Shown here: positions 1-58,319 of the stretch, piece after piece
Layout: every line of letters begins with the position of its first letter
How positions within the stretch are numbered: the first letter of the stretch is position 1
NCBI GenBank assembly: GCA_015231955.1
Contig: JADGAN010000035.1
Location: 1-58,319 of the forward strand
Length of the DNA stretch: 58,319 bases
Source: Oligoflexia bacterium
Lineage (GTDB): Bacteria > Bdellovibrionota > Bacteriovoracia > Bacteriovoracales > Bacteriovoracaceae
Direction: 5' to 3'
The notes under the pieces: model-generated
The model's database searches: none
What the model was told of the DNA's origin: nothing
Seen by the model: only the letters and a program-made list of their open reading frames with translations
Translations under genes and position numbers: made by a program

Positions 1-2
1 GC

Positions 3-155
3 ATTGAACACGTTTTATCATATGGATCTCGAAAGACACAAATAGAGGCCAACGCTACTTTCGCTGCGAAAGTGCCAGTTGACATCGAACTTGAACTTGC
101 AGAAGCATGTCGATTATCGCGGTTTGCATTTCGAGAAGAGAGCTGTTCTCTTTAG
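3..155 (+). CDS. C-terminal end of a truncated unknown gene
   Basis: An open frame enters from the left edge and runs about 50 codons to a TAG at 153-155. The tail begins IEHVLSYGSRKTQIEANATF and ends with FREESCSL. No start is visible because the window begins inside the gene. It could be the end of a real gene, since the frame is open to the edge and the peptide is mixed-polarity and helix-like. It is too short to recognise. A palindromic repeat begins 16 bases after the stop. Confidence 0.4.
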   Translation: MEHVLSYGSRKTQIEANATFAAKVPVDIELELAEACRLSRFAFREESCSL

Positions 156-171
156 ATCTGGGCATGGTCTA

Positions 172-259
172 GTAACTCCTTCTGCCTTCAACAGGATGCT
201 GTTAGCTTATGCAGCTGTCAATAGCTGGTAGAGGGCAGATGGTCGAAGGGTGTGTTACC
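172..259. repeat. Palindromic dispersed repeat, copy A
   Basis: This element is about 88 bp. Its arms are related as an imperfect inverted repeat (TAACTCCTTCTGCC on the left, reverse complement of GGTAACACACCC on the right). About 59 bp from 193 onward matches the second copy at 8998-9055, sharing ATGCTGTTAGCT and AGATGG..GAAGGGTGTG. Two diverged copies in 9 kb indicate a genome-wide hairpin family (MITE or REP-like). Its left arm is shorter than that of copy B. Confidence 0.6.
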
Positions 260-383
260 TCAATTTGATAAAATAAATGTTTTTTTGAATTTTCGCCATT
301 GCCATACACTGATCTCTTTGTTCAACTTACAAGGAAGGGTTTTTCATATTGAGAAAATGTGACTAAAAAAAGGAGAATCATCT

Positions 384-1547
384 ATGAGTATGAATTTCAA
401 AATATCTTTAATCGTACTGGGGATACTGTCGTTTCCTCTGTCTCTGTTTGCAAAAGACCTAGCAACAGAAAATAATAACGTAAAAAAAATGCTCTACGAT
501 AATATGGGTGAAATAAAATTCACCAAAGAGGGCGCAGCAAAGCTTACCCATTTTTCTCAAGCAAGTGTCGATTTAAGTACAAACAAAGAAAAAGATTGCA
601 ATGATATTATTGCTGAAGTAGAAGAGATGCTGCCTCTGCAATCTAGGATCTATTTTAGCCTTGCCTCCATCTACTGCTTACAACCGGCCAATGAAGAAGG
701 TCGTCATATCGCAAAACTTTTGAGAATAAGTCATATTGTCGAAAGCACTGGGAGTGAATTTTCTAGTAAAGAACTACAACTTTTCTTGAACAAATATAAA
801 AAATATACACTTTATGATCAACCACAAGCATACTACCCTGTAGATCATATAAAAAAAGTAAGGGTGATAAGTGGTGTTCACTCCTTTGAAAAGTTAAAGA
901 CTATCATTTCGAATGAATCAGTTGTTCCAGTTAAAAACCTAGAGGATTTTATTAGCGAAGGTAAACATTTTCTTCGTGATCTAAACTTAAAGGATAAAGA
1001 GATATTCATTATTCAACTGAATGCTCTCCTTGGAGAGGACGCCGCCAAACAATGGGGAGATTTTTTTAATAATCCAGCAGTTGATGTCATCTCTTTTTAT
1101 CTGAGTGAGATCAAAATTGTCGTAAACAGTGATGACCATGGAGGACAGTTAAGTTATGTGGCCAAACAACTGCTAAATGAAAGTAGTTTTGTTGATACTC
1201 GCTGGGATGAGTTTATCGATACCAACGCTAGCTTAGCAATTCCTGATCTAGAAAATTACGTTGTAGAGAAAGTTTGTGTGACCATCGACACTCAAGGCAC
1301 AGATCACTCCTTCTATAAAAATCTAGCACGTCCACTAGATGATCTTTATGCTGATTTTGAAGTCTATCACAATAAAGTTTCCTGCTTTGATTTTGCAAAA
1401 ACCTATTATATGCAACACTACTTAGTGACCCGAGGAAGTGCAATCTGGTATGGGACAACTTGCCGCTATTTACCTTACAAGCGTCATGAAGGAAAAACTC
1501 TTTACTACATTGGTGAGCACGGACAATATAAGTGCCCTGTAAGATAG
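384..1547 (+). CDS. Exported protein of unknown function, 387 aa
   Basis: The first 23 residues form a signal peptide (hydrophobic run ISLIVLGILSFPLSLFA before KDL). The mature part is hydrophilic and has a few scattered cysteines (for example in YCLQP, EKVCVTI, SCFDF, TTCRYLP and the final KCPVR), which could form disulfides in the periplasm. I recognise no family motif. The start is fixed by GGAG eight bases before the ATG; an in-frame ATG two codons later is possible. It is convergent with the DUF2608-like gene, with the two stops only 3 bases apart. Confidence 0.8.
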   Translation: MSMNFKISLIVLGILSFPLSLFAKDLATENNNVKKMLYDNMGEIKFTKEGAAKLTHFSQASVDLSTNKEKDCNDIIAEVEEMLPLQSRIYFSLASIYCLQPANEEGRHIAKLLRISHIVESTGSEFSSKELQLFLNKYKKYTLYDQPQAYYPVDHIKKVRVISGVHSFEKLKTIISNESVVPVKNLEDFISEGKHFLRDLNLKDKEIFIIQLNALLGEDAAKQWGDFFNNPAVDVISFYLSEIKIVVNSDDHGGQLSYVAKQLLNESSFVDTRWDEFIDTNASLAIPDLENYVVEKVCVTIDTQGTDHSFYKNLARPLDDLYADFEVYHNKVSCFDFAKTYYMQHYLVTRGSAIWYGTTCRYLPYKRHEGKTLYYIGEHGQYKCPVR

Positions 1548-1550
1548 CCT

Positions 1551-2396
1551 TTACTGTAATGCTGCTGTAGGCAGATGGTAGCTATGAAGTTGTATGGAAG
1601 GAGCGTTGACAAAGGTGTGGTTCATATTTTTGATGTGGCCACCGTTATCGTCTGCATAGAAAATACAGGTAAAATGGTGATCCAATTTTTGCAATTGGAG
1701 AAAGCGTTCAAGCACAGCACCCTTTGCTTGATCAGAGGCAAGGATGACTCCTGCAGAATACAAAATGAGCTGAGAGAGTGAGCTTTCATCTGTATAATCG
1801 ATATCTTCATTGGGATCCAGTAAGAAAAAATCTAAATCCTTGGCAAAAATGGTTGCACCTTGCTCGGGTTGAATACCTACCTGCCGTAAATCTGAATACG
1901 CAAATTTATATTGAGTTGCGAGCAGCTTGGACACGCGTGTTTGCAGCGAGTTTATAAAAGTTGCCTTGCTCATTAGCTCTGCGCTCATTTGTTGCTCGTA
2001 TTGAAAATAGCGTTTTGCTAACTCTTTTAACTCGAGAGCATCTTCAGGGACAATGACCGGTCTTGCGGTCAAAGCAAGCGTAGATATACCTTCATTTTGC
2101 AACGCTTGTATGACTTCGTCACTGTAGCGAATACCATGAACTACTTGGGTTTGGGGGTTCACAGACAAAACTGTCTCATCAATATCATAAACAAAAAGGG
2201 TATTGTTAGCATTGCACTCATTTGCTGCAATTTTCTCTTCAATTTCATAAAGCATCTCAACAAGCGCTGTTACCGAGTTTTTTGAGTCGACTTCTGTGCT
2301 ATGAACAGAGCATTTTTGAACAGTGGTTGTTTGTGAAAGTGCAATATTGGTAGTAAAGATAAGGGTCATGAGAGCAATTATTGTTTTGTTTTTCAT
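1551..2396 (-). CDS. DUF2608-like HAD-fold exported protein
   Basis: This is a 281-residue exported protein with a signal peptide (MKNKTIIALMTLIFTTNIALS). It carries the haloacid dehalogenase-type motifs: VYDIDETVL (nucleophile and acid/base Asp), LALTARP (motif II Thr) and FYADDNGGHI (metal-binding acids). This arrangement matches the DUF2608 family known from Legionella and Coxiella, predicted periplasmic phosphatases with no firmly known substrate. The ATG at 2396 was chosen because AGAGG lies 7 bases before it and the signal peptide then begins at residue 1; an upstream in-frame ATG at 2423 has no signal-like start. Phosphatase activity is inferred from the intact motifs. Confidence 0.8.
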   Translation of the reverse strand: MKNKTIIALMTLIFTTNIALSQTTTVQKCSVHSTEVDSKNSVTALVEMLYEIEEKIAANECNANNTLFVYDIDETVLSVNPQTQVVHGIRYSDEVIQALQNEGISTLALTARPVIVPEDALELKELAKRYFQYEQQMSAELMSKATFINSLQTRVSKLLATQYKFAYSDLRQVGIQPEQGATIFAKDLDFFLLDPNEDIDYTDESSLSQLILYSAGVILASDQAKGAVLERFLQLQKLDHHFTCIFYADDNGGHIKNMNHTFVNAPSIQLHSYHLPTAALQ

Positions 2397-2642
2397 TGGT
2401 TGGCCTCTTTCATTGTTTTGCATTTTCTCGGTATGGATTACATCTTCAAGAAACGTATAGAGTTATGATACCATTTGTTTTATATTTTTTTTTACTAAAA
2501 TTAAGATTTTGGGAAATCAAGAACTTACTCTCTTTTGCTACTTCTAAATAAAAAAACAGTGACAATAAAAAGTGGCAAAAATCGCACCTCCTCAAATAGG
2601 AAAGCTGCAGTTCTAAACGCGTTTGCTGTATATATTTTTTAG

Positions 2643-3722
2643 TTATTGCACAAATTTTTTCTGCTTTTTGATTGAGTTCATACGATGTTGAAGTGATTGA
2701 ACCATAAATCTATCAAGCGGAGAGTATTGAGAGGTGGTTGCGCTTGAAGATAATCCCAAATGGTGTCGAAGTGCCGAGAGAATTTTTTTTGCAAGCGAAG
2801 GTGCTGGTGGCATCAGCTTTGCTAATACTGAAATATTTATGTCTATAGCATCAAGCAGTGCGGAGGTATCTGCTGCAGTTGAACTCCTACATAAAGCTTG
2901 TGTTCCGATAGTACACTCTAGATGATCAAGGTTTGTACACGCCATTTGTACTTCTGGACTAAGTGTCTGTGGTTGTTTTTGCAGATAATTTTCAAGTCCT
3001 TCACATCGAAACCGATCAACGTATTCGGAACAAGATGTTTTTGTGACTTTTCCACTAAAGCAATCTTTATCGACTTGATACAAGGACAAAACGTTATCCA
3101 AAGATTCTAGGACATAACTTTGGCGTTTAGAGTAACCATTTTTTGTATAAACCAGATCATCGGAGATATAAGTAAAAGAGTGCACCTCTTTGGATCCCCT
3201 CTCTTTATATTGGGATCTGATCTCGAGAATATCTCCTGGTTGTAGCTTTTCTTTTAAGGAGAGGCGTTTACAGAGAGGAGAATTCAACCAAAACGAAACC
3301 TCTTCTGCTGTCATATAACGTTTTGATGGAACAATTTTTCCAGCGGCCATAGCAGCATTGTGACAGTTGGGGCCATCACATGCGGGAGTAGACCCAAGAT
3401 GATCAATAACTCCTTCAGGAAAGCTGTGAGATAATCTAAGATGACACTCATCCTGCCTCTCGCAATAACACTGAAATTGATCCGAAGAAGGGGCCTTTTC
3501 AATTAGCATTCTCCACTTATTAATGGCCTTGAAATGCCTCTCTAATTTTTCACAACTGGAATCATAAAGAACAATCGAATTATTAAAATTATCTTTAATA
3601 AAAAAAAAGGAAGATATTTTCTCAGGCCCTGCGTAGGCACTAAGTAGAATGGCCATATTAAGAAAAGTAAACAACCCGGCCACCACCACCAGTATTGCTG
3701 TCATTATAGTTACTTTATTCAT
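2643..3722 (-). CDS. Membrane-anchored cysteine-rich protein, unknown
   Basis: This 359-residue protein has one N-terminal hydrophobic segment (residues about 5-27, VTIMTAILVVVAGLFTFLNM), which acts as a membrane anchor or uncleaved signal. The rest is extracytoplasmic and rich in cysteine, including FQCYCERQDECHLR, TPACDGPNCHNAAM, CFSGKVTKTSCSEY and LECTIGTQALCRS. This suggests several disulfides. DGPNCHNAAMAAG resembles the start of a cysteine-type hydrolase helix (NC-x-A pattern), followed later by EVHSFTYISDD, so an NlpC/P60-like or other papain-fold amidase is possible but unproven. GGAGG lies 9 bases before the ATG at 3722. Confidence 0.75.
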   Translation of the reverse strand: MNKVTIMTAILVVVAGLFTFLNMAILLSAYAGPEKISSFFFIKDNFNNSIVLYDSSCEKLERHFKAINKWRMLIEKAPSSDQFQCYCERQDECHLRLSHSFPEGVIDHLGSTPACDGPNCHNAAMAAGKIVPSKRYMTAEEVSFWLNSPLCKRLSLKEKLQPGDILEIRSQYKERGSKEVHSFTYISDDLVYTKNGYSKRQSYVLESLDNVLSLYQVDKDCFSGKVTKTSCSEYVDRFRCEGLENYLQKQPQTLSPEVQMACTNLDHLECTIGTQALCRSSTAADTSALLDAIDINISVLAKLMPPAPSLAKKILSALRHHLGLSSSATTSQYSPLDRFMVQSLQHRMNSIKKQKKFVQ

Positions 3723-3920
3723 AAACAAAATCCTCCGAGTTGCCCTAGTCTATCTCCTTTTTTTAAAAGCATAATTTTTATTTATATGAATTTTCAAAAG
3801 CTATGCAATTTCAGAAGGATACTAATGAATTGCTAGGGTCTGGGAAAGATAGTGAGCAACGGATCGAGGTTAAAGTGCCAATTTTTTATTTCACTTCAAA
3901 GGAAAAATGAAAAAAATTAG

Positions 3921-4652
3921 TCACCATCGTCCAACTTCAAGATCTTCGAGCCAATCCAAAAATTCGGTAACACCATTTTCAATGAAAAGTGCTCCATGCT
4001 GCGGGCAAATCATTACGGGATTTAATTTTCGCACTCGTTTGATCCATCTATGCTTGGCAGCATTAGAAGTCATCACTCTTTTATGAAAAGGTTCAATGAG
4101 TTTAAAGTGCGCAGTGAAATCTTTCACATAGAGTGGATAATCATGAGGCATAAAACCACCTCCTAGATCACCAGAGAAGAGAATTTTTGCCTCAACATCA
4201 AAAAGTGAAAAATTTCCCGCTGAATGTAAGTAGTGAGCAGGAATGATCTCAAATGGCCTATCGCCAATTTCTATTCTCATACCAGCATCAGGAAGCAATT
4301 TGGCATTTTTCAAATATTGAGTTCCATAATGTGACATGAGTCCTTCCCAAAGCCACGAATAATAAACTGTTGCCTTGGGACATAAAGAGAGCCAAAGCGG
4401 CAGAGAAGAGATGATATCAGGATCTTGATGGCTGCAAAAAATGGCACAAATGCGATTCACATCTACAAGATTAGAAACACTAGTCATGACCATAGGAAAA
4501 ATTTCTGCACCACCGGGATCGGTTAATAAAATATCGTTTCCCACTGTAATCATAAATTGATTAGTATCAATCAACCTAGCATCTCGATTTGGATCTCTTC
4601 CAAAAAAATACCACTGATGTCCACCATTTTTATAAATAATCTCTGTCTTCAT
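3921..4652 (-). CDS. ODP-type di-iron metallo-beta-lactamase-fold sensor protein 1
   Basis: This 243-residue soluble protein has the metallo-beta-lactamase fold with flavodiiron-like metal ligands. Counted from the TTG at 4661, they are SHQDPD (H78, D80, D82), HYLHSAGN (H143/H146), SGDLGG (D165) and CPQHG (H222). No flavodoxin domain follows, as in the oxygen-binding di-iron protein ODP, which in Treponema denticola senses oxygen and iron for chemotaxis with a cytoplasmic receptor. It is the last gene of the chemotaxis operon, 18 bases after cheV, and a paralogue lies at 8198-8929. ATG 4652 was chosen because AGGAG lies 9 bases upstream. Binding of a di-iron centre is inferred from the ligands. 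Confidence 0.85.
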   Translation of the reverse strand: MKTEIIYKNGGHQWYFFGRDPNRDARLIDTNQFMITVGNDILLTDPGGAEIFPMVMTSVSNLVDVNRICAIFCSHQDPDIISSLPLWLSLCPKATVYYSWLWEGLMSHYGTQYLKNAKLLPDAGMRIEIGDRPFEIIPAHYLHSAGNFSLFDVEAKILFSGDLGGGFMPHDYPLYVKDFTAHFKLIEPFHKRVMTSNAAKHRWIKRVRKLNPVMICPQHGALFIENGVTEFLDWLEDLEVGRW

Positions 4653-4670
4653 TGTTTGCAACTCCTCTTT

Positions 4671-5576
4671 TTAAGCAGCAAAGGCCAGCTTTACATTAGC
4701 AAAGATAGAATCCTCATCGAACTTCACAATACAAATCCCTAACTGCTCTTTTTCAATGTCATCTTTTAATGTAGGATTGGATAAACTGGTATTAAAGACG
4801 ATGGGTATATGCTTTGCCTGATCCATTTTTTTTACTCTTCTTGCAAAACCAATCCCATTTAAAACCGGCATTTCAATATCTGCAAAAATAAGATCAAATT
4901 TAAAATCGTGCTTTTTTAACATCTCCATTCCAATCTGCCCATCCGCGGCCATGACGACATCAAAACCCATTTTCTTAAATAATGTCTCCGTTTTTTTCTG
5001 GAAATAACGTGAATCTTCCAAAATCAGCACTCGTTTATTTTCATAGATATTACTGTCATCGAGAACACTTTTAGAGCCTAAATCAATTTTCAGAGAACTT
5101 AAAATAAATTCAATATCCAACAAATTAATAATGTGATTGTTTTTTTGAATAATCCCATTAAAAAAATGTTTTTGCGTTTGCCCTAAGGCCTCTGGTTGCG
5201 GTTGTACTTCACTGTTATTATAGGTATTCACAGTTCTAGTTTTAGAGACGATAATGCCAATTAACAAATGCTGGAAATCGCAAATAATGATCCGGTCATT
5301 AATATTTGCTTCTGTGATATTTCCCGTATTGGTAAAAAACTTCAATAAATTCAAAACCGGAATTGGTGTTCCCCTTAAATTATAAAGCCCGGTAAAAGGC
5401 TCGAATACATCGGGAATCACTTCCAATTCCTGGAATTCCACCACCTCTTTGATTTTTTGAATATTCAACGCCAAGGAATAATTCTTTCCATTTTTATCTT
5501 TTACTTCAAACTCTAAAAGTTTGATCTCATTACCTTCAATAAACAGCTCATTGATCTTATCTTTGTTTTTGCTCAT
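4671..5576 (-). CDS. cheV: CheV coupling protein with receiver domain
   Basis: This 301-residue protein joins an N-terminal CheW-like domain (about 16-160, with LYNLRGTPIPVLNL typical of the coupling fold) to a C-terminal receiver (about 181-300). Receiver residues are present: E187/D188 (LILEDS), phosphoacceptor D233 (FADIEMP), T263/S264 and K285. CheV couples receptors to CheA and adjusts the array when phosphorylated. Its ATG overlaps the stop of cheW as ATGA, indicating translational coupling. It carries the only receiver domain in this operon, so it may be the main CheA target encoded here, with CheY supplied from elsewhere. Confidence 0.92.
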   Translation of the reverse strand: MSKNKDKINELFIEGNEIKLLEFEVKDKNGKNYSLALNIQKIKEVVEFQELEVIPDVFEPFTGLYNLRGTPIPVLNLLKFFTNTGNITEANINDRIIICDFQHLLIGIIVSKTRTVNTYNNSEVQPQPEALGQTQKHFFNGIIQKNNHIINLLDIEFILSSLKIDLGSKSVLDDSNIYENKRVLILEDSRYFQKKTETLFKKMGFDVVMAADGQIGMEMLKKHDFKFDLIFADIEMPVLNGIGFARRVKKMDQAKHIPIVFNTSLSNPTLKDDIEKEQLGICIVKFDEDSIFANVKLAFAA

Positions 5577-6037
5577 TTCAATCTCTCTTCTGCAGTCATC
5601 TGATCCTGACCACTAAAATACTTAAATGGAGTATTTTCAAAAGTGATAACATCGCCATTATGACAGTTCTGACTATTGTAAGTCTCTTCAGAAATAAAAA
5701 CTCGTTTCACATTGCTGCCAACAATTCCAAATAACAAATTCGCTATAGGTTCAAAGATAATGATTCTTTTTTTATAGTCTTCCCTTGTGAAATCATCATT
5801 ATAGATAGGAATAATATTACCACGAAGGTTAATAATTCCTCGATGACAATTGCTATCCAGCGGATAGGGCGTAATAGACCTGTATTCCAAAATCTCTTTA
5901 ACTGATTGGATAGGCGTAATGCACGGACTATCATTTAAATAAAACTTGATAAATGCCGTGTCTTGTTGCCCATCTCCACTCTTTTCAAGCTCTCTACTCT
6001 CTTGTTGTTTTTTGAAAACTTCCTCAAGCTGCTTCAT
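5573..6037 (-). CDS. cheW: CheW coupling protein
   Basis: This is a 154-residue CheW-domain protein. After a short charged N-terminus the core includes FIKFYLNDSPCITPIQSVKE, RGIINLRGNIIPIYN and FGIVGSNVKRVF, the usual beta-barrel pattern of CheW with the conserved NLRG-x-I-x-P motif. It bridges receptors and the P5 domain of CheA in the cytoplasmic array. The start overlaps the end of cheA by 14 bases and the stop overlaps cheV by 4, so the three are tightly coupled. Confidence 0.92.
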   Translation of the reverse strand: MKQLEEVFKKQQESRELEKSGDGQQDTAFIKFYLNDSPCITPIQSVKEILEYRSITPYPLDSNCHRGIINLRGNIIPIYNDDFTREDYKKRIIIFEPIANLLFGIVGSNVKRVFISEETYNSQNCHNGDVITFENTPFKYFSGQDQMTAEERLK

Positions 6038-7868
6038 GGTAAACTCCTACCTCTTGCACCTTTTTTCCTAATACAAATTCACATAATTTAGTTAGCGAAA
6101 TAATAAAAATAGGTTCTCCTGTTGCCAAAATAGATACTCCTAATACGAAGGGAATTTTAGGAGCATTAGAGGGGATTGGTTTAATCACCAAACTATAGTA
6201 TTCTTCAATGCAATCAACCAGCAGTGCAATTTCCTGTCCGTTGTGTTCAATCAAGCAGATGGCCCCATCATCTTTTTTCACCAGTGATTTTCTATCTATA
6301 CTCTGAATGAAAATATCGTTTTTCAAATCGATGCACTTAATATAGTTATTTCTTTGCATGTAATAAAGATCATCGCCATTGCGATTTAAATCAGAATAAT
6401 TAATAATCTTAGTCTCGATAATAGGATTAGTTGTTGATGCGAATACCTGTCCATTAACTCTCATCACTAGCGCAGAAACTACCGACATACTTAACGGCAG
6501 GGTTAAAGTAAAGACTGATCCAGATCCAACGTTGGTATCAACTTTAATCGTTCCTCCCATTTTTTGAATAGAGGTTCTAACAGCATCCATGCCCACACCT
6601 CTTCCTGAAATCTCGGAGACCTCTGTAGCTGTAGAAAATCCTGCAAGAAAAATAATATCAATGGCCTCTTTTTCTGTTTGAATTCGAGATACATCCAATC
6701 CCTTCTCTTTGGCCTTTTTTAATAATTTCTGAGGATCAATTCCCTGCCCATCATCCTTGATCTCAATAATCACCTCATTTCCAATGATTTTTGCAGAAAG
6801 ATAAATATTCCCTTCAAGTGGCTTGTTTTTACTTGCCCGTTCCTCACCTTCCTCAATACCATGATCGCAAGCATTTCTTAGAAGATGAATCAGTGGTTCG
6901 TACAAAATATCAATAATCTTTTTATCAAGCTCAATCTCTTCACCTATTAAATGCAATTTAATGGGTTTTTTATAGCGATCAGAGTAATCTCGCAAAGTTT
7001 GAGACAATCTTTGATAAATACTTTTAAGCGATGCCATTCTCATACGCATCGTTTTCGATTCTAATTCCGTTATATTGGTTTCCAGCGATGAATCTAAAAA
7101 TTCCCAAGAACGCACAAACTCAGGATGTTGATTCAGCCAGGTACTATTTTGTCCAAAAAGATAGGCCAGTTGATTACGAATAAGGAAAATTTCCCAGATA
7201 TTATCCAAAGCTTGGTTTACACGCTCAACAGGGACTCTAATCACCTCAGTAAGGGCCTGCACTGCAGTTGCTCCATTGCCATTGCCATTGCCACTGCCAC
7301 TAGCTGTACTGCTTTCTTTATCATTTTTCCAGTTTTTTATGGATACAATATTATTCTCTTCTTGAGTTACGGCTTCCTCTTCAATTATAGTTTTCTCAAC
7401 TATTTTCTCCACTGGTTCTGATATAGCAGCAAGCTTTGGCGCCAAAGGAAGATCATCAATACTCCCTTTATCGCCATTTGCAAGTAACTCAGACATTTTA
7501 TCGACCACACGAAGAATATAAGTAACCTGCTCTTGGATAATCTCATTGGCATAGGGCTTAAGCGTTCCCATATAGCTCTCTAAATCATGAGAGACTTTAT
7601 TTAACTGAGTCATCCCAAACATGATACAAGAGCCTTTAATCGTATGCACTCCTCGAGCAATAGAGTTCAATGCTTCAACCTTATCACTACTCTCTAAATA
7701 TTTCCCCAACATCTCATAAATATTCTGGAGAATATCTTGTGCTTCTTCATAGAAATCTTTAATGAATTCATTATCCATATCCTGCTCCATCGAATGGGAA
7801 TTATCCACAACACTACTCTCACGCAAAATCATATTCGCAAAATGCTTCAAGCGTTTTTGTCGCGACAT
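6024..7868 (-). CDS. cheA: CheA chemotaxis histidine kinase lacking a P2 domain
   Basis: This 614-residue kinase has the following order. P1 HPt domain spans about 33-135, with phosphoacceptor H75 in RGVHTIKGSC. A low-complexity linker follows (136-205), containing GSGNGNGNGA encoded by a 6-bp DNA repeat. P3 dimerisation helices span about 206-300. The P4 ATPase has N332 (LRNACDHG), the G1 box DDGQG (372-376) and the G2 box GRGVGMDAV. P5 is a CheW-like domain from about 463 to the end. No P2 (CheY/CheB-docking) domain is visible. The ATG directly follows the stop of the mini-receptor gene and AGAGGA lies just before it. Confidence 0.95.
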   Translation of the reverse strand: MSRQKRLKHFANMILRESSVVDNSHSMEQDMDNEFIKDFYEEAQDILQNIYEMLGKYLESSDKVEALNSIARGVHTIKGSCIMFGMTQLNKVSHDLESYMGTLKPYANEIIQEQVTYILRVVDKMSELLANGDKGSIDDLPLAPKLAAISEPVEKIVEKTIIEEEAVTQEENNIVSIKNWKNDKESSTASGSGNGNGNGATAVQALTEVIRVPVERVNQALDNIWEIFLIRNQLAYLFGQNSTWLNQHPEFVRSWEFLDSSLETNITELESKTMRMRMASLKSIYQRLSQTLRDYSDRYKKPIKLHLIGEEIELDKKIIDILYEPLIHLLRNACDHGIEEGEERASKNKPLEGNIYLSAKIIGNEVIIEIKDDGQGIDPQKLLKKAKEKGLDVSRIQTEKEAIDIIFLAGFSTATEVSEISGRGVGMDAVRTSIQKMGGTIKVDTNVGSGSVFTLTLPLSMSVVSALVMRVNGQVFASTTNPIIETKIINYSDLNRNGDDLYYMQRNNYIKCIDLKNDIFIQSIDRKSLVKKDDGAICLIEHNGQEIALLVDCIEEYYSLVIKPIPSNAPKIPFVLGVSILATGEPIFIISLTKLCEFVLGKKVQEVGVYHEAA

Positions 7869-8174
7869 CTATCCTCTGATTTTATTACTAAGATGCTCTA
7901 CTTCCTGTTTCATTTTCATAATAATCGCTTCAATTTCTGAAATAGAACCTTGAGTTTTCTCAGAAAGTCGGCTCACTTCATGTGCAACGATGGCAAACCC
8001 TTTGCCATAAGTTCCTGCACGCGCGGCCTCGATAGAGGCATTGAGCGCCAACAAATCTGTTTTTGAAGAAATATCACTAATCACTTTCAACAATGAAGTA
8101 GCATTATCCGTAATCTCAATTAATCTTTTTAAATTTTCATCAACATCATCACTTTTTATTTTTCGCTCTTCCAT
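7869..8174 (-). CDS. 101-aa minimal chemoreceptor (signalling tip only)
   Basis: The whole protein is a methyl-accepting-chemotaxis hairpin tip with short helical arms. Residues about 37-75 contain [20 protein letters not shown] and [14 protein letters not shown], the highly conserved CheA/CheW-binding region. It has no transmembrane segment, no HAMP and no sensor domain. GGAGAG 6 bases before the ATG and the close fit between ODP2 (24 bases upstream) and cheA (directly downstream) argue that this is a real complete gene and not a fragment. Cytoplasmic receptors without sensor domains are known partners of ODP proteins. Signal input probably comes from the neighbouring di-iron proteins. The length is far below the usual receptor size. 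Confidence 0.88.
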
Positions 8175-8197
8175 CTTTTCTCTCCTTGTGTTTATTT

Positions 8198-8929
8198 TTA
8201 ATAAATTCCAACTTCAAGTATTTCCAACCAATCTAAAAACATCGCAACTTTGTCGTCTTTAAAAATCCCTCCATGCTGAGGACAAATCATTTTAGGATTC
8301 AATCGTTTCACCATTTTTACCCATCTCGCCAAGGCTTCGTTAGAAGGCATAATTCGCTGATGAAAAGGGGCCATTATTTTACTATGGGACTCAAAATCAT
8401 CAACATACAAAGGATAATCAGTGGGCATAAATCCTCCTCCTAAATCTCCAGAAAAAAGGATATTTGCCTGCTTATCATGCAAAGAAAAATTACCAGAATC
8501 ATGTAAAAAATGTGCTGGCAATAAAGTAAGCGCCTTGCCACCAATTAAAATATCAATTCCTTTATCTGGAACATGAATGATGTTATCTATAAAATCGGTC
8601 TCATAGTGAGATACAAAAGATGTCCAAACGTACGACATATAGATTTTAGCGTTTGGGCAGATAGAGAGCCACAAAGAGATCGCTGAGATAATATCAGGAT
8701 CTTGATGGGTACAAAAAATTGCTTTTACCTGTTCTAAATGAATCTCATTGCAAACATTTTTCATTACTAATGGAAAAATCTCTGCCCCTCCAGGATCAGT
8801 TATTAACGATTCCCCATTAATAGTAATTAAATATTGATTAGTGTCAAACAACTTATTTGCCTTCTGTGGATCTCTACCAATAAAAGTCCATCGGTGATCC
8901 TTTTCTTCAAAGATAACTTCTGTTCTCAA
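8198..8929 (-). CDS. ODP-type di-iron metallo-beta-lactamase-fold sensor protein 2
   Basis: This 243-residue paralogue of the protein at 3921-4652 has the same length and the same ligands: [24 protein letters not shown] and CPQHGG. It shares long stretches such as [14 protein letters not shown] and MPTDYPLYV. Start choice: TTG at 8929 has AAGGAGAG 6 bases before it and aligns with the start of ODP1. The longer frame from an ATG at 8986 would begin inside the palindromic element and add residues absent from the paralogue. It lies immediately before the minimal receptor and is predicted to pass oxygen or iron status to it. The two copies could have different ligands or affinities. Confidence 0.85.
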
Positions 8930-8951
8930 CGCTCTCTCCTTGAAATCCTTA

Positions 8952-9072
8952 AATATTAGTAACTGCTCACACCCCTCAACCTTCACCTCTCAACAAAATG
9001 CTGTTAGCTAAGCAACTTTCAGCATCCGCTAGAGGGTAGATGGCTGAAGGGTGTGAGCAGTTACTTAATATT
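8952..9072. repeat. 121-bp palindromic element, copy B, inside the chemosensory operon
   Basis: A nearly perfect terminal inverted repeat of about 23 bp frames the element: AATATTAGTAACTGCTCACA at the left and its reverse complement, with one base inserted, at the right. The interior arms also pair imperfectly, so the RNA would fold into one long hairpin. The core matches copy A at 172-259. It fills the space between the stop of the helical protein gene (9078) and the TTG start of ODP2. It may be a MITE or REP-like unit, and could act as a processing or attenuation structure. Confidence 0.75.
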
Positions 9073-9077
9073 AAATA

Positions 9078-9725
9078 TTAATTACTATCTGCTTTAATTA
9101 ACCGCTCAATTTTCATAATATCCTTACCCATGTCTTCCAATTTTTTTGTCATGAATTCATTCTTTTTATCTAAAATCTCAGCGATGCTATCAAAAAACTC
9201 TTTATTACTTTCCTTGATATTATTTTCAACTTTAAGGTTAGTTGTGGTTAACCAGATTTTTTTATTTAGATTAACCAAAGTTTCATGCAAGCGTTTTACA
9301 TTTTCAATTTCCACTGCTAATTGCTTACTAATCACAACTAGTTTTTGCATGTTATTTTCCAATGCTCTATTCACAATGATCAAATTACCAAATCGATCAT
9401 CTTTGATTAATTTTTTTCCCATGGTAATTTTCAAATTATAGCTATTTTTCTTTACGCCAGAGAGAGAATATTTCACCAGCTCATTCACCACTGAATTCAT
9501 ATTCTCTGATTCTAGCAACATATCTACAGTGTTTTTCCTTATTTGATTAGCAATCATTTTATAGATATCCGCAAACACTACTGAATTTTCTTTACTAGCA
9601 TTAATCGCCGTATTCAGTGAAACCTCTTGCAATAATTTCAAATCATCCTTGATCAAATTAATATAAACTCTAAGTTTAGAGGATTCCGTGTAAATAACAT
9701 TTATTCTCTCTGTTGAAATTTCCAT
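9078..9725 (-). CDS. Helical protein with a receptor-tip-like segment
   Basis: This is a 215-residue, wholly alpha-helical, charged and soluble protein. The stretch EVSLNTAINASKENSVVFAD resembles a worn receptor hairpin (the mini-receptor has [13 protein letters not shown] then GFAIVAHEV), with the shared core LN-x-x-I-x-A. The C-terminal half (about 135-215) has heptad-like leucines and is probably coiled coil. It could be a divergent receptor that has lost the strict CheA-binding signature, or a scaffold or adaptor between hemerythrin and the ODP proteins. ATG 9725 is preferred over the upstream start at 9746 because a GGTGGG purine run precedes it. It lies 24 bases after the hemerythrin gene. 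Confidence 0.75.
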   Translation of the reverse strand: MEISTERINVIYTESSKLRVYINLIKDDLKLLQEVSLNTAINASKENSVVFADIYKMIANQIRKNTVDMLLESENMNSVVNELVKYSLSGVKKNSYNLKITMGKKLIKDDRFGNLIIVNRALENNMQKLVVISKQLAVEIENVKRLHETLVNLNKKIWLTTTNLKVENNIKESNKEFFDSIAEILDKKNEFMTKKLEDMGKDIMKIERLIKADSN

Positions 9726-9749
9726 ATCCCACCTACTACTACACACACA

Positions 9750-10151
9750 CTACTTATTAATAAATTTTGCGTATTTTTGATCTTCATTCAAAATATGGTC
9801 GCAAAGCCACCGACATAAAAAAATTCCCAAATAAGTACCCGACTCACCAACATCTTTATTCTCATCCAATACTTCATTTTTTAGATCAGCGACTTTCTTT
9901 TTAAGCTTATCATGACATCGCTTATGCTCTTTCAAGTCAGGATAGTGAAAATTTTTCATTAAATCTTCTTCAGAGCGAAAGTGTTTCTCGATATACTGAA
10001 TTAGAGATAAGATAATTTTACAAAGATGTTCACGCGAATGATGATCGCGATGATCGTACACCTCATTAATCAAATCAACTAACTGCTGATGTTGCTGATC
10101 CATCTCTTCAACACCAATTGCATATTTTTGCCCCCAAACAAACAGAGACAC
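9750..10151 (-). CDS. Bacteriohemerythrin (di-iron oxygen-binding protein)
   Basis: This 133-residue single-domain hemerythrin has the complete ligand set: H21 (DQQHQQL), H57 and E61 (KHFRSEED), H76 and H80 (EHKRCH), and H119 and D124 (DHILNEDQ). It begins with the family signature FVWGQKYAIGVEEMDQQH. Such proteins reversibly bind oxygen at a non-haem di-iron centre. Start is GTG with AGGAGG 7 bases upstream. As the first gene of the operon it puts an oxygen-binding protein together with two ODP sensors and the Che proteins, which supports an aerotaxis role. Oxygen storage or iron delivery to the ODP proteins is an alternative. Confidence 0.93.
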   Translation of the reverse strand: MSLFVWGQKYAIGVEEMDQQHQQLVDLINEVYDHRDHHSREHLCKIILSLIQYIEKHFRSEEDLMKNFHYPDLKEHKRCHDKLKKKVADLKNEVLDENKDVGESGTYLGIFLCRWLCDHILNEDQKYAKFINK

Positions 10152-10236
10152 AATTCTTCCTCCTGCTCGTAATCATTTATCAATGCTACTTGCCCACTCT
10201 ATTAAATTTATATTCTCTCTTTGTTTTTTAAAACTC

Positions 10237-10260
10237 TCGGCATTATTGGCCCTTTGCCGA
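10237..10260 (-). terminator. Possible terminator hairpin after the response regulator gene
   Basis: TCGGCA (10237-10242) and TGCCGA (10255-10260) form a 6-bp stem with a 12-base loop. On the minus strand it is followed by GAGTTTTAAAA, a weak U-tract. It sits about 100 bases beyond the regulator stop and ahead of the hemerythrin gene, so it may separate the two minus-strand units. The stem is short. Confidence 0.35.
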
Positions 10261-10357
10261 ATCCTCTTGGCAATTTGTTACTAAATAATTTTGCTTTATT
10301 AATTTAATCTACTATAGGTGTGAATTTTTATGTGAATTTTTGCCGGTATACAAGCTA

Positions 10358-11023
10358 TTACTTATCATCCTTCTTATCCAGCAACGCTGGAGGTGATTTA
10401 CTGGCATTTTGGTCAACAAGTGTCCAACTCCCATTTCCATTGGCCACAATATAAAGATCGATTTGCACAATCTTTTTTCGAAGATTATAGAGATGAACAT
10501 CAAAGGTATTGTTATCAATGGTAATATCTCGCCAGACCGTGCGAATAAGCTGCTCTCGAGTTAAGGTGCGATTTTTCCCTTCGTAAAACGCTTTTAAAAT
10601 CAGCGTCTCTTTTTGGGTAAGATTACTAAACACCGCCTTCTTGCGATTGCTGTTTAACACCTTCTCTATCTTGGCAATCAGCTCCTCTTTTTTGAATGGC
10701 CGAATCAAATAATCGAGTGCCCCTTCTTCAAAACAAAAGCGCAAAACATCCAGATCGATCAGCGAGGAGACCACAATAAAGGGTGTGGCCAAAAGCCCCT
10801 TTTCATCATGATTAGAAAGGAAGGATAAAAAATTACCATCACCTAAGCGCAAATCCGCCACAATTAAATCGGGGCGCTCCTTATTACTCGCAAGTCTACC
10901 TCGAAATAAAGATAACGACTGAAAATACTCTGTGTTAAAGTGTAAGTCTAAAATCTGCTTATAAACAAAGATCGCACTCTCTTCATCCTCCAAAATCCAA
11001 AGAGAGCGCTGCAATGAAGCCAT
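10358..11023 (-). CDS. OmpR-type response regulator
   Basis: This 221-residue regulator has a receiver (about 8-120 in the frame counted from the GTG at 11026: acidic E13/D14, phosphoacceptor D58 in IVADLRLGD, S87/S88) and a winged-helix DNA-binding domain (about 130-215, including LTREQLIRTVW and FDVHLYNLRKK). The invariant receiver Lys before Pro is Arg here (LIRPFKK), which may change phosphorylation or activation. The ATG overlaps the kinase stop as TGATG, so the two genes are a coupled two-component pair. Target genes are unknown. Confidence 0.9.
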   Translation of the reverse strand: MASLQRSLWILEDEESAIFVYKQILDLHFNTEYFQSLSLFRGRLASNKERPDLIVADLRLGDGNFLSFLSNHDEKGLLATPFIVVSSLIDLDVLRFCFEEGALDYLIRPFKKEELIAKIEKVLNSNRKKAVFSNLTQKETLILKAFYEGKNRTLTREQLIRTVWRDITIDNNTFDVHLYNLRKKIVQIDLYIVANGNGSWTLVDQNASKSPPALLDKKDDK

Positions 11024-12753
11024 CACACGCTCCCTGAATGCATCGAATGATTTGCAAATCGAAGAGTCATCTTAATTGTCGTCCCCACACAATCTTGACT
11101 ACTGCTGATCACGGCCAACGTTCCACCATTTCTTTCAATCAGCACCTTAGTTAAACGCAACCCTAAACCCTGCCTAGAGTTATTCTCTGGTAATGACATT
11201 TTCCCTGTTAACTTTTCAAAACGATCACAACTAAGCCCTGTTCCATTATCTTTAATAATGACGCAGACACTGGAATCGCTGCACCCCTCGCTACCGCCCC
11301 TAGCGACTAATACTCGAGGCGATTCTATGCCGTTCGCGACAAGATTTTCAACAGAATTTTTCATCAAATTGTAGAGAATATGCACCATACTTGTTCTGGA
11401 AATCTTAAGGCATAAGGTTTTTGCGGCCTCATCAAAGGAAAACAGAATCTCATCCCCCTTCCTAAAAGCGTATTGCGACTTTAACAAGCGCACTGTATAA
11501 CAATACGCTTCATAGAGGTTACAACTCTTTCCACTCCCCTCCTCTGGATTTTTAAGATGGGCCTTAAAGGCACTCACCAAAGCAAGAGCTTGTTGTAGAT
11601 TAACATCCATATGTTGAATATAATCTTGCATATCGGAAAGTGTTGTCCGTTTTTGATCACGCCCTTTCATCTCCTCAACACAAAAAGAGAGAGTATGCAA
11701 AGGCCCCGACAAATCATGGGCAACAATTCCAGACAACTCTCCCAAATTTTTAAGGCCAGCATTATCTAGCTCTGAGGCAATCCAACGCTCAATCTCACGA
11801 TTTCTGGTCTCAACCTCACAAATTAAATTATTATAGATTAGTTGAAATTTACGGATGGTGTGCGCCGGATGTAATGGCAAGATCTCTTCAAAACGCCCCT
11901 CTTGATCTTGCAGCTTGGAGAAGATCTCGTAGAGTCCCCCAAAAAAGCATCGTCTGCCCAAATAGAAAATTCGCCCGATCATTACTAAATGGCCAAGAGA
12001 GAGCAAGAGAATGTAGGTATGAGGATCCCCCGCGGAAGAGACTTTCGCTTTAAAGATCAAGAATAACATCTGCACCAGTAACGAGACACTCATTATCACT
12101 AGCGTAGTATTTTCAACTGAAAGCAGATCATTTTGCCTGGTGGATAGCTCACTAGGAAATGCAATCATGACCTCTTTTAAATTCACTTTTTGATGAAGTA
12201 ACTTCACATTCTCGTAAATTTTTTCCGCTAAGGCCCAATAGGTAACTGCCCAGTAAAAGGCATGAGTAGAAATCATCATAGTCACTAGCTTGATTATGAC
12301 AATTGCCACCCCTTCACCAGGAAGTTTGGGCCATAAAAAGATAATAATGTAAGCAGAGGGAAGTGATTTTAACAGCAACACAATCAAGAGTGAAAATGCC
12401 CGTTTTGTTGGAAACGCCAACAAGGCCGCCACCAGGTCCATTTTTTTTGCAAAATTTTTCTTTTTAATTTCCTCTATGCTCTCTAAGGAAAAAATTGCTT
12501 TATAATCTGGAAAAAAAACAAGGAAAATGCGATTTTCGAATACTCCCCAAATAGTAACAGCAATAAAATCAACAACAATCACCAATAAAATATCCAAGAA
12601 AGTAATCTCAAAAAGCAAATAGCTCCATAAAATCAGAAAAATACCTAAGATAAAAAAGCTTATGGGATCAATAGGGTTTGGGGTGAGTGTAAGGGGAGAA
12701 TCCTGCTTGCATTTATTTGACAAAAACGTTTTTGCAGAAAATATAGATCCCAT
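11023..12753 (-). CDS. Membrane sensor histidine kinase
   Basis: This is a 576-residue kinase. The N-terminal 270 residues hold roughly six hydrophobic segments (for example about 31-70, 105-145, 150-175, 215-235, 245-265) and no large periplasmic loop, so it probably senses a membrane or intracellular state. A linker follows, then the H-box GIVAHDLSGPLHTL with H346. The ATPase domain has the N-box LMKNSVENL, G1 IIKDNGTGLS and G2 RQGLGLRLTKVLIE, all intact. It is the first gene of a pair with the OmpR-type regulator. GGAGAGG precedes the ATG. Confidence 0.9.
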   Translation of the reverse strand: MGSIFSAKTFLSNKCKQDSPLTLTPNPIDPISFFILGIFLILWSYLLFEITFLDILLVIVVDFIAVTIWGVFENRIFLVFFPDYKAIFSLESIEEIKKKNFAKKMDLVAALLAFPTKRAFSLLIVLLLKSLPSAYIIIFLWPKLPGEGVAIVIIKLVTMMISTHAFYWAVTYWALAEKIYENVKLLHQKVNLKEVMIAFPSELSTRQNDLLSVENTTLVIMSVSLLVQMLFLIFKAKVSSAGDPHTYILLLSLGHLVMIGRIFYLGRRCFFGGLYEIFSKLQDQEGRFEEILPLHPAHTIRKFQLIYNNLICEVETRNREIERWIASELDNAGLKNLGELSGIVAHDLSGPLHTLSFCVEEMKGRDQKRTTLSDMQDYIQHMDVNLQQALALVSAFKAHLKNPEEGSGKSCNLYEAYCYTVRLLKSQYAFRKGDEILFSFDEAAKTLCLKISRTSMVHILYNLMKNSVENLVANGIESPRVLVARGGSEGCSDSSVCVIIKDNGTGLSCDRFEKLTGKMSLPENNSRQGLGLRLTKVLIERNGGTLAVISSSQDCVGTTIKMTLRFANHSMHSGSV

Positions 12754-13222
12754 ATTTTTTCCTCTCCATACTCAAAAAAAAAATGGTAATATTTTAATTA
12801 CCACAAAAAAAACCGATAACTTGTTTTAGTGATGGCCAGCATACGAAACCCCAAAACGGAACAAAATAGGTAGGTACACGAATGAAAAGAGTTTCTCGCA
12901 TTGATATATCATCAAAAATATTTTTTTCCATTTTACTATTTTATCTCATATTGGGAGTCTCCAGCTACCTCCCAACGCTCTTTTAAGTAAGCACGCTTAA
13001 AACATACTCGACAAGATCGGACCAAAGAAAATTTATTTTGTAAAATGCCCACTTTCCATGGCACTTCAGCAAGAGTTCGTCTGTCCTCTATGGCCTTAAA
13101 ACATTGATATTCAAGGTTTTACCTTTTTATTTTCTTCTCTCTTGCAAAAGAAAGCTATAATCAAGACAAATCTTTTTTGACAACTATTATACTCTTATAT
13201 CTATGCACGCAAGGAGTTTTTT
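12754..13222. other. 469-bp intergenic region between divergent genes
   Basis: This region separates the kinase gene (minus) from the secreted hydrolase gene (plus). It holds an A-tract and the inverted repeat GGTAAT/ATTACC near 12784-12800, a possible operator or hairpin, and a small plus-strand frame at 12882-12986 (listed separately). AAGGAG lies 6 bases before the downstream ATG at 13223. No convincing promoter pair could be placed by eye. Confidence 0.5.
12882..12986 (+). CDS. Possible 34-aa single-span membrane protein
   Basis: A short frame reads MKRVSRIDISSK followed by about 17 hydrophobic residues (IFFSILLFYLILGVSSY) and ends LPTLF. A positively charged start followed by one membrane span is the usual design of small bacterial membrane proteins. 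A TAGGTAGG purine-rich stretch lies upstream of the ATG. There is no homology to lean on, so it may be chance. Confidence 0.35.
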   Translation: MKRVSRIDISSKIFFSILLFYLILGVSSYLPTLF

Positions 13223-14929
13223 ATGATGATGACTATAGAAGAACAACTTAAATTTAAACCAAAAATTTTATTTTTCCTATTTCTTGCAATGATTGCTCTC
13301 TCTGCGACAACGCATATTTATGCAATTGATGTATGCACTATCTTTGCTCATAAGGAAAAAGGAGCACAACAAATTCAATACTATGTATTCAAGGGATCGT
13401 ATGCAGAACTTATTTCAAGTGAATTTGATTACTGTCCTAAAGAGTCTGAGACCTCTAGCTGTGTTGGCAAGTGTCTCGACTATATCGTAGAAAAACTTGG
13501 CCTACTCGATAAAAACACCATTCCCTTTTATAGTAGCTCGGTTGAAGAGGCCTACTCCTATATGCATCAGCTACTACGAGAACAACAATGTATCACACCC
13601 GTAGAGTATGATAAAAACTTACCAAAAGCGGAACAATCTCTTGCTTGTATTAATGAACATACCAAGCTTTACGGCAATTTACCTCATTACGCTAATAAGC
13701 TTAGTTCCCACCTGAAAAAATGCTGGAATATTCATGAATTTTATAAACTGACCACTGATCAAAAAAAATTAATCCTTAAAAACACCGATCTTCGTAATCC
13801 CAAAAATCAAGAAATTATCGAAAACCTACTGCTCTCTTCCCATTACGATGACATTAGTATTTTAAAAAATGTACTCCACAGTATAAACTCTCATCCACAC
13901 AAAAGACATTTGCAAAATCCTTCAATGATTACACGCTATCTAGATATTGCTGATTTTATCGCTCTTCATGCTCAAGAAGAGTATAAAAATTTACAAGTAC
14001 ACTACATAGACACTTTCGATACAAAACTAAAACAACTAGAGGAAAAGAACTATAAAACAGAATGCCACTATTACAACGAAAAGGATGGCAACGAGATAGA
14101 GGAAGTATTTGCTTCTAAACTATCCCTCTCTTTCTCCTATGATTTAGAACTCTGCTACTCCCATGATCCTAACAGCAAAAATCAAGATCTTATTTACTAC
14201 TCTCCAGGGCTTACTTCAGGAGCTCCCTCTTGGAACAACCACCACTCTCTTCGTAAAATGCGCAATTTTTGGCGTATGCGAGATGTCGATCAACCGGCAG
14301 TCTTCTCCATCTGCATGGGCAAGATGGTCTCTTGGATGGAAGAGGGTAAGTATGAGAAACTCATGCGCATGCTACCTAAACTTGAACAAAAACTCCTAGC
14401 GTATACCCCTAAACAACGTTTTGGAATCGGAATGTCTTTAGGAGGGGCAAACTTTTTAACTATGGTACTAAGAGATCCTCAATTTTTAGATAAGGCCTAC
14501 ATCGAAGGACCCGGCGTTTGGAATATAGATCCTTTTACGGTTTCCGACAAAGAACTTGCTGAATACGTCAAAAGAAACAACGGTCATTACTCTCTGTTGA
14601 AGCACATCCTCGTACCTATTTCAAAACAGAAGTTAGGAAATTCAGAAAATTTTCAAAAGACCAATATCTTTAAGATGGCAAAAGAAGGCCACTTAAACGC
14701 AACCTCTCCAGAGGTACTTGTCTCCGTTGCCAAGGATGACCAACTGGCCATCTATCAGGAGATGAAAGATTTTGTAAAACAGGGACAACAAAATGGTGCA
14801 AAAATAGATTTCTATCCACAAAAAAAGTTCAACAACACCATCCCTTTCCCTTGGAATTTTATTCTACCAAGCAATGCCAGTCACACCATCGAAAAGCCAG
14901 AAGTGATGGCAAGCTTTCTCTACCCTTGA
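13223..14929 (+). CDS. Secreted alpha/beta-hydrolase-like protein
   Basis: This is a 568-residue exported protein with a signal peptide (LFFLFLAMIALSATTHIYA). The N-terminal half is cysteine-containing and unrecognised. The C-terminal half looks like an alpha/beta hydrolase: YYSPGLTSGAPSW (oxyanion-strand region), the nucleophile elbow GIGMSLGG with S405, SVAKDDQLA as the likely acid, and SHTIEKP near the end as the likely His. The substrate is unknown; esterase or peptidase activity is possible. AAGGAG precedes the ATG. A T-rich sequence after the stop could end transcription before the convergent hydrolase. Confidence 0.75.
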   Translation: MMMTIEEQLKFKPKILFFLFLAMIALSATTHIYAIDVCTIFAHKEKGAQQIQYYVFKGSYAELISSEFDYCPKESETSSCVGKCLDYIVEKLGLLDKNTIPFYSSSVEEAYSYMHQLLREQQCITPVEYDKNLPKAEQSLACINEHTKLYGNLPHYANKLSSHLKKCWNIHEFYKLTTDQKKLILKNTDLRNPKNQEIIENLLLSSHYDDISILKNVLHSINSHPHKRHLQNPSMITRYLDIADFIALHAQEEYKNLQVHYIDTFDTKLKQLEEKNYKTECHYYNEKDGNEIEEVFASKLSLSFSYDLELCYSHDPNSKNQDLIYYSPGLTSGAPSWNNHHSLRKMRNFWRMRDVDQPAVFSICMGKMVSWMEEGKYEKLMRMLPKLEQKLLAYTPKQRFGIGMSLGGANFLTMVLRDPQFLDKAYIEGPGVWNIDPFTVSDKELAEYVKRNNGHYSLLKHILVPISKQKLGNSENFQKTNIFKMAKEGHLNATSPEVLVSVAKDDQLAIYQEMKDFVKQGQQNGAKIDFYPQKKFNNTIPFPWNFILPSNASHTIEKPEVMASFLYP

Positions 14930-14968
14930 GTTTTTTGGGGCCAGCCGACTTTTGGGAGAATGGCACTT

Positions 14969-15973
14969 TTAATTTCTTACAAAATGCGATAGCTCGGTGG
15001 TAAATAAATTCCACTCTTTTTCCCCAAGAGAAGTTCGATCAACCATTAAGTGCCGAAGAACACGCTTCGTGGGAAACTCCTCATAAAGCTTCATCTCAAT
15101 CGCATCAAGCGGAGTCGATTTTGTCACCTTGGCCGATACTGGGACTTTCCATATCCGCCAGTGATCCAAGGACAAATCACGAATCATCTCGGCGACCCCA
15201 CCACCATCAATCACTTCATCCTCTGGATGCAGTATCACGAGCGTCTGCTTATTCATTTTTTTAAAGGCCTGCACACTCCTTTCTACTCCATCAACAAGCT
15301 CAAACAAGGCACGATAAGCTGCCATTGAAGTTCCATCATTTGAACGATACTCACCAAGACTCCTACTCGATAGCAAATAGCGCTCTCCAAAGATGAAAAG
15401 CGCTCTCACCGCCCTTGTATACCACTTTATAGAAATTGCAGGCGCCATAAAAATTTGCTTATCAAACCCCTTCTCTTCCTCTCCTAGCTCTTGCAATACC
15501 TTAATCGCTAACGGTGCTCCTAGCGAATAACCCACATAATAGTATGGAATGCGGTACTTTGAGGCCAGACGCTTGCCAAAACAATAGGCACGCAAAAAAT
15601 CGTCTTTCCACTGTTTCGCACTGACATTCAGCATTCCCTCAATGCCATCACCTCTATGTCCGGAAAGCGCAGGCCTGATCACCAGCAATCCCTCCTGTTC
15701 TAAATATGCTCCAATCTCATCCATCTTCTCGGGTTTCAAATTCAACCCATGCACCACAAGCGCTACTCCTTTAGGTGCGCTCACCATACTTACCTTATCG
15801 TACTCTGAAAGTTGTGCCCCACTATTTCCATTTTCATTTCCACTTGCCCCACAATACCTATTGCGATCCTGCAGAGAAATCTCACTCTCCTTCGATACCT
15901 GGGATGCACACGAAACCCCAAGACCGAAACACACAATCAGCAACAAAAATTCTCTTTTCACTCTCATAGACAT
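14969..15973 (-). CDS. Lipoprotein alpha/beta hydrolase
   Basis: This 334-residue lipoprotein has the lipobox LGVSC (Cys22). The fold is shown by VALVVHGLNLKPEKM, RPALSGHRGDG, the nucleophile elbow VGYSLGAP with S150, VILHPEDEVI (acid) and LRHLMVD (His). It resembles serine-aminopeptidase/monoacylglycerol-lipase-type hydrolases. It should act in the periplasm, anchored to a membrane. Its start overlaps the end of the preceding gene (15964-16866) by 10 bases, so the two are co-expressed. Confidence 0.82.
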   Translation of the reverse strand: MSMRVKREFLLLIVCFGLGVSCASQVSKESEISLQDRNRYCGASGNENGNSGAQLSEYDKVSMVSAPKGVALVVHGLNLKPEKMDEIGAYLEQEGLLVIRPALSGHRGDGIEGMLNVSAKQWKDDFLRAYCFGKRLASKYRIPYYYVGYSLGAPLAIKVLQELGEEEKGFDKQIFMAPAISIKWYTRAVRALFIFGERYLLSSRSLGEYRSNDGTSMAAYRALFELVDGVERSVQAFKKMNKQTLVILHPEDEVIDGGGVAEMIRDLSLDHWRIWKVPVSAKVTKSTPLDAIEMKLYEEFPTKRVLRHLMVDRTSLGEKEWNLFTTELSHFVRN

Positions 15974-16866
15974 CTCGGCGTTACAAAATCATTTAAACGA
16001 TCATGATATTTTATTTTCAAATAATCGCAAGCACTCTGATCAATCGGACAGCGAAAAGCTAACTCCGGCATCCTCTCTTGCAACTCCTGTAGGCGCTTCT
16101 CTACAGCATTCTCCATCTTCTGACTCCAGTAAGCGTTACAGTTCATTGCTTCATCCCATCCAGCATCAACAAACTCCATAAAATCAAAATCCCTCACCTG
16201 CACAAACTGCCCATCCCGACACTCAATATAGTGTTGTCCTTGGAAAGGAATACTCGCATCACACCACTCATCACTTGCAAAAAGACGGATCCAAAAAAAC
16301 ATCCCTTGATAGTTGGAAACCAAATCACTATAGGAGTAAATGCCCGTCGTATAGTATCCAAAAATTCCAGACTCCGTCCCATTCCCCTCAATAATCGCAG
16401 CATCGACTCCTTTTTGCTTCAAGCAAGCAGTATTAAAATAGTCGTAGCCTTGAGCAAAAAAGTGACCAAATTTATCTGAGCCTACTAAGTGATCACCCAC
16501 TCTCACAATGTCCCCAAGCTTTGCTATAAACAGAGGTGGTGATTGCCACCAAGAAAAATCTCGATAAATAGAATCTTTGCGTGAAATACTTCTGCGATCA
16601 ATGCCCTTAATACTCTCTATTGAGTACTCAATGGCGGCCCAACAAAGTCCTGTACTAAATCTTTTGTGAACGGAGTTATAAAGTTGCTTGTGATCACATC
16701 CCGGACTCTCCTCAATTGCAAGTTTCAGCTCTTTATTAACCAACTCATTGAGTGCCACACGTGAATCTTTAATGTCATCATAGCGCTGAGTGAAACTATC
16801 CACCTCTGATGCCAAGAGTTCTATGCCAAAACAAAACATCATGCCTAACAACAAAATCTTGTTCAT
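15964..16866 (-). CDS. Exported protein with SDKFGHF motif, unknown
   Basis: This 300-residue protein starts with a signal peptide (ILLLGMMFCFGIELLAS). The central part contains GDHLVGSDKFGHFFAQGYDY and SGIFGYYTTGIYSYSDLVSN, with conserved-looking Asp, His and aromatic residues. This resembles the DK..H pattern of small periplasmic proteins of the DUF2279 type, but I cannot assign it. Cysteines near both ends may form disulfides. GGGAGG precedes the ATG. It is followed by an overlapping lipoprotein hydrolase gene, which suggests joint work on an envelope or prey-derived substrate. Confidence 0.75.
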   Translation of the reverse strand: MNKILLLGMMFCFGIELLASEVDSFTQRYDDIKDSRVALNELVNKELKLAIEESPGCDHKQLYNSVHKRFSTGLCWAAIEYSIESIKGIDRRSISRKDSIYRDFSWWQSPPLFIAKLGDIVRVGDHLVGSDKFGHFFAQGYDYFNTACLKQKGVDAAIIEGNGTESGIFGYYTTGIYSYSDLVSNYQGMFFWIRLFASDEWCDASIPFQGQHYIECRDGQFVQVRDFDFMEFVDAGWDEAMNCNAYWSQKMENAVEKRLQELQERMPELAFRCPIDQSACDYLKIKYHDRLNDFVTPRCL

Positions 16867-16944
16867 GCGGTCCTCCCTTAATCTTTTGTTTTTTTGTGAT
16901 TACCACTCTTTCCCAAAAAATCGCAAATACAAGATTATCAGAAA

Positions 16945-17550
16945 TTATCTAAAGCGGAAACTAAACTCCAAGACGGGATAGTAGCTGGTGTAGGTGTGAT
17001 TGACATCACTCTTTGTCTCTCCCACAGTTGATTCACTGACTGTAAACACATGGTAGATCAGCGCCGCTCCTGCATAGATCTGTTTGGAAAGTTTTAATTG
17101 ATAGTTGATGCTGGCAAAATAAGCGCTACCGGAAATCTTCTCCTGTTCTCCTCCCGCCATGGTTCTCGTGCCTTTAGCATAGGGATGATAGGCCGCCGAC
17201 ACTGCAAAGGTTCTCCCTAAATCAAAAAAATAGATTGCTCGCGGTCCAAGCTCTGTCACGGCAATTTTAGAATCGGTTTCACCAACTTTATTGGTTTTAT
17301 TCCAAATCACAACGCTTTGTCCGATAACAAATTGCTGATTGATCCCCACTCCTGCACCAAGAAACAAGAAATTCCTCATGATATTGTAGGTTCCCTGTTC
17401 TGCATTATCTGTAGAGTTGTTTACATTAACACTGTGCTGAAAATAGATTCCAGCGTGAGCTGCAACATTTACAAAGTATAGGCCCAGGCCCAGGCACAAA
17501 CACAAGTACAGGTTCCAACTTTTCCAGTATGAAAAATATTTCTTACTCAT
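16945..17550 (-). CDS. Small outer-membrane beta-barrel protein
   Basis: This is a 201-residue protein. After a charged start and a hydrophobic signal segment (LYLCLCLGLGLYFVNVAAHAG) the sequence alternates polar and hydrophobic residues, as in beta-strands (for example TFAVSAAYHPYA, ASINYQLKLSKQIYAGAALI). It ends with LEFSFRFR, which looks like an outer-membrane insertion strand. An 8-strand barrel fits the length. Ligand and role are unknown. GGAG precedes the ATG. Confidence 0.75.
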   Translation of the reverse strand: MSKKYFSYWKSWNLYLCLCLGLGLYFVNVAAHAGIYFQHSVNVNNSTDNAEQGTYNIMRNFLFLGAGVGINQQFVIGQSVVIWNKTNKVGETDSKIAVTELGPRAIYFFDLGRTFAVSAAYHPYAKGTRTMAGGEQEKISGSAYFASINYQLKLSKQIYAGAALIYHVFTVSESTVGETKSDVNHTYTSYYPVLEFSFRFR

Positions 17551-17725
17551 TTTTTTTACTCCATACCTAAAGAATAGTATGCCTCTGATGCTCCTGTAAA
17601 TCTTTTGTAAAAAACGCTGAACTTAAGCCAAACGCCAGCGAAGAGCTGCCTTAAAAAAGAGAGCATAGACAGTATTTCCGAGTAAAAAACTATGGTTTTA
17701 TTTTCTTCTGGGTAATTTGGGGCCT

Positions 17726-17756
17726 GGTAGGAAGGGCCGAGAGGCCCTAATCTACC
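17726..17756. other. GC-rich hairpin between two minus-strand genes
   Basis: GGTAG..GGGCC pairs with GGCCC..CTACC around a GAGA loop, giving a strong two-part stem. The T-run (seven T) lies on its right side, so it reads as an intrinsic terminator only on the plus strand, where no gene ends. On the minus strand it follows the trypsin-like gene by 10 bases and could stop or stabilise that transcript. Confidence 0.5.
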
Positions 17757-17765
17757 TAACTTTTT

Positions 17766-18443
17766 TTAAAGGTCGTAACTAATACTCACTCTGTCTAAAT
17801 ACATCGACTCCTTCTCTCTTGCTTTGGTTGCAAAATTGTAGGTGATCGTCTCATCCTCTGCACGACTATTGACTCGTTTAAATGCAATCACTCCTTGATG
17901 TATGGCCACCACCTTTCCCTCTTGTAAAAAAGGTGCTCCTGCCGCCCCCTTAGTTGAGTCGTAAGTGTGAAACATCATTCCTGCAAAGGGAGTTTCAAAA
18001 AGACCTCCCTCTTTACTGCGAGAACAATCATCAATGCCATGATCACAGCTAATGAGTACAGTTTCTTTGTTATCGATAAATTCACTCATCTCAAAAAAAT
18101 CGTTAATCTTATTCACTTTTAAAACGGCGACTCCACTCCTAGGGTTTACACGTGCCTTGTCAATAGAGCGCTCCTCGCTCTCTCCTACAATTCGTAACGA
18201 ATACTCATGCAGATCATTGATGTCGATACACTTTGCCGCTGTAGTAATTTGATTTTTTGCTGAAGCAAAGCCATTGCAAATATAGTTTCCTTCATAGTAG
18301 ATTTTCACCATCTTCTTTTTAATCGCCTGATCACTTAAGCTACTACGATCATGCTCTCCAAACACCGCCATTGCATAAAGCGAATTACTAACGATCACCA
18401 TCGTTATTGCGGCCACCACCGCGTTTCGTAAAAAAACTTTCAT
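17766..18443 (-). CDS. Trypsin-fold exported protein without catalytic triad
   Basis: The frame gives 225 residues from ATG 18443 with a signal peptide (FLRNAVVAAITMVIVSNSLYA). The trypsin/chymotrypsin landmarks are recognisable but altered: ICNGFASAKNQITTAAKC (normally TAAHC, so the catalytic His is Lys), SGVAVLKV (normally D-I-A-L-L, so Asp is lost) and KGAAGAPF (normally GDSGGP, so Ser is Ala). The Cys pair around the His loop is kept. It is therefore predicted to be an inactive pseudoprotease, perhaps a binding protein or inhibitor. AAGGAG precedes the start. Confidence 0.75.
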   Translation of the reverse strand: MKVFLRNAVVAAITMVIVSNSLYAMAVFGEHDRSSLSDQAIKKKMVKIYYEGNYICNGFASAKNQITTAAKCIDINDLHEYSLRIVGESEERSIDKARVNPRSGVAVLKVNKINDFFEMSEFIDNKETVLISCDHGIDDCSRSKEGGLFETPFAGMMFHTYDSTKGAAGAPFLQEGKVVAIHQGVIAFKRVNSRAEDETITYNFATKAREKESMYLDRVSISYDL

Positions 18444-18559
18444 CACAAAAACTCCTTGTTAAAATTAAAGTTAAAGCGCCACAGGCACCTCTTCTTCGGT
18501 GCACTCTTTATGCCATAAATTTTCAATGAATTTACAAAGAGTTAATAGACAGTTGTGGT

Positions 18560-19381
18560 TTAACTTTTTAACCAACGATAAGAGATTGCAAGCAAATAGA
18601 CGACTGTACAAAGTAAAATTACCGTTGGCCCGGAAGGAAGGTTTAACCCATACGATAAAAAGACGCCTCCCTCTGTCAGCAGCAACCCTCCTACAACTGC
18701 TCCTCCCATAATCCCCACCATGCTTCTTTTAAAGGTTGCCGCCGTGGCCGTAGGAAGAACAAGGAGTGTAATCACTAAGACCAATCCTACAATCTGCACC
18801 AAAAGCACCGTAGTAATCGCGATCAAAACTAAAAGCATAAAATAGTAAAAGCGCACATTGATTTTTCTAATGCGAGCAAACTCCTCATCAAAGGCCACCG
18901 CCAAAAGTTTCGGATAAAAGAGCATAATGCAAGTAAAGATAATCACCCCTAATACCGCCATCAACTTTAAGTCATCGTAGGTGATCATTAAGATATTTCC
19001 AAAGAGGTAGCTTAACAGCTGTACATCATACCCAGGCGTTTTATAGATGAAGATAATCCCTACCGCCATTCCGGCCGCCCATAAAGCATTGATGATACTA
19101 TCCTCGCGGTCGCGATGATATAAACTTACCCAGCCTATAAGAAAGGCCGCGGCCACCGCCGAGGTCAAAGCTCCGAGCATAGGGGAAAAACCAAAATAAA
19201 AGGCCATGCCCATTCCACCTAAAACCGTATGTGCAATCGCGCCCGCAACGTAACCAATTTGCCTCACATAGACAAAAGGTCCCATCACCCCACACACAAA
19301 GCTAGCAAGTGCCCCACCAATAATTGCATTTTGCAAAAACGCCTCACTTAACAGTGCAGACCAAAAATCACTCAACATCAT
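18560..19381 (-). CDS. znuB: Zinc ABC transporter permease
   Basis: This is a 273-residue membrane protein with about eight hydrophobic spans. It shows the ABC-3 family signatures FVYVRQIGYVAGAIAHTVLGG near the N-terminus and VLLVQIVGLVLVITLLVLPTATA in the second half. It forms the inner-membrane channel for Zn(II) (or Mn(II)) uptake with the ATPase and binding protein encoded just upstream. Its start overlaps the ATPase gene by 14 bases. Zinc is favoured because the binding protein carries a His-rich loop. Confidence 0.92.
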   Translation of the reverse strand: MMLSDFWSALLSEAFLQNAIIGGALASFVCGVMGPFVYVRQIGYVAGAIAHTVLGGMGMAFYFGFSPMLGALTSAVAAAFLIGWVSLYHRDREDSIINALWAAGMAVGIIFIYKTPGYDVQLLSYLFGNILMITYDDLKLMAVLGVIIFTCIMLFYPKLLAVAFDEEFARIRKINVRFYYFMLLVLIAITTVLLVQIVGLVLVITLLVLPTATAATFKRSMVGIMGGAVVGGLLLTEGGVFLSYGLNLPSGPTVILLCTVVYLLAISYRWLKS

Positions 19382-20138
19382 TTTCCCCTCTGCTCTTTAT
19401 CTTAATATCGTGATCGTGATGAATAGCACATACCGAGTGAGAATACATCTTTTGTAAATCCACCTCTTGAAGGCCGCTCACTAAATGCCAACTCAAACGC
19501 TGGTTCACACAGGCCACTCTCCCTATATAACGTGAAACGAAAGCCACATCGTGAGAGACCACCACAATTGTCATCTCTTTATTAAGCTCACTCAAAAGAT
19601 CAAAAACCCCGGCCTCGCTGTTAGCATCTAAACTCGCGGTAGGTTCATCTAATAAAATAAGCTTAGGATCACTGACCAGTGCCCGCGCAATCAACACTCG
19701 CTGCAATTGCCCCCCAGAAAGTTCTCCAATGGCCCGCTTTGACAAATGCATAATCTCCAATCGCTCCAGCACTTTTTTTACTTTTTCGCGATCTTCAAGC
19801 GTATAACGACTAAAAATCTTTTTTGTATCTTTCCCTAAGCACCCCATGAGTACGACTTCCATCACGGAGATAGGAAAACTTCGTTTGAAATTTACATGTT
19901 GAGGAACATACCCGATAGCAGAGACTGCCTCCAAAGGGGGCCTTCCTAACACCAACAACTTCCCACGATCGGGAAACAGCTCTCCTAAGATCAACTTTAA
20001 AAGCGTGCTCTTCCCTCCACCATTAGGACCAATCACTCCCACAAACTCTTTATCTCGAACTTTAAACTCCACCTCTTTAAGCGCCCAATTGTTTTTATCA
20101 TAAGAAAAATAGAGATCCTCGATATCAATAACAAACAT
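19368..20138 (-). CDS. znuC: Zinc ABC transporter ATP-binding protein
   Basis: This 256-residue ABC ATPase has Walker [10 protein letters not shown], the Q-loop in GYVPQHVN, signature LSGGQLQR, Walker [11 protein letters not shown] and the switch His in [12 protein letters not shown] 20138 has GAGG 9 bases upstream; a longer frame begins at 20153. The C-terminal tail holds several His ([11 protein letters not shown]), possibly metal binding. It energises zinc import and partners with the adjacent permease and binding protein. Confidence 0.93.
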
Positions 20139-20149
20139 GAATAACAACC

Positions 20150-21037
20150 TCACTCAAAACTTTTTACAAGCTCCCCACAGAACTCCCTGATACTGACAAA
20201 ATAGTCGTAGGCCAAAGGATCGATCACTTTAACCGCAAGCTTATTCGACTCCTCCCAGGACTTGCCCAAACTACGATTAAGCTGCTTTGGCATAAACATA
20301 GTTTTGATCTTACTCTCTTTAATTATTTTTGATAATTGCAATAAATCCCTAGGCCCTGGCGATTTCCCATGCATCTCTATCGACAGTTGCTTTAGTCCAT
20401 AATCATGAGCAAAATATCCCCAGGCGGGATGGTAGGCCAAGAATTGACGACCACGATAGGCACCTAACTTAGATTTGATTTCTCCATCAAGAATCAACAG
20501 CTCCTCTTGCAATTTTTTTGCTCGCACCTCCATCGCCTCCAGCTCTTTTGCAGCAACTTTTTGCTCTTTTGCCAGCAACAGTAATTCCTTGGCGATCACC
20601 TCCACCATCTTTATGGTCAATCGTGGACTACTCCAGATATGTGGATCATCTTCATGGTCTCCGTGGTCTCCATGGTCTCCGTGACCTCCATGGCCCGTTA
20701 ACGTTACCGCTTCGATTCCCTCTCTTACATTCACCACTTTAGTTCCGTGGTTGATCTTAGCGATTTTTTTTACCAGTACCTTTTCAAAGGGAAGCCCTAA
20801 ATGCAAATAAAGCTTGGCCTTTCCTAGTGCTTCCATCTGCTTTGGTCCTGGCGAATAGGTTTCCGGCCCATGTCCCGGTTCTACCATCACTGACACGCTC
20901 ATCTTATCTTCTACAATCTTATCCACAAAAAATTTCAGAGGCAAAATGCTCACAAAAACCGATGTCGCTGCAGAAATATTAAGTGGAAACAATAATAACA
21001 ACAAAAACAAAATCACAACTCTATTGATTACAATCAT
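20150..21037 (-). CDS. znuA: Zinc-binding periplasmic protein
   Basis: This 295-residue cluster 9 (ZnuA-type) solute-binding protein starts with a signal peptide (VVILFLLLLLFPLNISAA). Family motifs are VSVMVEPGHGPETYSPGP (first metal His region), HIWSSPRL, AYHPAWGYFAHDYGL and MFMPKQLNRS. The charged loop HGGHGDHGDHGDHEDD, encoded by a 9-bp DNA repeat at about 20653-20696, is the flexible His-rich loop typical of zinc rather than manganese carriers. It is the first of the transporter genes, 32 bases after the coiled-coil gene. Confidence 0.92.
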   Translation of the reverse strand: MIVINRVVILFLLLLLFPLNISAATSVFVSILPLKFFVDKIVEDKMSVSVMVEPGHGPETYSPGPKQMEALGKAKLYLHLGLPFEKVLVKKIAKINHGTKVVNVREGIEAVTLTGHGGHGDHGDHGDHEDDPHIWSSPRLTIKMVEVIAKELLLLAKEQKVAAKELEAMEVRAKKLQEELLILDGEIKSKLGAYRGRQFLAYHPAWGYFAHDYGLKQLSIEMHGKSPGPRDLLQLSKIIKESKIKTMFMPKQLNRSLGKSWEESNKLAVKVIDPLAYDYFVSIREFCGELVKSFE

Positions 21038-21069
21038 TAAATTAATCTCCCTTGCCTTGTCTCATCTCA

Positions 21070-21786
21070 CTATCGGTGTTGTAGAGGCGCCGATGTTCGC
21101 ACCGGTGACGAAACATCAACACTATTTTTCCATTCACGTTCATCTCTCTGTACACCACTTTTCTTAAACTCAGAAGAAGAATCGCGCACACGTCGCATGT
21201 TTTGTAATGAATCTCGTTGGGCATCAGTGTAACGTTCATCCCTTGCCTCAATGGATAAACGATAATTGATTTGTCTCTCGTCCTCATCCTTTATCTTGTT
21301 GCCAATACTTATAATTCGCTCCCTAAACTCCTTTGCATAGCTGATAATGGCCAAATTAACCTCTCGCTTGCTTTGAATCTCCTCACTCTCTGTTGCGGTT
21401 GAGGCCACTTTGCGCTTACCTTTGGTGAGCTTCATTTGTTTTAATGCATACAAATCTCGGACACTTTTGCTGTATAAAAGTTTCAAGTTTGCCAGCACCT
21501 CTCCCTTTAATAGTGCTGCACCTTCCTCGTAATCTCTAAGAATCTTATCCACTACAATTTTGTCGTTCTTCTCGACCTTTTTGATCGCCTCATTCCGCTC
21601 CCGCTTCAATTCACCAAGTGCATGATCAAAATAAGCATCCTGCTCATCAAACTTTAGCTCCAATTTTCTAGAGAGCGATCGCACCTTTTCTATCGTGACA
21701 TTGTCCCCTTCAAGCGCAGTTGCCACGGGAAATTCCGCGACACCAATAACCACCATTAAAATAAAGATCACATACAAATTTGCCAT
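21070..21786 (-). CDS. Exported coiled-coil protein upstream of the zinc importer
   Basis: This 238-residue protein has an N-terminal signal or anchor (MANLYVIFILMVVIGVAEFPVATA) followed by long, highly charged helices (residues about 35-200, rich in Glu, Lys and Arg) that should form a coiled coil. The C-terminus is polar. I recognise no family. ATG 21786 was chosen because AAGGAG lies 8 bases before it and the -10 promoter element at 21841-21846 lies between it and the further ATG at 21888. It heads the znu transcription unit, so it may be zinc-regulated. Confidence 0.75.
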   Translation of the reverse strand: MANLYVIFILMVVIGVAEFPVATALEGDNVTIEKVRSLSRKLELKFDEQDAYFDHALGELKRERNEAIKKVEKNDKIVVDKILRDYEEGAALLKGEVLANLKLLYSKSVRDLYALKQMKLTKGKRKVASTATESEEIQSKREVNLAIISYAKEFRERIISIGNKIKDEDERQINYRLSIEARDERYTDAQRDSLQNMRRVRDSSSEFKKSGVQRDEREWKNSVDVSSPVRTSAPLQHR

Positions 21787-21836
21787 CGCAGCTCTCTCCT
21801 TAAGCAACCCTTTGAAGCAGAAGAATTTCTCTCTTC

Positions 21837-21859
21837 TCTCATTATAATCACGAATGAGA
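21837..21859 (-). promoter_or_regulatory. Inverted repeat over the -10 element of the zinc operon
   Basis: TCTCATT (21837-21843) and AATGAGA (21853-21859) form a perfect 7-bp inverted repeat with a 9-base spacer. The minus-strand -10 hexamer TATAAT (21841-21846) lies inside it, about 55 bases before the coiled-coil start codon. A repressor bound here would block the promoter. Zur is the natural candidate given the znu genes, but the sequence is not a close match to the classical Zur box. Confidence 0.5.
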
Positions 21860-21978
21860 ATATTTCTGTGATAAAATCTTCTTGACAAGTACTAGCTAAA
21901 ATGTGGAGTAATAGGAGCAAAATACTCAACTGACGATAATAGCAAATAAGCAAAAAACCTTCAATCTCGGAGTAAACA

Positions 21979-22617
21979 ATGAGTTCATCACTCTTTAAGA
22001 TTATCGAGCACCCCTACCTTGAACACCTATTGGCGGCCTTTCGTGATAAGCAAACTCCTCCTCATGAACTTAGGCGAATCACCTCCCTGATGACGCTACT
22101 CATGGGCTACGAAATTTGCCGTGAATTGCAATACGATACTTATGAAGTAGAGACCCCTTTTGAAAAAGTTCCTAGCAAAAAATTATCGGATCGTATGGTT
22201 GTTGTCTCTGTCATGCGCGCAGGAAATGCTATGCTCGAAGGAATATGGCCGATCTTTCCCAAGGCCGCAGTCGGGCATGCAGGCATCTTTCGTGATAAAC
22301 ATAACAACAACTCCGCTGTTGAATACTACTACAATCTCCCTACGAACATGAAAGATAAAGATATCCTGATTGTTGATCCTCTATTTGCAACAGGCAATAC
22401 AATAACGGCTGCCGTCAATCGCTTAAAGCAGCACCCGGTACGCTCCATTCGCTTTCTTTGCTTCTTAGCAGCGATGGAGGGGATTCAAAAACTAAAGAGT
22501 GCTCATCCTGATGTCCTAATTTATACCCTATCGCTAGAGCGGGAATTAAATAACAAAGGTTATCTCATCCCTGGAGCAGGTGATGCTGGTGACCGCCTCT
22601 ATGGGTCCAATTTGTGA
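21979..22617 (+). CDS. upp: Uracil phosphoribosyltransferase
   Basis: This 212-residue enzyme converts uracil and PRPP to UMP in pyrimidine salvage. Diagnostic parts are VVSVMRAGNAMLEG, the PRPP loop ILIVDPLFATGNT (usually DPMLATGGS) and the uracil-binding C-terminus LIPGAGDAGDRLYGS. The length is that of the family. CGGAG precedes the ATG. Its TGA overlaps the GTG start of the next gene as GTGA, coupling it to a metal exporter, an unusual pairing. Confidence 0.93.
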   Translation: MSSSLFKIIEHPYLEHLLAAFRDKQTPPHELRRITSLMTLLMGYEICRELQYDTYEVETPFEKVPSKKLSDRMVVVSVMRAGNAMLEGIWPIFPKAAVGHAGIFRDKHNNNSAVEYYYNLPTNMKDKDILIVDPLFATGNTITAAVNRLKQHPVRSIRFLCFLAAMEGIQKLKSAHPDVLIYTLSLERELNNKGYLIPGAGDAGDRLYGSNL

Positions 22618-23618
22618 GTGCGAGCATCGGCCAAAGTAAAAAGATGGTGGCCTGGCTCTCCATCATTGCCAGTACCTCCCTTGTTATTGGCAAAACCTAT
22701 GTCGGTTTTAAAATCGGCTCAGTAGCAATTCTCTCAGAAGCAATCCACTCAACCATCGATCTCCTTGCGGCCATGATCGCTCTCTATGCAGTTACTAAAT
22801 CGCAAATACCCGCCGATGACGATCACCCCTTTGGCCACGGCAAATTTGAAAACCTCTCTGGCATGATTGAGGCCGTTCTCATCTTCATTGCCGCCTTCTG
22901 GATCTTATATGAGGCCCTCCATAAGTTGTTAGATGGCACACCAATGCCTGAACTTGAGCTGGGGCTTGGGATTGGCATCATGCTCGCATCCTCTATGGTG
23001 AACTTAGTTGTGGCAAAACTGCTCTTCCGGATTGCCAAAAAGAGCGACTCTATCGCTTTAGAAGCCGATGGCATGCACCTTCTAACCGATGTCTACACCT
23101 CTCTCGGGGTGGTTGTGGGCCTACTCCTCATTCTTCTTGGTGAGCGCCTCTGGCCCTCGCTAAATTGGCATTGGCTTGATCCTATGGCGGCCATTGTTGT
23201 CGCACTGATGATTTTAAAGGCCGCCTATGACCTCACTAAAAAATCACTTCGTGACCTCCTCGATACCGGACTTCCAGAGGAAGAGACCTCTTGGTTGCAC
23301 CAATACACCAGTAAGCTTCACTATCGTTTTCCCGAGATTCACAGCATTCACCGCATTCGCACTCGCAAATCGGGAGCAGAGCGCTTTATTGATTTTCACC
23401 TGGTGGTCGCCCCAGAACTCACGGTTGCCAATTCTCACCACTTAACCGATGTTCTTTGTGAAGAGATCAAGCAGAAATTTCCAAGTGCAAACATAATGAT
23501 TCATGTTGAGCCATGTGATATGGAGTGTTCAGAGCATTGTTTATCGGGTTGTTTTGAAAAATTAAAAATGACTGAGAGAAAAGAAAGTAGAGAGAAGAAG
23601 AGAGAAATTAAAGAGTAA
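22614..23618 (+). CDS. Cation diffusion facilitator (metal efflux) transporter
   Basis: This 334-residue CDF protein has six membrane spans. Metal-site residues appear in EAIHSTIDLLAA (span 2) and ADGMHLLTDVYTSLG (span 5), the latter carrying the H-x-x-x-D pair. The loop DDDHPFGHGKFENLSG is the FieF/YiiP signature. The C-terminal cytoplasmic domain follows (about 215-310). A His/Cys-containing tail (PCDMECSEHCLSGC) may bind metal. Expected substrates are Zn(II), Fe(II) or Cd(II). GTG start overlaps upp; the last 11 bases overlap the convergent DsbA-like gene. Confidence 0.9.
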   Translation: MSASIGQSKKMVAWLSIIASTSLVIGKTYVGFKIGSVAILSEAIHSTIDLLAAMIALYAVTKSQIPADDDHPFGHGKFENLSGMIEAVLIFIAAFWILYEALHKLLDGTPMPELELGLGIGIMLASSMVNLVVAKLLFRIAKKSDSIALEADGMHLLTDVYTSLGVVVGLLLILLGERLWPSLNWHWLDPMAAIVVALMILKAAYDLTKKSLRDLLDTGLPEEETSWLHQYTSKLHYRFPEIHSIHRIRTRKSGAERFIDFHLVVAPELTVANSHHLTDVLCEEIKQKFPSANIMIHVEPCDMECSEHCLSGCFEKLKMTERKESREKKREIKE

Positions 23619-24405
23619 CTTTTCCTCTTTTCTTTAGCTCTTCAACAATGGTGTCGAAATGGCTTGCAGGATAAGCGCCACGAACTGGGATACCATTGAT
23701 AACATATCCTGGTGTTCCTTGAAAGCCAAACTCTTGTGCCTCTTTTTGATCTTCAGCAATTCTATTCTTAACTGCATCAGAGGTAATATCTTTTGCAAGT
23801 TTAGTCATATCAGCGCCTACTTTCTTTGCAAGCTCTTTCAAGAAGGCCTCACCCTTTGATAGCTCTTTTTGATTTTCAAAAAGTGAATCGTGGAATTTCC
23901 ATGCTTTCTCTTGATCTTGTAAGCGAATCGCCTCATAGTATTGAGCAGAGATCATCGCATTTTGGTGAAAATCAAGAGGAAGGTGTTTAAAAGTAAAACG
24001 AATTTTACCTTCATACTTCTTCATTACCTCTTCAACGGTCTTGGCACCACGGCTGCAATAAGGACACTCAAAGTCAGAGTATTCGACTAAAGTCAATACA
24101 GCACTCTTGTTTCCTCTAAAACTTGCATCAGCATAAATTTTAGGTTCAAGTGGCTTATTGAAAGAGTCTTCAAACTCTTTCTTACGATCATCTTCTTGCT
24201 TCTTGGCCATTTCCATTTGAGCGGAGCGTGCTGCCTCTTGAAGTGCTTCAATGAACTCTAGCGGTTTTGCTTTAATCACAGAGATCACAATACCTGGATC
24301 CTCGGCCAAAACTTTTTTCATTTGCTCTTTTAATTGCTTCTCAGTGGTACATCCCATGAAAGAGAGCAAACCAACAACTAACAACAGAGATAATAACTTT
24401 TTCAT
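23608..24405 (-). CDS. DsbA-family thiol-disulfide lipoprotein
   Basis: This 265-residue protein has an N-terminal lipoprotein-like signal (LLSLLLVVGLLSFMGC, Cys19). An N-terminal helical segment follows, then a thioredoxin/DsbA domain from about 90. The active site is FECPYC (C114 and C117). The cis-proline loop is GTPGYVINGIPVRG and the C-terminus is helical. It resembles membrane-tethered DsbA relatives (BdbD/DsbA_4 type) that introduce or rearrange disulfides in exported proteins. This fits a window full of Cys-rich secreted proteins. It is 68 bases downstream of the transketolase-like gene. Confidence 0.88.
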   Translation of the reverse strand: MKKLLSLLLVVGLLSFMGCTTEKQLKEQMKKVLAEDPGIVISVIKAKPLEFIEALQEAARSAQMEMAKKQEDDRKKEFEDSFNKPLEPKIYADASFRGNKSAVLTLVEYSDFECPYCSRGAKTVEEVMKKYEGKIRFTFKHLPLDFHQNAMISAQYYEAIRLQDQEKAWKFHDSLFENQKELSKGEAFLKELAKKVGADMTKLAKDITSDAVKNRIAEDQKEAQEFGFQGTPGYVINGIPVRGAYPASHFDTIVEELKKRGKVTL

Positions 24406-24473
24406 TTAAATACATCCTTTGAAAAAATAGTTATTAATAATAGTATTAAACTCCAAATACTCTTTCAACAAAT

Positions 24474-26894
24474 TTATTGTAGACCTTTAATGTACTCTAT
24501 AATTGCTTGGTATTGGCCATCAGCATTTAACCCGGCCTCTTCCAAAACTTTATGGGCCTGGCCACTTCCAAGATAGTGCCCCTTCTTAAAACTGTAAATC
24601 GAGTGTTCACGTCCATAGGGTGAAGTGATCCAGCGATACATAGTTGCCATCGTAAACTCAGTAATACCCATTGCCTCATTTGCATGTTTTGCAGGAAAAT
24701 TTTCCTCTTGTTCCTTCAGAGAGAGCATGTCAAAGAGATCAGCACTTGCCACATAGTAAATATTCATATTGATGCCCTCTTTATCTAATCTTGGCAATAC
24801 CTCATGAATAAAGGGTTCGGCCACGCTATTTCCCTGCAATACTACACTCCCATGATAGGTTTTTACACTGGAATCAGCTTTTCTCAAGGCATACACCCCT
24901 TTAATTGCCTTATGTGCAGGTTCAAGGCGCAAGGACTCGCGATCAATGATCGTCTCGTTCGGTCTCGAGACGTAAGGAATAATCACTGCAGGACGCGCCT
25001 TTAAGGCGGCAATCAAGAGGGGCCAAATCTCTGTTGGTTCACTGGGTGTAAAGGAAATGGCAAGGCCACGAGGGAAGTTCCCACTCATTAACTGCAGTGA
25101 TTGCGGATCAGCGTGAGTAGGCCCATCCTCACCTGTCTTCGGGCCTGCGTGTGCACAGACGATGACAAAGGGGTTGCACTCCTTTCCCGTAACGTGACGA
25201 TGGGCCTCTTGTCCAATAGCGTGCAAACGTGCAGTCACATGTTGTAAGGCCGCAATGAAAGCACCATAGGAGGTACCAACACCCAAGTGTCTGGAAAAAG
25301 CAGAAAGTCCCGACATAAATCCACCAATGGCATCTTCACAAATCCCACCCACCATCACCAGACGTGATTTAGGATTTTTTTCCGAGTTATAGTAACCCTC
25401 TGAACATCCAAGCGCCAAATTGCTTACGCTTGTAGATCCAAAAAGGTCGGCAGAGGAGCCAATAATTGCCCCTTTGCTTTTTCGGTTTAAGTAACCAAAG
25501 CAGTCAGCAAGCACTCCTCTTAACGTTGTCGATTTTCCAGGTAGCAGTTGCAACTCCTCCGGCACATTTTCGGGAGTGAGCGTATGATCGTTATAGATAA
25601 GATCGATAGCAGGAGCATCAGCACGAGGGGTTCTCTGCTTATTGTTCAAACGCTCTTTGGCGGCGATTAGCTTGCACGCAAGCACTGCAGAGAGCTCTCT
25701 CTTATTCTCTTCAAAAACTTTGCGAATCGTCAGCAAGCAATCAAAAAAGTTTTGCTCTACATTTGCAAGAGACTTGTCACCATCAAAGCGTGGGAACTGC
25801 ACCTTAAAATGCTCCTCAAATGTTCCGAGCATCTTATAAAATTCTGGCGAACAAAACTCATGGCCAGCACCATGGGCCGAACGCCCCTCGATCCCATACC
25901 TCCAACCTTTCACGGTCCGATAAACAATTGCCGTTGGTTGACGATTGCTAGGATTTTTCTTTGCAAGATGTTTGGCAAACGCCTGTGCGGCCAACACCTG
26001 GTGAAAGTCGTGGCCATTTGCAACCCAAAGCACATTCCAGTCGTGTATATAAGCTAAATCGAGAGGAGACCACTGTACATAATCCCCACTTTTGCTCCCC
26101 TCACGGCAAACACAGTTGGAGTCAATCGAGGCCTGGTTCCAATCCACATGCATGATCACATTTTTTAATTGTGCTGTGGCCGCTGCTGACATCACTTCAT
26201 GCACGCGACCAGGAGTGAGGCCCGCTTCACCCTCTACAATATGAATAAAAGGAGCACTCTCATCCCCATAATAATCGAGAGCAGCAAAGGCCATTCCCAT
26301 CGCTGTAGTGACACCCACACCAGAAGCTCCTGTTGCCAGACGAACAAAGGGTGTAATGGGAGCTGGGTGGCCATCTAAAGATTTGGAGTGGTACTTATTA
26401 AAGAGTGGTGCCTCATTGGTGGGGTTCCTTCTAAAGCCAAGCAAATCTTCCAGGCGCAGTTGCTGCTTTACTGAAGGTGGAAGCAGTTCAGGAGCTGCAA
26501 TTCGTACACACTCATTACGAAGTGCCCAAGTTGCATAAAGCCCCATGGCCTTGTGTCCGGCCGCATAGACCAGATGATCAGCATCAAGGCGCTCTGGATT
26601 TGCTAGATCGTAATCCATCGTCTGAAAGAGCAGACTATTTACAAAGTGACCAGAGGAGATACTTCCACCTGGATGCCCCGATTTTGGTACAAAGTTAAAG
26701 AGGATTCCACAAAGTGTACGATAAGCAAGATTATAAGCTTCCAAGGCGTTAACAAAAGCGTGATCACACTCGAAAGGATTACTCTTTAAAATCGTCTCTA
26801 TGTCGTAGTATTGCCCCCGGCGCTCAGCAACTTTAAAAGGAGTTGACTCAAAATGGTCATTAGCAAAATGACAGGAGCACGATGAATCTGGCAT
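24474..26894 (-). CDS. Transketolase-like thiamine diphosphate enzyme
   Basis: This 806-residue protein carries the transketolase N-terminal domain: SGHPGGSISSG, then AAGHKAMGLYATW and GASGVGVTTAMGMAFAALDY. The thiamine-diphosphate motif, normally GDG..-x-EG, reads VEGEAGLTPGRVHEVM and is followed by VIMHVDWNQAS. A pyrimidine-binding domain follows (about 430-640), with CAHAGPKTGEDGPTHADPQS, and then a C-terminal domain. It is about 140 residues longer than ordinary transketolases and the metal-binding Asp of GDG is replaced. It may be a specialised transketolase or another 2-oxo-acid or ketose enzyme. It lies 63 bases after the aminotransferase gene, probably in the same operon. Confidence 0.82.
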   Translation of the reverse strand: MPDSSCSCHFANDHFESTPFKVAERRGQYYDIETILKSNPFECDHAFVNALEAYNLAYRTLCGILFNFVPKSGHPGGSISSGHFVNSLLFQTMDYDLANPERLDADHLVYAAGHKAMGLYATWALRNECVRIAAPELLPPSVKQQLRLEDLLGFRRNPTNEAPLFNKYHSKSLDGHPAPITPFVRLATGASGVGVTTAMGMAFAALDYYGDESAPFIHIVEGEAGLTPGRVHEVMSAAATAQLKNVIMHVDWNQASIDSNCVCREGSKSGDYVQWSPLDLAYIHDWNVLWVANGHDFHQVLAAQAFAKHLAKKNPSNRQPTAIVYRTVKGWRYGIEGRSAHGAGHEFCSPEFYKMLGTFEEHFKVQFPRFDGDKSLANVEQNFFDCLLTIRKVFEENKRELSAVLACKLIAAKERLNNKQRTPRADAPAIDLIYNDHTLTPENVPEELQLLPGKSTTLRGVLADCFGYLNRKSKGAIIGSSADLFGSTSVSNLALGCSEGYYNSEKNPKSRLVMVGGICEDAIGGFMSGLSAFSRHLGVGTSYGAFIAALQHVTARLHAIGQEAHRHVTGKECNPFVIVCAHAGPKTGEDGPTHADPQSLQLMSGNFPRGLAISFTPSEPTEIWPLLIAALKARPAVIIPYVSRPNETIIDRESLRLEPAHKAIKGVYALRKADSSVKTYHGSVVLQGNSVAEPFIHEVLPRLDKEGINMNIYYVASADLFDMLSLKEQEENFPAKHANEAMGITEFTMATMYRWITSPYGREHSIYSFKKGHYLGSGQAHKVLEEAGLNADGQYQAIIEYIKGLQ

Positions 26895-26957
26895 AAATTA
26901 ATCTCCTAAAAAATCACAATGGCAATGCTACGGATAAGGGTAAAGGTAATAGAATAG

Positions 26958-28256
26958 TTAGTAGAGGTGTTTTGCCTCATCGATAAACGTTGCAAACCCA
27001 GCTCTATCTTGTGCGGCCATAGAGATACGATGGATCCCCTCTTTGATACTCTCAATGGAAGATGCAATTGAAAGACGGATGAAGTGTTTACCATCAGCAC
27101 CCACTTGGCCAAACGATTTGCGATCCATAGTCGCCACTCCATACCTATAGAGCAAAAACATTTGGAACAGTTTTGAAGGAAAGGTTTTCGCACGAATATC
27201 ACCTGGCAGTTTATCCATTACCTCTAGCATGCCAATATTTCTACACGCTCCTTCAATATTTGGAAAGAGGTAAAATGCCCCTTGAGGCATCGCGCAGGTT
27301 ATTCCTGGAATTGCATTGAGCGCAGGAACTGCGTAGTCACGTCGCTCTTGGAATTTTGTTACCATTGTACGAATGGAGGCCTCACTGCTTGGACTCTCAT
27401 AAGCTTCACGCCCGGCCTCTTGAATAAAGGGAGGCACACAAGAGACAATATTAATATTGAGATTTTTAAACACCTCGGCTTCGACCTTGGTCGGGAGAGC
27501 TGCAAATCCTAGACGCCATCCTGTCATTGCATAGGTTTTAGAGTGACCACTGCAAATCAAAGTGCGCTCTTGCATACCCGGATAGGAAGCAATACTCTTA
27601 TGTTTTAGTCCATCAAAAAGCACGTGCTCGTAAATCTCATCGGAGTAAATTCTCACCGCAGGAGAGCACTTGCGACGAATGACTTCTGCAATTCCCTCTA
27701 AATCCCCAGCTGTTAGCACACTCCCCGTTGGATTTGATGGTGAGTTGATAAAGATCATTTTTGTTTTGGGTGTGATTAACTTTTCCAAATCGTCAGCAGT
27801 AAAGCGAAAATCCCGCTTCTCTTCAAGATGCAACGGCACGGCCTTAGCACCAAAAAAGCTCACCCACGACTCATAAATTGGAAAGCCCGGACTTGGGTAA
27901 ATCACCTCATCACCCTCATTCACATAGGCGATCATCGCATAGGAGATGGTTGGTTTTGCACCAATGGTCACCACTACTTGCTCGGGATCCACTGTGATCC
28001 CACGAGTTTGAGAAAGTTGCTCCGCAACTGCTTCTCTTAGAGGCAAAATACCAGCAGGATGACAGTAGTGAGTATTGCCCTTTTGCATTTGCTCCACTCC
28101 TACACGGGCAATGTGGGCAGGAGTATCGAAATCTGGTTCGCCAATATTCAGGCGAATCACATCGATCCCTAAAGAGAGGCACTCTTGAATGTTCTCTACA
28201 ATTTTAAATGCATTCTCGCTTCCAAGCGCTTTTAACCTAACTGCAAAAAGATTCAT
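26958..28256 (-). CDS. PLP-dependent aminotransferase, aspartate/aromatic type
   Basis: This 432-residue fold-type I aminotransferase shows VIRLNIGEPDFDTPAHI, FINSPSNPTGSVL (cofactor-binding Asn), IYSDEIYEHVLFD (Asp and Tyr) and the Schiff-base Lys in CSGHSKTYAMTGWRLGF. GDIRAKTFPSKLFQ and an insertion near 365-400 lengthen it slightly. ATG 28256 was chosen: AGAGGAG lies 7 bases upstream, and the longer frame overlaps the papain gene. It is 25 bases after the protease gene, in a chain of protease, aminotransferase and transketolase-like enzyme that could use peptide-derived amino acids. Confidence 0.9.
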   Translation of the reverse strand: MNLFAVRLKALGSENAFKIVENIQECLSLGIDVIRLNIGEPDFDTPAHIARVGVEQMQKGNTHYCHPAGILPLREAVAEQLSQTRGITVDPEQVVVTIGAKPTISYAMIAYVNEGDEVIYPSPGFPIYESWVSFFGAKAVPLHLEEKRDFRFTADDLEKLITPKTKMIFINSPSNPTGSVLTAGDLEGIAEVIRRKCSPAVRIYSDEIYEHVLFDGLKHKSIASYPGMQERTLICSGHSKTYAMTGWRLGFAALPTKVEAEVFKNLNINIVSCVPPFIQEAGREAYESPSSEASIRTMVTKFQERRDYAVPALNAIPGITCAMPQGAFYLFPNIEGACRNIGMLEVMDKLPGDIRAKTFPSKLFQMFLLYRYGVATMDRKSFGQVGADGKHFIRLSIASSIESIKEGIHRISMAAQDRAGFATFIDEAKHLY

Positions 28257-28281
28257 TGAGAAACTCCTCTTTTTTACAATT

Positions 28282-29703
28282 TTACAATAGCACCCTCCAT
28301 GGGTGGTACACTCGATGAAGTAATTTCCAGCCATCAATATCGTTGTGATAGTATGCAGAAATTCTCAAGAATAACTCTTTGCCTTTAAGCAACTTGGTCT
28401 CTAAGGCGCGATAGGGAACCATATTCAGGGCGGGAGGATCAATTTCGACATCGATACTCTCCTCTAAATCGCTAAAGTGACGATAGTAAGTGCCACGCAG
28501 ATTGTTTCCAAACTCCTCTACATATTGTTTTGGAACAGTTATCATTTGTGAATTATCATCACCAATTGCCCTACTCTCTGGCGTTCCCGGTTTCTTATAA
28601 ACACCATAGGTGCTCACATAAAAAACTGAGTTTTGCATCTTTTTTAACTTGCCCTCAAGATTTACCGTCACCTTTTGTCCCGATAAAGGTTCAGTTCCCT
28701 CCTTCCAATCATCGTCTACGACAACTTTTACCTCATCTATCTCCGTAGACGGAACAAAGTCGGGATGATCAGGGAGGCGTATTCGTGACTTTAGATGGCC
28801 AACAACAGGATTGCTTTGTGAATAGCTATCAACATACTCGAAAGGAAGTGTTCCATACCCGTTTTTTCCCCAATCACCTCCCCAACTATTTTTAAAAAGA
28901 AATTGTTGATTCTGTAAGTTGTACCCAATCAATAAGATAGAGTGGCCTCCACACTTATCAGGATTTTGTTTGCAATCCCGTCGTAGTTGCTCATTGTAGG
29001 TGGCGTGACCACTCTCCGCATTCCAACCATCTTGGTGCAATGGAAGATTGATAAGCACCGACTGCTTCTCCTTTGCTAGCGTCTGAACAATAGCATTGCT
29101 ACTATTACGAATTGTTCCAAGCTGCAGACTCTTTGCACTCACTAAGCGATCCTCCAAATTCACAGAGCGTACAGGCGCAGTGTGGGAATAACAATAGCGA
29201 GGAGTATTAGGCTTATCCTCCTTATAGTTTTCACACGGCATCCCTTTATGAAACCAAGAGCCTTGATAAGGCATGTCTCGTTCCAATAAAAAACCGTGAG
29301 ACTGATAGGCCTGTAAATTGGAAAGCGCAAAAGAACCATCGCTAGTGGGCGAATGACTTAATATCGCCTTGGTGTAGTAAATCAAATACTCCTCAGAAAT
29401 ATTAACCTCTGCTCCTTGATATTTTTTTATCACCGACTCTAAAAGCGCCGTACTCGAAAAATAGGCACAGGCCCCGCGCTCACTTTGATTTTTCACCACA
29501 CTCTGCTGATCTTTTAAATCCATCGCATTTGGCAAATTGGCCTTAACCACTCCTTCCACTCCCGTACGAGGCGCACGATCAACAAAAGGGGCCAAACGAT
29601 ACACACGTCCCTTGAAAATGTAGCTACCATCTGCGTAGGCATCTTCTACCACGATTCCCATCGTCATCAAAAGTGCAACCAGCAACCACGCTCTTCTAAA
29701 CAT
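28282..29703 (-). CDS. Papain-family (C1A) cysteine protease, secreted
   Basis: This 473-residue protein has a signal peptide (AWLLVALLMTMGIVVEDAYA). The catalytic set is intact: Q73 (oxyanion), C79 in SERGACAYFSS, H254 in CGGHSILLIGY and N272 in FKNSWGGDWGKNGYG. There is no long inhibitory propeptide. About 170 residues follow the protease domain and look beta-rich, possibly a binding or surface domain. It should degrade proteins in the periplasm or outside the cell. GAGGAGG precedes the ATG. It is the first gene of a run with the aminotransferase and transketolase-like genes. Confidence 0.9.
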   Translation of the reverse strand: MFRRAWLLVALLMTMGIVVEDAYADGSYIFKGRVYRLAPFVDRAPRTGVEGVVKANLPNAMDLKDQQSVVKNQSERGACAYFSSTALLESVIKKYQGAEVNISEEYLIYYTKAILSHSPTSDGSFALSNLQAYQSHGFLLERDMPYQGSWFHKGMPCENYKEDKPNTPRYCYSHTAPVRSVNLEDRLVSAKSLQLGTIRNSSNAIVQTLAKEKQSVLINLPLHQDGWNAESGHATYNEQLRRDCKQNPDKCGGHSILLIGYNLQNQQFLFKNSWGGDWGKNGYGTLPFEYVDSYSQSNPVVGHLKSRIRLPDHPDFVPSTEIDEVKVVVDDDWKEGTEPLSGQKVTVNLEGKLKKMQNSVFYVSTYGVYKKPGTPESRAIGDDNSQMITVPKQYVEEFGNNLRGTYYRHFSDLEESIDVEIDPPALNMVPYRALETKLLKGKELFLRISAYYHNDIDGWKLLHRVYHPWRVLL

Positions 29704-29804
29704 AAATAACCCTCCTCTTAACTCTTATGAGCGGCCTTGTAAAAAGACGCCGACGACCTTTATACACCGATTTTGTACTTTTGAATGCACTTTTTTAAGC
29801 AAGA

Positions 29805-30824
29805 TTATTTGCGCGAAATGTCTTTCAGAAGATCCAAGAATTGCTTTTGATAGTAGGAGGAGTTTTCATGGCCGTACATTGCATTGATGTGTGCACCGCC
29901 CGGAATAATCCATTGCCACTTCTGCAACTGCTGTTGACTCGTGAGTGTAAACAAATCCCTCTTTTCTCCATGTTTTTCCGTTTTTTCTGTTTTTTCCATT
30001 CCCGTCATTGCTAAATTGAAAATCTCCTCTCCAAATTTTTTAGGAACAATGTGATCAGCGTCTCCATGGATCACTAAGAGTGGGCGATCAAATTTAGGAA
30101 GAAAAGATTTTGATTCCATTTCATCTGAAATCAAGAGATAAGCGAGTGGAGAAATTAAAAAAGTAAGCCAGGTGGAAGCAAGTTTATCAAAGGCCAAACT
30201 TTGATAGGAAGAAAAAGTGGAATCCATCACCACCAAATTCACCCCCTCTAGTTCTGGATAATCGGCGAGTGCTCGCATCGCTACAACACCACCCAGACTT
30301 TGACCGTATACTACAAAGATACTCTCTTCTTTACTTAATGTCGGTTTTCCAAGCAGTGGCGCGCTCTTCTTCACAACACCACTCTTACTCTCGTAAATCA
30401 TATCCTCTTTCTTAAAAAGATTGTGTCCATACTCTAGCGCTGCTAAGGCATCCAGATGCAGACCTCGTGGCGTAGGGCCAGATGGCCCCTCTTCCGATTG
30501 CCCATAGCCTCGGTAATCAAAAATAAACAAAGTGTATCCATGCTGGACAATCCAAGCGAGCGAAATAAAGTGGGATGAGATATTCTGTGCATTTCCATGA
30601 AAGTGTGTGATCAACCCCTTGTAGCGCTCTCCCTTCTCCACTACCGCGGGAAAAACCCATCCATGCAGCTTGGTCTGATTATCCTTGGAGAGAAAAGAGA
30701 CATCATAATAGCTAAGTCCCATCTTTTCGGGACCATAAAATTGCTGCTTCTCCGGTTGATAAAACACAGAAGTACAAGAACTCAAAACAAGTATAAAAAG
30801 CAAAAAGCTAATCAAACGATTCAT
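29805..30824 (-). CDS. Lipoprotein alpha/beta hydrolase (BEM46/ABHD13-like)
   Basis: This 339-residue protein has the lipobox LVLSSC (Cys17). The fold motifs are complete: HFHGNAQNISSH (oxyanion region), FDYRGYGQSE, the nucleophile elbow VYGQSLGG with S176, VIHGDADHIVP (acid) and PGGAHINAM (His). Length and motif order match the ABHD13/BEM46 type. The substrate is unknown; lipid or peptide esters are likely. A short Glu/Lys/Thr repeat (EKTEKTEKHGEK) lies before the last motif. It is predicted to be membrane-anchored and periplasmic. Confidence 0.88.
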   Translation of the reverse strand: MNRLISFLLFILVLSSCTSVFYQPEKQQFYGPEKMGLSYYDVSFLSKDNQTKLHGWVFPAVVEKGERYKGLITHFHGNAQNISSHFISLAWIVQHGYTLFIFDYRGYGQSEEGPSGPTPRGLHLDALAALEYGHNLFKKEDMIYESKSGVVKKSAPLLGKPTLSKEESIFVVYGQSLGGVVAMRALADYPELEGVNLVVMDSTFSSYQSLAFDKLASTWLTFLISPLAYLLISDEMESKSFLPKFDRPLLVIHGDADHIVPKKFGEEIFNLAMTGMEKTEKTEKHGEKRDLFTLTSQQQLQKWQWIIPGGAHINAMYGHENSSYYQKQFLDLLKDISRK

Positions 30825-30859
30825 CTCTTCTCTATCCTGAAAGTTATTGGTTGCTACTT

Positions 30860-31771
30860 TTAAAACTGATAGGCCAAATTGAGTGAATGTGCAAGCGAAA
30901 GTGAACGTTGCCTAAAATAGTAGTTGCGCTTGCGATCATAAACTACCATGTTTTGATAGTAGAACTCCCAAGGAGATCTCTCTTGCATAAAAGGCCATGC
31001 ATAAATCAAGCAATTACTGAGTTCATGATTATCGGTAGCAAAATCTCCATTTTTTAAATTTTTGAGTAAGCTAATCTCTAGACGCTCCTGCAGCTTGTGC
31101 CCATTTTTAAATCGATAAGTCCACTCTCCAAAAAAGCGACTTCTCCAATACTCATAACTCTTCTTCTCTTGCAGATTACGATTTACGTTAAGGAACTCAT
31201 AAATGGGAACATACCCAAAAGCTAATTTTCCTGGGAGATAATGGTATTCAAATCCTATAAAACTAATCAAGAGCCTTTGATTTATTTTAGCATTATCAGA
31301 GCGGTTCATCTGCTCTACTTCCAACAAACTAAAATACTCCACCTGCTTAAACATTTTCCCCGTATGTACCGATACTCCAGCACGATGATGAGTTAGTGAT
31401 TTCTCACTAGAAGCGGCAGCACTCTTCCACCGCTTGTACTTAAGCTCATAAAAAGCTTGCAAATTGTACTTGTATCTTTCTATAAAAGGATACCCTCCAT
31501 AATCAACACCCAGATTATAATTTTGGTATCCGTCTCCGCTATTCCACTCTAGTGCTCCCAGATGCAGGCGCAAATCTCTACGTTTTTCCTCTTCTGCTTT
31601 GATCGCTGTCTTAATCTTAGGAAGGGCAACCTCACTTCTTTTAAAATATTCGCGAAGTGCACGCCCAGTTGCCGATTCATGAGCATCCTCACTGGCACTA
31701 ACATAAGCAGAAGCAGCAAAAAAACAAATTCCTGCACTCAACAATGATGACACCAAAATAAAATATTTCAT
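30860..31771 (-). CDS. Outer-membrane barrel-like protein, leaderless mRNA
   Basis: This 303-residue protein has a signal peptide (MKYFILVSSLLSAGICFFAASAYVSA) and a C-terminal half made of alternating aromatic/polar beta-strands (SFIGFEYHYLPGKLAFGYVP, FFGEWTYRF, LSLAHSLNLAYQF). The final Phe marks an outer-membrane barrel. It looks like DUF481- or DUF2490-type barrels but is unassigned. No ribosome binding site precedes the ATG, and a -10-like TAAAAT ends 7 bases before it, so the mRNA may have no leader. It is divergent from the gene at 31830 across only 58 bases. Confidence 0.75.
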   Translation of the reverse strand: MKYFILVSSLLSAGICFFAASAYVSASEDAHESATGRALREYFKRSEVALPKIKTAIKAEEEKRRDLRLHLGALEWNSGDGYQNYNLGVDYGGYPFIERYKYNLQAFYELKYKRWKSAAASSEKSLTHHRAGVSVHTGKMFKQVEYFSLLEVEQMNRSDNAKINQRLLISFIGFEYHYLPGKLAFGYVPIYEFLNVNRNLQEKKSYEYWRSRFFGEWTYRFKNGHKLQERLEISLLKNLKNGDFATDNHELSNCLIYAWPFMQERSPWEFYYQNMVVYDRKRNYYFRQRSLSLAHSLNLAYQF

Positions 31772-31778
31772 AAAAATA

Positions 31779-31823
31779 ATTTTAACTTTAATTCCCCAAC
31801 AAGCAATACGATTATGCTATACT
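31779..31823. promoter_or_regulatory. Back-to-back promoters of two leaderless outer-membrane genes
   Basis: Minus strand: TTGCTT, 16 bases, TAAAAT (31784-31779), then 7 bases to ATG 31771. Plus strand: extended -10 TGCTATACT (31815-31823), then 6 bases to GTG 31830. With these distances transcription should start at or next to each start codon. Neither gene has an SD sequence. Confidence 0.6.
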
Positions 31824-31829
31824 GATTTT

Positions 31830-32987
31830 GTGTTAAAGATAGTCCCCTTGGCCCTTCTCTTTCTGATCATCACTAATCCACTCTTTGCTAAAGAGAGCAA
31901 CTTCATCTACTCCATCCGCCAAGAGTATTTGAGCACACGTGCAATGGGCATGGGCAACGCTTACACTGCTGTTGTGGAAAATAGTGAGGCCCTCTACTTT
32001 AATCCTGCAGCACTCTCCCTACTACAAAGCACCTCTCCTGAATTTATTTTTACCTTTGGCCAAGTGGCCTCCACCGTGGGGGATAACTTTTTTAAAAAAC
32101 TTTATGATGATATCTCCACCTCTTCTAAAAAAGGCAGTAGCAGCGATCGCACCTCCACCTTGGCAAATCTCATTGAAAGCAAGTATGGGAAAAGTTACTC
32201 TGCACGACTCCACACCCTCTCCGCCCTCTATGGACGTAAAGGTTTTGCCATGGGATTTATTCCCATTGATCTAACAGCAAACCTCTTTGTGCATCAGCAA
32301 ATCGGCCCTACCATTATTCTTAATGCCTATGAAGACTCTAGCATCACTCTCGGGTATGGTGTAAAACTCAGCAATGCACTGGCGATCGGAGTAAGCGCCA
32401 AATCCCTCTATCGCATCTACTACTACAAAAATCTTCCCGCCATTGAACTTGCCAATAACAGCACCAGCTTTCATCGCTCGCAAGCGCAAGAGGGTGTGGC
32501 CTTCGATGCTGATCTAGCTCTTCTCTACACACTCCCATCTTACCCTGTCTCTCTTGGAGTCCACTGCAAAAATCTTTTGGATCAAGGGCCAAAATACGAT
32601 CCCAATATCATCAATAGCAATAGCAACGCAGGCATGCCTCCCAAACTTGCACGAAGAGTTGATTTTGGAATGAAAGCAGAGTTTGCAAAAATTTGGAAAG
32701 CGCGCTTACGCCCCCTACTCTCTGCCGATATACGAGATAGCTTTCACCCCAACTGGAGCTTACGTAAAGGCATTCACCTCGGATCAGAATTAAGTTATGC
32801 GCACCCTAGCTATCCCTTAGCACTAGCACTGCGAACAGGACTTGGCCAACTCTACTTAAGCTACGGTTTTTCGCTGAAACTTTTTTGGTTCACACTGGAG
32901 TATGCTCGTTACGGGGAAGAGGTGGGCACACGAGGTACCCACCAACAAAATCGCACCGACATGTTAAGAGTTGCGCTTATTTTCTAG
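31830..32987 (+). CDS. Outer-membrane protein of FadL/PorV-like type
   Basis: This 385-residue protein has a signal peptide (MLKIVPLALLFLIITNPLFA) followed by STRAMGMGNAYTAVVENSEALYFNPAAL, typical of FadL/PorV/UPF0164-like barrels. Beta-strands follow and the C-terminus is LRVALIF with terminal Phe. Members of this group import hydrophobic compounds or serve in secretion. GTG is the only start that leaves a signal peptide, since there is no in-frame alternative upstream. Its 3' end overlaps the convergent transglutaminase-like gene by 11 bases. Confidence 0.82.
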   Translation: MLKIVPLALLFLIITNPLFAKESNFIYSIRQEYLSTRAMGMGNAYTAVVENSEALYFNPAALSLLQSTSPEFIFTFGQVASTVGDNFFKKLYDDISTSSKKGSSSDRTSTLANLIESKYGKSYSARLHTLSALYGRKGFAMGFIPIDLTANLFVHQQIGPTIILNAYEDSSITLGYGVKLSNALAIGVSAKSLYRIYYYKNLPAIELANNSTSFHRSQAQEGVAFDADLALLYTLPSYPVSLGVHCKNLLDQGPKYDPNIINSNSNAGMPPKLARRVDFGMKAEFAKIWKARLRPLLSADIRDSFHPNWSLRKGIHLGSELSYAHPSYPLALALRTGLGQLYLSYGFSLKLFWFTLEYARYGEEVGTRGTHQQNRTDMLRVALIF

Positions 32988-34164
32988 ACTTCGTTGGAAC
33001 TGCTCGCTTACCAGTCGACATCTCATAGAGTTCTTTAATACTTTTTCCCTCTTCACCAAAATCCTCTCCGGCCGAAAGCCAGATGAAATCGGGATGCTCA
33101 ATCTTAAGCCAACGTCCACCAATAATCTTACTATCTGCATCGAGTTCTAGCACATACTTATAAACCACATGCTTACGAATAATCGGATTTTCAGCAGCAC
33201 CTTTGGGTTCATTTTGAGCGGCCACTTGCGGATCAGCATGCATATCCTCATCCATAAGTTCACTGGTATAAGTAACATCGTTTTCAATAACTAGTTCCTT
33301 TGCCGTTTTCTTGGAACTAAGTTTTCTAGTTGGCGCTTGCTCCTTTACGCTTACAATCTTATAGCCTTCAATCGGTTGATTCCAAACTTGAGAACCTGGA
33401 TCGCGATCCATCACAAAACCTTTATCCATCCGACCAATCATGTTGGTAAGAACCACGTGAAAGGCCCCAGCATTCACATCGTTTGGTGAAGTGTCCTTAC
33501 TCTCTTTCAGATCACTCTCCCTCACACTTCGCCCACTACGTCCGCCCACCTGGCAAGCATCTCCTGAATGCTCCGTTTCCCACTTGGAAAGTAAGGCCTT
33601 GATGTCGGATGAACCAAAAGGAATTTCAATCCCATCGCGATTACACACTGTGATCGGTTGTGGTTCATCATAACGAATCGCCGCCGGTGCCCACCCATGG
33701 CAAATTCCTGTCCACGAAGGGGCGAAAAAGGCCATGCGTGTGCGCTTGCTCTCTTTATTGTAATTGCTCCAATGCTTATAATCGCAATTATAAACATCTA
33801 ACTTCTCTGCTGGAGAAAGGTGAGAGATGTCGGTCTTAGACATCTGTTTTAGATCTTTTAGAGAAAACTCCTCATTTACACTATTAAAACCGAGAGCATT
33901 TTTCCCTTTATACTCAACCTCTCCTTGCCACCTCCAGTTAATCCCATGCAAGCGCGTAGGCCAATAAGTATCTGCCCATGGTTTTTTGGAAAGATGCCCT
34001 TCCTTGGGCAATTTATGAATATCATAAACCAGCGATCCTTCGCCTAAGATCTTTTCCATTTGTGCTGGATCATTGGTGAGATTCCATCCACACGCTACCA
34101 CTTCCCCAGCTCCAATAAGTAACAGAGTCAACAATGCACTCTTTGTGATCTTAGACATCATCAT
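32977..34164 (-). CDS. Exported transglutaminase-like protein
   Basis: This 395-residue exported protein (signal peptide to about residue 24, ending EVVAC) has what looks like a Cys-His-Asp triad: C155 in GICHGWAPAAI, H236 in NAGAFHVVLTN and D253/D255 in VMDRDPGSQVWNQP. This arrangement resembles the oomycete/bacterial transglutaminase-elicitor family (GP42 type), which crosslinks glutamine and lysine side chains. The family call is from memory of motifs and is tentative. Several Cys suggest disulfides. A target on prey or host surfaces, or in its own envelope, is possible. Confidence 0.65.
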   Translation of the reverse strand: MMMSKITKSALLTLLLIGAGEVVACGWNLTNDPAQMEKILGEGSLVYDIHKLPKEGHLSKKPWADTYWPTRLHGINWRWQGEVEYKGKNALGFNSVNEEFSLKDLKQMSKTDISHLSPAEKLDVYNCDYKHWSNYNKESKRTRMAFFAPSWTGICHGWAPAAIRYDEPQPITVCNRDGIEIPFGSSDIKALLSKWETEHSGDACQVGGRSGRSVRESDLKESKDTSPNDVNAGAFHVVLTNMIGRMDKGFVMDRDPGSQVWNQPIEGYKIVSVKEQAPTRKLSSKKTAKELVIENDVTYTSELMDEDMHADPQVAAQNEPKGAAENPIIRKHVVYKYVLELDADSKIIGGRWLKIEHPDFIWLSAGEDFGEEGKSIKELYEMSTGKRAVPTKSRK

Positions 34165-34362
34165 CGTTTTTTTCTCCTTTTAAGTTATGTATATGTTGTT
34201 CAACAAAATTAATTTAGAGGTGTAGTATAAAGCAGTCAGCTGCTGGGAGTGCCCTTGAAAGTTGTCGCTTTTGTTTGTTATTCACTAATTATCAGGAGTT
34301 AAATGCAGAAAAAAATTTTACAATGACCAGAGCAACAGTTTGGCATTGCCTAGGTCACTTGG

Positions 34363-34386
34363 CAGATCGCACAGATCGCACAGATC
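34363..34386. repeat. 9-bp tandem repeat (CAGATCGCA)
   Basis: There are two full units and a partial third. In reverse complement the rotated unit ATCTGTGCG differs by one base from the two units ATCCGTGCG at 43228-43245. Both arrays lie in intergenic DNA. Confidence 0.7.
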
Positions 34387-34623
34387 AACCTTTAGCAAAG
34401 CAATCTATACTATCACAAAACGAAAGATCGTAAGCATTACTAGTACCACAATGAATCCCACCCACCATAAGTACCATAAGGAATGATGGAGGGTGGATTT
34501 TGATAATGACAATTTTTTCATGAACTATATACCTTGAAATACCCAAGCATACTGGTCTTGAATTGAAAAGCTAGACTCTTTCCACTCTTCGTCCTAAGTG
34601 CAGATCCACTTTAATTTAAAATT

Positions 34624-34632
34624 TGCTAAACT
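34624..34632 (+). promoter_or_regulatory. Extended -10 promoter TGCTAAACT, leaderless
   Basis: TGC TAAACT ends 6 bases before ATG 34639. The same spacing and near-identical element (TGCTATACT) precede the gene at 31830. No SD sequence is present, so the transcript probably starts at the start codon. Confidence 0.5.
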
Positions 34633-34638
34633 ATAAAG

Positions 34639-35343
34639 ATGAAAAGCAACCACAATCCTCCCATTGACCTACTGATAATCACCGCCCTCCTGCTCACCCT
34701 CTTCCCCTCTTGTGAAACCGCCGAGCAAGATACTATTGCAAGGGCCCAAGCGTGCCTTGATGCTGCCGATCGCACCAGGGCCAGCGCATGCAAAAATATT
34801 GTTATTGGATTGGAGACTCCCGATGCCTACATCATCCGTTGCTCCGCCGATTTCCTCGAGGCAGGCATGACCGCAAGTAAGATGGCACTCGCTATCTCTA
34901 ATCGTGATAGTACCACCACCAGTAACGATCCTCTCCTGGGCATGATGGGTGCATTTGCCTTCTCCTCGACCGAGGCGGCCGAAAATGCTATCAGCGACTG
35001 CAACAAAAGCAACAATCAAAGCTTCATTCTCTTTGCCTCCATGGCAAAAATGGCCACCACCATTGGTAGTTTCGGAACTGTATTGACCACCATTAGTAGT
35101 GGTGCCACTCCTACGCAACAAGAGATGGAAAGCGCCCTAGAAAACCTCCTAAACAATCCCGATACGGCAACCCTAGAATCGATCGGTGCTACTGCTACCT
35201 TGGTTAATGAGCAATACTGCAAAGATGGTACGAATCCCGATGCCAACAGCAAAGTTTGTAGCAATATCACAGAGGCGCTCAATAGTAGCAACAGCAATAG
35301 CGACATTGGGCAAGCGCTACTCACAGCACTACGCACACGCTAA
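34639..35343 (+). CDS. Small lipoprotein, unknown
   Basis: This 234-residue protein has an N-terminal signal and lipobox (LLLTLFPSC, Cys at about 25). The mature part is Ala/Ser/Thr/Asn rich, with Cys residues in QACLDAADRTRASACKN, IIRCSADF, ISDCNKS, QYCKDG and KVCSNIT that could pair. It is probably helical. There is no recognisable domain. There is no ribosome binding site, and a -10-like element ends 6 bases before the ATG. The frame is read on the plus strand because it has the lipobox and promoter; a 150-codon frame on the other strand lacks both. Confidence 0.72.
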   Translation: MKSNHNPPIDLLIITALLLTLFPSCETAEQDTIARAQACLDAADRTRASACKNIVIGLETPDAYIIRCSADFLEAGMTASKMALAISNRDSTTTSNDPLLGMMGAFAFSSTEAAENAISDCNKSNNQSFILFASMAKMATTIGSFGTVLTTISSGATPTQQEMESALENLLNNPDTATLESIGATATLVNEQYCKDGTNPDANSKVCSNITEALNSSNSNSDIGQALLTALRTR

Positions 35344-35370
35344 CCACAATCACAATCAACAGATAGATCA

Positions 35371-35399
35371 TTGTCTTAAAGTTTTTTCTGTTTTATATA
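35371..35399 (+). promoter_or_regulatory. Promoter of the tRNA-Leu gene
   Basis: TTGTCT (35371-35376), a 17-base spacer and TATATA (35394-35399) lie 20 bases before the first base of the tRNA. Spacing is ideal for a housekeeping sigma-70 promoter. Confidence 0.6.
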
Positions 35400-35419
35400 A
35401 AGAGGAGAGACTTCACTTT

Positions 35420-35507
35420 GCCTGGGTGGTGGAATTGGCAGACACGCAAGATTCAGGTTCTTGTGAGCGTTAAGCTTGTGCAGGTTCAAGTCCTGTCCCA
35501 GGCACCA
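35420..35507 (+). tRNA. tRNA-Leu (anticodon CAG)
   Basis: This is an 88-base class II tRNA. The acceptor stem is GCCTGGG with CCCAGGC, then discriminator A and an encoded CCA. D-arm TGGTGGAATTGGCAGACAC is typical of tRNA-Leu. The anticodon stem is CAAGA/TCTTG with loop TTCAGGT, giving CAG. There is a long variable arm (GTGAGCGTTAAGCTTGTG) and a T-arm with GGTTCAAGTCC. It decodes CUG. Confidence 0.96.
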
Positions 35508-35521
35508 AGGTGCCCGCACGA

Positions 35522-36562
35522 ATGAGTATGAAAAAAATTTTAATTATTCGCTTCTCTAGCTTTGGCGATATCGTGCAAGCGATGGGAGCACTACCCTTCA
35601 TTCAGTCCAAGTGGCCGCATGCTAAGATCCATTGGGCCACACGAGACGATTTTAGTGACCTGGTTAAACTCTCTCCACGAGTTGATCACGTATGGACGCT
35701 TCCCTCTTCTGCAAAAGGCGGTGATTTTAAATCGCTCCTCGAACTCACCCGAAAACTTCACCAAGAAAATTTTGATCTCATCTATGATGCCCACTCTAAT
35801 TTACGCTCTAAACTTATGAAGCTGATACTTTCACAGTGGGGATCAAAAGCAACAATGATCACCAGGAGCAAAGAACGCCTCAAACGACTCCTCCTCTTCA
35901 CCTTTAGGATCAACCTCTTTCCTAAACCCTACCGTGGTATCCTATCGTATCTCGCTCCCCTTGGTGGTGGCATCGGTGATTTCACCCATGAAAAATGGAC
36001 ATTCCCTAAGTCTCTTTCTCAAAGCAGTGCAGACACCACCACCACTCGCATTGTGATTGTCCCCTCTGCGGCCTGGGAGATGAAACGCTGGCCTTGCGAC
36101 TATTTTATCAAGTTCATCCTTGGCCTGCCCAAGGAGTTACCCTCTAGAACGTTTGCGTACTCCATCTTAGGAGGATCAAGCGATCACTTTTGCGAGGATA
36201 TCGCAAAAGCATGTGCCAACAGTGCTCTCAATATCACAGTAGAAAATCTTGCAGGAAAACTCTCTTTGATGGAGAGTATTCATCGACTGGCCTGTGGTGC
36301 CGATTTTGTGCTCTCTGCAGACACAGGTTTTCTTCACGTTGCCGACCTACTCGGCATCAAAGGAATTGCCCTTATGGGACCGACCGCTTTTGGTTTTCCC
36401 AGTGGTCACACACTAAAAATTCTAGAATCGCCATCGTATCTTCCCTGTAGACCTTGCACAAAAGATGGTCGCGGCAAATGCTCCCAAAAAACTTACAAGC
36501 GATGCCTGACCGAAATCACTCCAGAAATGGCGATTAAAGCTACAGTTCAGATGCTTCAATAA
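35522..36562 (+). CDS. Glycosyltransferase family 9 (heptosyltransferase-like)
   Basis: This 346-residue protein starts with KILIIRFSSFGDIVQAMGALP, the signature of ADP-heptose:LPS heptosyltransferases (WaaF/WaaC/RfaQ group). The second domain has VPSAAWEMKRWP, SILGGSSDHF, ENLAGKLSLMES and LSADTGFLHVADLLGIKGIALMGPT, the nucleotide-sugar site. It adds heptose to lipid A-core in the inner leaflet; the exact position is unknown. Start: ATG 35522. AAGG, 10 bases upstream, overlaps the last base of the tRNA CCA, so the gene appears to follow the tRNA in one transcript. An alternative GTG lies at 35510. Its 3' end overlaps the convergent giant protease by 23 bases. Confidence 0.88.
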   Translation: MSMKKILIIRFSSFGDIVQAMGALPFIQSKWPHAKIHWATRDDFSDLVKLSPRVDHVWTLPSSAKGGDFKSLLELTRKLHQENFDLIYDAHSNLRSKLMKLILSQWGSKATMITRSKERLKRLLLFTFRINLFPKPYRGILSYLAPLGGGIGDFTHEKWTFPKSLSQSSADTTTTRIVIVPSAAWEMKRWPCDYFIKFILGLPKELPSRTFAYSILGGSSDHFCEDIAKACANSALNITVENLAGKLSLMESIHRLACGADFVLSADTGFLHVADLLGIKGIALMGPTAFGFPSGHTLKILESPSYLPCRPCTKDGRGKCSQKTYKRCLTEITPEMAIKATVQMLQ

Positions 36563-39500
36563 GGTATTGAAGAGCATGCAACTTCTTATACATATAAAGT
36601 TGATCACTCTCTTCTCCAATCATAAAACCAATATAACCCTGATCTAAAGCAAAAAGTGGATATACCAATAGCTCCCACTTATATGCATTGATATCACTCT
36701 CTTTGTCGGCATAATTATCATTCTTAACACCAGGATAAATCTCATTAACCAGATCCACTAATCGCTTCCCATTCGCATTGTGATACTCTTTATCTAATGC
36801 CAAATAGGTGGTTAAATGCCGTGGGTTACGCAGCTTTAATGCCATCTCCACCTCTTCACTCGGTCCGATTGCATTAAGAGAAAACTCCGACAAAAAGATA
36901 GAAAGACTGGCCTTATTCGTTCCATTCATTCCCCCATTGATACCGCTATCGACTAAAAACTCATCCACTGATAAATCATCCGCATTGATAACTACCGATG
37001 TAGCTGCTGCCGTTGGTATCGACACACCAGCAGTAGCATCCGCCATTTTTTCTACCTCTGCTTGAGTTAACTCTGAAATTTTAGCCATAACCATATCAAC
37101 ACGGTTATTAAGCTCCAGCTCGCGCTCCCGTAATGTTATCAGGGTTTCATCTGGAATAGGATTCCCCGCCTTGACACTTTCAATCGTCGGTAGAGTAGTC
37201 ACAAGATCAAAAATTTTCTTATTGATCTCTTGTAATTTTTTTGAAGAGTTGTATTTGCCGGCGACTTTAAGCAGACCATTTTCTAGATAACAACCTTTCA
37301 CAGAGTAAAGCAGATCATCCACAATGATGAGCATCGCTCCTCTTAATTTTTCTAGCCGATCTTTTTCCTTCTTCCAGTCAGTTTTCTTCTGTTTCCAATC
37401 TGCAACTGCTTGTGCATTATCCAGATCTAATTTTTTTCTGGAATCAACAATCTCTTTATTGCCTTTCTTGATTTCTTGGATTAAGACACCGTTTTCCAAT
37501 TTATCAATCGCCTCATAATTCACGAAACCAAAATACTCCTTAATCAAATCTTTCTTTTTTCCAGTTTTATTATCAAATGTAATCTCTTTATTAAAATAAT
37601 CCAGCTGACACTTATCAATGATCTTTTTAATCTCTGCCAGCTCATTTGTCTTATCATCCATCATGGAGTGACCTCCATTTAATGCGAGAGATGCACACTG
37701 CTTATTATTTAAATGCTGTTTGGAATTGCTGTAATTCAATTTTGATAAAGGATCTGCTTGCTCTAATTTATTAAGTTTTTTAAGGTCAGGTTGTCCATTT
37801 ACGTTTATGACTGAGTAAATTTCTCCACCGTCGTTAACCAGGGCCGGCAAGTGATCAAGAGGAACACTTGCCACTGGCGCTGACATCAAAAAGAGGTCGC
37901 ACCCTAGCTTAGTATACTGATTCCGAGCATTCTCATAATTCCGAATAATACTTTGGGCCAACTCACTATTGTCGCCACGCAAATAATCAAGAGTTTTTCT
38001 AACTTTTTGTTCAATCTCTTTCGCTATATTAGCTGATTCCACATCATGCTTTTGTTGTTTGAGTGCAATTAATGCCTTAATAAAGTCAACGGAAACTTTG
38101 ACGTAATCGGGTACCACATCAAGAGACACCAACCGCGCATACTCTTCCTTTGAAAAATTGGCAGAGACGCCTTTACTCAATAGATCACGCAAAAAATAGA
38201 GTCTCTCTACCAGTTCGACTCCACCTTCGTTTAACAGTAACCTTCGCGCCTGCTCATTGTAGTGTTCAACTTCTGCCTTTTGTTTATCATTCATAAAGAG
38301 CATCACTGTTTTGTAAGGAAATTTCAAAACTTCTCCGTTGGCACGGTGGTGGGCCAAAACATCTTCAAGCACATTACTATCAACATTAAAGATTTGCATG
38401 GTTTTAAGAAATGTCTTGTACTTTTCTTCACCTCCATCTCTAGGAATATTTAAAGATTTAATGGGTGCATATAATTCAGGGAATTGCTTGCGTATACCAT
38501 AAACAAGCGTCATTAGCTCCGAACTTTTTTCAAGATCTTTGTTAATTCCCTCGCGATCAGTTTTGATCTTTGTTTCAATCTGTAGCTTTTCTTCTTTTAA
38601 TTTATCAGCTTGCTGATTTTGCTCCTTCACCACCAGAGGATCATTACTGGTATTTTTTGAGAGACCCTCTAAAAATTTTTCAATATCGGCAACTCTTCTT
38701 ACCCCCCACTTGGCATAATTCCGATTAACATTTAAAGTAAAAACATCTTTTTTATAAGCATCTAACCCCAAAAGAGTTGTTAGTAGCTCCTCTGCATAGC
38801 TATTACGCCCTTTAAATGCGGCATAATATTTTTTGTTGATGGGATTTTGAAAAGTGTACTCGGCACCGACGATATTATCTGCATGCGAATTTTCGGCGGT
38901 GTACACTTTAAACTGCTCCACAAATTTATCAATTGCAGGATCTTTTTTGGTATTAGTGTACTTGGACAGTGTGATCACATAACGAAGCAGTTGCTTGTAA
39001 AGATCAAAGGAACCTGTTCCCCATGGAATGAAAAAATAATTCTCCATCCATTGTGGCACTCGCGAGTCAATCCACATCCGCTTCTCCACCGGCATACTTA
39101 CAACTACCTTTTTTCCAGCTTCATCGTATGCATGCATATTTTTCTTATAATCTTTATCCAAAATGATATAGTCATAAAAATCTCGTAACATACTCATATA
39201 GGAATCGTTATCATTAAGCCCTTGCATACCTGATGATCCCACATGGCCATACTGTAACTGCGACTCGATCCTTGCTCCTAAGGTTAAGGCGGCCAAAAAG
39301 CGATCAGGCCAAGTTCCAGCGGCAAGTAGAGGAACACTACTATTGCCATCTCTTGATTTGCTGTGATCGAAAACATCATTCATGAGCATTCCCATTTCTG
39401 CTCTAATTTTAATTTTTTTCGCACGAACAAGCGGATCCGCTGCACCTTCTACATAAGCAACAATCACCGGATCAAAACAAGATTGAGGCATTCGCTTGTT

Positions 39501-42500
39501 TAAGTTTACCTGTTCGTCTAAAGAATATTGCGAATGGCCCTCTCCGCGATTAACGATCTCATTATAGATTTGTGCAAGTGGCACTTGTGCCAGATCTTCA
39601 TTTTTTGCATTCCCAGTACCACTCTTATCAATCAAACAGTAGTGATCAGGCATTTTAAACATCTCTGCAAAAAAGCTAATTGCTTTCCGTCCTGCTCCCT
39701 CCATGCTTTTAGCTCTTCTACACTCATTGTCATTTGCTTGTTTACATTTCGCCTCTGCAAGCTGCTGTAAATCTCCAAATACCGCTGAGAAAATGGAGTA
39801 GGTATAATAGACATTTCTAATTTTTGAAAAACGTTGGTAGGTGGCGGAAAAGATCCCAGAATGAGCATCTGCCGTCATTTTCTCTACACGGTTTTTAAAG
39901 TGGTAGCGATACGACTGATAGTAATCAGCAATGAAGTGATCTACCAATTGCTCATAATCCACACCCTCTATAAAACGATCACAAAAAACGTCATAACCAA
40001 CATGCTCATCTGTACAATATTCATATCTTTTTAATTTAAATTTTTGACCTCGCTGCTTCTCTTCTATTCCTGCAAGCGTCTCCTCTTGCTTTAGTTGTAC
40101 TTGCCGAATCTCTTTGTTTGTTTGTTCTAAATCAGTGCTTACATAGTCCACTTTCCTTGCGTACGCATATTTCAAGGCAGCAATGTCATACTTCCCCATG
40201 AGTGTTAATTCATTAAGCGAAGAAAAGGCATAGGCCATAATCGAAGAAGAGGTAGGGGCATGCTCTTTTAACTCTATTTCTGTATAAAAGTTATCCTGAT
40301 CCATTCCTCCTAAGAAATTATGCCTAAGACCTAAATTATGTCCCATCTCATGAATAAAAGTTTGCATAAAAAGACGAGAAGCAATCACCTCTGTCACTTT
40401 TCGTTTAAGTCCAGCATCGAAAGAGTACCAAGACTTCATCTTACCATCACTATCCACCACACCCTCGATCTTTTTCACTTCATCAATCATAGGACTATTG
40501 ACTTGCAAACGATCTAAGTGCTCACTGGAATACATATTGTTTTTAGCAATTTCATCCATCAATTTTTCTTTTTTATAAACCATCTCTAAGGTTTTTCGTT
40601 CTTTATCAAAATGGTTTTCAAAAAGTTTATCAAATTTCCCACTCATCTCTTTTGTTTTCAGATTTATTTTTGCGTAATCAATATTTTGCTTATCAGAACT
40701 AATCTCTCGATTCACACTGCTACGTTTACCTTTAAATGAACTCACGACAGGCACAACTGTTATCGACTCCGGCGATACTACACTATCACTGCCATTACGT
40801 TTTTTCTGATCCAGTTCTGCAATCTTAATATAAGTTGTTCTTGCCGATTGTATCATCGGTGCCGTATAGACATTCACTTGCCCTTTTAAAATCTCACCAG
40901 TAAGCGGATCTCTCACCGTTGGACCATATCCCAAAAGACCGGCAACCAAAGGATCATCAATCAAGACAAAAACATTGTAGCGCAAATCACCGGCCGCAAT
41001 AGCAGAGGCCTTGCTTGGATCATCCAATTTATGAATTTTAATTTGCAAACCCGCCTCTGCCTCTGCCAGTGAACGGTTAATCGCTTGTACTGATTTATAA
41101 AGAGCATCTAAAAAGATCTTATTTTCACTCTTGTAGTAATCGGGAGAGAGTTGAAAAACAATCTCTTTCTTGTTTGGATTCCAACGGCCTAGCTTTTCTA
41201 TGGTCGATCCAATCAAATGATCCTCAAGGTTTTCGTCTTTCTTCGTTTCACTAACTTTAAAAAAGCCAAACTTCTCCTGGTCAAACGCAGGATAGATCAC
41301 CTCTTGATAATCTTTTGAAGTTAAATCTTCATAGCGAACAAGGGAGTAAAAATAGCGCATATTAAAACTCGATTGTTCTAACTCCTCTTTAAAGCCATCA
41401 TAAGTTTCCGAGAACATGCATGCAGAGGGATCACTCAGTTTATAGGTCTTTTCAATTTCAAAGTTGATCCCACCACGATAGAGTTCCGCAGTTCTTGAAA
41501 CCTTGGTCGCAACATCAGAAAAACAGCGCGGATTTTTTACCGCAAGCACATCTAGTGTATTCACCTCTCTAAACTGCACCTCTTTAAAATTGGGAATGAA
41601 GTATCGCTTATCTTGCCAACGCTTTTGCACATCCTCTTCCTCTTCTCCGCTGCAATATCCCACTTTATCTTTTTTACAGCGATAATCTTTATGCTCAATC
41701 GGAATGGAGAGTATAGGTCTATAATTCATCTCATTGCTACTAAAACGCTTATCCCTCTCGATCTCATAAACCTCTAAGAAATCTTTCGTGAATTTTAATT
41801 TTACTAAACGTAGCTCCCCTTGAAAAAAGGGATCAAGGCCGATGATCTTCCTAGGAGTTCCATGAGTTGAAGGTAAATAAGCATAGACACTTTCGATGTC
41901 CACATCTTTTTCTTTGCTTCTTAACTCTGGATCGCGCTCGATTTGCCCTGGAAGTGAGGGATTGGTGGCGGCAAAATCCAACGCAATCACCAACGCCTCC
42001 TCTAACTTACAATCATTTTTTTGTAAAGTTACGCCATCGAGCCCGTCAGCATCCCTGGTAATCTCTAGTTTTTGCGGTTTAATCTCATAGCGAAAAATCT
42101 CTATAAAATATTTATCCCCTTTAACTTTCGCTAGCGACTTTTCAAAATCACTTAACTTATCGTAATCACTCTTACTCACCTCTTTGTAGGCAATCAGGTG
42201 CTTATCGTTTTCCAGTTGCAGTGAAATTTTAACCTTTTCTCCGGCCCGTCCATAAAACGCCACACCCTTCAACCCTTGTGCATAAAGGGGAGGCAGGGAT
42301 GACTCTTTAAACTGAATCATGCCATCAGCACTGCCACTTCGTTCTGTTTCTGCCTCAAAATTGGAGTTATTTTTGATATTCTCAATCGCGATCAGTCCAC
42401 GCTGATCCTGATACCCAAGTCCCTCTACCAATTTCCTGGTAGCACTAGAAAAGTTAATCCCCACATACTCAGCATTATCAAGGGAGGCGGCCACTTGATC

Positions 42501-43049
42501 ATACTTTCCATTTTTAACTCCATTATCATCCTTTTGTTCTACCAATCGAAAATAGTTAATATCATAATAGAAAAGCTTTACCTGATAAGATCCATCGCTA
42601 CTCTTTTGCGCTAAACTTTTTTCAATCAAGCTCAGCCGCCCATAATCTTCACTAGCAACAACTTTATAGGCCATCAGCTTATTATCTTTTCTTAAGCTAA
42701 TCTTGAAGGCCATCTTCTCTTTGGGTGGGTTTTCAATGGTAAGGCCCTTAAAAGCAAGCTTAAAAATCGCAGGCACCTCTTCGTCACTGATCACCACTTT
42801 ATCAATAGGCCTTTCATTCAATAGCGAGACCAAAGCACCAGGAGTAGCAGCACTCTCACTCATCACAGGAGAAAATTTGCTCACCTCAAAAGAAGAATTA
42901 TTTTTAATATCCTGAACCGAAAGCAAATCTCTTTGCTGCTGCTCCGACATCTGTATCGGCCGCTCTTTCGCACAAGAAGAAAAGAGCGCAAAGGCCGTCA
43001 ATACAAGTAATAGTGTATTTAAATTTCTCCACACAAGCTTACGTCTCAT
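36540..43049 (-). CDS. Giant lipoprotein metzincin-type metalloprotease, 2169 aa
   Basis: The lipobox is FALFSSC followed by AKERP. The zinc site is HEMGHNLGLRHN (H900, E901, H904, H910), the HExxHxxGxxH metzincin pattern. The likely Met-turn is SSSIMAYAF about 30 residues later. The combination resembles the DUF4953/DUF5117 group of bacterial lipoprotein metzincins. The roughly 890 residues before the site contain repeated modules (IKNNS-F phrases at about 50 and 230, with similar following text). The 1200 after it are helical with long charged coiled coils (about 1540-1620 and 1900-1990). It is paralogous with the protein at 45191-49189 around the active site. It is divergent from a barrel gene at 43369 and probably surface- or periplasm-exposed. 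Confidence 0.9.
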   Translation of the reverse strand: MRRKLVWRNLNTLLLVLTAFALFSSCAKERPIQMSEQQQRDLLSVQDIKNNSSFEVSKFSPVMSESAATPGALVSLLNERPIDKVVISDEEVPAIFKLAFKGLTIENPPKEKMAFKISLRKDNKLMAYKVVASEDYGRLSLIEKSLAQKSSDGSYQVKLFYYDINYFRLVEQKDDNGVKNGKYDQVAASLDNAEYVGINFSSATRKLVEGLGYQDQRGLIAIENIKNNSNFEAETERSGSADGMIQFKESSLPPLYAQGLKGVAFYGRAGEKVKISLQLENDKHLIAYKEVSKSDYDKLSDFEKSLAKVKGDKYFIEIFRYEIKPQKLEITRDADGLDGVTLQKNDCKLEEALVIALDFAATNPSLPGQIERDPELRSKEKDVDIESVYAYLPSTHGTPRKIIGLDPFFQGELRLVKLKFTKDFLEVYEIERDKRFSSNEMNYRPILSIPIEHKDYRCKKDKVGYCSGEEEEDVQKRWQDKRYFIPNFKEVQFREVNTLDVLAVKNPRCFSDVATKVSRTAELYRGGINFEIEKTYKLSDPSACMFSETYDGFKEELEQSSFNMRYFYSLVRYEDLTSKDYQEVIYPAFDQEKFGFFKVSETKKDENLEDHLIGSTIEKLGRWNPNKKEIVFQLSPDYYKSENKIFLDALYKSVQAINRSLAEAEAGLQIKIHKLDDPSKASAIAAGDLRYNVFVLIDDPLVAGLLGYGPTVRDPLTGEILKGQVNVYTAPMIQSARTTYIKIAELDQKKRNGSDSVVSPESITVVPVVSSFKGKRSSVNREISSDKQNIDYAKINLKTKEMSGKFDKLFENHFDKERKTLEMVYKKEKLMDEIAKNNMYSSEHLDRLQVNSPMIDEVKKIEGVVDSDGKMKSWYSFDAGLKRKVTEVIASRLFMQTFIHEMGHNLGLRHNFLGGMDQDNFYTEIELKEHAPTSSSIMAYAFSSLNELTLMGKYDIAALKYAYARKVDYVSTDLEQTNKEIRQVQLKQEETLAGIEEKQRGQKFKLKRYEYCTDEHVGYDVFCDRFIEGVDYEQLVDHFIADYYQSYRYHFKNRVEKMTADAHSGIFSATYQRFSKIRNVYYTYSIFSAVFGDLQQLAEAKCKQANDNECRRAKSMEGAGRKAISFFAEMFKMPDHYCLIDKSGTGNAKNEDLAQVPLAQIYNEIVNRGEGHSQYSLDEQVNLNKRMPQSCFDPVIVAYVEGAADPLVRAKKIKIRAEMGMLMNDVFDHSKSRDGNSSVPLLAAGTWPDRFLAALTLGARIESQLQYGHVGSSGMQGLNDNDSYMSMLRDFYDYIILDKDYKKNMHAYDEAGKKVVVSMPVEKRMWIDSRVPQWMENYFFIPWGTGSFDLYKQLLRYVITLSKYTNTKKDPAIDKFVEQFKVYTAENSHADNIVGAEYTFQNPINKKYYAAFKGRNSYAEELLTTLLGLDAYKKDVFTLNVNRNYAKWGVRRVADIEKFLEGLSKNTSNDPLVVKEQNQQADKLKEEKLQIETKIKTDREGINKDLEKSSELMTLVYGIRKQFPELYAPIKSLNIPRDGGEEKYKTFLKTMQIFNVDSNVLEDVLAHHRANGEVLKFPYKTVMLFMNDKQKAEVEHYNEQARRLLLNEGGVELVERLYFLRDLLSKGVSANFSKEEYARLVSLDVVPDYVKVSVDFIKALIALKQQKHDVESANIAKEIEQKVRKTLDYLRGDNSELAQSIIRNYENARNQYTKLGCDLFLMSAPVASVPLDHLPALVNDGGEIYSVINVNGQPDLKKLNKLEQADPLSKLNYSNSKQHLNNKQCASLALNGGHSMMDDKTNELAEIKKIIDKCQLDYFNKEITFDNKTGKKKDLIKEYFGFVNYEAIDKLENGVLIQEIKKGNKEIVDSRKKLDLDNAQAVADWKQKKTDWKKEKDRLEKLRGAMLIIVDDLLYSVKGCYLENGLLKVAGKYNSSKKLQEINKKIFDLVTTLPTIESVKAGNPIPDETLITLRERELELNNRVDMVMAKISELTQAEVEKMADATAGVSIPTAAATSVVINADDLSVDEFLVDSGINGGMNGTNKASLSIFLSEFSLNAIGPSEEVEMALKLRNPRHLTTYLALDKEYHNANGKRLVDLVNEIYPGVKNDNYADKESDINAYKWELLVYPLFALDQGYIGFMIGEESDQLYMYKKLHALQYLIEASEL

Positions 43050-43368
43050 CTGTAGTACCTCGAAGATTTATAAACAACCATAACAGGCAGATCCCTGCCA
43101 AAAATTGATTGTACCTTGAGATTGACTATGGATTTAATTTATTTGGCCATCATTGTAATTCCCAGTATTTATCGACTTCTGCAAACGCTCATCCCTAAAG
43201 AACTGCCAAATAGGTTTGCCAGTCGCAATCCGTGCGATCCGTGCGCAGAGCTTTAATCTAACATTTAATTACATCATTAAAGAGAACTCTAGACATTTGG
43301 TTCATATCATAGGATTAATGCCTAACAATAAATTTTAATAATAAAGAAGATAACCAAAGGAGGCGATC
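43050..43368. other. 319-bp divergent intergenic region
   Basis: It lies between the giant protease (minus) and barrel 1 (plus) and should hold both promoters, none of which I can place firmly. The only structured feature is the 9-bp repeat ATCCGTGCG (43228-43245). AAGGAGG lies before ATG 43369. Confidence 0.45.
43228..43245. repeat. 9-bp tandem repeat (ATCCGTGCG)
   Basis: There are two adjacent copies, flanked by partial units (CGCA before and CAG after). It is the same unit, one base different and in the opposite orientation, as the repeat at 34363-34386. Confidence 0.7.
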
Positions 43369-44184
43369 ATGAAAGGAGTTAGAGTCATTACTTTACTTAC
43401 TCTTCTTTTTTCTATAGCACTCCTTCCTTCCTTCCTTTCTTCCTCTGCCTATAGCAGCGTTGAACTTGAGGCCTCCTGGTCATCCAACGCCTATGCTCCT
43501 ACAGAAAAAGCGAACACCCAAGAACTCTCACTAGCACTCAACACTGCTCTAGCACTTAATAAATACACCCATCTTTTAAAATTAGAGGCCTCCAGAACCA
43601 TAACTGATGCATACTCTGCAGTCAGCGTCTCTGACGGGGCCTATATTGTAGCAAGACCTTTTTGGCAATACCAAGAGCTTCTCTCTATCAGCGGCGGCAG
43701 CTCCATCACACTTCCTTTAAGTAGTAAATCGCGCTTTAACGATTCACTTCTTACAAAAGCAGCGCTCTTTACTAGCTTAAAGCTAACGCTTTTTCACTCT
43801 CTCTTAAAAAACATTGAGATCAGCTACACTCCCGCCATTGGAAAATATTTTTACAAATATGCAACCACCCGAGAAGGAAAAAGCAATCCAGGACACGCAC
43901 TCGAGAATACACTTTCACTTAAAGAGTCTCCAACAGAGCGATTAAGCTTTACGCTTCTCTTTGCCGCTGTATCAAAGTGGAGCGAGCAAGGGAAAACACT
44001 CGCTCCATCTTACGCCTTTAAACAAGAGGTCACTTACAATTTTCCAACAAGAGAAGTAACGCTCACACTCGGACACAGTCAAGTCGACAAACTCTATAAA
44101 GGTCCCACTGCAAATGAGCTGCACATCCAACTTCACGATCCCTACGCTTCAAACTTTTATTTTTCACTCGCAAAAGTTTTCTAA
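43369..44184 (+). CDS. Outer-membrane beta-barrel, copy 1 of a paralogous pair
   Basis: This 271-residue protein has a signal peptide (VITLLTLLFSIALLPSFLSSSAYS). The mature protein is a run of amphipathic strands beginning VELEASWSSNAYAPTEKANT and ending DPYASNFYFSLAKVF with terminal Phe, as in outer-membrane barrels of about 12 strands. It aligns along its whole length with the protein at 44367-45173 (shared SNAYA, KYTH..K.EA, SDG.Y..ARP, LPL..KSR, NP..AL.NT.SL.ESP, FKQEVTY/FEQEVSY, LGHSQ.D..Y.G). It is divergent from the 2169-residue metzincin. It may be the partner that places the protease at the surface. Confidence 0.82.
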   Translation: MKGVRVITLLTLLFSIALLPSFLSSSAYSSVELEASWSSNAYAPTEKANTQELSLALNTALALNKYTHLLKLEASRTITDAYSAVSVSDGAYIVARPFWQYQELLSISGGSSITLPLSSKSRFNDSLLTKAALFTSLKLTLFHSLLKNIEISYTPAIGKYFYKYATTREGKSNPGHALENTLSLKESPTERLSFTLLFAAVSKWSEQGKTLAPSYAFKQEVTYNFPTREVTLTLGHSQVDKLYKGPTANELHIQLHDPYASNFYFSLAKVF

Positions 44185-44328
44185 CAATCTCTAACATCAG
44201 TAGCAGTTTGCTCCTAATAAAAAAAAAAATTCCTTTTGAGCACCACTGGTTTTGCTATTCAAACTACTAATTTTCAAAACTTTAAGCTTAAATTCTGATA
44301 TGCAATTTAGGCATCATCATTGCAAATC

Positions 44329-44361
44329 CCTTTTGTAACAAAGGCCCTTCATTACAAAAGG
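44329..44361 (+). promoter_or_regulatory. Hairpin covering the ribosome binding site of barrel 2
   Basis: CCTTTTGTAA (44329-44338) and TTACAAAAGG (44352-44361) form a perfect 10-bp stem. The right arm contains the AAGG of the ribosome binding site, 5 bases before ATG 44367. The loop can pair further (AAG/CTT). When folded it would hide the site, as in RNA thermometers or protein-binding leaders. As DNA it could also be an operator. Confidence 0.6.
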
Positions 44362-44366
44362 ACACC

Positions 44367-45173
44367 ATGAAGAAGCTTACAACTCTACTCCTATTACTTC
44401 TTATTGCTCCACTTGCTGCTACTGCGAATACGGATGAGTCTCCTTTTGCTTTTCAAGGTAGCGCTACCTGGTTCTCCAATGCCTATGCACTCGGCAGCGC
44501 GCACAACACCCAAGATATCTCTCTGCTCGCGCTACCATCACTCACCACTGGAAAATATACCCACGCTTTTAAAATAGAGGCCGCTAAAACCGTAAGTGAT
44601 CAATACGCCAAGTGGCTCATCTCCGACGGCATCTACAGCATCGCTCGTCCGCTCTGGAAAAAAGCGGAGCTTTTAAAGATCTCTGCCAGCACCAAGATCA
44701 CTCTTCCTTTGAGTGTAAAATCGCGACACAACACTTCACTCTTAATGAAAGTGGCCTTAACTCCTAGTTTTAAATTAAGTAGCTTTCACTCCTTCTTTAA
44801 AAGTATTGAGCTCCTTTATGCTCCAACCTTAAGCAAACACTTTCACAAGTATCGCACGAGTCGTAGTGGTAACACCAATCCCAGCTACGCTCTTGGCAAT
44901 ACCATCTCATTAGTAGAGTCACCGAGTGATCACCTCTCTTTCTCATTAACCTTTGCCACCACACAAGCGTGGAACCAAGACAACAAACGCCTCCCCCCTG
45001 TTTACGCCTTTGAGCAAGAGGTATCCTATACTTTTAAAAACAACGCAAACGTGGCACTCGGCCACTCTCAAGCAGATAATATGTATAATGGTGCGAGCGA
45101 AAGTGACCTGCATCTGCAACTGCACGATCCTTATGCTTCCACCTATTACCTAAGTGTAAGCAAGACTTTTTAG
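44367..45173 (+). CDS. Outer-membrane beta-barrel, copy 2 of a paralogous pair
   Basis: This 268-residue protein has a signal peptide (LTTLLLLLLIAPLAATA). It has the same strand pattern as the protein at 43369-44184 and ends ASTYYLSVSKTF with terminal Phe. It lies 17 bases before the 1332-residue metzincin gene in the same direction, so the pair is an operon. Translation appears controlled by the hairpin at 44329-44361. The function is unknown; the repeated partnership with a lipoprotein protease suggests export or anchoring of that protease. Confidence 0.82.
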   Translation: MKKLTTLLLLLLIAPLAATANTDESPFAFQGSATWFSNAYALGSAHNTQDISLLALPSLTTGKYTHAFKIEAAKTVSDQYAKWLISDGIYSIARPLWKKAELLKISASTKITLPLSVKSRHNTSLLMKVALTPSFKLSSFHSFFKSIELLYAPTLSKHFHKYRTSRSGNTNPSYALGNTISLVESPSDHLSFSLTFATTQAWNQDNKRLPPVYAFEQEVSYTFKNNANVALGHSQADNMYNGASESDLHLQLHDPYASTYYLSVSKTF

Positions 45174-45190
45174 CAAGGAGATTTTACTCG

Positions 45191-48100
45191 ATGAAACCAA
45201 TCCCATGGATGCTCTTTTTTTCTATCCTCATGATGTTGCTGGCCGCCTCTTGTGCTAAAGATAGGCCCTCCGAATTTCCTCAAGGAGTAAATAGTGACGA
45301 CTTCCTCTCGATTGCCGACTTTGATAAGCAAACATTTAATGTTGAAACTAAAGCTCGCGTAAAAGAGAGCAAACTCTCCAAGGCCGAAACATTAGTAATT
45401 GAAGACCCCTCCATTATTAACAATCTTCATGAAGTCGAGTATCAAAGCGACTCTTCCCTCTTAAAAAACGTTCATCTGATGGCAAAAGAAAATGCTCACT
45501 ATACCATCCAGTATCGTTTGACCAATAAGTATTTAAAGATCTACAAGATTGCCAGCAAAGAAGAGCTCCCTTCCAGCGAAATTGCACTGTCCTCTACCAA
45601 TAGTGATGGCACCCTCTCCGTTCCACTGATGGGATATGAGGTCTCCTACTATAAAATCGAAAAGCAAAAAGATGGCAATGGTGCGGAAACTCACGTCCTC
45701 ATGCCGGTTTCAGCAGAGAGCAAAAATAAAGCAAGCCACTTTAAATTTGATATAAGCGCTCCTATCGATTTTAAATTTCTCAACAAGAGCGATGTCTATC
45801 CGCAAAACTTCTTCGATGGTGAGTGGTTTTATACCGCAACCTTGGTATCGGCACCCACTTCTCAAAATGAGATTATTGGTTACGAATTAGGATATGATAA
45901 CAAATTTGATACCGCCTCTAGGATCAAATTTGTAAAATACCACAACAACATTAAAGCATTAAACTTAAATGCTGATAGTAAAATTGATCGTCATAATGCC
46001 AATGATGAACTCGATACTGTGCTTACCATTCCCGCCACCTGGTTAAACTATGCGGTCAAGAAAAGTGCTTTCGAAGAAGAGCTGGAAGAGGAAAGCATTG
46101 GTGACGACTCCCTACGAAGCGTTCCTTGGAACCAACGCGATTTCATGAAGCTCGATTTTGCTGCCTCCGATGCTAAAATTTTATCAAAAGGGACTTACAA
46201 ACTTGACAAGGTTCTTATCGCTAACAATTTTTTTAGTTTCACTTTATACGATGACACCTCCAAGGTGAAGGTCTCCTTTGCCTTTAAAAAAGCACATGCT
46301 GCTAGTGCCAAGGCCAAAACCTATTTTGAAAAAGATCAAAAACTCTTTGGATACTTCTACACGCAAAAGAAGATGATCGAGAATATTCACAATGGACGCA
46401 AGGAATACGCCGAAGAGAACACCTTCATCAACCGCTTTATCCCTAGCGATGGTGTAATCAAATACCACTTCTCCAAACAAACTCCGGACTTCATCAGACC
46501 TGCGGTCAGAAGCGCCCTACAAGCTTGGAATGAGACGTTTAAGGCAGCAGGAACCGGCATCAGCATCGTGCTTGACGAGAGTAAAGATGTCGATCTTGGG
46601 GATCTTCGCTACAACATTATCAACATCATCGATTCCGTCGGAGTAGACACTCTCTTTGGCTATGGTCCCTCTATCGCCGATAGCGAATCGGGCGAGATTG
46701 TCTCTGCCACCGCCAACGTCTACATTAGCAGTATTCGTTACTATATCGTTGGCTTTCTTCGTAACTACGTTGTCTATAAATTAGGGCTTGCCAAAGGCCT
46801 CACCTCCTTTAACCTACTTCACGCCAAACCCAACACGGCGGCGCTTATTTCCACCTTTGATCACGACAACAAATACACCAAGGAGTTGATGCTGGCAGTG
46901 CAGGCGGATAAAAATGTTTCTCAAAAATTAAAAACGCTGCTCAAAGAGAGCTCCGAATATGCACAGGCAAAACCTAGATTACGCTCTACGGGACATTGTA
47001 ATTTTCAGGCATCCAATGCCGACATCATTGCAACATTGGAAGAGGCGATTAAAGGCGATACCCCTTGCAAAGCACTTCCTGCTTACATCGACTCGATCCT
47101 GCTTGCTAACAAAGATCGACTCTCCTCCGACCCTCGCACCTACATTTACGAACAAGAACTCGACGTTCTCACTGCTTGCGCCAACTACCTCCTGCCTTCA
47201 CAAACGCTAGAAACGCTGATTCACGAGATTGGACACAACTTCGGTCTGCGCCATAACTTTAAAGGCTCTTACGATAAAGAGAACTTCCAAGGCCCGCTTG
47301 CTCGCTCCTCAACGGTTATGGAGTACCTAAGTGATGGCGTACGCTCTTTGCAAAAACCAGGTCCCTACGATGTGGCCGCGATTCGCTTTGCTTATGCCGG
47401 AACAGTAGAGCTTGGCAATAAAGAATCCAGCTTGCTCTACCTGAACCCTAAACAAAGCATTGAAGAAAACTTAAATGCCTATAATAAATCTTTAGGCGAA
47501 AAGAGTAAGTCAAAAATCGCTCTCCACCCCTACTACTACTGTACCGATGAACATGTCAGTGCAGGCCTCGATCCTATGTGCGCCCGTTTTGATACAGGAA
47601 CCACACCTAAAGAGGTGGTTCAAAGTATTATCGACCTCTATATGGGCCTACACCAGATGTATAGCGATAAATTTGATCGTAAAAAACATTCTGACCTCTT
47701 TATGTCTAAATTCAATCGTGTCTTTATTCCTCTCAAAGTGATCTATAACCAATGGAGATACTTGCTGGCCTCCTATCTCCCCCATGAGAATCGTTATCTG
47801 CATAAGTTCACCAAGGTTGATGACTATAAAAAAATGTTGGCCACTGCTCGTGCCCAAAATCCAAGCAACGCTTGGTCCGATAAAATCACCGCCTATAATG
47901 ATGCTTCCGAACTTATCTTTGATTTCTTCTTAAAACTTGCAATCACTCCTAACCGTTACTGCATCCTCGAAGAAAATGGCCTAAGCAAACCAGTCGAATT
48001 CAAACTTATTCGCGAACAGATATTCAAAGAGCATTTCATCACCATCAATAGTTGCCTGGATCCGCAAGCAATCGCCCTCTTGGATAAAAAGCAGATCAGC

Positions 48101-49189
48101 GTAAAAGATGAAATTGGAAACTACTTTGATGACCACAAAGAGCTACTGGATGTGGAAGAGCATGAGCGCCCCTTTAAGTACGTTGGCAATGGCAATGACC
48201 GCGAACTGGCACTCTTGATGTTGTCACTGCGTGCACCTCTCACTGCCTATGGCAGCGACCATCGCTTCTATCCTAACTTCTACGATGAACCAACTTTCAA
48301 AACTGCCGCCATTGAATCGCTCTATAACCGCCTACTAAACGGAGCAACCATCCCGGAGTTTACAGCGGCCACCAGCGACCCCTACAATCAATACAACGTT
48401 ACTTTCCGTTGGCTCAACTTCTCTACAGAAAGCACTAAGCAAATTTACTTTCCTAAATTTTCTCACGAGCGCGATCTTCTAGAGTCGATTATGCTTAATA
48501 TCTTTCAAGGATTACTCATTCCTGGTCTTTCCGAGGTCTCTTCCCAGCGTATGGCCCCCTTTAAACCCATCGCTATCGATCCCTCCAATGCCGACAAAGT
48601 ACCAAGTCACTTTGAGTCCATCTCTCTCAATAGTCGTATGCTAGTAGCATCCAATAGTGCCAATCCCTTTGTCTATCACCTACTCCAGGCCTATAATGCC
48701 AACCAGTACTACAACATTTTAAAGACTTCTACGCTTCCACGCATTCCTGGTGAAGCACTTTTTGAAGGTGTGATTCCGCTACAAACGGTGGCCTCTGCAG
48801 AAGAGTTTAAAAAACTCACCCTCAAAGCTTTCATGGCAATGATGGAGAACAATTTAAAGCATTTTGAAAAAGAGAGTCTCTACACCGTCATCCTTGGTAA
48901 ACTCTTTCTTGCGGACAATCTCAGTACAGAAATTGCTCTCTACGAAGAGTACAAAGGAGAGGGTGAAACACTCCTCAAAGAAAAAGGGGAGCAACTGCTA
49001 GTGGAGTACGCTAAAGATCAATTCACCACGGAGGCGATCGCCCAAAGCGCTCTCCTTAGCGAAAACATGAAGCCACTCCATATCCAATCCACCAATGCCT
49101 ACAAAATGCGCATGCTGAACTATCTCCGCAACAAAGATGAGTTCGATGCCCGCGACGAAGTGATCTTCCAATACCTCTCAAACTTCTAA
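45191..49189 (+). CDS. Lipoprotein metzincin-type metalloprotease, 1332 aa
   Basis: The lipobox is LLAASC followed by AKDRP, nearly the same as in the 2169-residue paralogue. The zinc site HEIGHNFGLRHN starts at H678, with E679, H682 and H688. The Met-turn candidate is SSTVMEYLSDG. Other parts shared with the paralogue are GDLRYNI/GDLRYNV, GYGPSIADSESGEI versus GYGPTVRDPLTGEI, GPYDVAAIRFAYA versus GKYDIAALKYAYA, and YYCTDEHV versus YEYCTDEHV. It lacks the paralogue's long coiled-coil tail. AAGGAG precedes the ATG. It follows the barrel 2 gene and overlaps the convergent adenosyltransferase by 12 bases. Confidence 0.9.
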   Translation: MKPIPWMLFFSILMMLLAASCAKDRPSEFPQGVNSDDFLSIADFDKQTFNVETKARVKESKLSKAETLVIEDPSIINNLHEVEYQSDSSLLKNVHLMAKENAHYTIQYRLTNKYLKIYKIASKEELPSSEIALSSTNSDGTLSVPLMGYEVSYYKIEKQKDGNGAETHVLMPVSAESKNKASHFKFDISAPIDFKFLNKSDVYPQNFFDGEWFYTATLVSAPTSQNEIIGYELGYDNKFDTASRIKFVKYHNNIKALNLNADSKIDRHNANDELDTVLTIPATWLNYAVKKSAFEEELEEESIGDDSLRSVPWNQRDFMKLDFAASDAKILSKGTYKLDKVLIANNFFSFTLYDDTSKVKVSFAFKKAHAASAKAKTYFEKDQKLFGYFYTQKKMIENIHNGRKEYAEENTFINRFIPSDGVIKYHFSKQTPDFIRPAVRSALQAWNETFKAAGTGISIVLDESKDVDLGDLRYNIINIIDSVGVDTLFGYGPSIADSESGEIVSATANVYISSIRYYIVGFLRNYVVYKLGLAKGLTSFNLLHAKPNTAALISTFDHDNKYTKELMLAVQADKNVSQKLKTLLKESSEYAQAKPRLRSTGHCNFQASNADIIATLEEAIKGDTPCKALPAYIDSILLANKDRLSSDPRTYIYEQELDVLTACANYLLPSQTLETLIHEIGHNFGLRHNFKGSYDKENFQGPLARSSTVMEYLSDGVRSLQKPGPYDVAAIRFAYAGTVELGNKESSLLYLNPKQSIEENLNAYNKSLGEKSKSKIALHPYYYCTDEHVSAGLDPMCARFDTGTTPKEVVQSIIDLYMGLHQMYSDKFDRKKHSDLFMSKFNRVFIPLKVIYNQWRYLLASYLPHENRYLHKFTKVDDYKKMLATARAQNPSNAWSDKITAYNDASELIFDFFLKLAITPNRYCILEENGLSKPVEFKLIREQIFKEHFITINSCLDPQAIALLDKKQISVKDEIGNYFDDHKELLDVEEHERPFKYVGNGNDRELALLMLSLRAPLTAYGSDHRFYPNFYDEPTFKTAAIESLYNRLLNGATIPEFTAATSDPYNQYNVTFRWLNFSTESTKQIYFPKFSHERDLLESIMLNIFQGLLIPGLSEVSSQRMAPFKPIAIDPSNADKVPSHFESISLNSRMLVASNSANPFVYHLLQAYNANQYYNILKTSTLPRIPGEALFEGVIPLQTVASAEEFKKLTLKAFMAMMENNLKHFEKESLYTVILGKLFLADNLSTEIALYEEYKGEGETLLKEKGEQLLVEYAKDQFTTEAIAQSALLSENMKPLHIQSTNAYKMRMLNYLRNKDEFDARDEVIFQYLSNF

Positions 49190-49747
49190 AACGTAGAACG
49201 TGTCCGGAGCGCCTGCTTTGAAATTGAGATAGCGGGCAAACGTGAATAAGTAGTCAGATAAGCGGTTGATAAATTTTTCGGTGTTGGCCGGGATTTCATC
49301 TTCAGAGGCGCTCTCTTTAAAGTTTAAGAGCCTGCGCTCTGCTCGCCTGCATACACTTCGACACACTTGTGCAATCGATGCACAAGAGGTTCCCGTCGGT
49401 ACAATAAATTTAGAAAGAGTCGGCAACTCTTCGTCCATCTGATCAATCTGCTTCTCCAAATACACCACATCCTCTTCTTGCAAGGAGACAAGTTTGAATT
49501 TATGGCGATCTTGAGATTCGCAAGCAAGCATGGAACAAAGGTTGAAAATTTTATGCTGGATAAACACAAGCGCAGCAACATCAACCAAGAGGCGCTGATC
49601 TGCAATCGAAGCACGCAGCAGACCAATATGGGAATTTAACTCGTCAAGTGTGCCGTAACTTTCGACACGAAGATCATTTTTTTTTACTCGATGGCCGCTT
49701 AGTAAACCTGTAGTGCCGCTATCACCGGCCTTGGTATAGATACTCAT
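49178..49747 (-). CDS. PduO-type cob(I)alamin adenosyltransferase
   Basis: This 189-residue protein starts with YTKAGDSGTTGLLSGHRVKKND and RVESYGTLDELNSHIGLLRA, the ATP-binding and substrate signatures of PduO/MMAB adenosyltransferases. The second half has CRSVCRRAERRLL and NRLSDYLFTFARYLN. It transfers the 5'-deoxyadenosyl group from ATP to cob(I)alamin to make adenosylcobalamin. No B12-dependent enzyme is in the window. GAAGGA precedes the ATG. Confidence 0.93.
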   Translation of the reverse strand: MSIYTKAGDSGTTGLLSGHRVKKNDLRVESYGTLDELNSHIGLLRASIADQRLLVDVAALVFIQHKIFNLCSMLACESQDRHKFKLVSLQEEDVVYLEKQIDQMDEELPTLSKFIVPTGTSCASIAQVCRSVCRRAERRLLNFKESASEDEIPANTEKFINRLSDYLFTFARYLNFKAGAPDTFYVLEV

Positions 49748-49866
49748 AGAAAGATCCTTCTTTGTATTTGTGCCAGTTTTAAAGGAAAGGTCTCATACGA
49801 AGTAGTTAATCTCGCAATCATAGGTGACCGGGAGTTGAAAAGCAAATGTAAAAAAGGACACTAAAT

Positions 49867-52032
49867 TCACTCTTCATTATCAAAAGGACACTCTTTTCCT
49901 GATATCTTAAGCCAATCAAATTTTGGTAACTCGTGGGGATCCTCTCCAGTAGCAAGAGTTAGCCTTTTATATCCTTGCTGATGTAATATTTTTGCAAATT
50001 CATCTCCTGGCATTTTATTATTTCCTAAATTTTTATCCAAATAAATTTCTGTATGCTCTTTTGCAACCTTGCTTTGATATTGATAAAACTCCTCTGTAGA
50101 AGAGAGTGTCTTTATATTTAATTTACTTTTTTTCGCAGCAAACTCCCATCCTTTGCGCAGCCATTCATCGTCTTCAATATAAAGATAGTCATAATATTCT
50201 CCAGAGATTTCAGCGGTGTTTGCTGGTTTTTCAGAATTGCTACAATTTTCAGGAATCTCGAACTCAATAGGCACAAAGCCTGCTAGCATTTTGGGCATTA
50301 GGCGCACTCCTAATCTATCACACCTATCACGAATTTTTTCATTCTCATAATGTGATGTTACCAATATTGCATTATTCAATTTTAATTCTTCCAACAAATC
50401 TAACCCCGATTCTTTAAAATCAAGTAACTCAAAATCACTAAGATATAAAATTTTATCATATGCATACTTATGATTTTCCACCCATTCCCTAAAGGCGCTA
50501 GGTGTTGATAGATGGAACACTTTAATTTCATATTTATCAATAGAGTTTTCTTTTAACCTATTATCCCATGTATGATGAATTCCCTGATCATCATCAAGGA
50601 TAACTACTGCTTGTTTTGGTGATGGCCATAAAGAAAGTTTGGAAATAAACCATTTAGGGGTCTCAGCTTTAGGCAATATAATGGTAATTGTAGTTCCTTT
50701 GGCCACTTCACTCGTAATATTGATTTTTCCTCCCCATTTTTCTATTGTCGTATGTGCATGATGTAAGCCCAGCCCATTTCCAGACTCTGCATTATTCTCT
50801 TTTCCATAGCTCATTCCTTCGGCGCCTAAGCTTTCAAGGATTTCTTTTGGTATTCCTCTTCCATTATCTTCAACCAGAATATTGATTGATTTTTCATCTG
50901 GTGATAATAGTTTAATCGTTATTTTCCCTCTATAATTACTCAATGCTTCGGCAGCATTGTTTATGAGATTGCTTAATAGTCGTTTCATCTCTCGTAAATT
51001 AATCTTAGCAAACAACCCATAGCTCTGTTTATCGTAGATATCCCCTTCTATAGAAAGGTTCAAGTGCGCACGAAAGTTTAAACGTTTTTCAGTGATAATC
51101 TCTTCTATTATACTCGATAGCAGTTCTGTTCTCATAATAGCATCATCGGCATTAGTATGTGGCTGTTTGTTTTTGATCAATAAACTATTGGCAATATCTT
51201 GAATTCTGTCTATTTGTTGTCGAATCGATATTCTGGTCTCCTCGGGTAACTCTTTTAAATTCTGGCGAATAATCATATTCAATGCTGCAAGGGGAGAACG
51301 CACATCATGAGAAACTTGTCTGGCCATTTTCGAAAGGGCCATAGCTTTTTCGCTAGATATTTCTATTGATTTTTTTTCCTCTATCAAAGCAGAATAGCTG
51401 TTGACCGCTTCAATTAATTTGTTGATTTCAAATAATTTTTCATTTCCAGATCTTAATGGAGTTATGTTAATAAAGCTATCAGTCATTGCCGACAATGGAT
51501 CCATAATCTCCTTTTTTATTTTGATATAAATAAACAGAAATAAAAAAATAACGAATAAGATAAAAAGCGACAAAGTAAACGAATAAAAAGTAAAAAGAGG
51601 AATTAAAAAATTTTTCTTCAACGAATGATCAAAGTATACTGTGAGTTTGCTTGGAAAATAATTTTGTTGATCACTGAATTCAATGATATGCGGTTTATAT
51701 ATTTTAAAGAATGATTCATCGTTCATAGGTCCTTCAAGCAAACTAAAACCATTATCAAGAGTAAGATGAATCTTATCAACCATTAGCTGATCTTTTAATA
51801 TTTTCAGATGATCTTGAAGAGAAATATAATCTTTTAATGCTATTTCATTTAAAAAGTCATTGAAATTTAATTTCACGATATTATTAATTCTATCAATATA
51901 GACATTCTCGATTCTTTTCACTTGGTGCAGCGTCAGTACAGCAAACAACAATACAACAACAAGCAACATTCCACTAAGAACTTTTATGAAATTTTCTGCT
52001 AAATATTTTTTGATGCTTTTTCTATTATTCAT
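49867..52032 (-). CDS. Hybrid histidine kinase with two divergent receivers
   Basis: This is a 721-residue kinase. TM1 is about 15-36, a periplasmic part of about 110 residues follows, and TM2 is about 143-171. The H-box is QVSHDVRSPLAAL with H242. The ATPase has N359 (LINNAAEAL), G1 LVEDNGRGIP and G2 GNGLGLHHAHT. The C-terminus then holds two receiver-like domains. The first (about 475-590) has DDD 480-482, D533, T559 and K581. The second (about 615-718) has E620/D621, D666, T695 and K713. Both are unusual in sequence. The start overlaps the binding-protein stop as ATGA, so the periplasmic protein is the likely ligand sensor for this kinase, as in LuxP/LuxQ. Confidence 0.88.
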   Translation of the reverse strand: MNNRKSIKKYLAENFIKVLSGMLLVVVLLFAVLTLHQVKRIENVYIDRINNIVKLNFNDFLNEIALKDYISLQDHLKILKDQLMVDKIHLTLDNGFSLLEGPMNDESFFKIYKPHIIEFSDQQNYFPSKLTVYFDHSLKKNFLIPLFTFYSFTLSLFILFVIFLFLFIYIKIKKEIMDPLSAMTDSFINITPLRSGNEKLFEINKLIEAVNSYSALIEEKKSIEISSEKAMALSKMARQVSHDVRSPLAALNMIIRQNLKELPEETRISIRQQIDRIQDIANSLLIKNKQPHTNADDAIMRTELLSSIIEEIITEKRLNFRAHLNLSIEGDIYDKQSYGLFAKINLREMKRLLSNLINNAAEALSNYRGKITIKLLSPDEKSINILVEDNGRGIPKEILESLGAEGMSYGKENNAESGNGLGLHHAHTTIEKWGGKINITSEVAKGTTITIILPKAETPKWFISKLSLWPSPKQAVVILDDDQGIHHTWDNRLKENSIDKYEIKVFHLSTPSAFREWVENHKYAYDKILYLSDFELLDFKESGLDLLEELKLNNAILVTSHYENEKIRDRCDRLGVRLMPKMLAGFVPIEFEIPENCSNSEKPANTAEISGEYYDYLYIEDDEWLRKGWEFAAKKSKLNIKTLSSTEEFYQYQSKVAKEHTEIYLDKNLGNNKMPGDEFAKILHQQGYKRLTLATGEDPHELPKFDWLKISGKECPFDNEE

Positions 52033-53174
52033 AAATCATTCCCCCAAGAATTATTGGTCTCGATTTTAAATTTCCTCTTGAAGGAATTATTTCCAAACAG
52101 AGTCAAATGACCTGATGTTGAAGCAAAGGGTGCGGTTTTTTTAAGACAAACAAAAACATCCCAGTTTTTAACATCTGTACCACATTTATGCACTAAGGCA
52201 TTTGCTAACAACACAGACTCAAAAGAAAAAGCACTGAGATCAGAAGGCAGTATACTGTATTTCCTTGTAAATTCATCCATGAAAAATTTATTTATATAGA
52301 AGCTTGAAGTATAATCATAGATTCGCGGGATGATGACATCGATTTTAAATTTCTCGATCAATCCTTTGATCGTAGTAGAATGAGTCCCCCATGAATCAGT
52401 TGCAATATATTTTTTAACCAGATGGTTCCTAAATGCTTGAGTTATGAATTTTGCGACATCAAGTTCATACAGCGGAACAAATATATGAGTGAAATCATAT
52501 TTGCTGATTTCGGAAAAAATATTTCCTCCAAACAAACTACCCTCTTCATGACGAATAATGATTTCTTTCGTTATTCGTCCTCCTAATTTTTCAAATTCTA
52601 TCCTGAAATTTTTTGCCATATTCACACTGTAGCTATTATTTTTAAGATAGACAGACAAAACATTTCTCGCACCTTTTTTGTATGCCTCTTGCGCCATTTT
52701 TTGAGCAATTAGATCATTTGTAGGATACAGTAAAATAATTTTTTTATTATTAACAAGATCCCTAGAAGACGCAGTTGGAGAGATCAGCACTGAATTGTTC
52801 TCCCTCAAAGCATCAGATGCCATCAGTGCTTGATCAGAAAGCCCAAGACCGATATATAAATGTATGCCATTTTGAGAATGTTTTTTAATAAGTCCTGGAG
52901 TATTGGCAACAGTCTTATCAATATCGATTGTTGTAAATTTAAAACAATTATTTCGAGAGTTGCTGTTCAAGTAAATTTTTCCAATTTCAATTCCCCTCGA
53001 GATTTCTTCCCCAAATATCCTATTGGCCTTACTCGAATAATTTTTAAATTCCCCTATCAATCCAACAGAGATACATTCTTTTCCCTTATCATAAGGTGCT
53101 TTCGAAAAGGATACAGGAATTCCCACAAACAAAGCGACAATAAACAAACAAACAATATTTTTTTCAAAAAACAT
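52029..53174 (-). CDS. Periplasmic ligand-binding protein (type I, Leu/Ile/Val-like)
   Basis: This 381-residue protein has a signal peptide (VCLFIVALFVGIPVSFS) and no lipobox. The fold is the type I periplasmic-binding (Peripla_BP_6) one: ISVGLIGEFKNY, SRGIEIGKIYLN, VLISPTASSRDLVNNKK, YKKGARNVLSVYLKNN, FTHIFVPLYELDVAKFI and IATDSWG. Family members bind amino acids or small amides. No transporter permease or ATPase is nearby; instead it is coupled to a histidine kinase gene. It therefore probably serves signal perception rather than uptake. The ligand could be the product of the upstream radical SAM enzyme. Confidence 0.87.
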   Translation of the reverse strand: MFFEKNIVCLFIVALFVGIPVSFSKAPYDKGKECISVGLIGEFKNYSSKANRIFGEEISRGIEIGKIYLNSNSRNNCFKFTTIDIDKTVANTPGLIKKHSQNGIHLYIGLGLSDQALMASDALRENNSVLISPTASSRDLVNNKKIILLYPTNDLIAQKMAQEAYKKGARNVLSVYLKNNSYSVNMAKNFRIEFEKLGGRITKEIIIRHEEGSLFGGNIFSEISKYDFTHIFVPLYELDVAKFITQAFRNHLVKKYIATDSWGTHSTTIKGLIEKFKIDVIIPRIYDYTSSFYINKFFMDEFTRKYSILPSDLSAFSFESVLLANALVHKCGTDVKNWDVFVCLKKTAPFASTSGHLTLFGNNSFKRKFKIETNNSWGNDL

Positions 53175-53200
53175 AACAAGATTATCCTTATTTATTCAAA

Positions 53201-53842
53201 TTAAACAATTACCTCTCCCAAGCTCCAAAAACCTGTAATTAAGAAGATTAAAGCGAAGAAGATATTAATTTTGATCATTAGGTTTGATTTATTTTCTAGG
53301 TACGACAATATTTTTTCCCCAAAAACTGCATAAATCATGTAACACAGGTAGGCAATTGCAAAAATTGGTAAAAACGTTTGTAACAAAATCAAGATGCCAA
53401 AATCGCCATTTTTAGTAATAAACTGTGGGAAAATAGATACAAAAAACAAAACAGCTTTGGGATTAAACAAAGCAAGAAGCAATCCACGTAAAAAAAAAGC
53501 CTTTTTGTTACCATCTTTATTTTCGTTAGCGTCTTTAGATATTTTAATGAATTTACGTGCACTAAAAATTTGATAAGAAAAATAAAACAATACCAGAGCA
53601 CCAACGACTTGAATACTTTCAACAACTATGGTCTGAGATGAGAAATTGAGTATTCCTGAAAAAACAAGAAAAGCAATAATTGCTTGTGCAAGTGATGCCG
53701 TAGCATTTCCAAAAGCCGCCATCGAATAATTTATTCGATTTCCATTAATCCCATAATACAATGCTTGCGACATGCTCGGCCCTGGGATCAACGATACTGT
53801 TGCAATAACAAATGAATACCATAGCAAATAGTATAAACTCAT
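53201..53842 (-). CDS. LysE/RhtB-family small-molecule exporter
   Basis: This 213-residue membrane protein has about six spans and the family start SFVIATVSLIPGPSMSQALYYG (the PGP motif) followed by GNATASLAQAIIAF and GLLLALFNPKAVLFFVSIFPQF. Such proteins export amino acids and derivatives, including homoserine lactone. The start overlaps the radical SAM gene as ATGA, which suggests it exports that enzyme's product. AAGGAG precedes the ATG. Confidence 0.92.
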   Translation of the reverse strand: MSLYYLLWYSFVIATVSLIPGPSMSQALYYGINGNRINYSMAAFGNATASLAQAIIAFLVFSGILNFSSQTIVVESIQVVGALVLFYFSYQIFSARKFIKISKDANENKDGNKKAFFLRGLLLALFNPKAVLFFVSIFPQFITKNGDFGILILLQTFLPIFAIAYLCYMIYAVFGEKILSYLENKSNLMIKINIFFALIFLITGFWSLGEVIV

Positions 53843-55347
53843 AATATTTTCTCCTTGTTAAAATTTCTACCTAAATTATTTTTAGCTGATAAAAAAAGAT
53901 TTTTAATCTCTTTGTCCAAAGCTCCTCTTTCACCAGGATTTTTAAGCAGTCTCACGATATGCCCCATAAATATTTCCCCGAGGATCGTTAATGAGTAATG
54001 ATCCTCGGATTCATAAATCAATCCTTCATCAATTAATTGGCGAAACACAACATCTTGCTGACTTGCAATTGCATTGTTTTCAATAAATTCATTATAAACT
54101 TTTTTACTTATTCCATTGGAATTCAAGGGAAATGACCACAAGGCCAGATCATTTTGTTGTTCCATATATGTTTTGCCTAAATCTATTCCATATCCGCCTT
54201 TTTTAATATCTATAATCCATTCTTCTGGATCCCTGATATTTTCAAAACGGCACCCAGGTAATGATCCGATCGAACTTGCTCCAAGGGCAAAAAGGCAATC
54301 ATCATAATTAAAAGAGCCTATGCATTCTCTTCCTGAAATAATATTAAAATTTTTTTCTATAATTTTTCCTGGATTCACATAAGTATTGGTTCCATTACGA
54401 ACCCACCCTTTTTGCCGCATCAGTAGTATAGTGTGTAATCTAAATAAAGCGGAATCTTCATGTGAAGGTAATTTCTTGATTGTGCCGTATAATATTTGCT
54501 GAAGTAAACCTGATGCATGCGCTGGGTTTAAAAGATAGCTACTAATAGAATTAACAACAGGATGTTCGATAAAAAAAGCATGATCTTTTAGCACTTTTCG
54601 CAAAGTATGTTCTGGAAATCCTGTTATAAGATCAATATTTATAACAGGAATTTTTTTATTTAAATAATATAAAATTTCATTCAATTTGCTTGTTAATGGA
54701 GGAAGCTTCATTGCTTTTCTGGTTTCTGAGTCCATTGTTTGTATTCCCATGCTAATTCTGGAAACCTGACTATCAAACAATGCATCCAAGAAATCTAAGT
54801 CCACCGTAGGCAATGAGAATTCAACAGAGATTTCAGTGTTATTACCATCTAGACAAGACGTTTTTTTGATTTGACTAATTAGATGTCGAATATTTTCTGC
54901 ACCTATAATATTTGGACTTCCTCCTCCTATATGAATAGAACCAATTATTGGTCGTTTATTGGGGAATACATCAAGAAAGCGATTGTACTGGTCGATTAAG
55001 CACTCTATGTAATCGTCATAAGAGTAAGTACAAAGATCCTCACCCTTGTTAAAGGCACAAAATAAACATTTTTGTTTGCAGAATGGTATATGGATATAAA
55101 TATGTATCGGTCTTTGAGAAAATTTCAAATTCTGCACATGCTGGGAAAACTCCTGTTGACTCTGTGGTTTTTTGTTATTTCTACTCACAGTCCAATAATC
55201 AATAGTATTCCTAGCAACCGTAGTGAATCTGGTTCCCATTATATTTTTCTTTACTTCATCACCATTATAGATGCCTTGATCGATATAATTAAAATCAAGA
55301 CAATCTAAATCACTTAAGCTCGGTTGTTCCGTAATTATTTTTTTCAT
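53839..55347 (-). CDS. HemN-like radical SAM enzyme
   Basis: This protein of about 502 residues has the iron-sulfur motif CKQKCLFC (C95, C99, C102 counted from the TTG at 55362), followed by IGSIHIGGGSPNI and the SAM-binding strand region ISVEFSLPTVD. RISMGIQTMD, INIDLITGFPEHT and a HemN C-terminal-like domain (FALGASSIGSLPG to the end) complete the pattern. Known relatives include oxygen-independent coproporphyrinogen dehydrogenase, HemW, anaerobic haem-degrading ChuW/HutW and class C methyltransferases or cyclopropanases. Context with an exporter and a sensor pair suggests small-molecule synthesis rather than haem biosynthesis. ATG 55347 is preferred. Confidence 0.87.
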   Translation of the reverse strand: MKKIITEQPSLSDLDCLDFNYIDQGIYNGDEVKKNIMGTRFTTVARNTIDYWTVSRNNKKPQSQQEFSQHVQNLKFSQRPIHIYIHIPFCKQKCLFCAFNKGEDLCTYSYDDYIECLIDQYNRFLDVFPNKRPIIGSIHIGGGSPNIIGAENIRHLISQIKKTSCLDGNNTEISVEFSLPTVDLDFLDALFDSQVSRISMGIQTMDSETRKAMKLPPLTSKLNEILYYLNKKIPVINIDLITGFPEHTLRKVLKDHAFFIEHPVVNSISSYLLNPAHASGLLQQILYGTIKKLPSHEDSALFRLHTILLMRQKGWVRNGTNTYVNPGKIIEKNFNIISGRECIGSFNYDDCLFALGASSIGSLPGCRFENIRDPEEWIIDIKKGGYGIDLGKTYMEQQNDLALWSFPLNSNGISKKVYNEFIENNAIASQQDVVFRQLIDEGLIYESEDHYSLTILGEIFMGHIVRLLKNPGERGALDKEIKNLFLSAKNNLGRNFNKEKIL

Positions 55348-55368
55348 TCTAAAAACATCCAAAATAAA

Positions 55369-55587
55369 TCATAGATTTGAACAAAAAACACGGTCTAATG
55401 TTTTTTTATAATTATCCCAATCGCTATTAATATTTTCTAGATTTTTATCAAATCCTTGCATACAGTTTTTTATATCGTCAGCATCGATGCAATTATTATT
55501 ACTATCGCCTAGCATATCTAGAATTATTTTCAGTGTGCGAACACTGTTTTTTAAATTATGTCTTAGATTTTTATCACTAGCATTCAT
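55369..55587 (-). CDS. 72-aa helical protein resembling a phosphoacceptor helix
   Basis: The 72-residue protein begins MNASDKNLRHNLKNSVRTLK. RHNLKNSVRTLKIILDML looks like the H-box helix of a histidine kinase (compare SHDVRSPLAALNMII in the kinase of this operon), with H10 as the candidate phosphoacceptor. A second helix follows, as in a DHp or HPt hairpin, without an ATPase domain. It may be a phosphotransfer or dimerisation partner for the regulator encoded just upstream. AAGGAG lies 5 bases before ATG 55587. It is too short for certainty. Confidence 0.65.
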   Translation of the reverse strand: MNASDKNLRHNLKNSVRTLKIILDMLGDSNNNCIDADDIKNCMQGFDKNLENINSDWDNYKKTLDRVFCSNL

Positions 55588-55627
55588 ACTTTCTCCTTGA
55601 TTAAAACTCAATAAATCGCTTTTGTGT

Positions 55628-56941
55628 TTAGATTTCTATCTTTTCTAGCTTGTATAAATCTTGAACTTTTTTCATAATCGCATAGTATTTAGTTCTTGAG
55701 ATATTCAATTGCTTGTATACTTTATAAGGGATCATTTCGTTTTCAGTATAAAGTTTGTACGCCAGTTCAACTTCAATACGTTCAATGAGCCCTGATAACC
55801 CAACTTTTCTTACTATTGCCATATGTTCTTCAGTAAGAATGCTTTTGACATTTTTTATATTTGCAAAAGACTTGCTAGAGCGAACGTGAATTGGCAGGTG
55901 TTCGAAATCAATATGCGGTTGATTCCTGCTAGATAACTGTTTTAGTACATCTACAAGCTCTGTAATATTTCCGGGCCAAAGATATTCAGTTAAAACAGAC
56001 ATCGCTTGATTGCTGATTTTAATAGGCAAGAATAGTTTTTCTACGAAATATTTAGTGAGAGCAGGGATATCATTAAGTCGCTCTCTGAGAGGAGGGATTC
56101 TTAAACTTATTCCAGACAATTTATTATACAGTGATAAGTCAAATAGGCCATCATGAATAAATCTCTGAATATCATCACAGCATGATATTATTGGTCTAAG
56201 AGAATTCTCTTTGTTCAGATATTGAATAAAATTTTTCTGCATTAAAACAGGCATGTGATTAATGTTAGCAATAAAAAACGTTCCAATTTCTGGACTGTTA
56301 TGCAACTCAAACAATTTAGATTCAATTAACTCACAGGATACTATAGCGCAGTCTAGTGTGACAAAATTATCTAATGATAAAAAATCCATTAAATGAATAA
56401 GCTCTGCTAATTTTTTCTTACCAGTACCTGCCTCACCTACAATTAATAGAGGTCTATTACTTGATATCCTATATTTCAGCGCTTTTATTTCATTGATAAG
56501 AGGGATGCTTTTTGTAATATACTCTTCTTGAAAAAAACATGGAGTAAACTCTCGGCTTACTTTCTCTGATCTATCTTTTGCTATAAACTTTAATACATAC
56601 TCTGTTTGATCTTTCGTCAGAAAATGATCACATCCAATTTTATAAGCTTTCTTTATATATGACTCATCACTGTGATCTGTGAGTATAATGGAAAACATTT
56701 GCTTCTCTTTAGCTGTTTTTAGAATATTAAAACCGCAATCTTTTCCATGTAAGTTAATATCGATAACAACCAAAGCGTAATAATTTTCTTCTAGATAAAA
56801 TTTAGCATCTTGTTCTGTAGATGCCTCTTGGACATGAAAATATGGCGCAAGTAGTTTGATAATGAATTTTCTAAAAAACTCATTATCTTCAACAACCAAT
56901 GCCTTATGCTTTTTGCTAGCACTATTCAAATACAACCTCAT
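55628..56941 (-). CDS. NtrC-like response regulator, degenerate AAA+ domain
   Basis: This 437-residue regulator has a receiver (10-125) with E18/D19, D61 (VVIDINLHG), T88 and K110. Its AAA+ domain (about 145-355) keeps Walker A GEAGTGKK and the LRIPPLRERLNDIP region. The GAFTGA loop is missing: sequence jumps from SKLFELHN to SPEIG. Walker B reads FFIANINHMP (normally LFLDEI), and the sensor-II Arg of GNVREL is Thr (GNITELV). The C-terminus has a Fis-like helix-turn-helix (YKQLNISRTKYYAIM). It can bind DNA and be phosphorylated but should not activate sigma-54. It is the first gene of the six-gene operon. Confidence 0.88.
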   Translation of the reverse strand: MRLYLNSASKKHKALVVEDNEFFRKFIIKLLAPYFHVQEASTEQDAKFYLEENYYALVVIDINLHGKDCGFNILKTAKEKQMFSIILTDHSDESYIKKAYKIGCDHFLTKDQTEYVLKFIAKDRSEKVSREFTPCFFQEEYITKSIPLINEIKALKYRISSNRPLLIVGEAGTGKKKLAELIHLMDFLSLDNFVTLDCAIVSCELIESKLFELHNSPEIGTFFIANINHMPVLMQKNFIQYLNKENSLRPIISCCDDIQRFIHDGLFDLSLYNKLSGISLRIPPLRERLNDIPALTKYFVEKLFLPIKISNQAMSVLTEYLWPGNITELVDVLKQLSSRNQPHIDFEHLPIHVRSSKSFANIKNVKSILTEEHMAIVRKVGLSGLIERIEVELAYKLYTENEMIPYKVYKQLNISRTKYYAIMKKVQDLYKLEKIEI

Positions 56942-57229
56942 GTTTGCTGCAAGTCTGTTTTTAAAAAATACACGGATGTTTCAATAAAGCTCTAGAAACG
57001 TCAATGCTTTTTTTGCTGCCAATTGACAAAAAAACCACTGAATACTCTATTTTCAATAGATTACAAAACAATTAATACTCGCCCCTCGCCCTTCAAATTT
57101 CGGAATATCCCCATTTAACGCTATTTGGATGGCAATTCGGCCCCTCGTCTCAGGGATAATTGTAGTCGGGCGATATTAAAAAAAAATCGCCAACAAGTTC
57201 CTCAAACTGATTGTTCAAGAAACAATATT
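56942..57229. other. 288-bp intergenic region upstream of the signalling operon
   Basis: It contains the promoter region of the degenerate regulator and the 3' side of the transposase gene. An inverted repeat GGCGAT (57169-57174) / ATCGCC (57186-57191) with an A-rich loop lies 38 bases beyond the transposase stop and may end its transcript. No gene is seen. Confidence 0.4.
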
Positions 57230-57826
57230 TTATAGATGCGGAAATAAGGGTAGGATTGACCGTTCTTTAACTCTCTTATAGGGAAGAGTAGCCGATTCGA
57301 TCACTTCACGCAATCGATGGATTGAATTTCCTACACCAATTCTACTGGCAATGGCCGGAGGAATTCCCCATGGATATTTCTCTGCTTGAGTTATAGAGTT
57401 CATGGTATTTTCAAAAGAGGATTTGTAACCACACTGATTGGCAACATAGCAAATTGTCCGAATAATCTCTCGTGCACTTGTTTTGACTGCACTAAAAAAG
57501 CGCTGGCCCCAGAAACTTCCTTTGCGTCCAAAGCATTTGTTAAAGTAAAGAGCAAGTTTAGAGGCCAGAAATTGCATGGCATGAGAAAGACGTCCGCAAA
57601 CGCTTACCAGCAGGAACAGATGCAGGTGATTTTTTTCCAGTGAAAATTCAAAAATAAAGACTGAATAGCGCTTCTCTACCTCATCAATTAGGGTACGAAG
57701 ATAACGTAATGACTGATACCCTTGCATGGAAATTTTCAGATGGGTTTTAAGCACGACGTGCATTGGATCCTTTGAAGAGAGTTCTCTTTTTTTATGAGAT
57801 GGTGTTTTCGATTTTTTATTTCTCAT
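57230..57826 (-). CDS. REP-associated-type HUH (Y1) transposase
   Basis: This 198-residue protein of the IS200-like Y1 transposase/RAYT family shows PMHVVLKTHLK near the start, the metal-binding HUH motif NHLHLF (H67, H69), GSFWGQRFF and the helix EIIRTICYVANQCGY with Y127 as catalytic tyrosine. Length and motif order are complete, with no sign of decay. RAYTs act on short palindromic DNA, cutting single strands through a 5'-phosphotyrosine link. They are usually single-copy and chromosomal. AAGGTAGG lies 5 bases before the ATG. The palindromes at 172-259 and 8952-9072 or the hairpins at 57995-58056 may be its substrates. Confidence 0.85.
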   Translation of the reverse strand: MRNKKSKTPSHKKRELSSKDPMHVVLKTHLKISMQGYQSLRYLRTLIDEVEKRYSVFIFEFSLEKNHLHLFLLVSVCGRLSHAMQFLASKLALYFNKCFGRKGSFWGQRFFSAVKTSAREIIRTICYVANQCGYKSSFENTMNSITQAEKYPWGIPPAIASRIGVGNSIHRLREVIESATLPYKRVKERSILPLFPHL

Positions 57827-58319
57827 TTTTACCTACCTTTAAACTAGAATGTTTTTAGCAAGATCAGAGGCGAAAGACAACATGCTCTTATGGAACACTT
57901 TACGCTCTGTCTTGTATCCCTATCAACAAAACGGCTTCACAGACGAGCAAAAAGTCTCTGCCCACACGCTTTGTTCATCTAGGGTACCATTTTTGATTCA
58001 CTCGTGAACAGGCGTGTTCCTGGAGTGATTGAGAGGGGAAATATTTTTCCTCTCAAATTGTTCCAAAAATTCTCCTTGCTTGAAGAGAATTGCTAATTTT
58101 TGTAGAAAAGCTTATCCCTCAATATAATTCAAAGAAAATCTTAAAATCAAAAAATATCGTGCGCCGATCCTTGCGTAAAGTGAGATTTAATTAAAATCGT
58201 AACTTATATGGACTCGCCGTAAATGCAAGAAAAAATTCTAATTTAATAGCAAAATAAAAATAATCGCTGCCATATATCCGGCCTATCTTTATTGGGATTC
58301 AGTTCCCTGTGGCCCTGAT
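57827..58319. other. 493-bp end region without a gene
   Basis: No supported frame is seen. The region upstream of the transposase gene holds two adjacent hairpins (57995-58056) and AT-rich stretches at the right edge. A promoter for the transposase is expected near 57850-57900 but is not clear. Confidence 0.45.
57995..58056. repeat. Two adjacent hairpins near the transposase gene
   Basis: Hairpin 1: GATTCACTC-G-TGAACA (57995-58010) pairs imperfectly with TGTTCC-TG-GAGTGATT (58015-58030) around a short GGCG loop. Hairpin 2: TTGAGAGG (58029-58036) pairs perfectly with CCTCTCAA (58049-58056). They touch each other and resemble REP-type palindromes, but differ in sequence from the copies at 172 and 8952. 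Confidence 0.5.

Follow-up and report, generated by a model that had tools for sequence, protein, structure and literature searches.

The window analysed here (58,319 nucleotides of contig JADGAN010000035.1, from an Oligoflexia bacterium) contains a six-gene operon on its minus strand, at 49867-56941 (Table 1). All six reading frames of the preliminary description are present, in the order described. The close junctions that it reported are also found: ATGA overlaps join the radical SAM gene to the LysE gene and the binding protein gene to the kinase gene, 26 nt separate the LysE and binding protein genes, and the gap between the small gene and the radical SAM gene is 6 nt if the latter starts at its TTG (21 nt if it starts at ATG 55347, which is also possible). 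The regulator and the small gene are 40 nt apart. Two of these gene pairs had been called fused in translation; this holds in the sense that the genes overlap and are coupled, but not in the sense of a single polypeptide. The operon hides no precursor peptide gene, its intergenic gaps being too short. A transposase gene lies just upstream (57230-57826).

Table 1. Genes and principal features of the operon
Feature	Position	Strand	Basis
NtrC-type response regulator, 437 aa	55628..56941	-	Pfam/NCBIfam, motifs, alignment with siblings
Histidine-box protein, 72 aa, putative phosphotransfer protein	55369..55587	-	conserved His, model hairpin
HemN/HutW-like radical SAM enzyme, 507 aa, putative signal synthase	53839..55362	-	Pfam/NCBIfam, motifs
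LysE/RhtB-family exporter, 213 aa, putative signal exporter	53201..53842	-	Pfam/NCBIfam, predicted spans
LivJ-fold (Peripla_BP_6) binding protein, secreted, 381 aa, putative ligand receptor	52029..53174	-	Pfam, fold comparison
Hybrid histidine kinase, 721 aa	49867..52032	-	Pfam, alignment of 49 relatives
Double-receiver kinase tail, most distinctive part of the chassis	49870..50658	-	query for sibling modules

The kinase has two membrane spans enclosing a periplasmic loop of ~115 aa, and is matched in Pfam by HATPase_c (2.8e-21) and, weakly, by HisKA and Response_reg. With an H-box His (H242), an N-box Asn (N359), the ATPase domain and receiver Asp residues (D533 and D666), it has the full complement of a hybrid histidine kinase. 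Its second receiver is weakly seen by Pfam (cREC_REC, E 0.035); D666, the phospho-Asp of that receiver, is invariant across 49 kinase relatives, as are the H-box His and the N-box Asn (49/49 each), and the receiver 1 Asp is conserved in 48 of the 49.

The regulator combines Response_reg, Sigma54_activ and AAA_lid domains (Pfam/NCBIfam) with a receiver Asp (D61) and a C-terminal helix-turn-helix. As the preliminary description recognized, it is degenerate: Walker A (GEAGTGK) is intact, but a deletion has removed the GAFTGA loop and other residues stand in place of the Walker B acids. Most sibling regulators retain GAFTGA and Walker B. The window copy has lost both; it is therefore unable to work as a sigma-54 ATPase, and the loss may alter or impair the output of this particular operon. 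Sigma-54 promoters are not enriched before modules of this type (defined below) relative to random pieces; single good sites precede those at loci L183 and L214.

The small gene starts at ATG 55587, preceded by AAGGAG. His10 of its product, within RHNLKNS, is conserved in 23 of 24 module copies. A structure model gives the protein the shape of a two-helix hairpin (pLDDT 88), and its alignment to the kinase HK853 begins with residue 1 against residue 251, placing His10 on the phospho-His H260 provided that the alignment is ungapped there; helical hairpins match many unrelated chains, however, and the fold is a matter of consistency, not proof. The protein does not match Pfam Hpt and is not a four-helix HPt. 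It is a putative carrier of phosphate between a kinase receiver and the regulator.

The exporter is a LysE/RhtB protein by its LysE domain (7.1e-20, 71.7 bits against a gathering score of 25.6) and its six predicted spans. The binding protein matches only Peripla_BP_6 and ANF_receptor in Pfam, and has the fold of LivJ-type amino-acid binding proteins (4gnr: Z 35.0, rmsd 2.9, 334 aligned). The proteins nearest to it in fold have amino acids and aromatic acids as ligands, which match known LysE/RhtB substrates. Unlike the LivJ-type proteins, it stands without an ABC permease or ATPase, and the kinase gene overlaps its own; neither ABC component is found in the window operon or among 60 module proteins scanned with Pfam. 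The preliminary description had worried that such a protein might prove to serve an ABC importer elsewhere. Relatives do (for example at L166 and L181), but the module proteins adjoin kinases, and the objection does not apply cleanly.

The radical SAM enzyme (507 aa counted from the TTG) carries a Radical_SAM domain, with the CX3CX2C motif at C95/C99/C102 and a GGGSP motif, and is HutW/HemN-like at scores below every curated cut-off. Close orthologues were not found in 96 relatives or among the best 80 loci of the genome collection; its best relatives there are ~31-33% identical over parts of the sequence.

What the preliminary description missed is that this operon is one of a large family, many members of which look like modified-peptide circuits. 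It represents a single copy of a recurring module, apparently an undescribed cassette family, that reads in order: NtrC-type regulator, 60-90 aa histidine-box protein, variable cargo, periplasmic binding protein, and hybrid kinase with two receivers. (Papers describing such modules were not found in the open-access literature searched.) In the window's family 49 kinase loci were read, with the regulator in the same operon in 20, and with 9 in the window's own genome; single genomes carry up to nine module copies. Further modules are found in other families of the phylum, and the kinase tail is found in 81 of 369 phylum genomes (E<=1e-18). The juxtaposition of the six genes exceeds chance, because the same gene order recurs often in its own and in related genomes. 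Binding-protein class switches at least nine times on the kinase tree, so that parts are exchanged while the chassis stays fixed.

As a check it had been proposed to ask whether a radical SAM gene and an exporter turn up repeatedly with the kinase and binding protein. They do, with no transport permeases, at L164 in the window's own genome (regulator, histidine-box protein, EamA-radical SAM fusion, PLP decarboxylase, binding protein, kinase), and the wider chassis is paired with many other synthases and exporters. The window's own radical SAM, LysE and binding proteins have no close orthologue in any other module, so that its particular combination rests on analogy with siblings, chiefly L164.

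Module cargo comprises synthesis and tailoring enzymes and transporters, the latter mostly of exporter families (LysE, EamA, MFS, AzlC) but including APC permeases. Binding-protein class, export route and maturase change in a matched way. A small protein with a Sec signal is encoded in 16 of 23 modules with an SBP_bac_5 binding protein and in 0 of 15 with a class-I (LivJ/ABC_sub_bind-type) protein (p 2e-5), and a multi-span transporter in 10 of 15 class-I and 4 of 23 SBP_bac_5 modules (p 0.005); no module has both (p 3e-5). YcaO or LanM is found in 10 of the 23 and none of the 15 (p 0.003); several YcaO matches (L174, L220, L226, L235 and L236) are under Pfam's gathering score. With radical SAM genes included, 16 of the 23 SBP_bac_5 modules have a candidate maturase (YcaO, LanM-like or radical SAM). 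(These Fisher p-values overstate the association of class and cargo, since the modules are related; among five phylogenetically independent pairs, too few for significance, 2-4 support the match and none is opposite.) Other families of the phylum provide further cases: a Sec protein with YcaO or radical SAM and SBP_bac_5 at L274, L281, L287 and L289, a LanM-like protein with SBP_bac_5 at L282, and an 8-span transporter with a class-I binding protein at L286. L240, a class-I module, lacks a visible enzyme; an exporter is likewise not seen at L175, L243 and L246. The small Sec-signal proteins are putative precursors, judged by leader, size and position. The RiPP-type set of leader-bearing small protein, maturase and peptide-binding-type receptor is a property of siblings and not of the window operon.

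The operon is, we think, probably a self-contained self-sensing circuit, and belongs to a family whose modules keep the chassis but replace the parts for synthesis, export and binding jointly. The HemN-like radical SAM enzyme would make or modify a small molecule, probably resembling an amino acid, which the LysE/RhtB protein would export and the LivJ-fold protein would capture in the periplasm. On the periplasmic loop of the kinase, the ligand-loaded binding protein would alter kinase activity, and phosphate would pass along a four-step relay, from His242 to a receiver Asp (533 or 666), to His10 of the small protein and on to Asp61 of the regulator, which would control target genes and perhaps also the operon. 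Many siblings would instead signal with a peptide exported by Sec, which YcaO, radical SAM or LanM-like enzymes would modify and a binding protein of the peptide-binding type would capture. The preliminary reading, a new autoinducer or metabolite-signalling circuit, is supported by the recurrence of the module; that the operon itself makes the ligand we infer from the matching of cargo to receptor.

An unlikely alternative is that the pair of binding protein and kinase detects a compound from outside (released by prey, for example), which the radical SAM enzyme and exporter transform and expel, with no self-made signal. Common amino acids and aromatic acids are ligands of LivJ-fold proteins, several class-I modules include catabolism-like enzymes (adenosine deaminase at L228, PNP_UDP_1 at L243, M14/AstE at L244), and APC permeases could import. 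On the other hand, the transporters are mostly of exporter families, an ABC importer is absent, and siblings that combine the same chassis with a Sec-signal protein, peptide maturases and a peptide-binding-type receptor are hard to fit. Less likely still is an antibiotic-like cluster with autoinduction, whose product is a weapon or metallophore-like and is sensed only to boost its own synthesis, in the manner of lantibiotic autoinduction; this differs from the self-sensing circuit only in the product's role besides signalling. The RiPP-type maturases of siblings fit such a cluster, as do the divergent operons adjoining L171, L172 and L174, which encode an MFS or ABC exporter together with a radical SAM protein (with SPASM beside L171 and L174); these operons resemble outputs more than the signal itself, however, and the cargo of the modules is minimal: immunity and processing genes were not recognized in it.

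A haem-related operon, in which the enzyme acts on porphyrin or haem and the remainder responds to haem, is nearly excluded. The enzyme shares CX3CX2C, GGG(S/T)P and the core region with HemN and HutW, which are its best curated matches, and its closest solved structure is HemN (1olt, 1e-21). Nevertheless, its scores (134.8 bits against HutW, cut-off 400; 110.6 against HemN, cut-off 325) are far too low, the substrate motifs RYTSYP and DHFA of HemN are absent, it clusters with no haem gene, and HemN-like genes are missing from the sibling modules examined. A haem role for the enzyme was rejected on scores, motifs and gene context. The preliminary description had regarded homologues lying with haem genes as damaging; the nearest homologues are of HemN type, yet a distinct HemN is encoded in this genome (L268), and the point does not apply cleanly. 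Chance or decaying juxtaposition of unrelated genes, which the regulator's lost ATPase motifs and the nearby transposase gene might suggest, is refuted for the module as a whole by the overlaps between genes, the intact phosphorelay residues and the recurrence of the gene order across many genomes.

For the family at large, we lean on balance towards a large exchangeable repertoire of private self-sensing circuits on a LuxPQ-LuxU-LuxO-like chassis, with synthase, export route and receptor exchanged together and up to nine copies per genome. Among its signals would be modified-peptide pheromones of a Gram-negative phylum, and the window would hold the radical-SAM, amino-acid-like version. This suggests that these probably predatory bacteria, for which no signalling system of this type was found in the open-access papers searched, carry many such circuits, a candidate basis of population or life-cycle control. 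If so, the module is a general cassette for wiring new signal molecules to one relay and a source of many such molecules, including modified peptides sensed outside the Gram-negative cytoplasm. Whether each binding protein recognizes its own operon's product would become directly testable, and the matched synthase-receptor pairs would be ready for biosensor work.

Among known systems, lantibiotic autoinduction (NisRK) and the Rgg/SHP control of radical SAM peptides such as streptide are Gram-positive. In these, too, modified or associated peptides signal beside maturation genes, but they are sensed directly by a kinase or imported to an intracellular receptor, with neither periplasmic binding protein nor NtrC relay. 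TorT-TorS likewise couples a binding protein to a hybrid kinase, but senses external TMAO, has its HPt domain within TorS, and lacks synthase and exporter. There is also a likeness to the Vibrio AI-2 circuit LuxP-LuxQ-LuxU-LuxO, which senses a self-made molecule through a periplasmic binding protein, hybrid kinase, small His phosphotransfer protein and NtrC-family regulator. LuxP belongs to Peripla_BP_4, in contrast to the window protein, LuxU is a four-helix HPt rather than a predicted hairpin, and the window regulator scores 86.5 bits against the LuxO equivalog NF041946 (cut-off 800). The module kinase, unlike that of the Lux circuit, has two receivers. LuxS and the exporter lie outside the Lux operon, whereas the module has synthase and exporter built in and swapped between copies. 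By analogy, the window circuit would work like LuxP-LuxQ-LuxU-LuxO with proteins from outside those families.

The six-gene operon proposed in the preliminary description stands: all six genes lie on the minus strand with matching junctions, and are annotated as a response regulator with an AAA domain, a small protein without family assignment, a radical SAM protein, a LysE protein, a Peripla_BP_6 binding protein and a hybrid kinase. The window is one complete contig of 58,319 bases in a 5.6 Mb draft genome; its genus has no other member among the genomes searched. A transposase gene is located immediately upstream of the operon; a cobalamin adenosyltransferase gene, its end overlapped by a Met-zincin gene, follows the kinase gene after 119 nt (Table).

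That description had also suggested searching for the same gene order with and without transport permeases. Across fetched loci (L-numbers), the order regulator, small protein, changing genes, binding protein, kinase is repeated, and Pfam finds no ABC permease or ATPase among the 60 module proteins scanned. The first hint of repetition came from a search of relatives: a locus on contig C19 of the same genome matches both binding protein and regulator. At E<=1e-8, where ordinary receivers also pass, the kinase's double-receiver tail has matches in 65 of the family's 129 genomes; at E<=1e-18 it has them in 81 of 369 genomes of the phylum. The regulator is in the same operon at 20 of the 49 family kinase loci read; many of the others are interrupted by contig ends and some genuinely lack it. 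The window's own genome has nine kinase loci (window; L164 on C19; L174 on C27; L175 and L215 on C26; L176 on C63; L217 on C37; L214 on C36; L216 on C70). Module operons are tightly packed, with 166 of 196 junctions at <=30 nt and 48 of them 4-nt overlaps.

The constant parts are well conserved. The phosphorylated histidine and N-box asparagine are invariant in 49 module kinases, as is the second receiver aspartate; the first is kept in 48, L165 lacking an aligned first receiver. (The L214 and L216 kinases carry the same tail, with at least seven membrane spans replacing the binding-protein-coupled sensor.) Of 24 copies of the small protein, 23 retain the histidine of a HisKA-like box (consensus HDLK) and one, L242, has cysteine instead; the L176 copy was recognised by eye rather than by the ORF filter. 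AlphaFold predicts the window copy as a two-helix hairpin (pLDDT 88) that matches many helical hairpins, including the HK853 dimerisation domain. HK853 residue 251 aligns with model residue 1, and His10 would coincide with the phospho-His H260 if the alignment is ungapped there. A His-Asp-His-Asp relay would run from kinase to receiver, small protein and regulator. One regulator, in L183, is followed by two small proteins. Most sibling regulators look like σ54 activators, since they retain GAFTGA and Walker B. The window regulator, described earlier as degenerate, has indeed lost both, as has that of L176 and, in part, that of L217; from these motifs, the output of all three must be σ54-independent or altered. 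The loss in the window is probably derived, because L170, which at about 40% identity holds the regulator's best relative from outside its own genome, has a canonical one.

Binding protein, cargo and export route vary together between modules. Thirty-eight modules were sorted by binding protein: 15 of class I (Peripla_BP_6 or ABC_sub_bind) and 23 SBP_bac_5-like, the latter including L231, L232 and L234, which lack a Pfam match where tested and were placed by size, position and profile similarity through L289. A small Sec-signal protein is found in none of the 15 class I modules (discounting one automatic match, an AzlD-like membrane protein in L230) versus 16 of the 23 SBP_bac_5-like modules (15 automatic, L231 by eye). 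A multi-span transporter is found in 10 of 15 versus 4 of 23; these four (L172, L217, L233, L239) are exactly the untruncated SBP_bac_5-like modules without a Sec-signal protein, the other three that lack it (L218, L222, L227) being cut or masked. The two never share a module (Fisher p 3e-5), not counting as a transporter the L226 4-span protein, encoded several genes upstream. The relatedness of the modules makes this value and those by class (Sec protein 2e-5; transporter 0.005; YcaO/LanM 0.003) too small. Class switches at least nine times on the kinase tree; a clear case is ABC_sub_bind-type L175, which nests with full support among the YcaO/peptide modules L174 and L220. Independent pairs on the tree point only in the expected direction, but with n=5 are too few for significance. 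The pattern reappears in other families of the phylum (L274, L276, L281, L282, L287, L289; class I form, L286) among loci fetched after it had been stated, several of them cut short or unclear (L273, L288).

Pfam identifies as cargo several kinds of radical SAM enzyme, B12-radical SAM with methyltransferase, YcaO, a LanM-type DUF4135 protein, PLP decarboxylase, aminotransferases, LOG-type phosphoribohydrolase with PfkB kinase, PNP_UDP_1, adenosine deaminase, TPP enzyme, fatty acid desaturase, acetyltransferase, cupin, haem-oxygenase-like protein and GGACT, with LysE, EamA, MFS, AzlC and APC transporters. YcaO matches exceed the gathering score in L217, L231 and L232 and fall below it in L174, L220, L226, L235 and L236; L234 was assigned through similarity to L231, and SDR cargo by similarity and sequence motif. 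To judge by its cargo, the ligand of L175 may resemble a nucleoside or a cytokinin. Four gene fusions unite module functions. A similar-looking gene pair, judged by N-terminal sequence and size, lies within the L183 module (genome G024) and also next to a different module in the window's genome, as though the pair had moved. Divergent operons beside three peptide-type modules are possibly regulated output.

Coordinates of features in the window and at module loci
Locus	Position	Strand	Feature
Window	57230-57826		REP-associated/IS200-like Y1 transposase
Window	49178-49747	kinase strand	cobalamin adenosyltransferase (Cob_adeno_trans 1.7e-54)
Window	45191-49189	opposite to adenosyltransferase	Met-zincin (DUF4953) protease, lipoprotein-like, 1332 aa
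L164	9517-11208		fusion, EamA exporter + radical SAM
L165	2315-4669		fusion, APC permease + binding protein
L242	3975-5906		fusion, EamA + binding protein
L279	9211-11781		fusion, 11-span transporter + SBP_bac_5
L175	10275-11878		LOG-type phosphoribohydrolase + PfkB kinase
L183	10712-12786		gene pair, B12-radical SAM + ~237 aa methyltransferase-like protein
L164	14430-16468		similar-looking gene pair
L183	9595-10384		two histidine-box small proteins
L171	5757-8427	minus	divergent operon: radical SAM (SPASM), MFS or ABC exporter
L172	4817-8297	minus	divergent operon: radical SAM, MFS or ABC exporter, 191 aa secreted protein
L174	5133-8433	minus	divergent operon: radical SAM (SPASM), MFS or ABC exporter, 191 aa secreted protein

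The window radical SAM protein has CX3CX2C and GGGSP; the HemN motifs RYTSYP and DHFA were not found in it, and the genome's own HemN is encoded elsewhere. In the PDB it is related to HemN and to NocN, a radical SAM methyltransferase. The binding protein resembles LivJ (4gnr, Z 35.0, rmsd 2.9 over 334); the ligands of solved members of this fold are amino acids, aromatic acids and amides. Amino acids and their derivatives are also what LysE/RhtB proteins export. An amino-acid-like ligand is proposed on these two grounds. The closest kinases (L214, L215, L221) each have other sensors; L215 has an Aminotran_4 enzyme and a DUF819 membrane protein alongside.

Most likely, products of the window operon make, export, capture and sense one molecule, and the relay would alter transcription; in siblings the same chassis would read a modified peptide exported by Sec. 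Self-sensing is argued for most strongly by the matching of maker to receptor: where the maker is of peptide type, so is the receptor, and export is by a leader; where the maker is of small-molecule type, the receptor is LivJ-type and export is by a transporter. The main rival, a nutrient or detoxification response, may, less probably, apply to the window copy taken by itself.

The proposed self-sensing module shares the design of LuxP-LuxQ-LuxU-LuxO (binding protein, hybrid kinase, small histidine protein, NtrC-type regulator), but its parts, where tested, do not come out as members of those families. No description of such modules, with their modular, multi-copy and partly peptide-based character, was found in the open-access papers searched.
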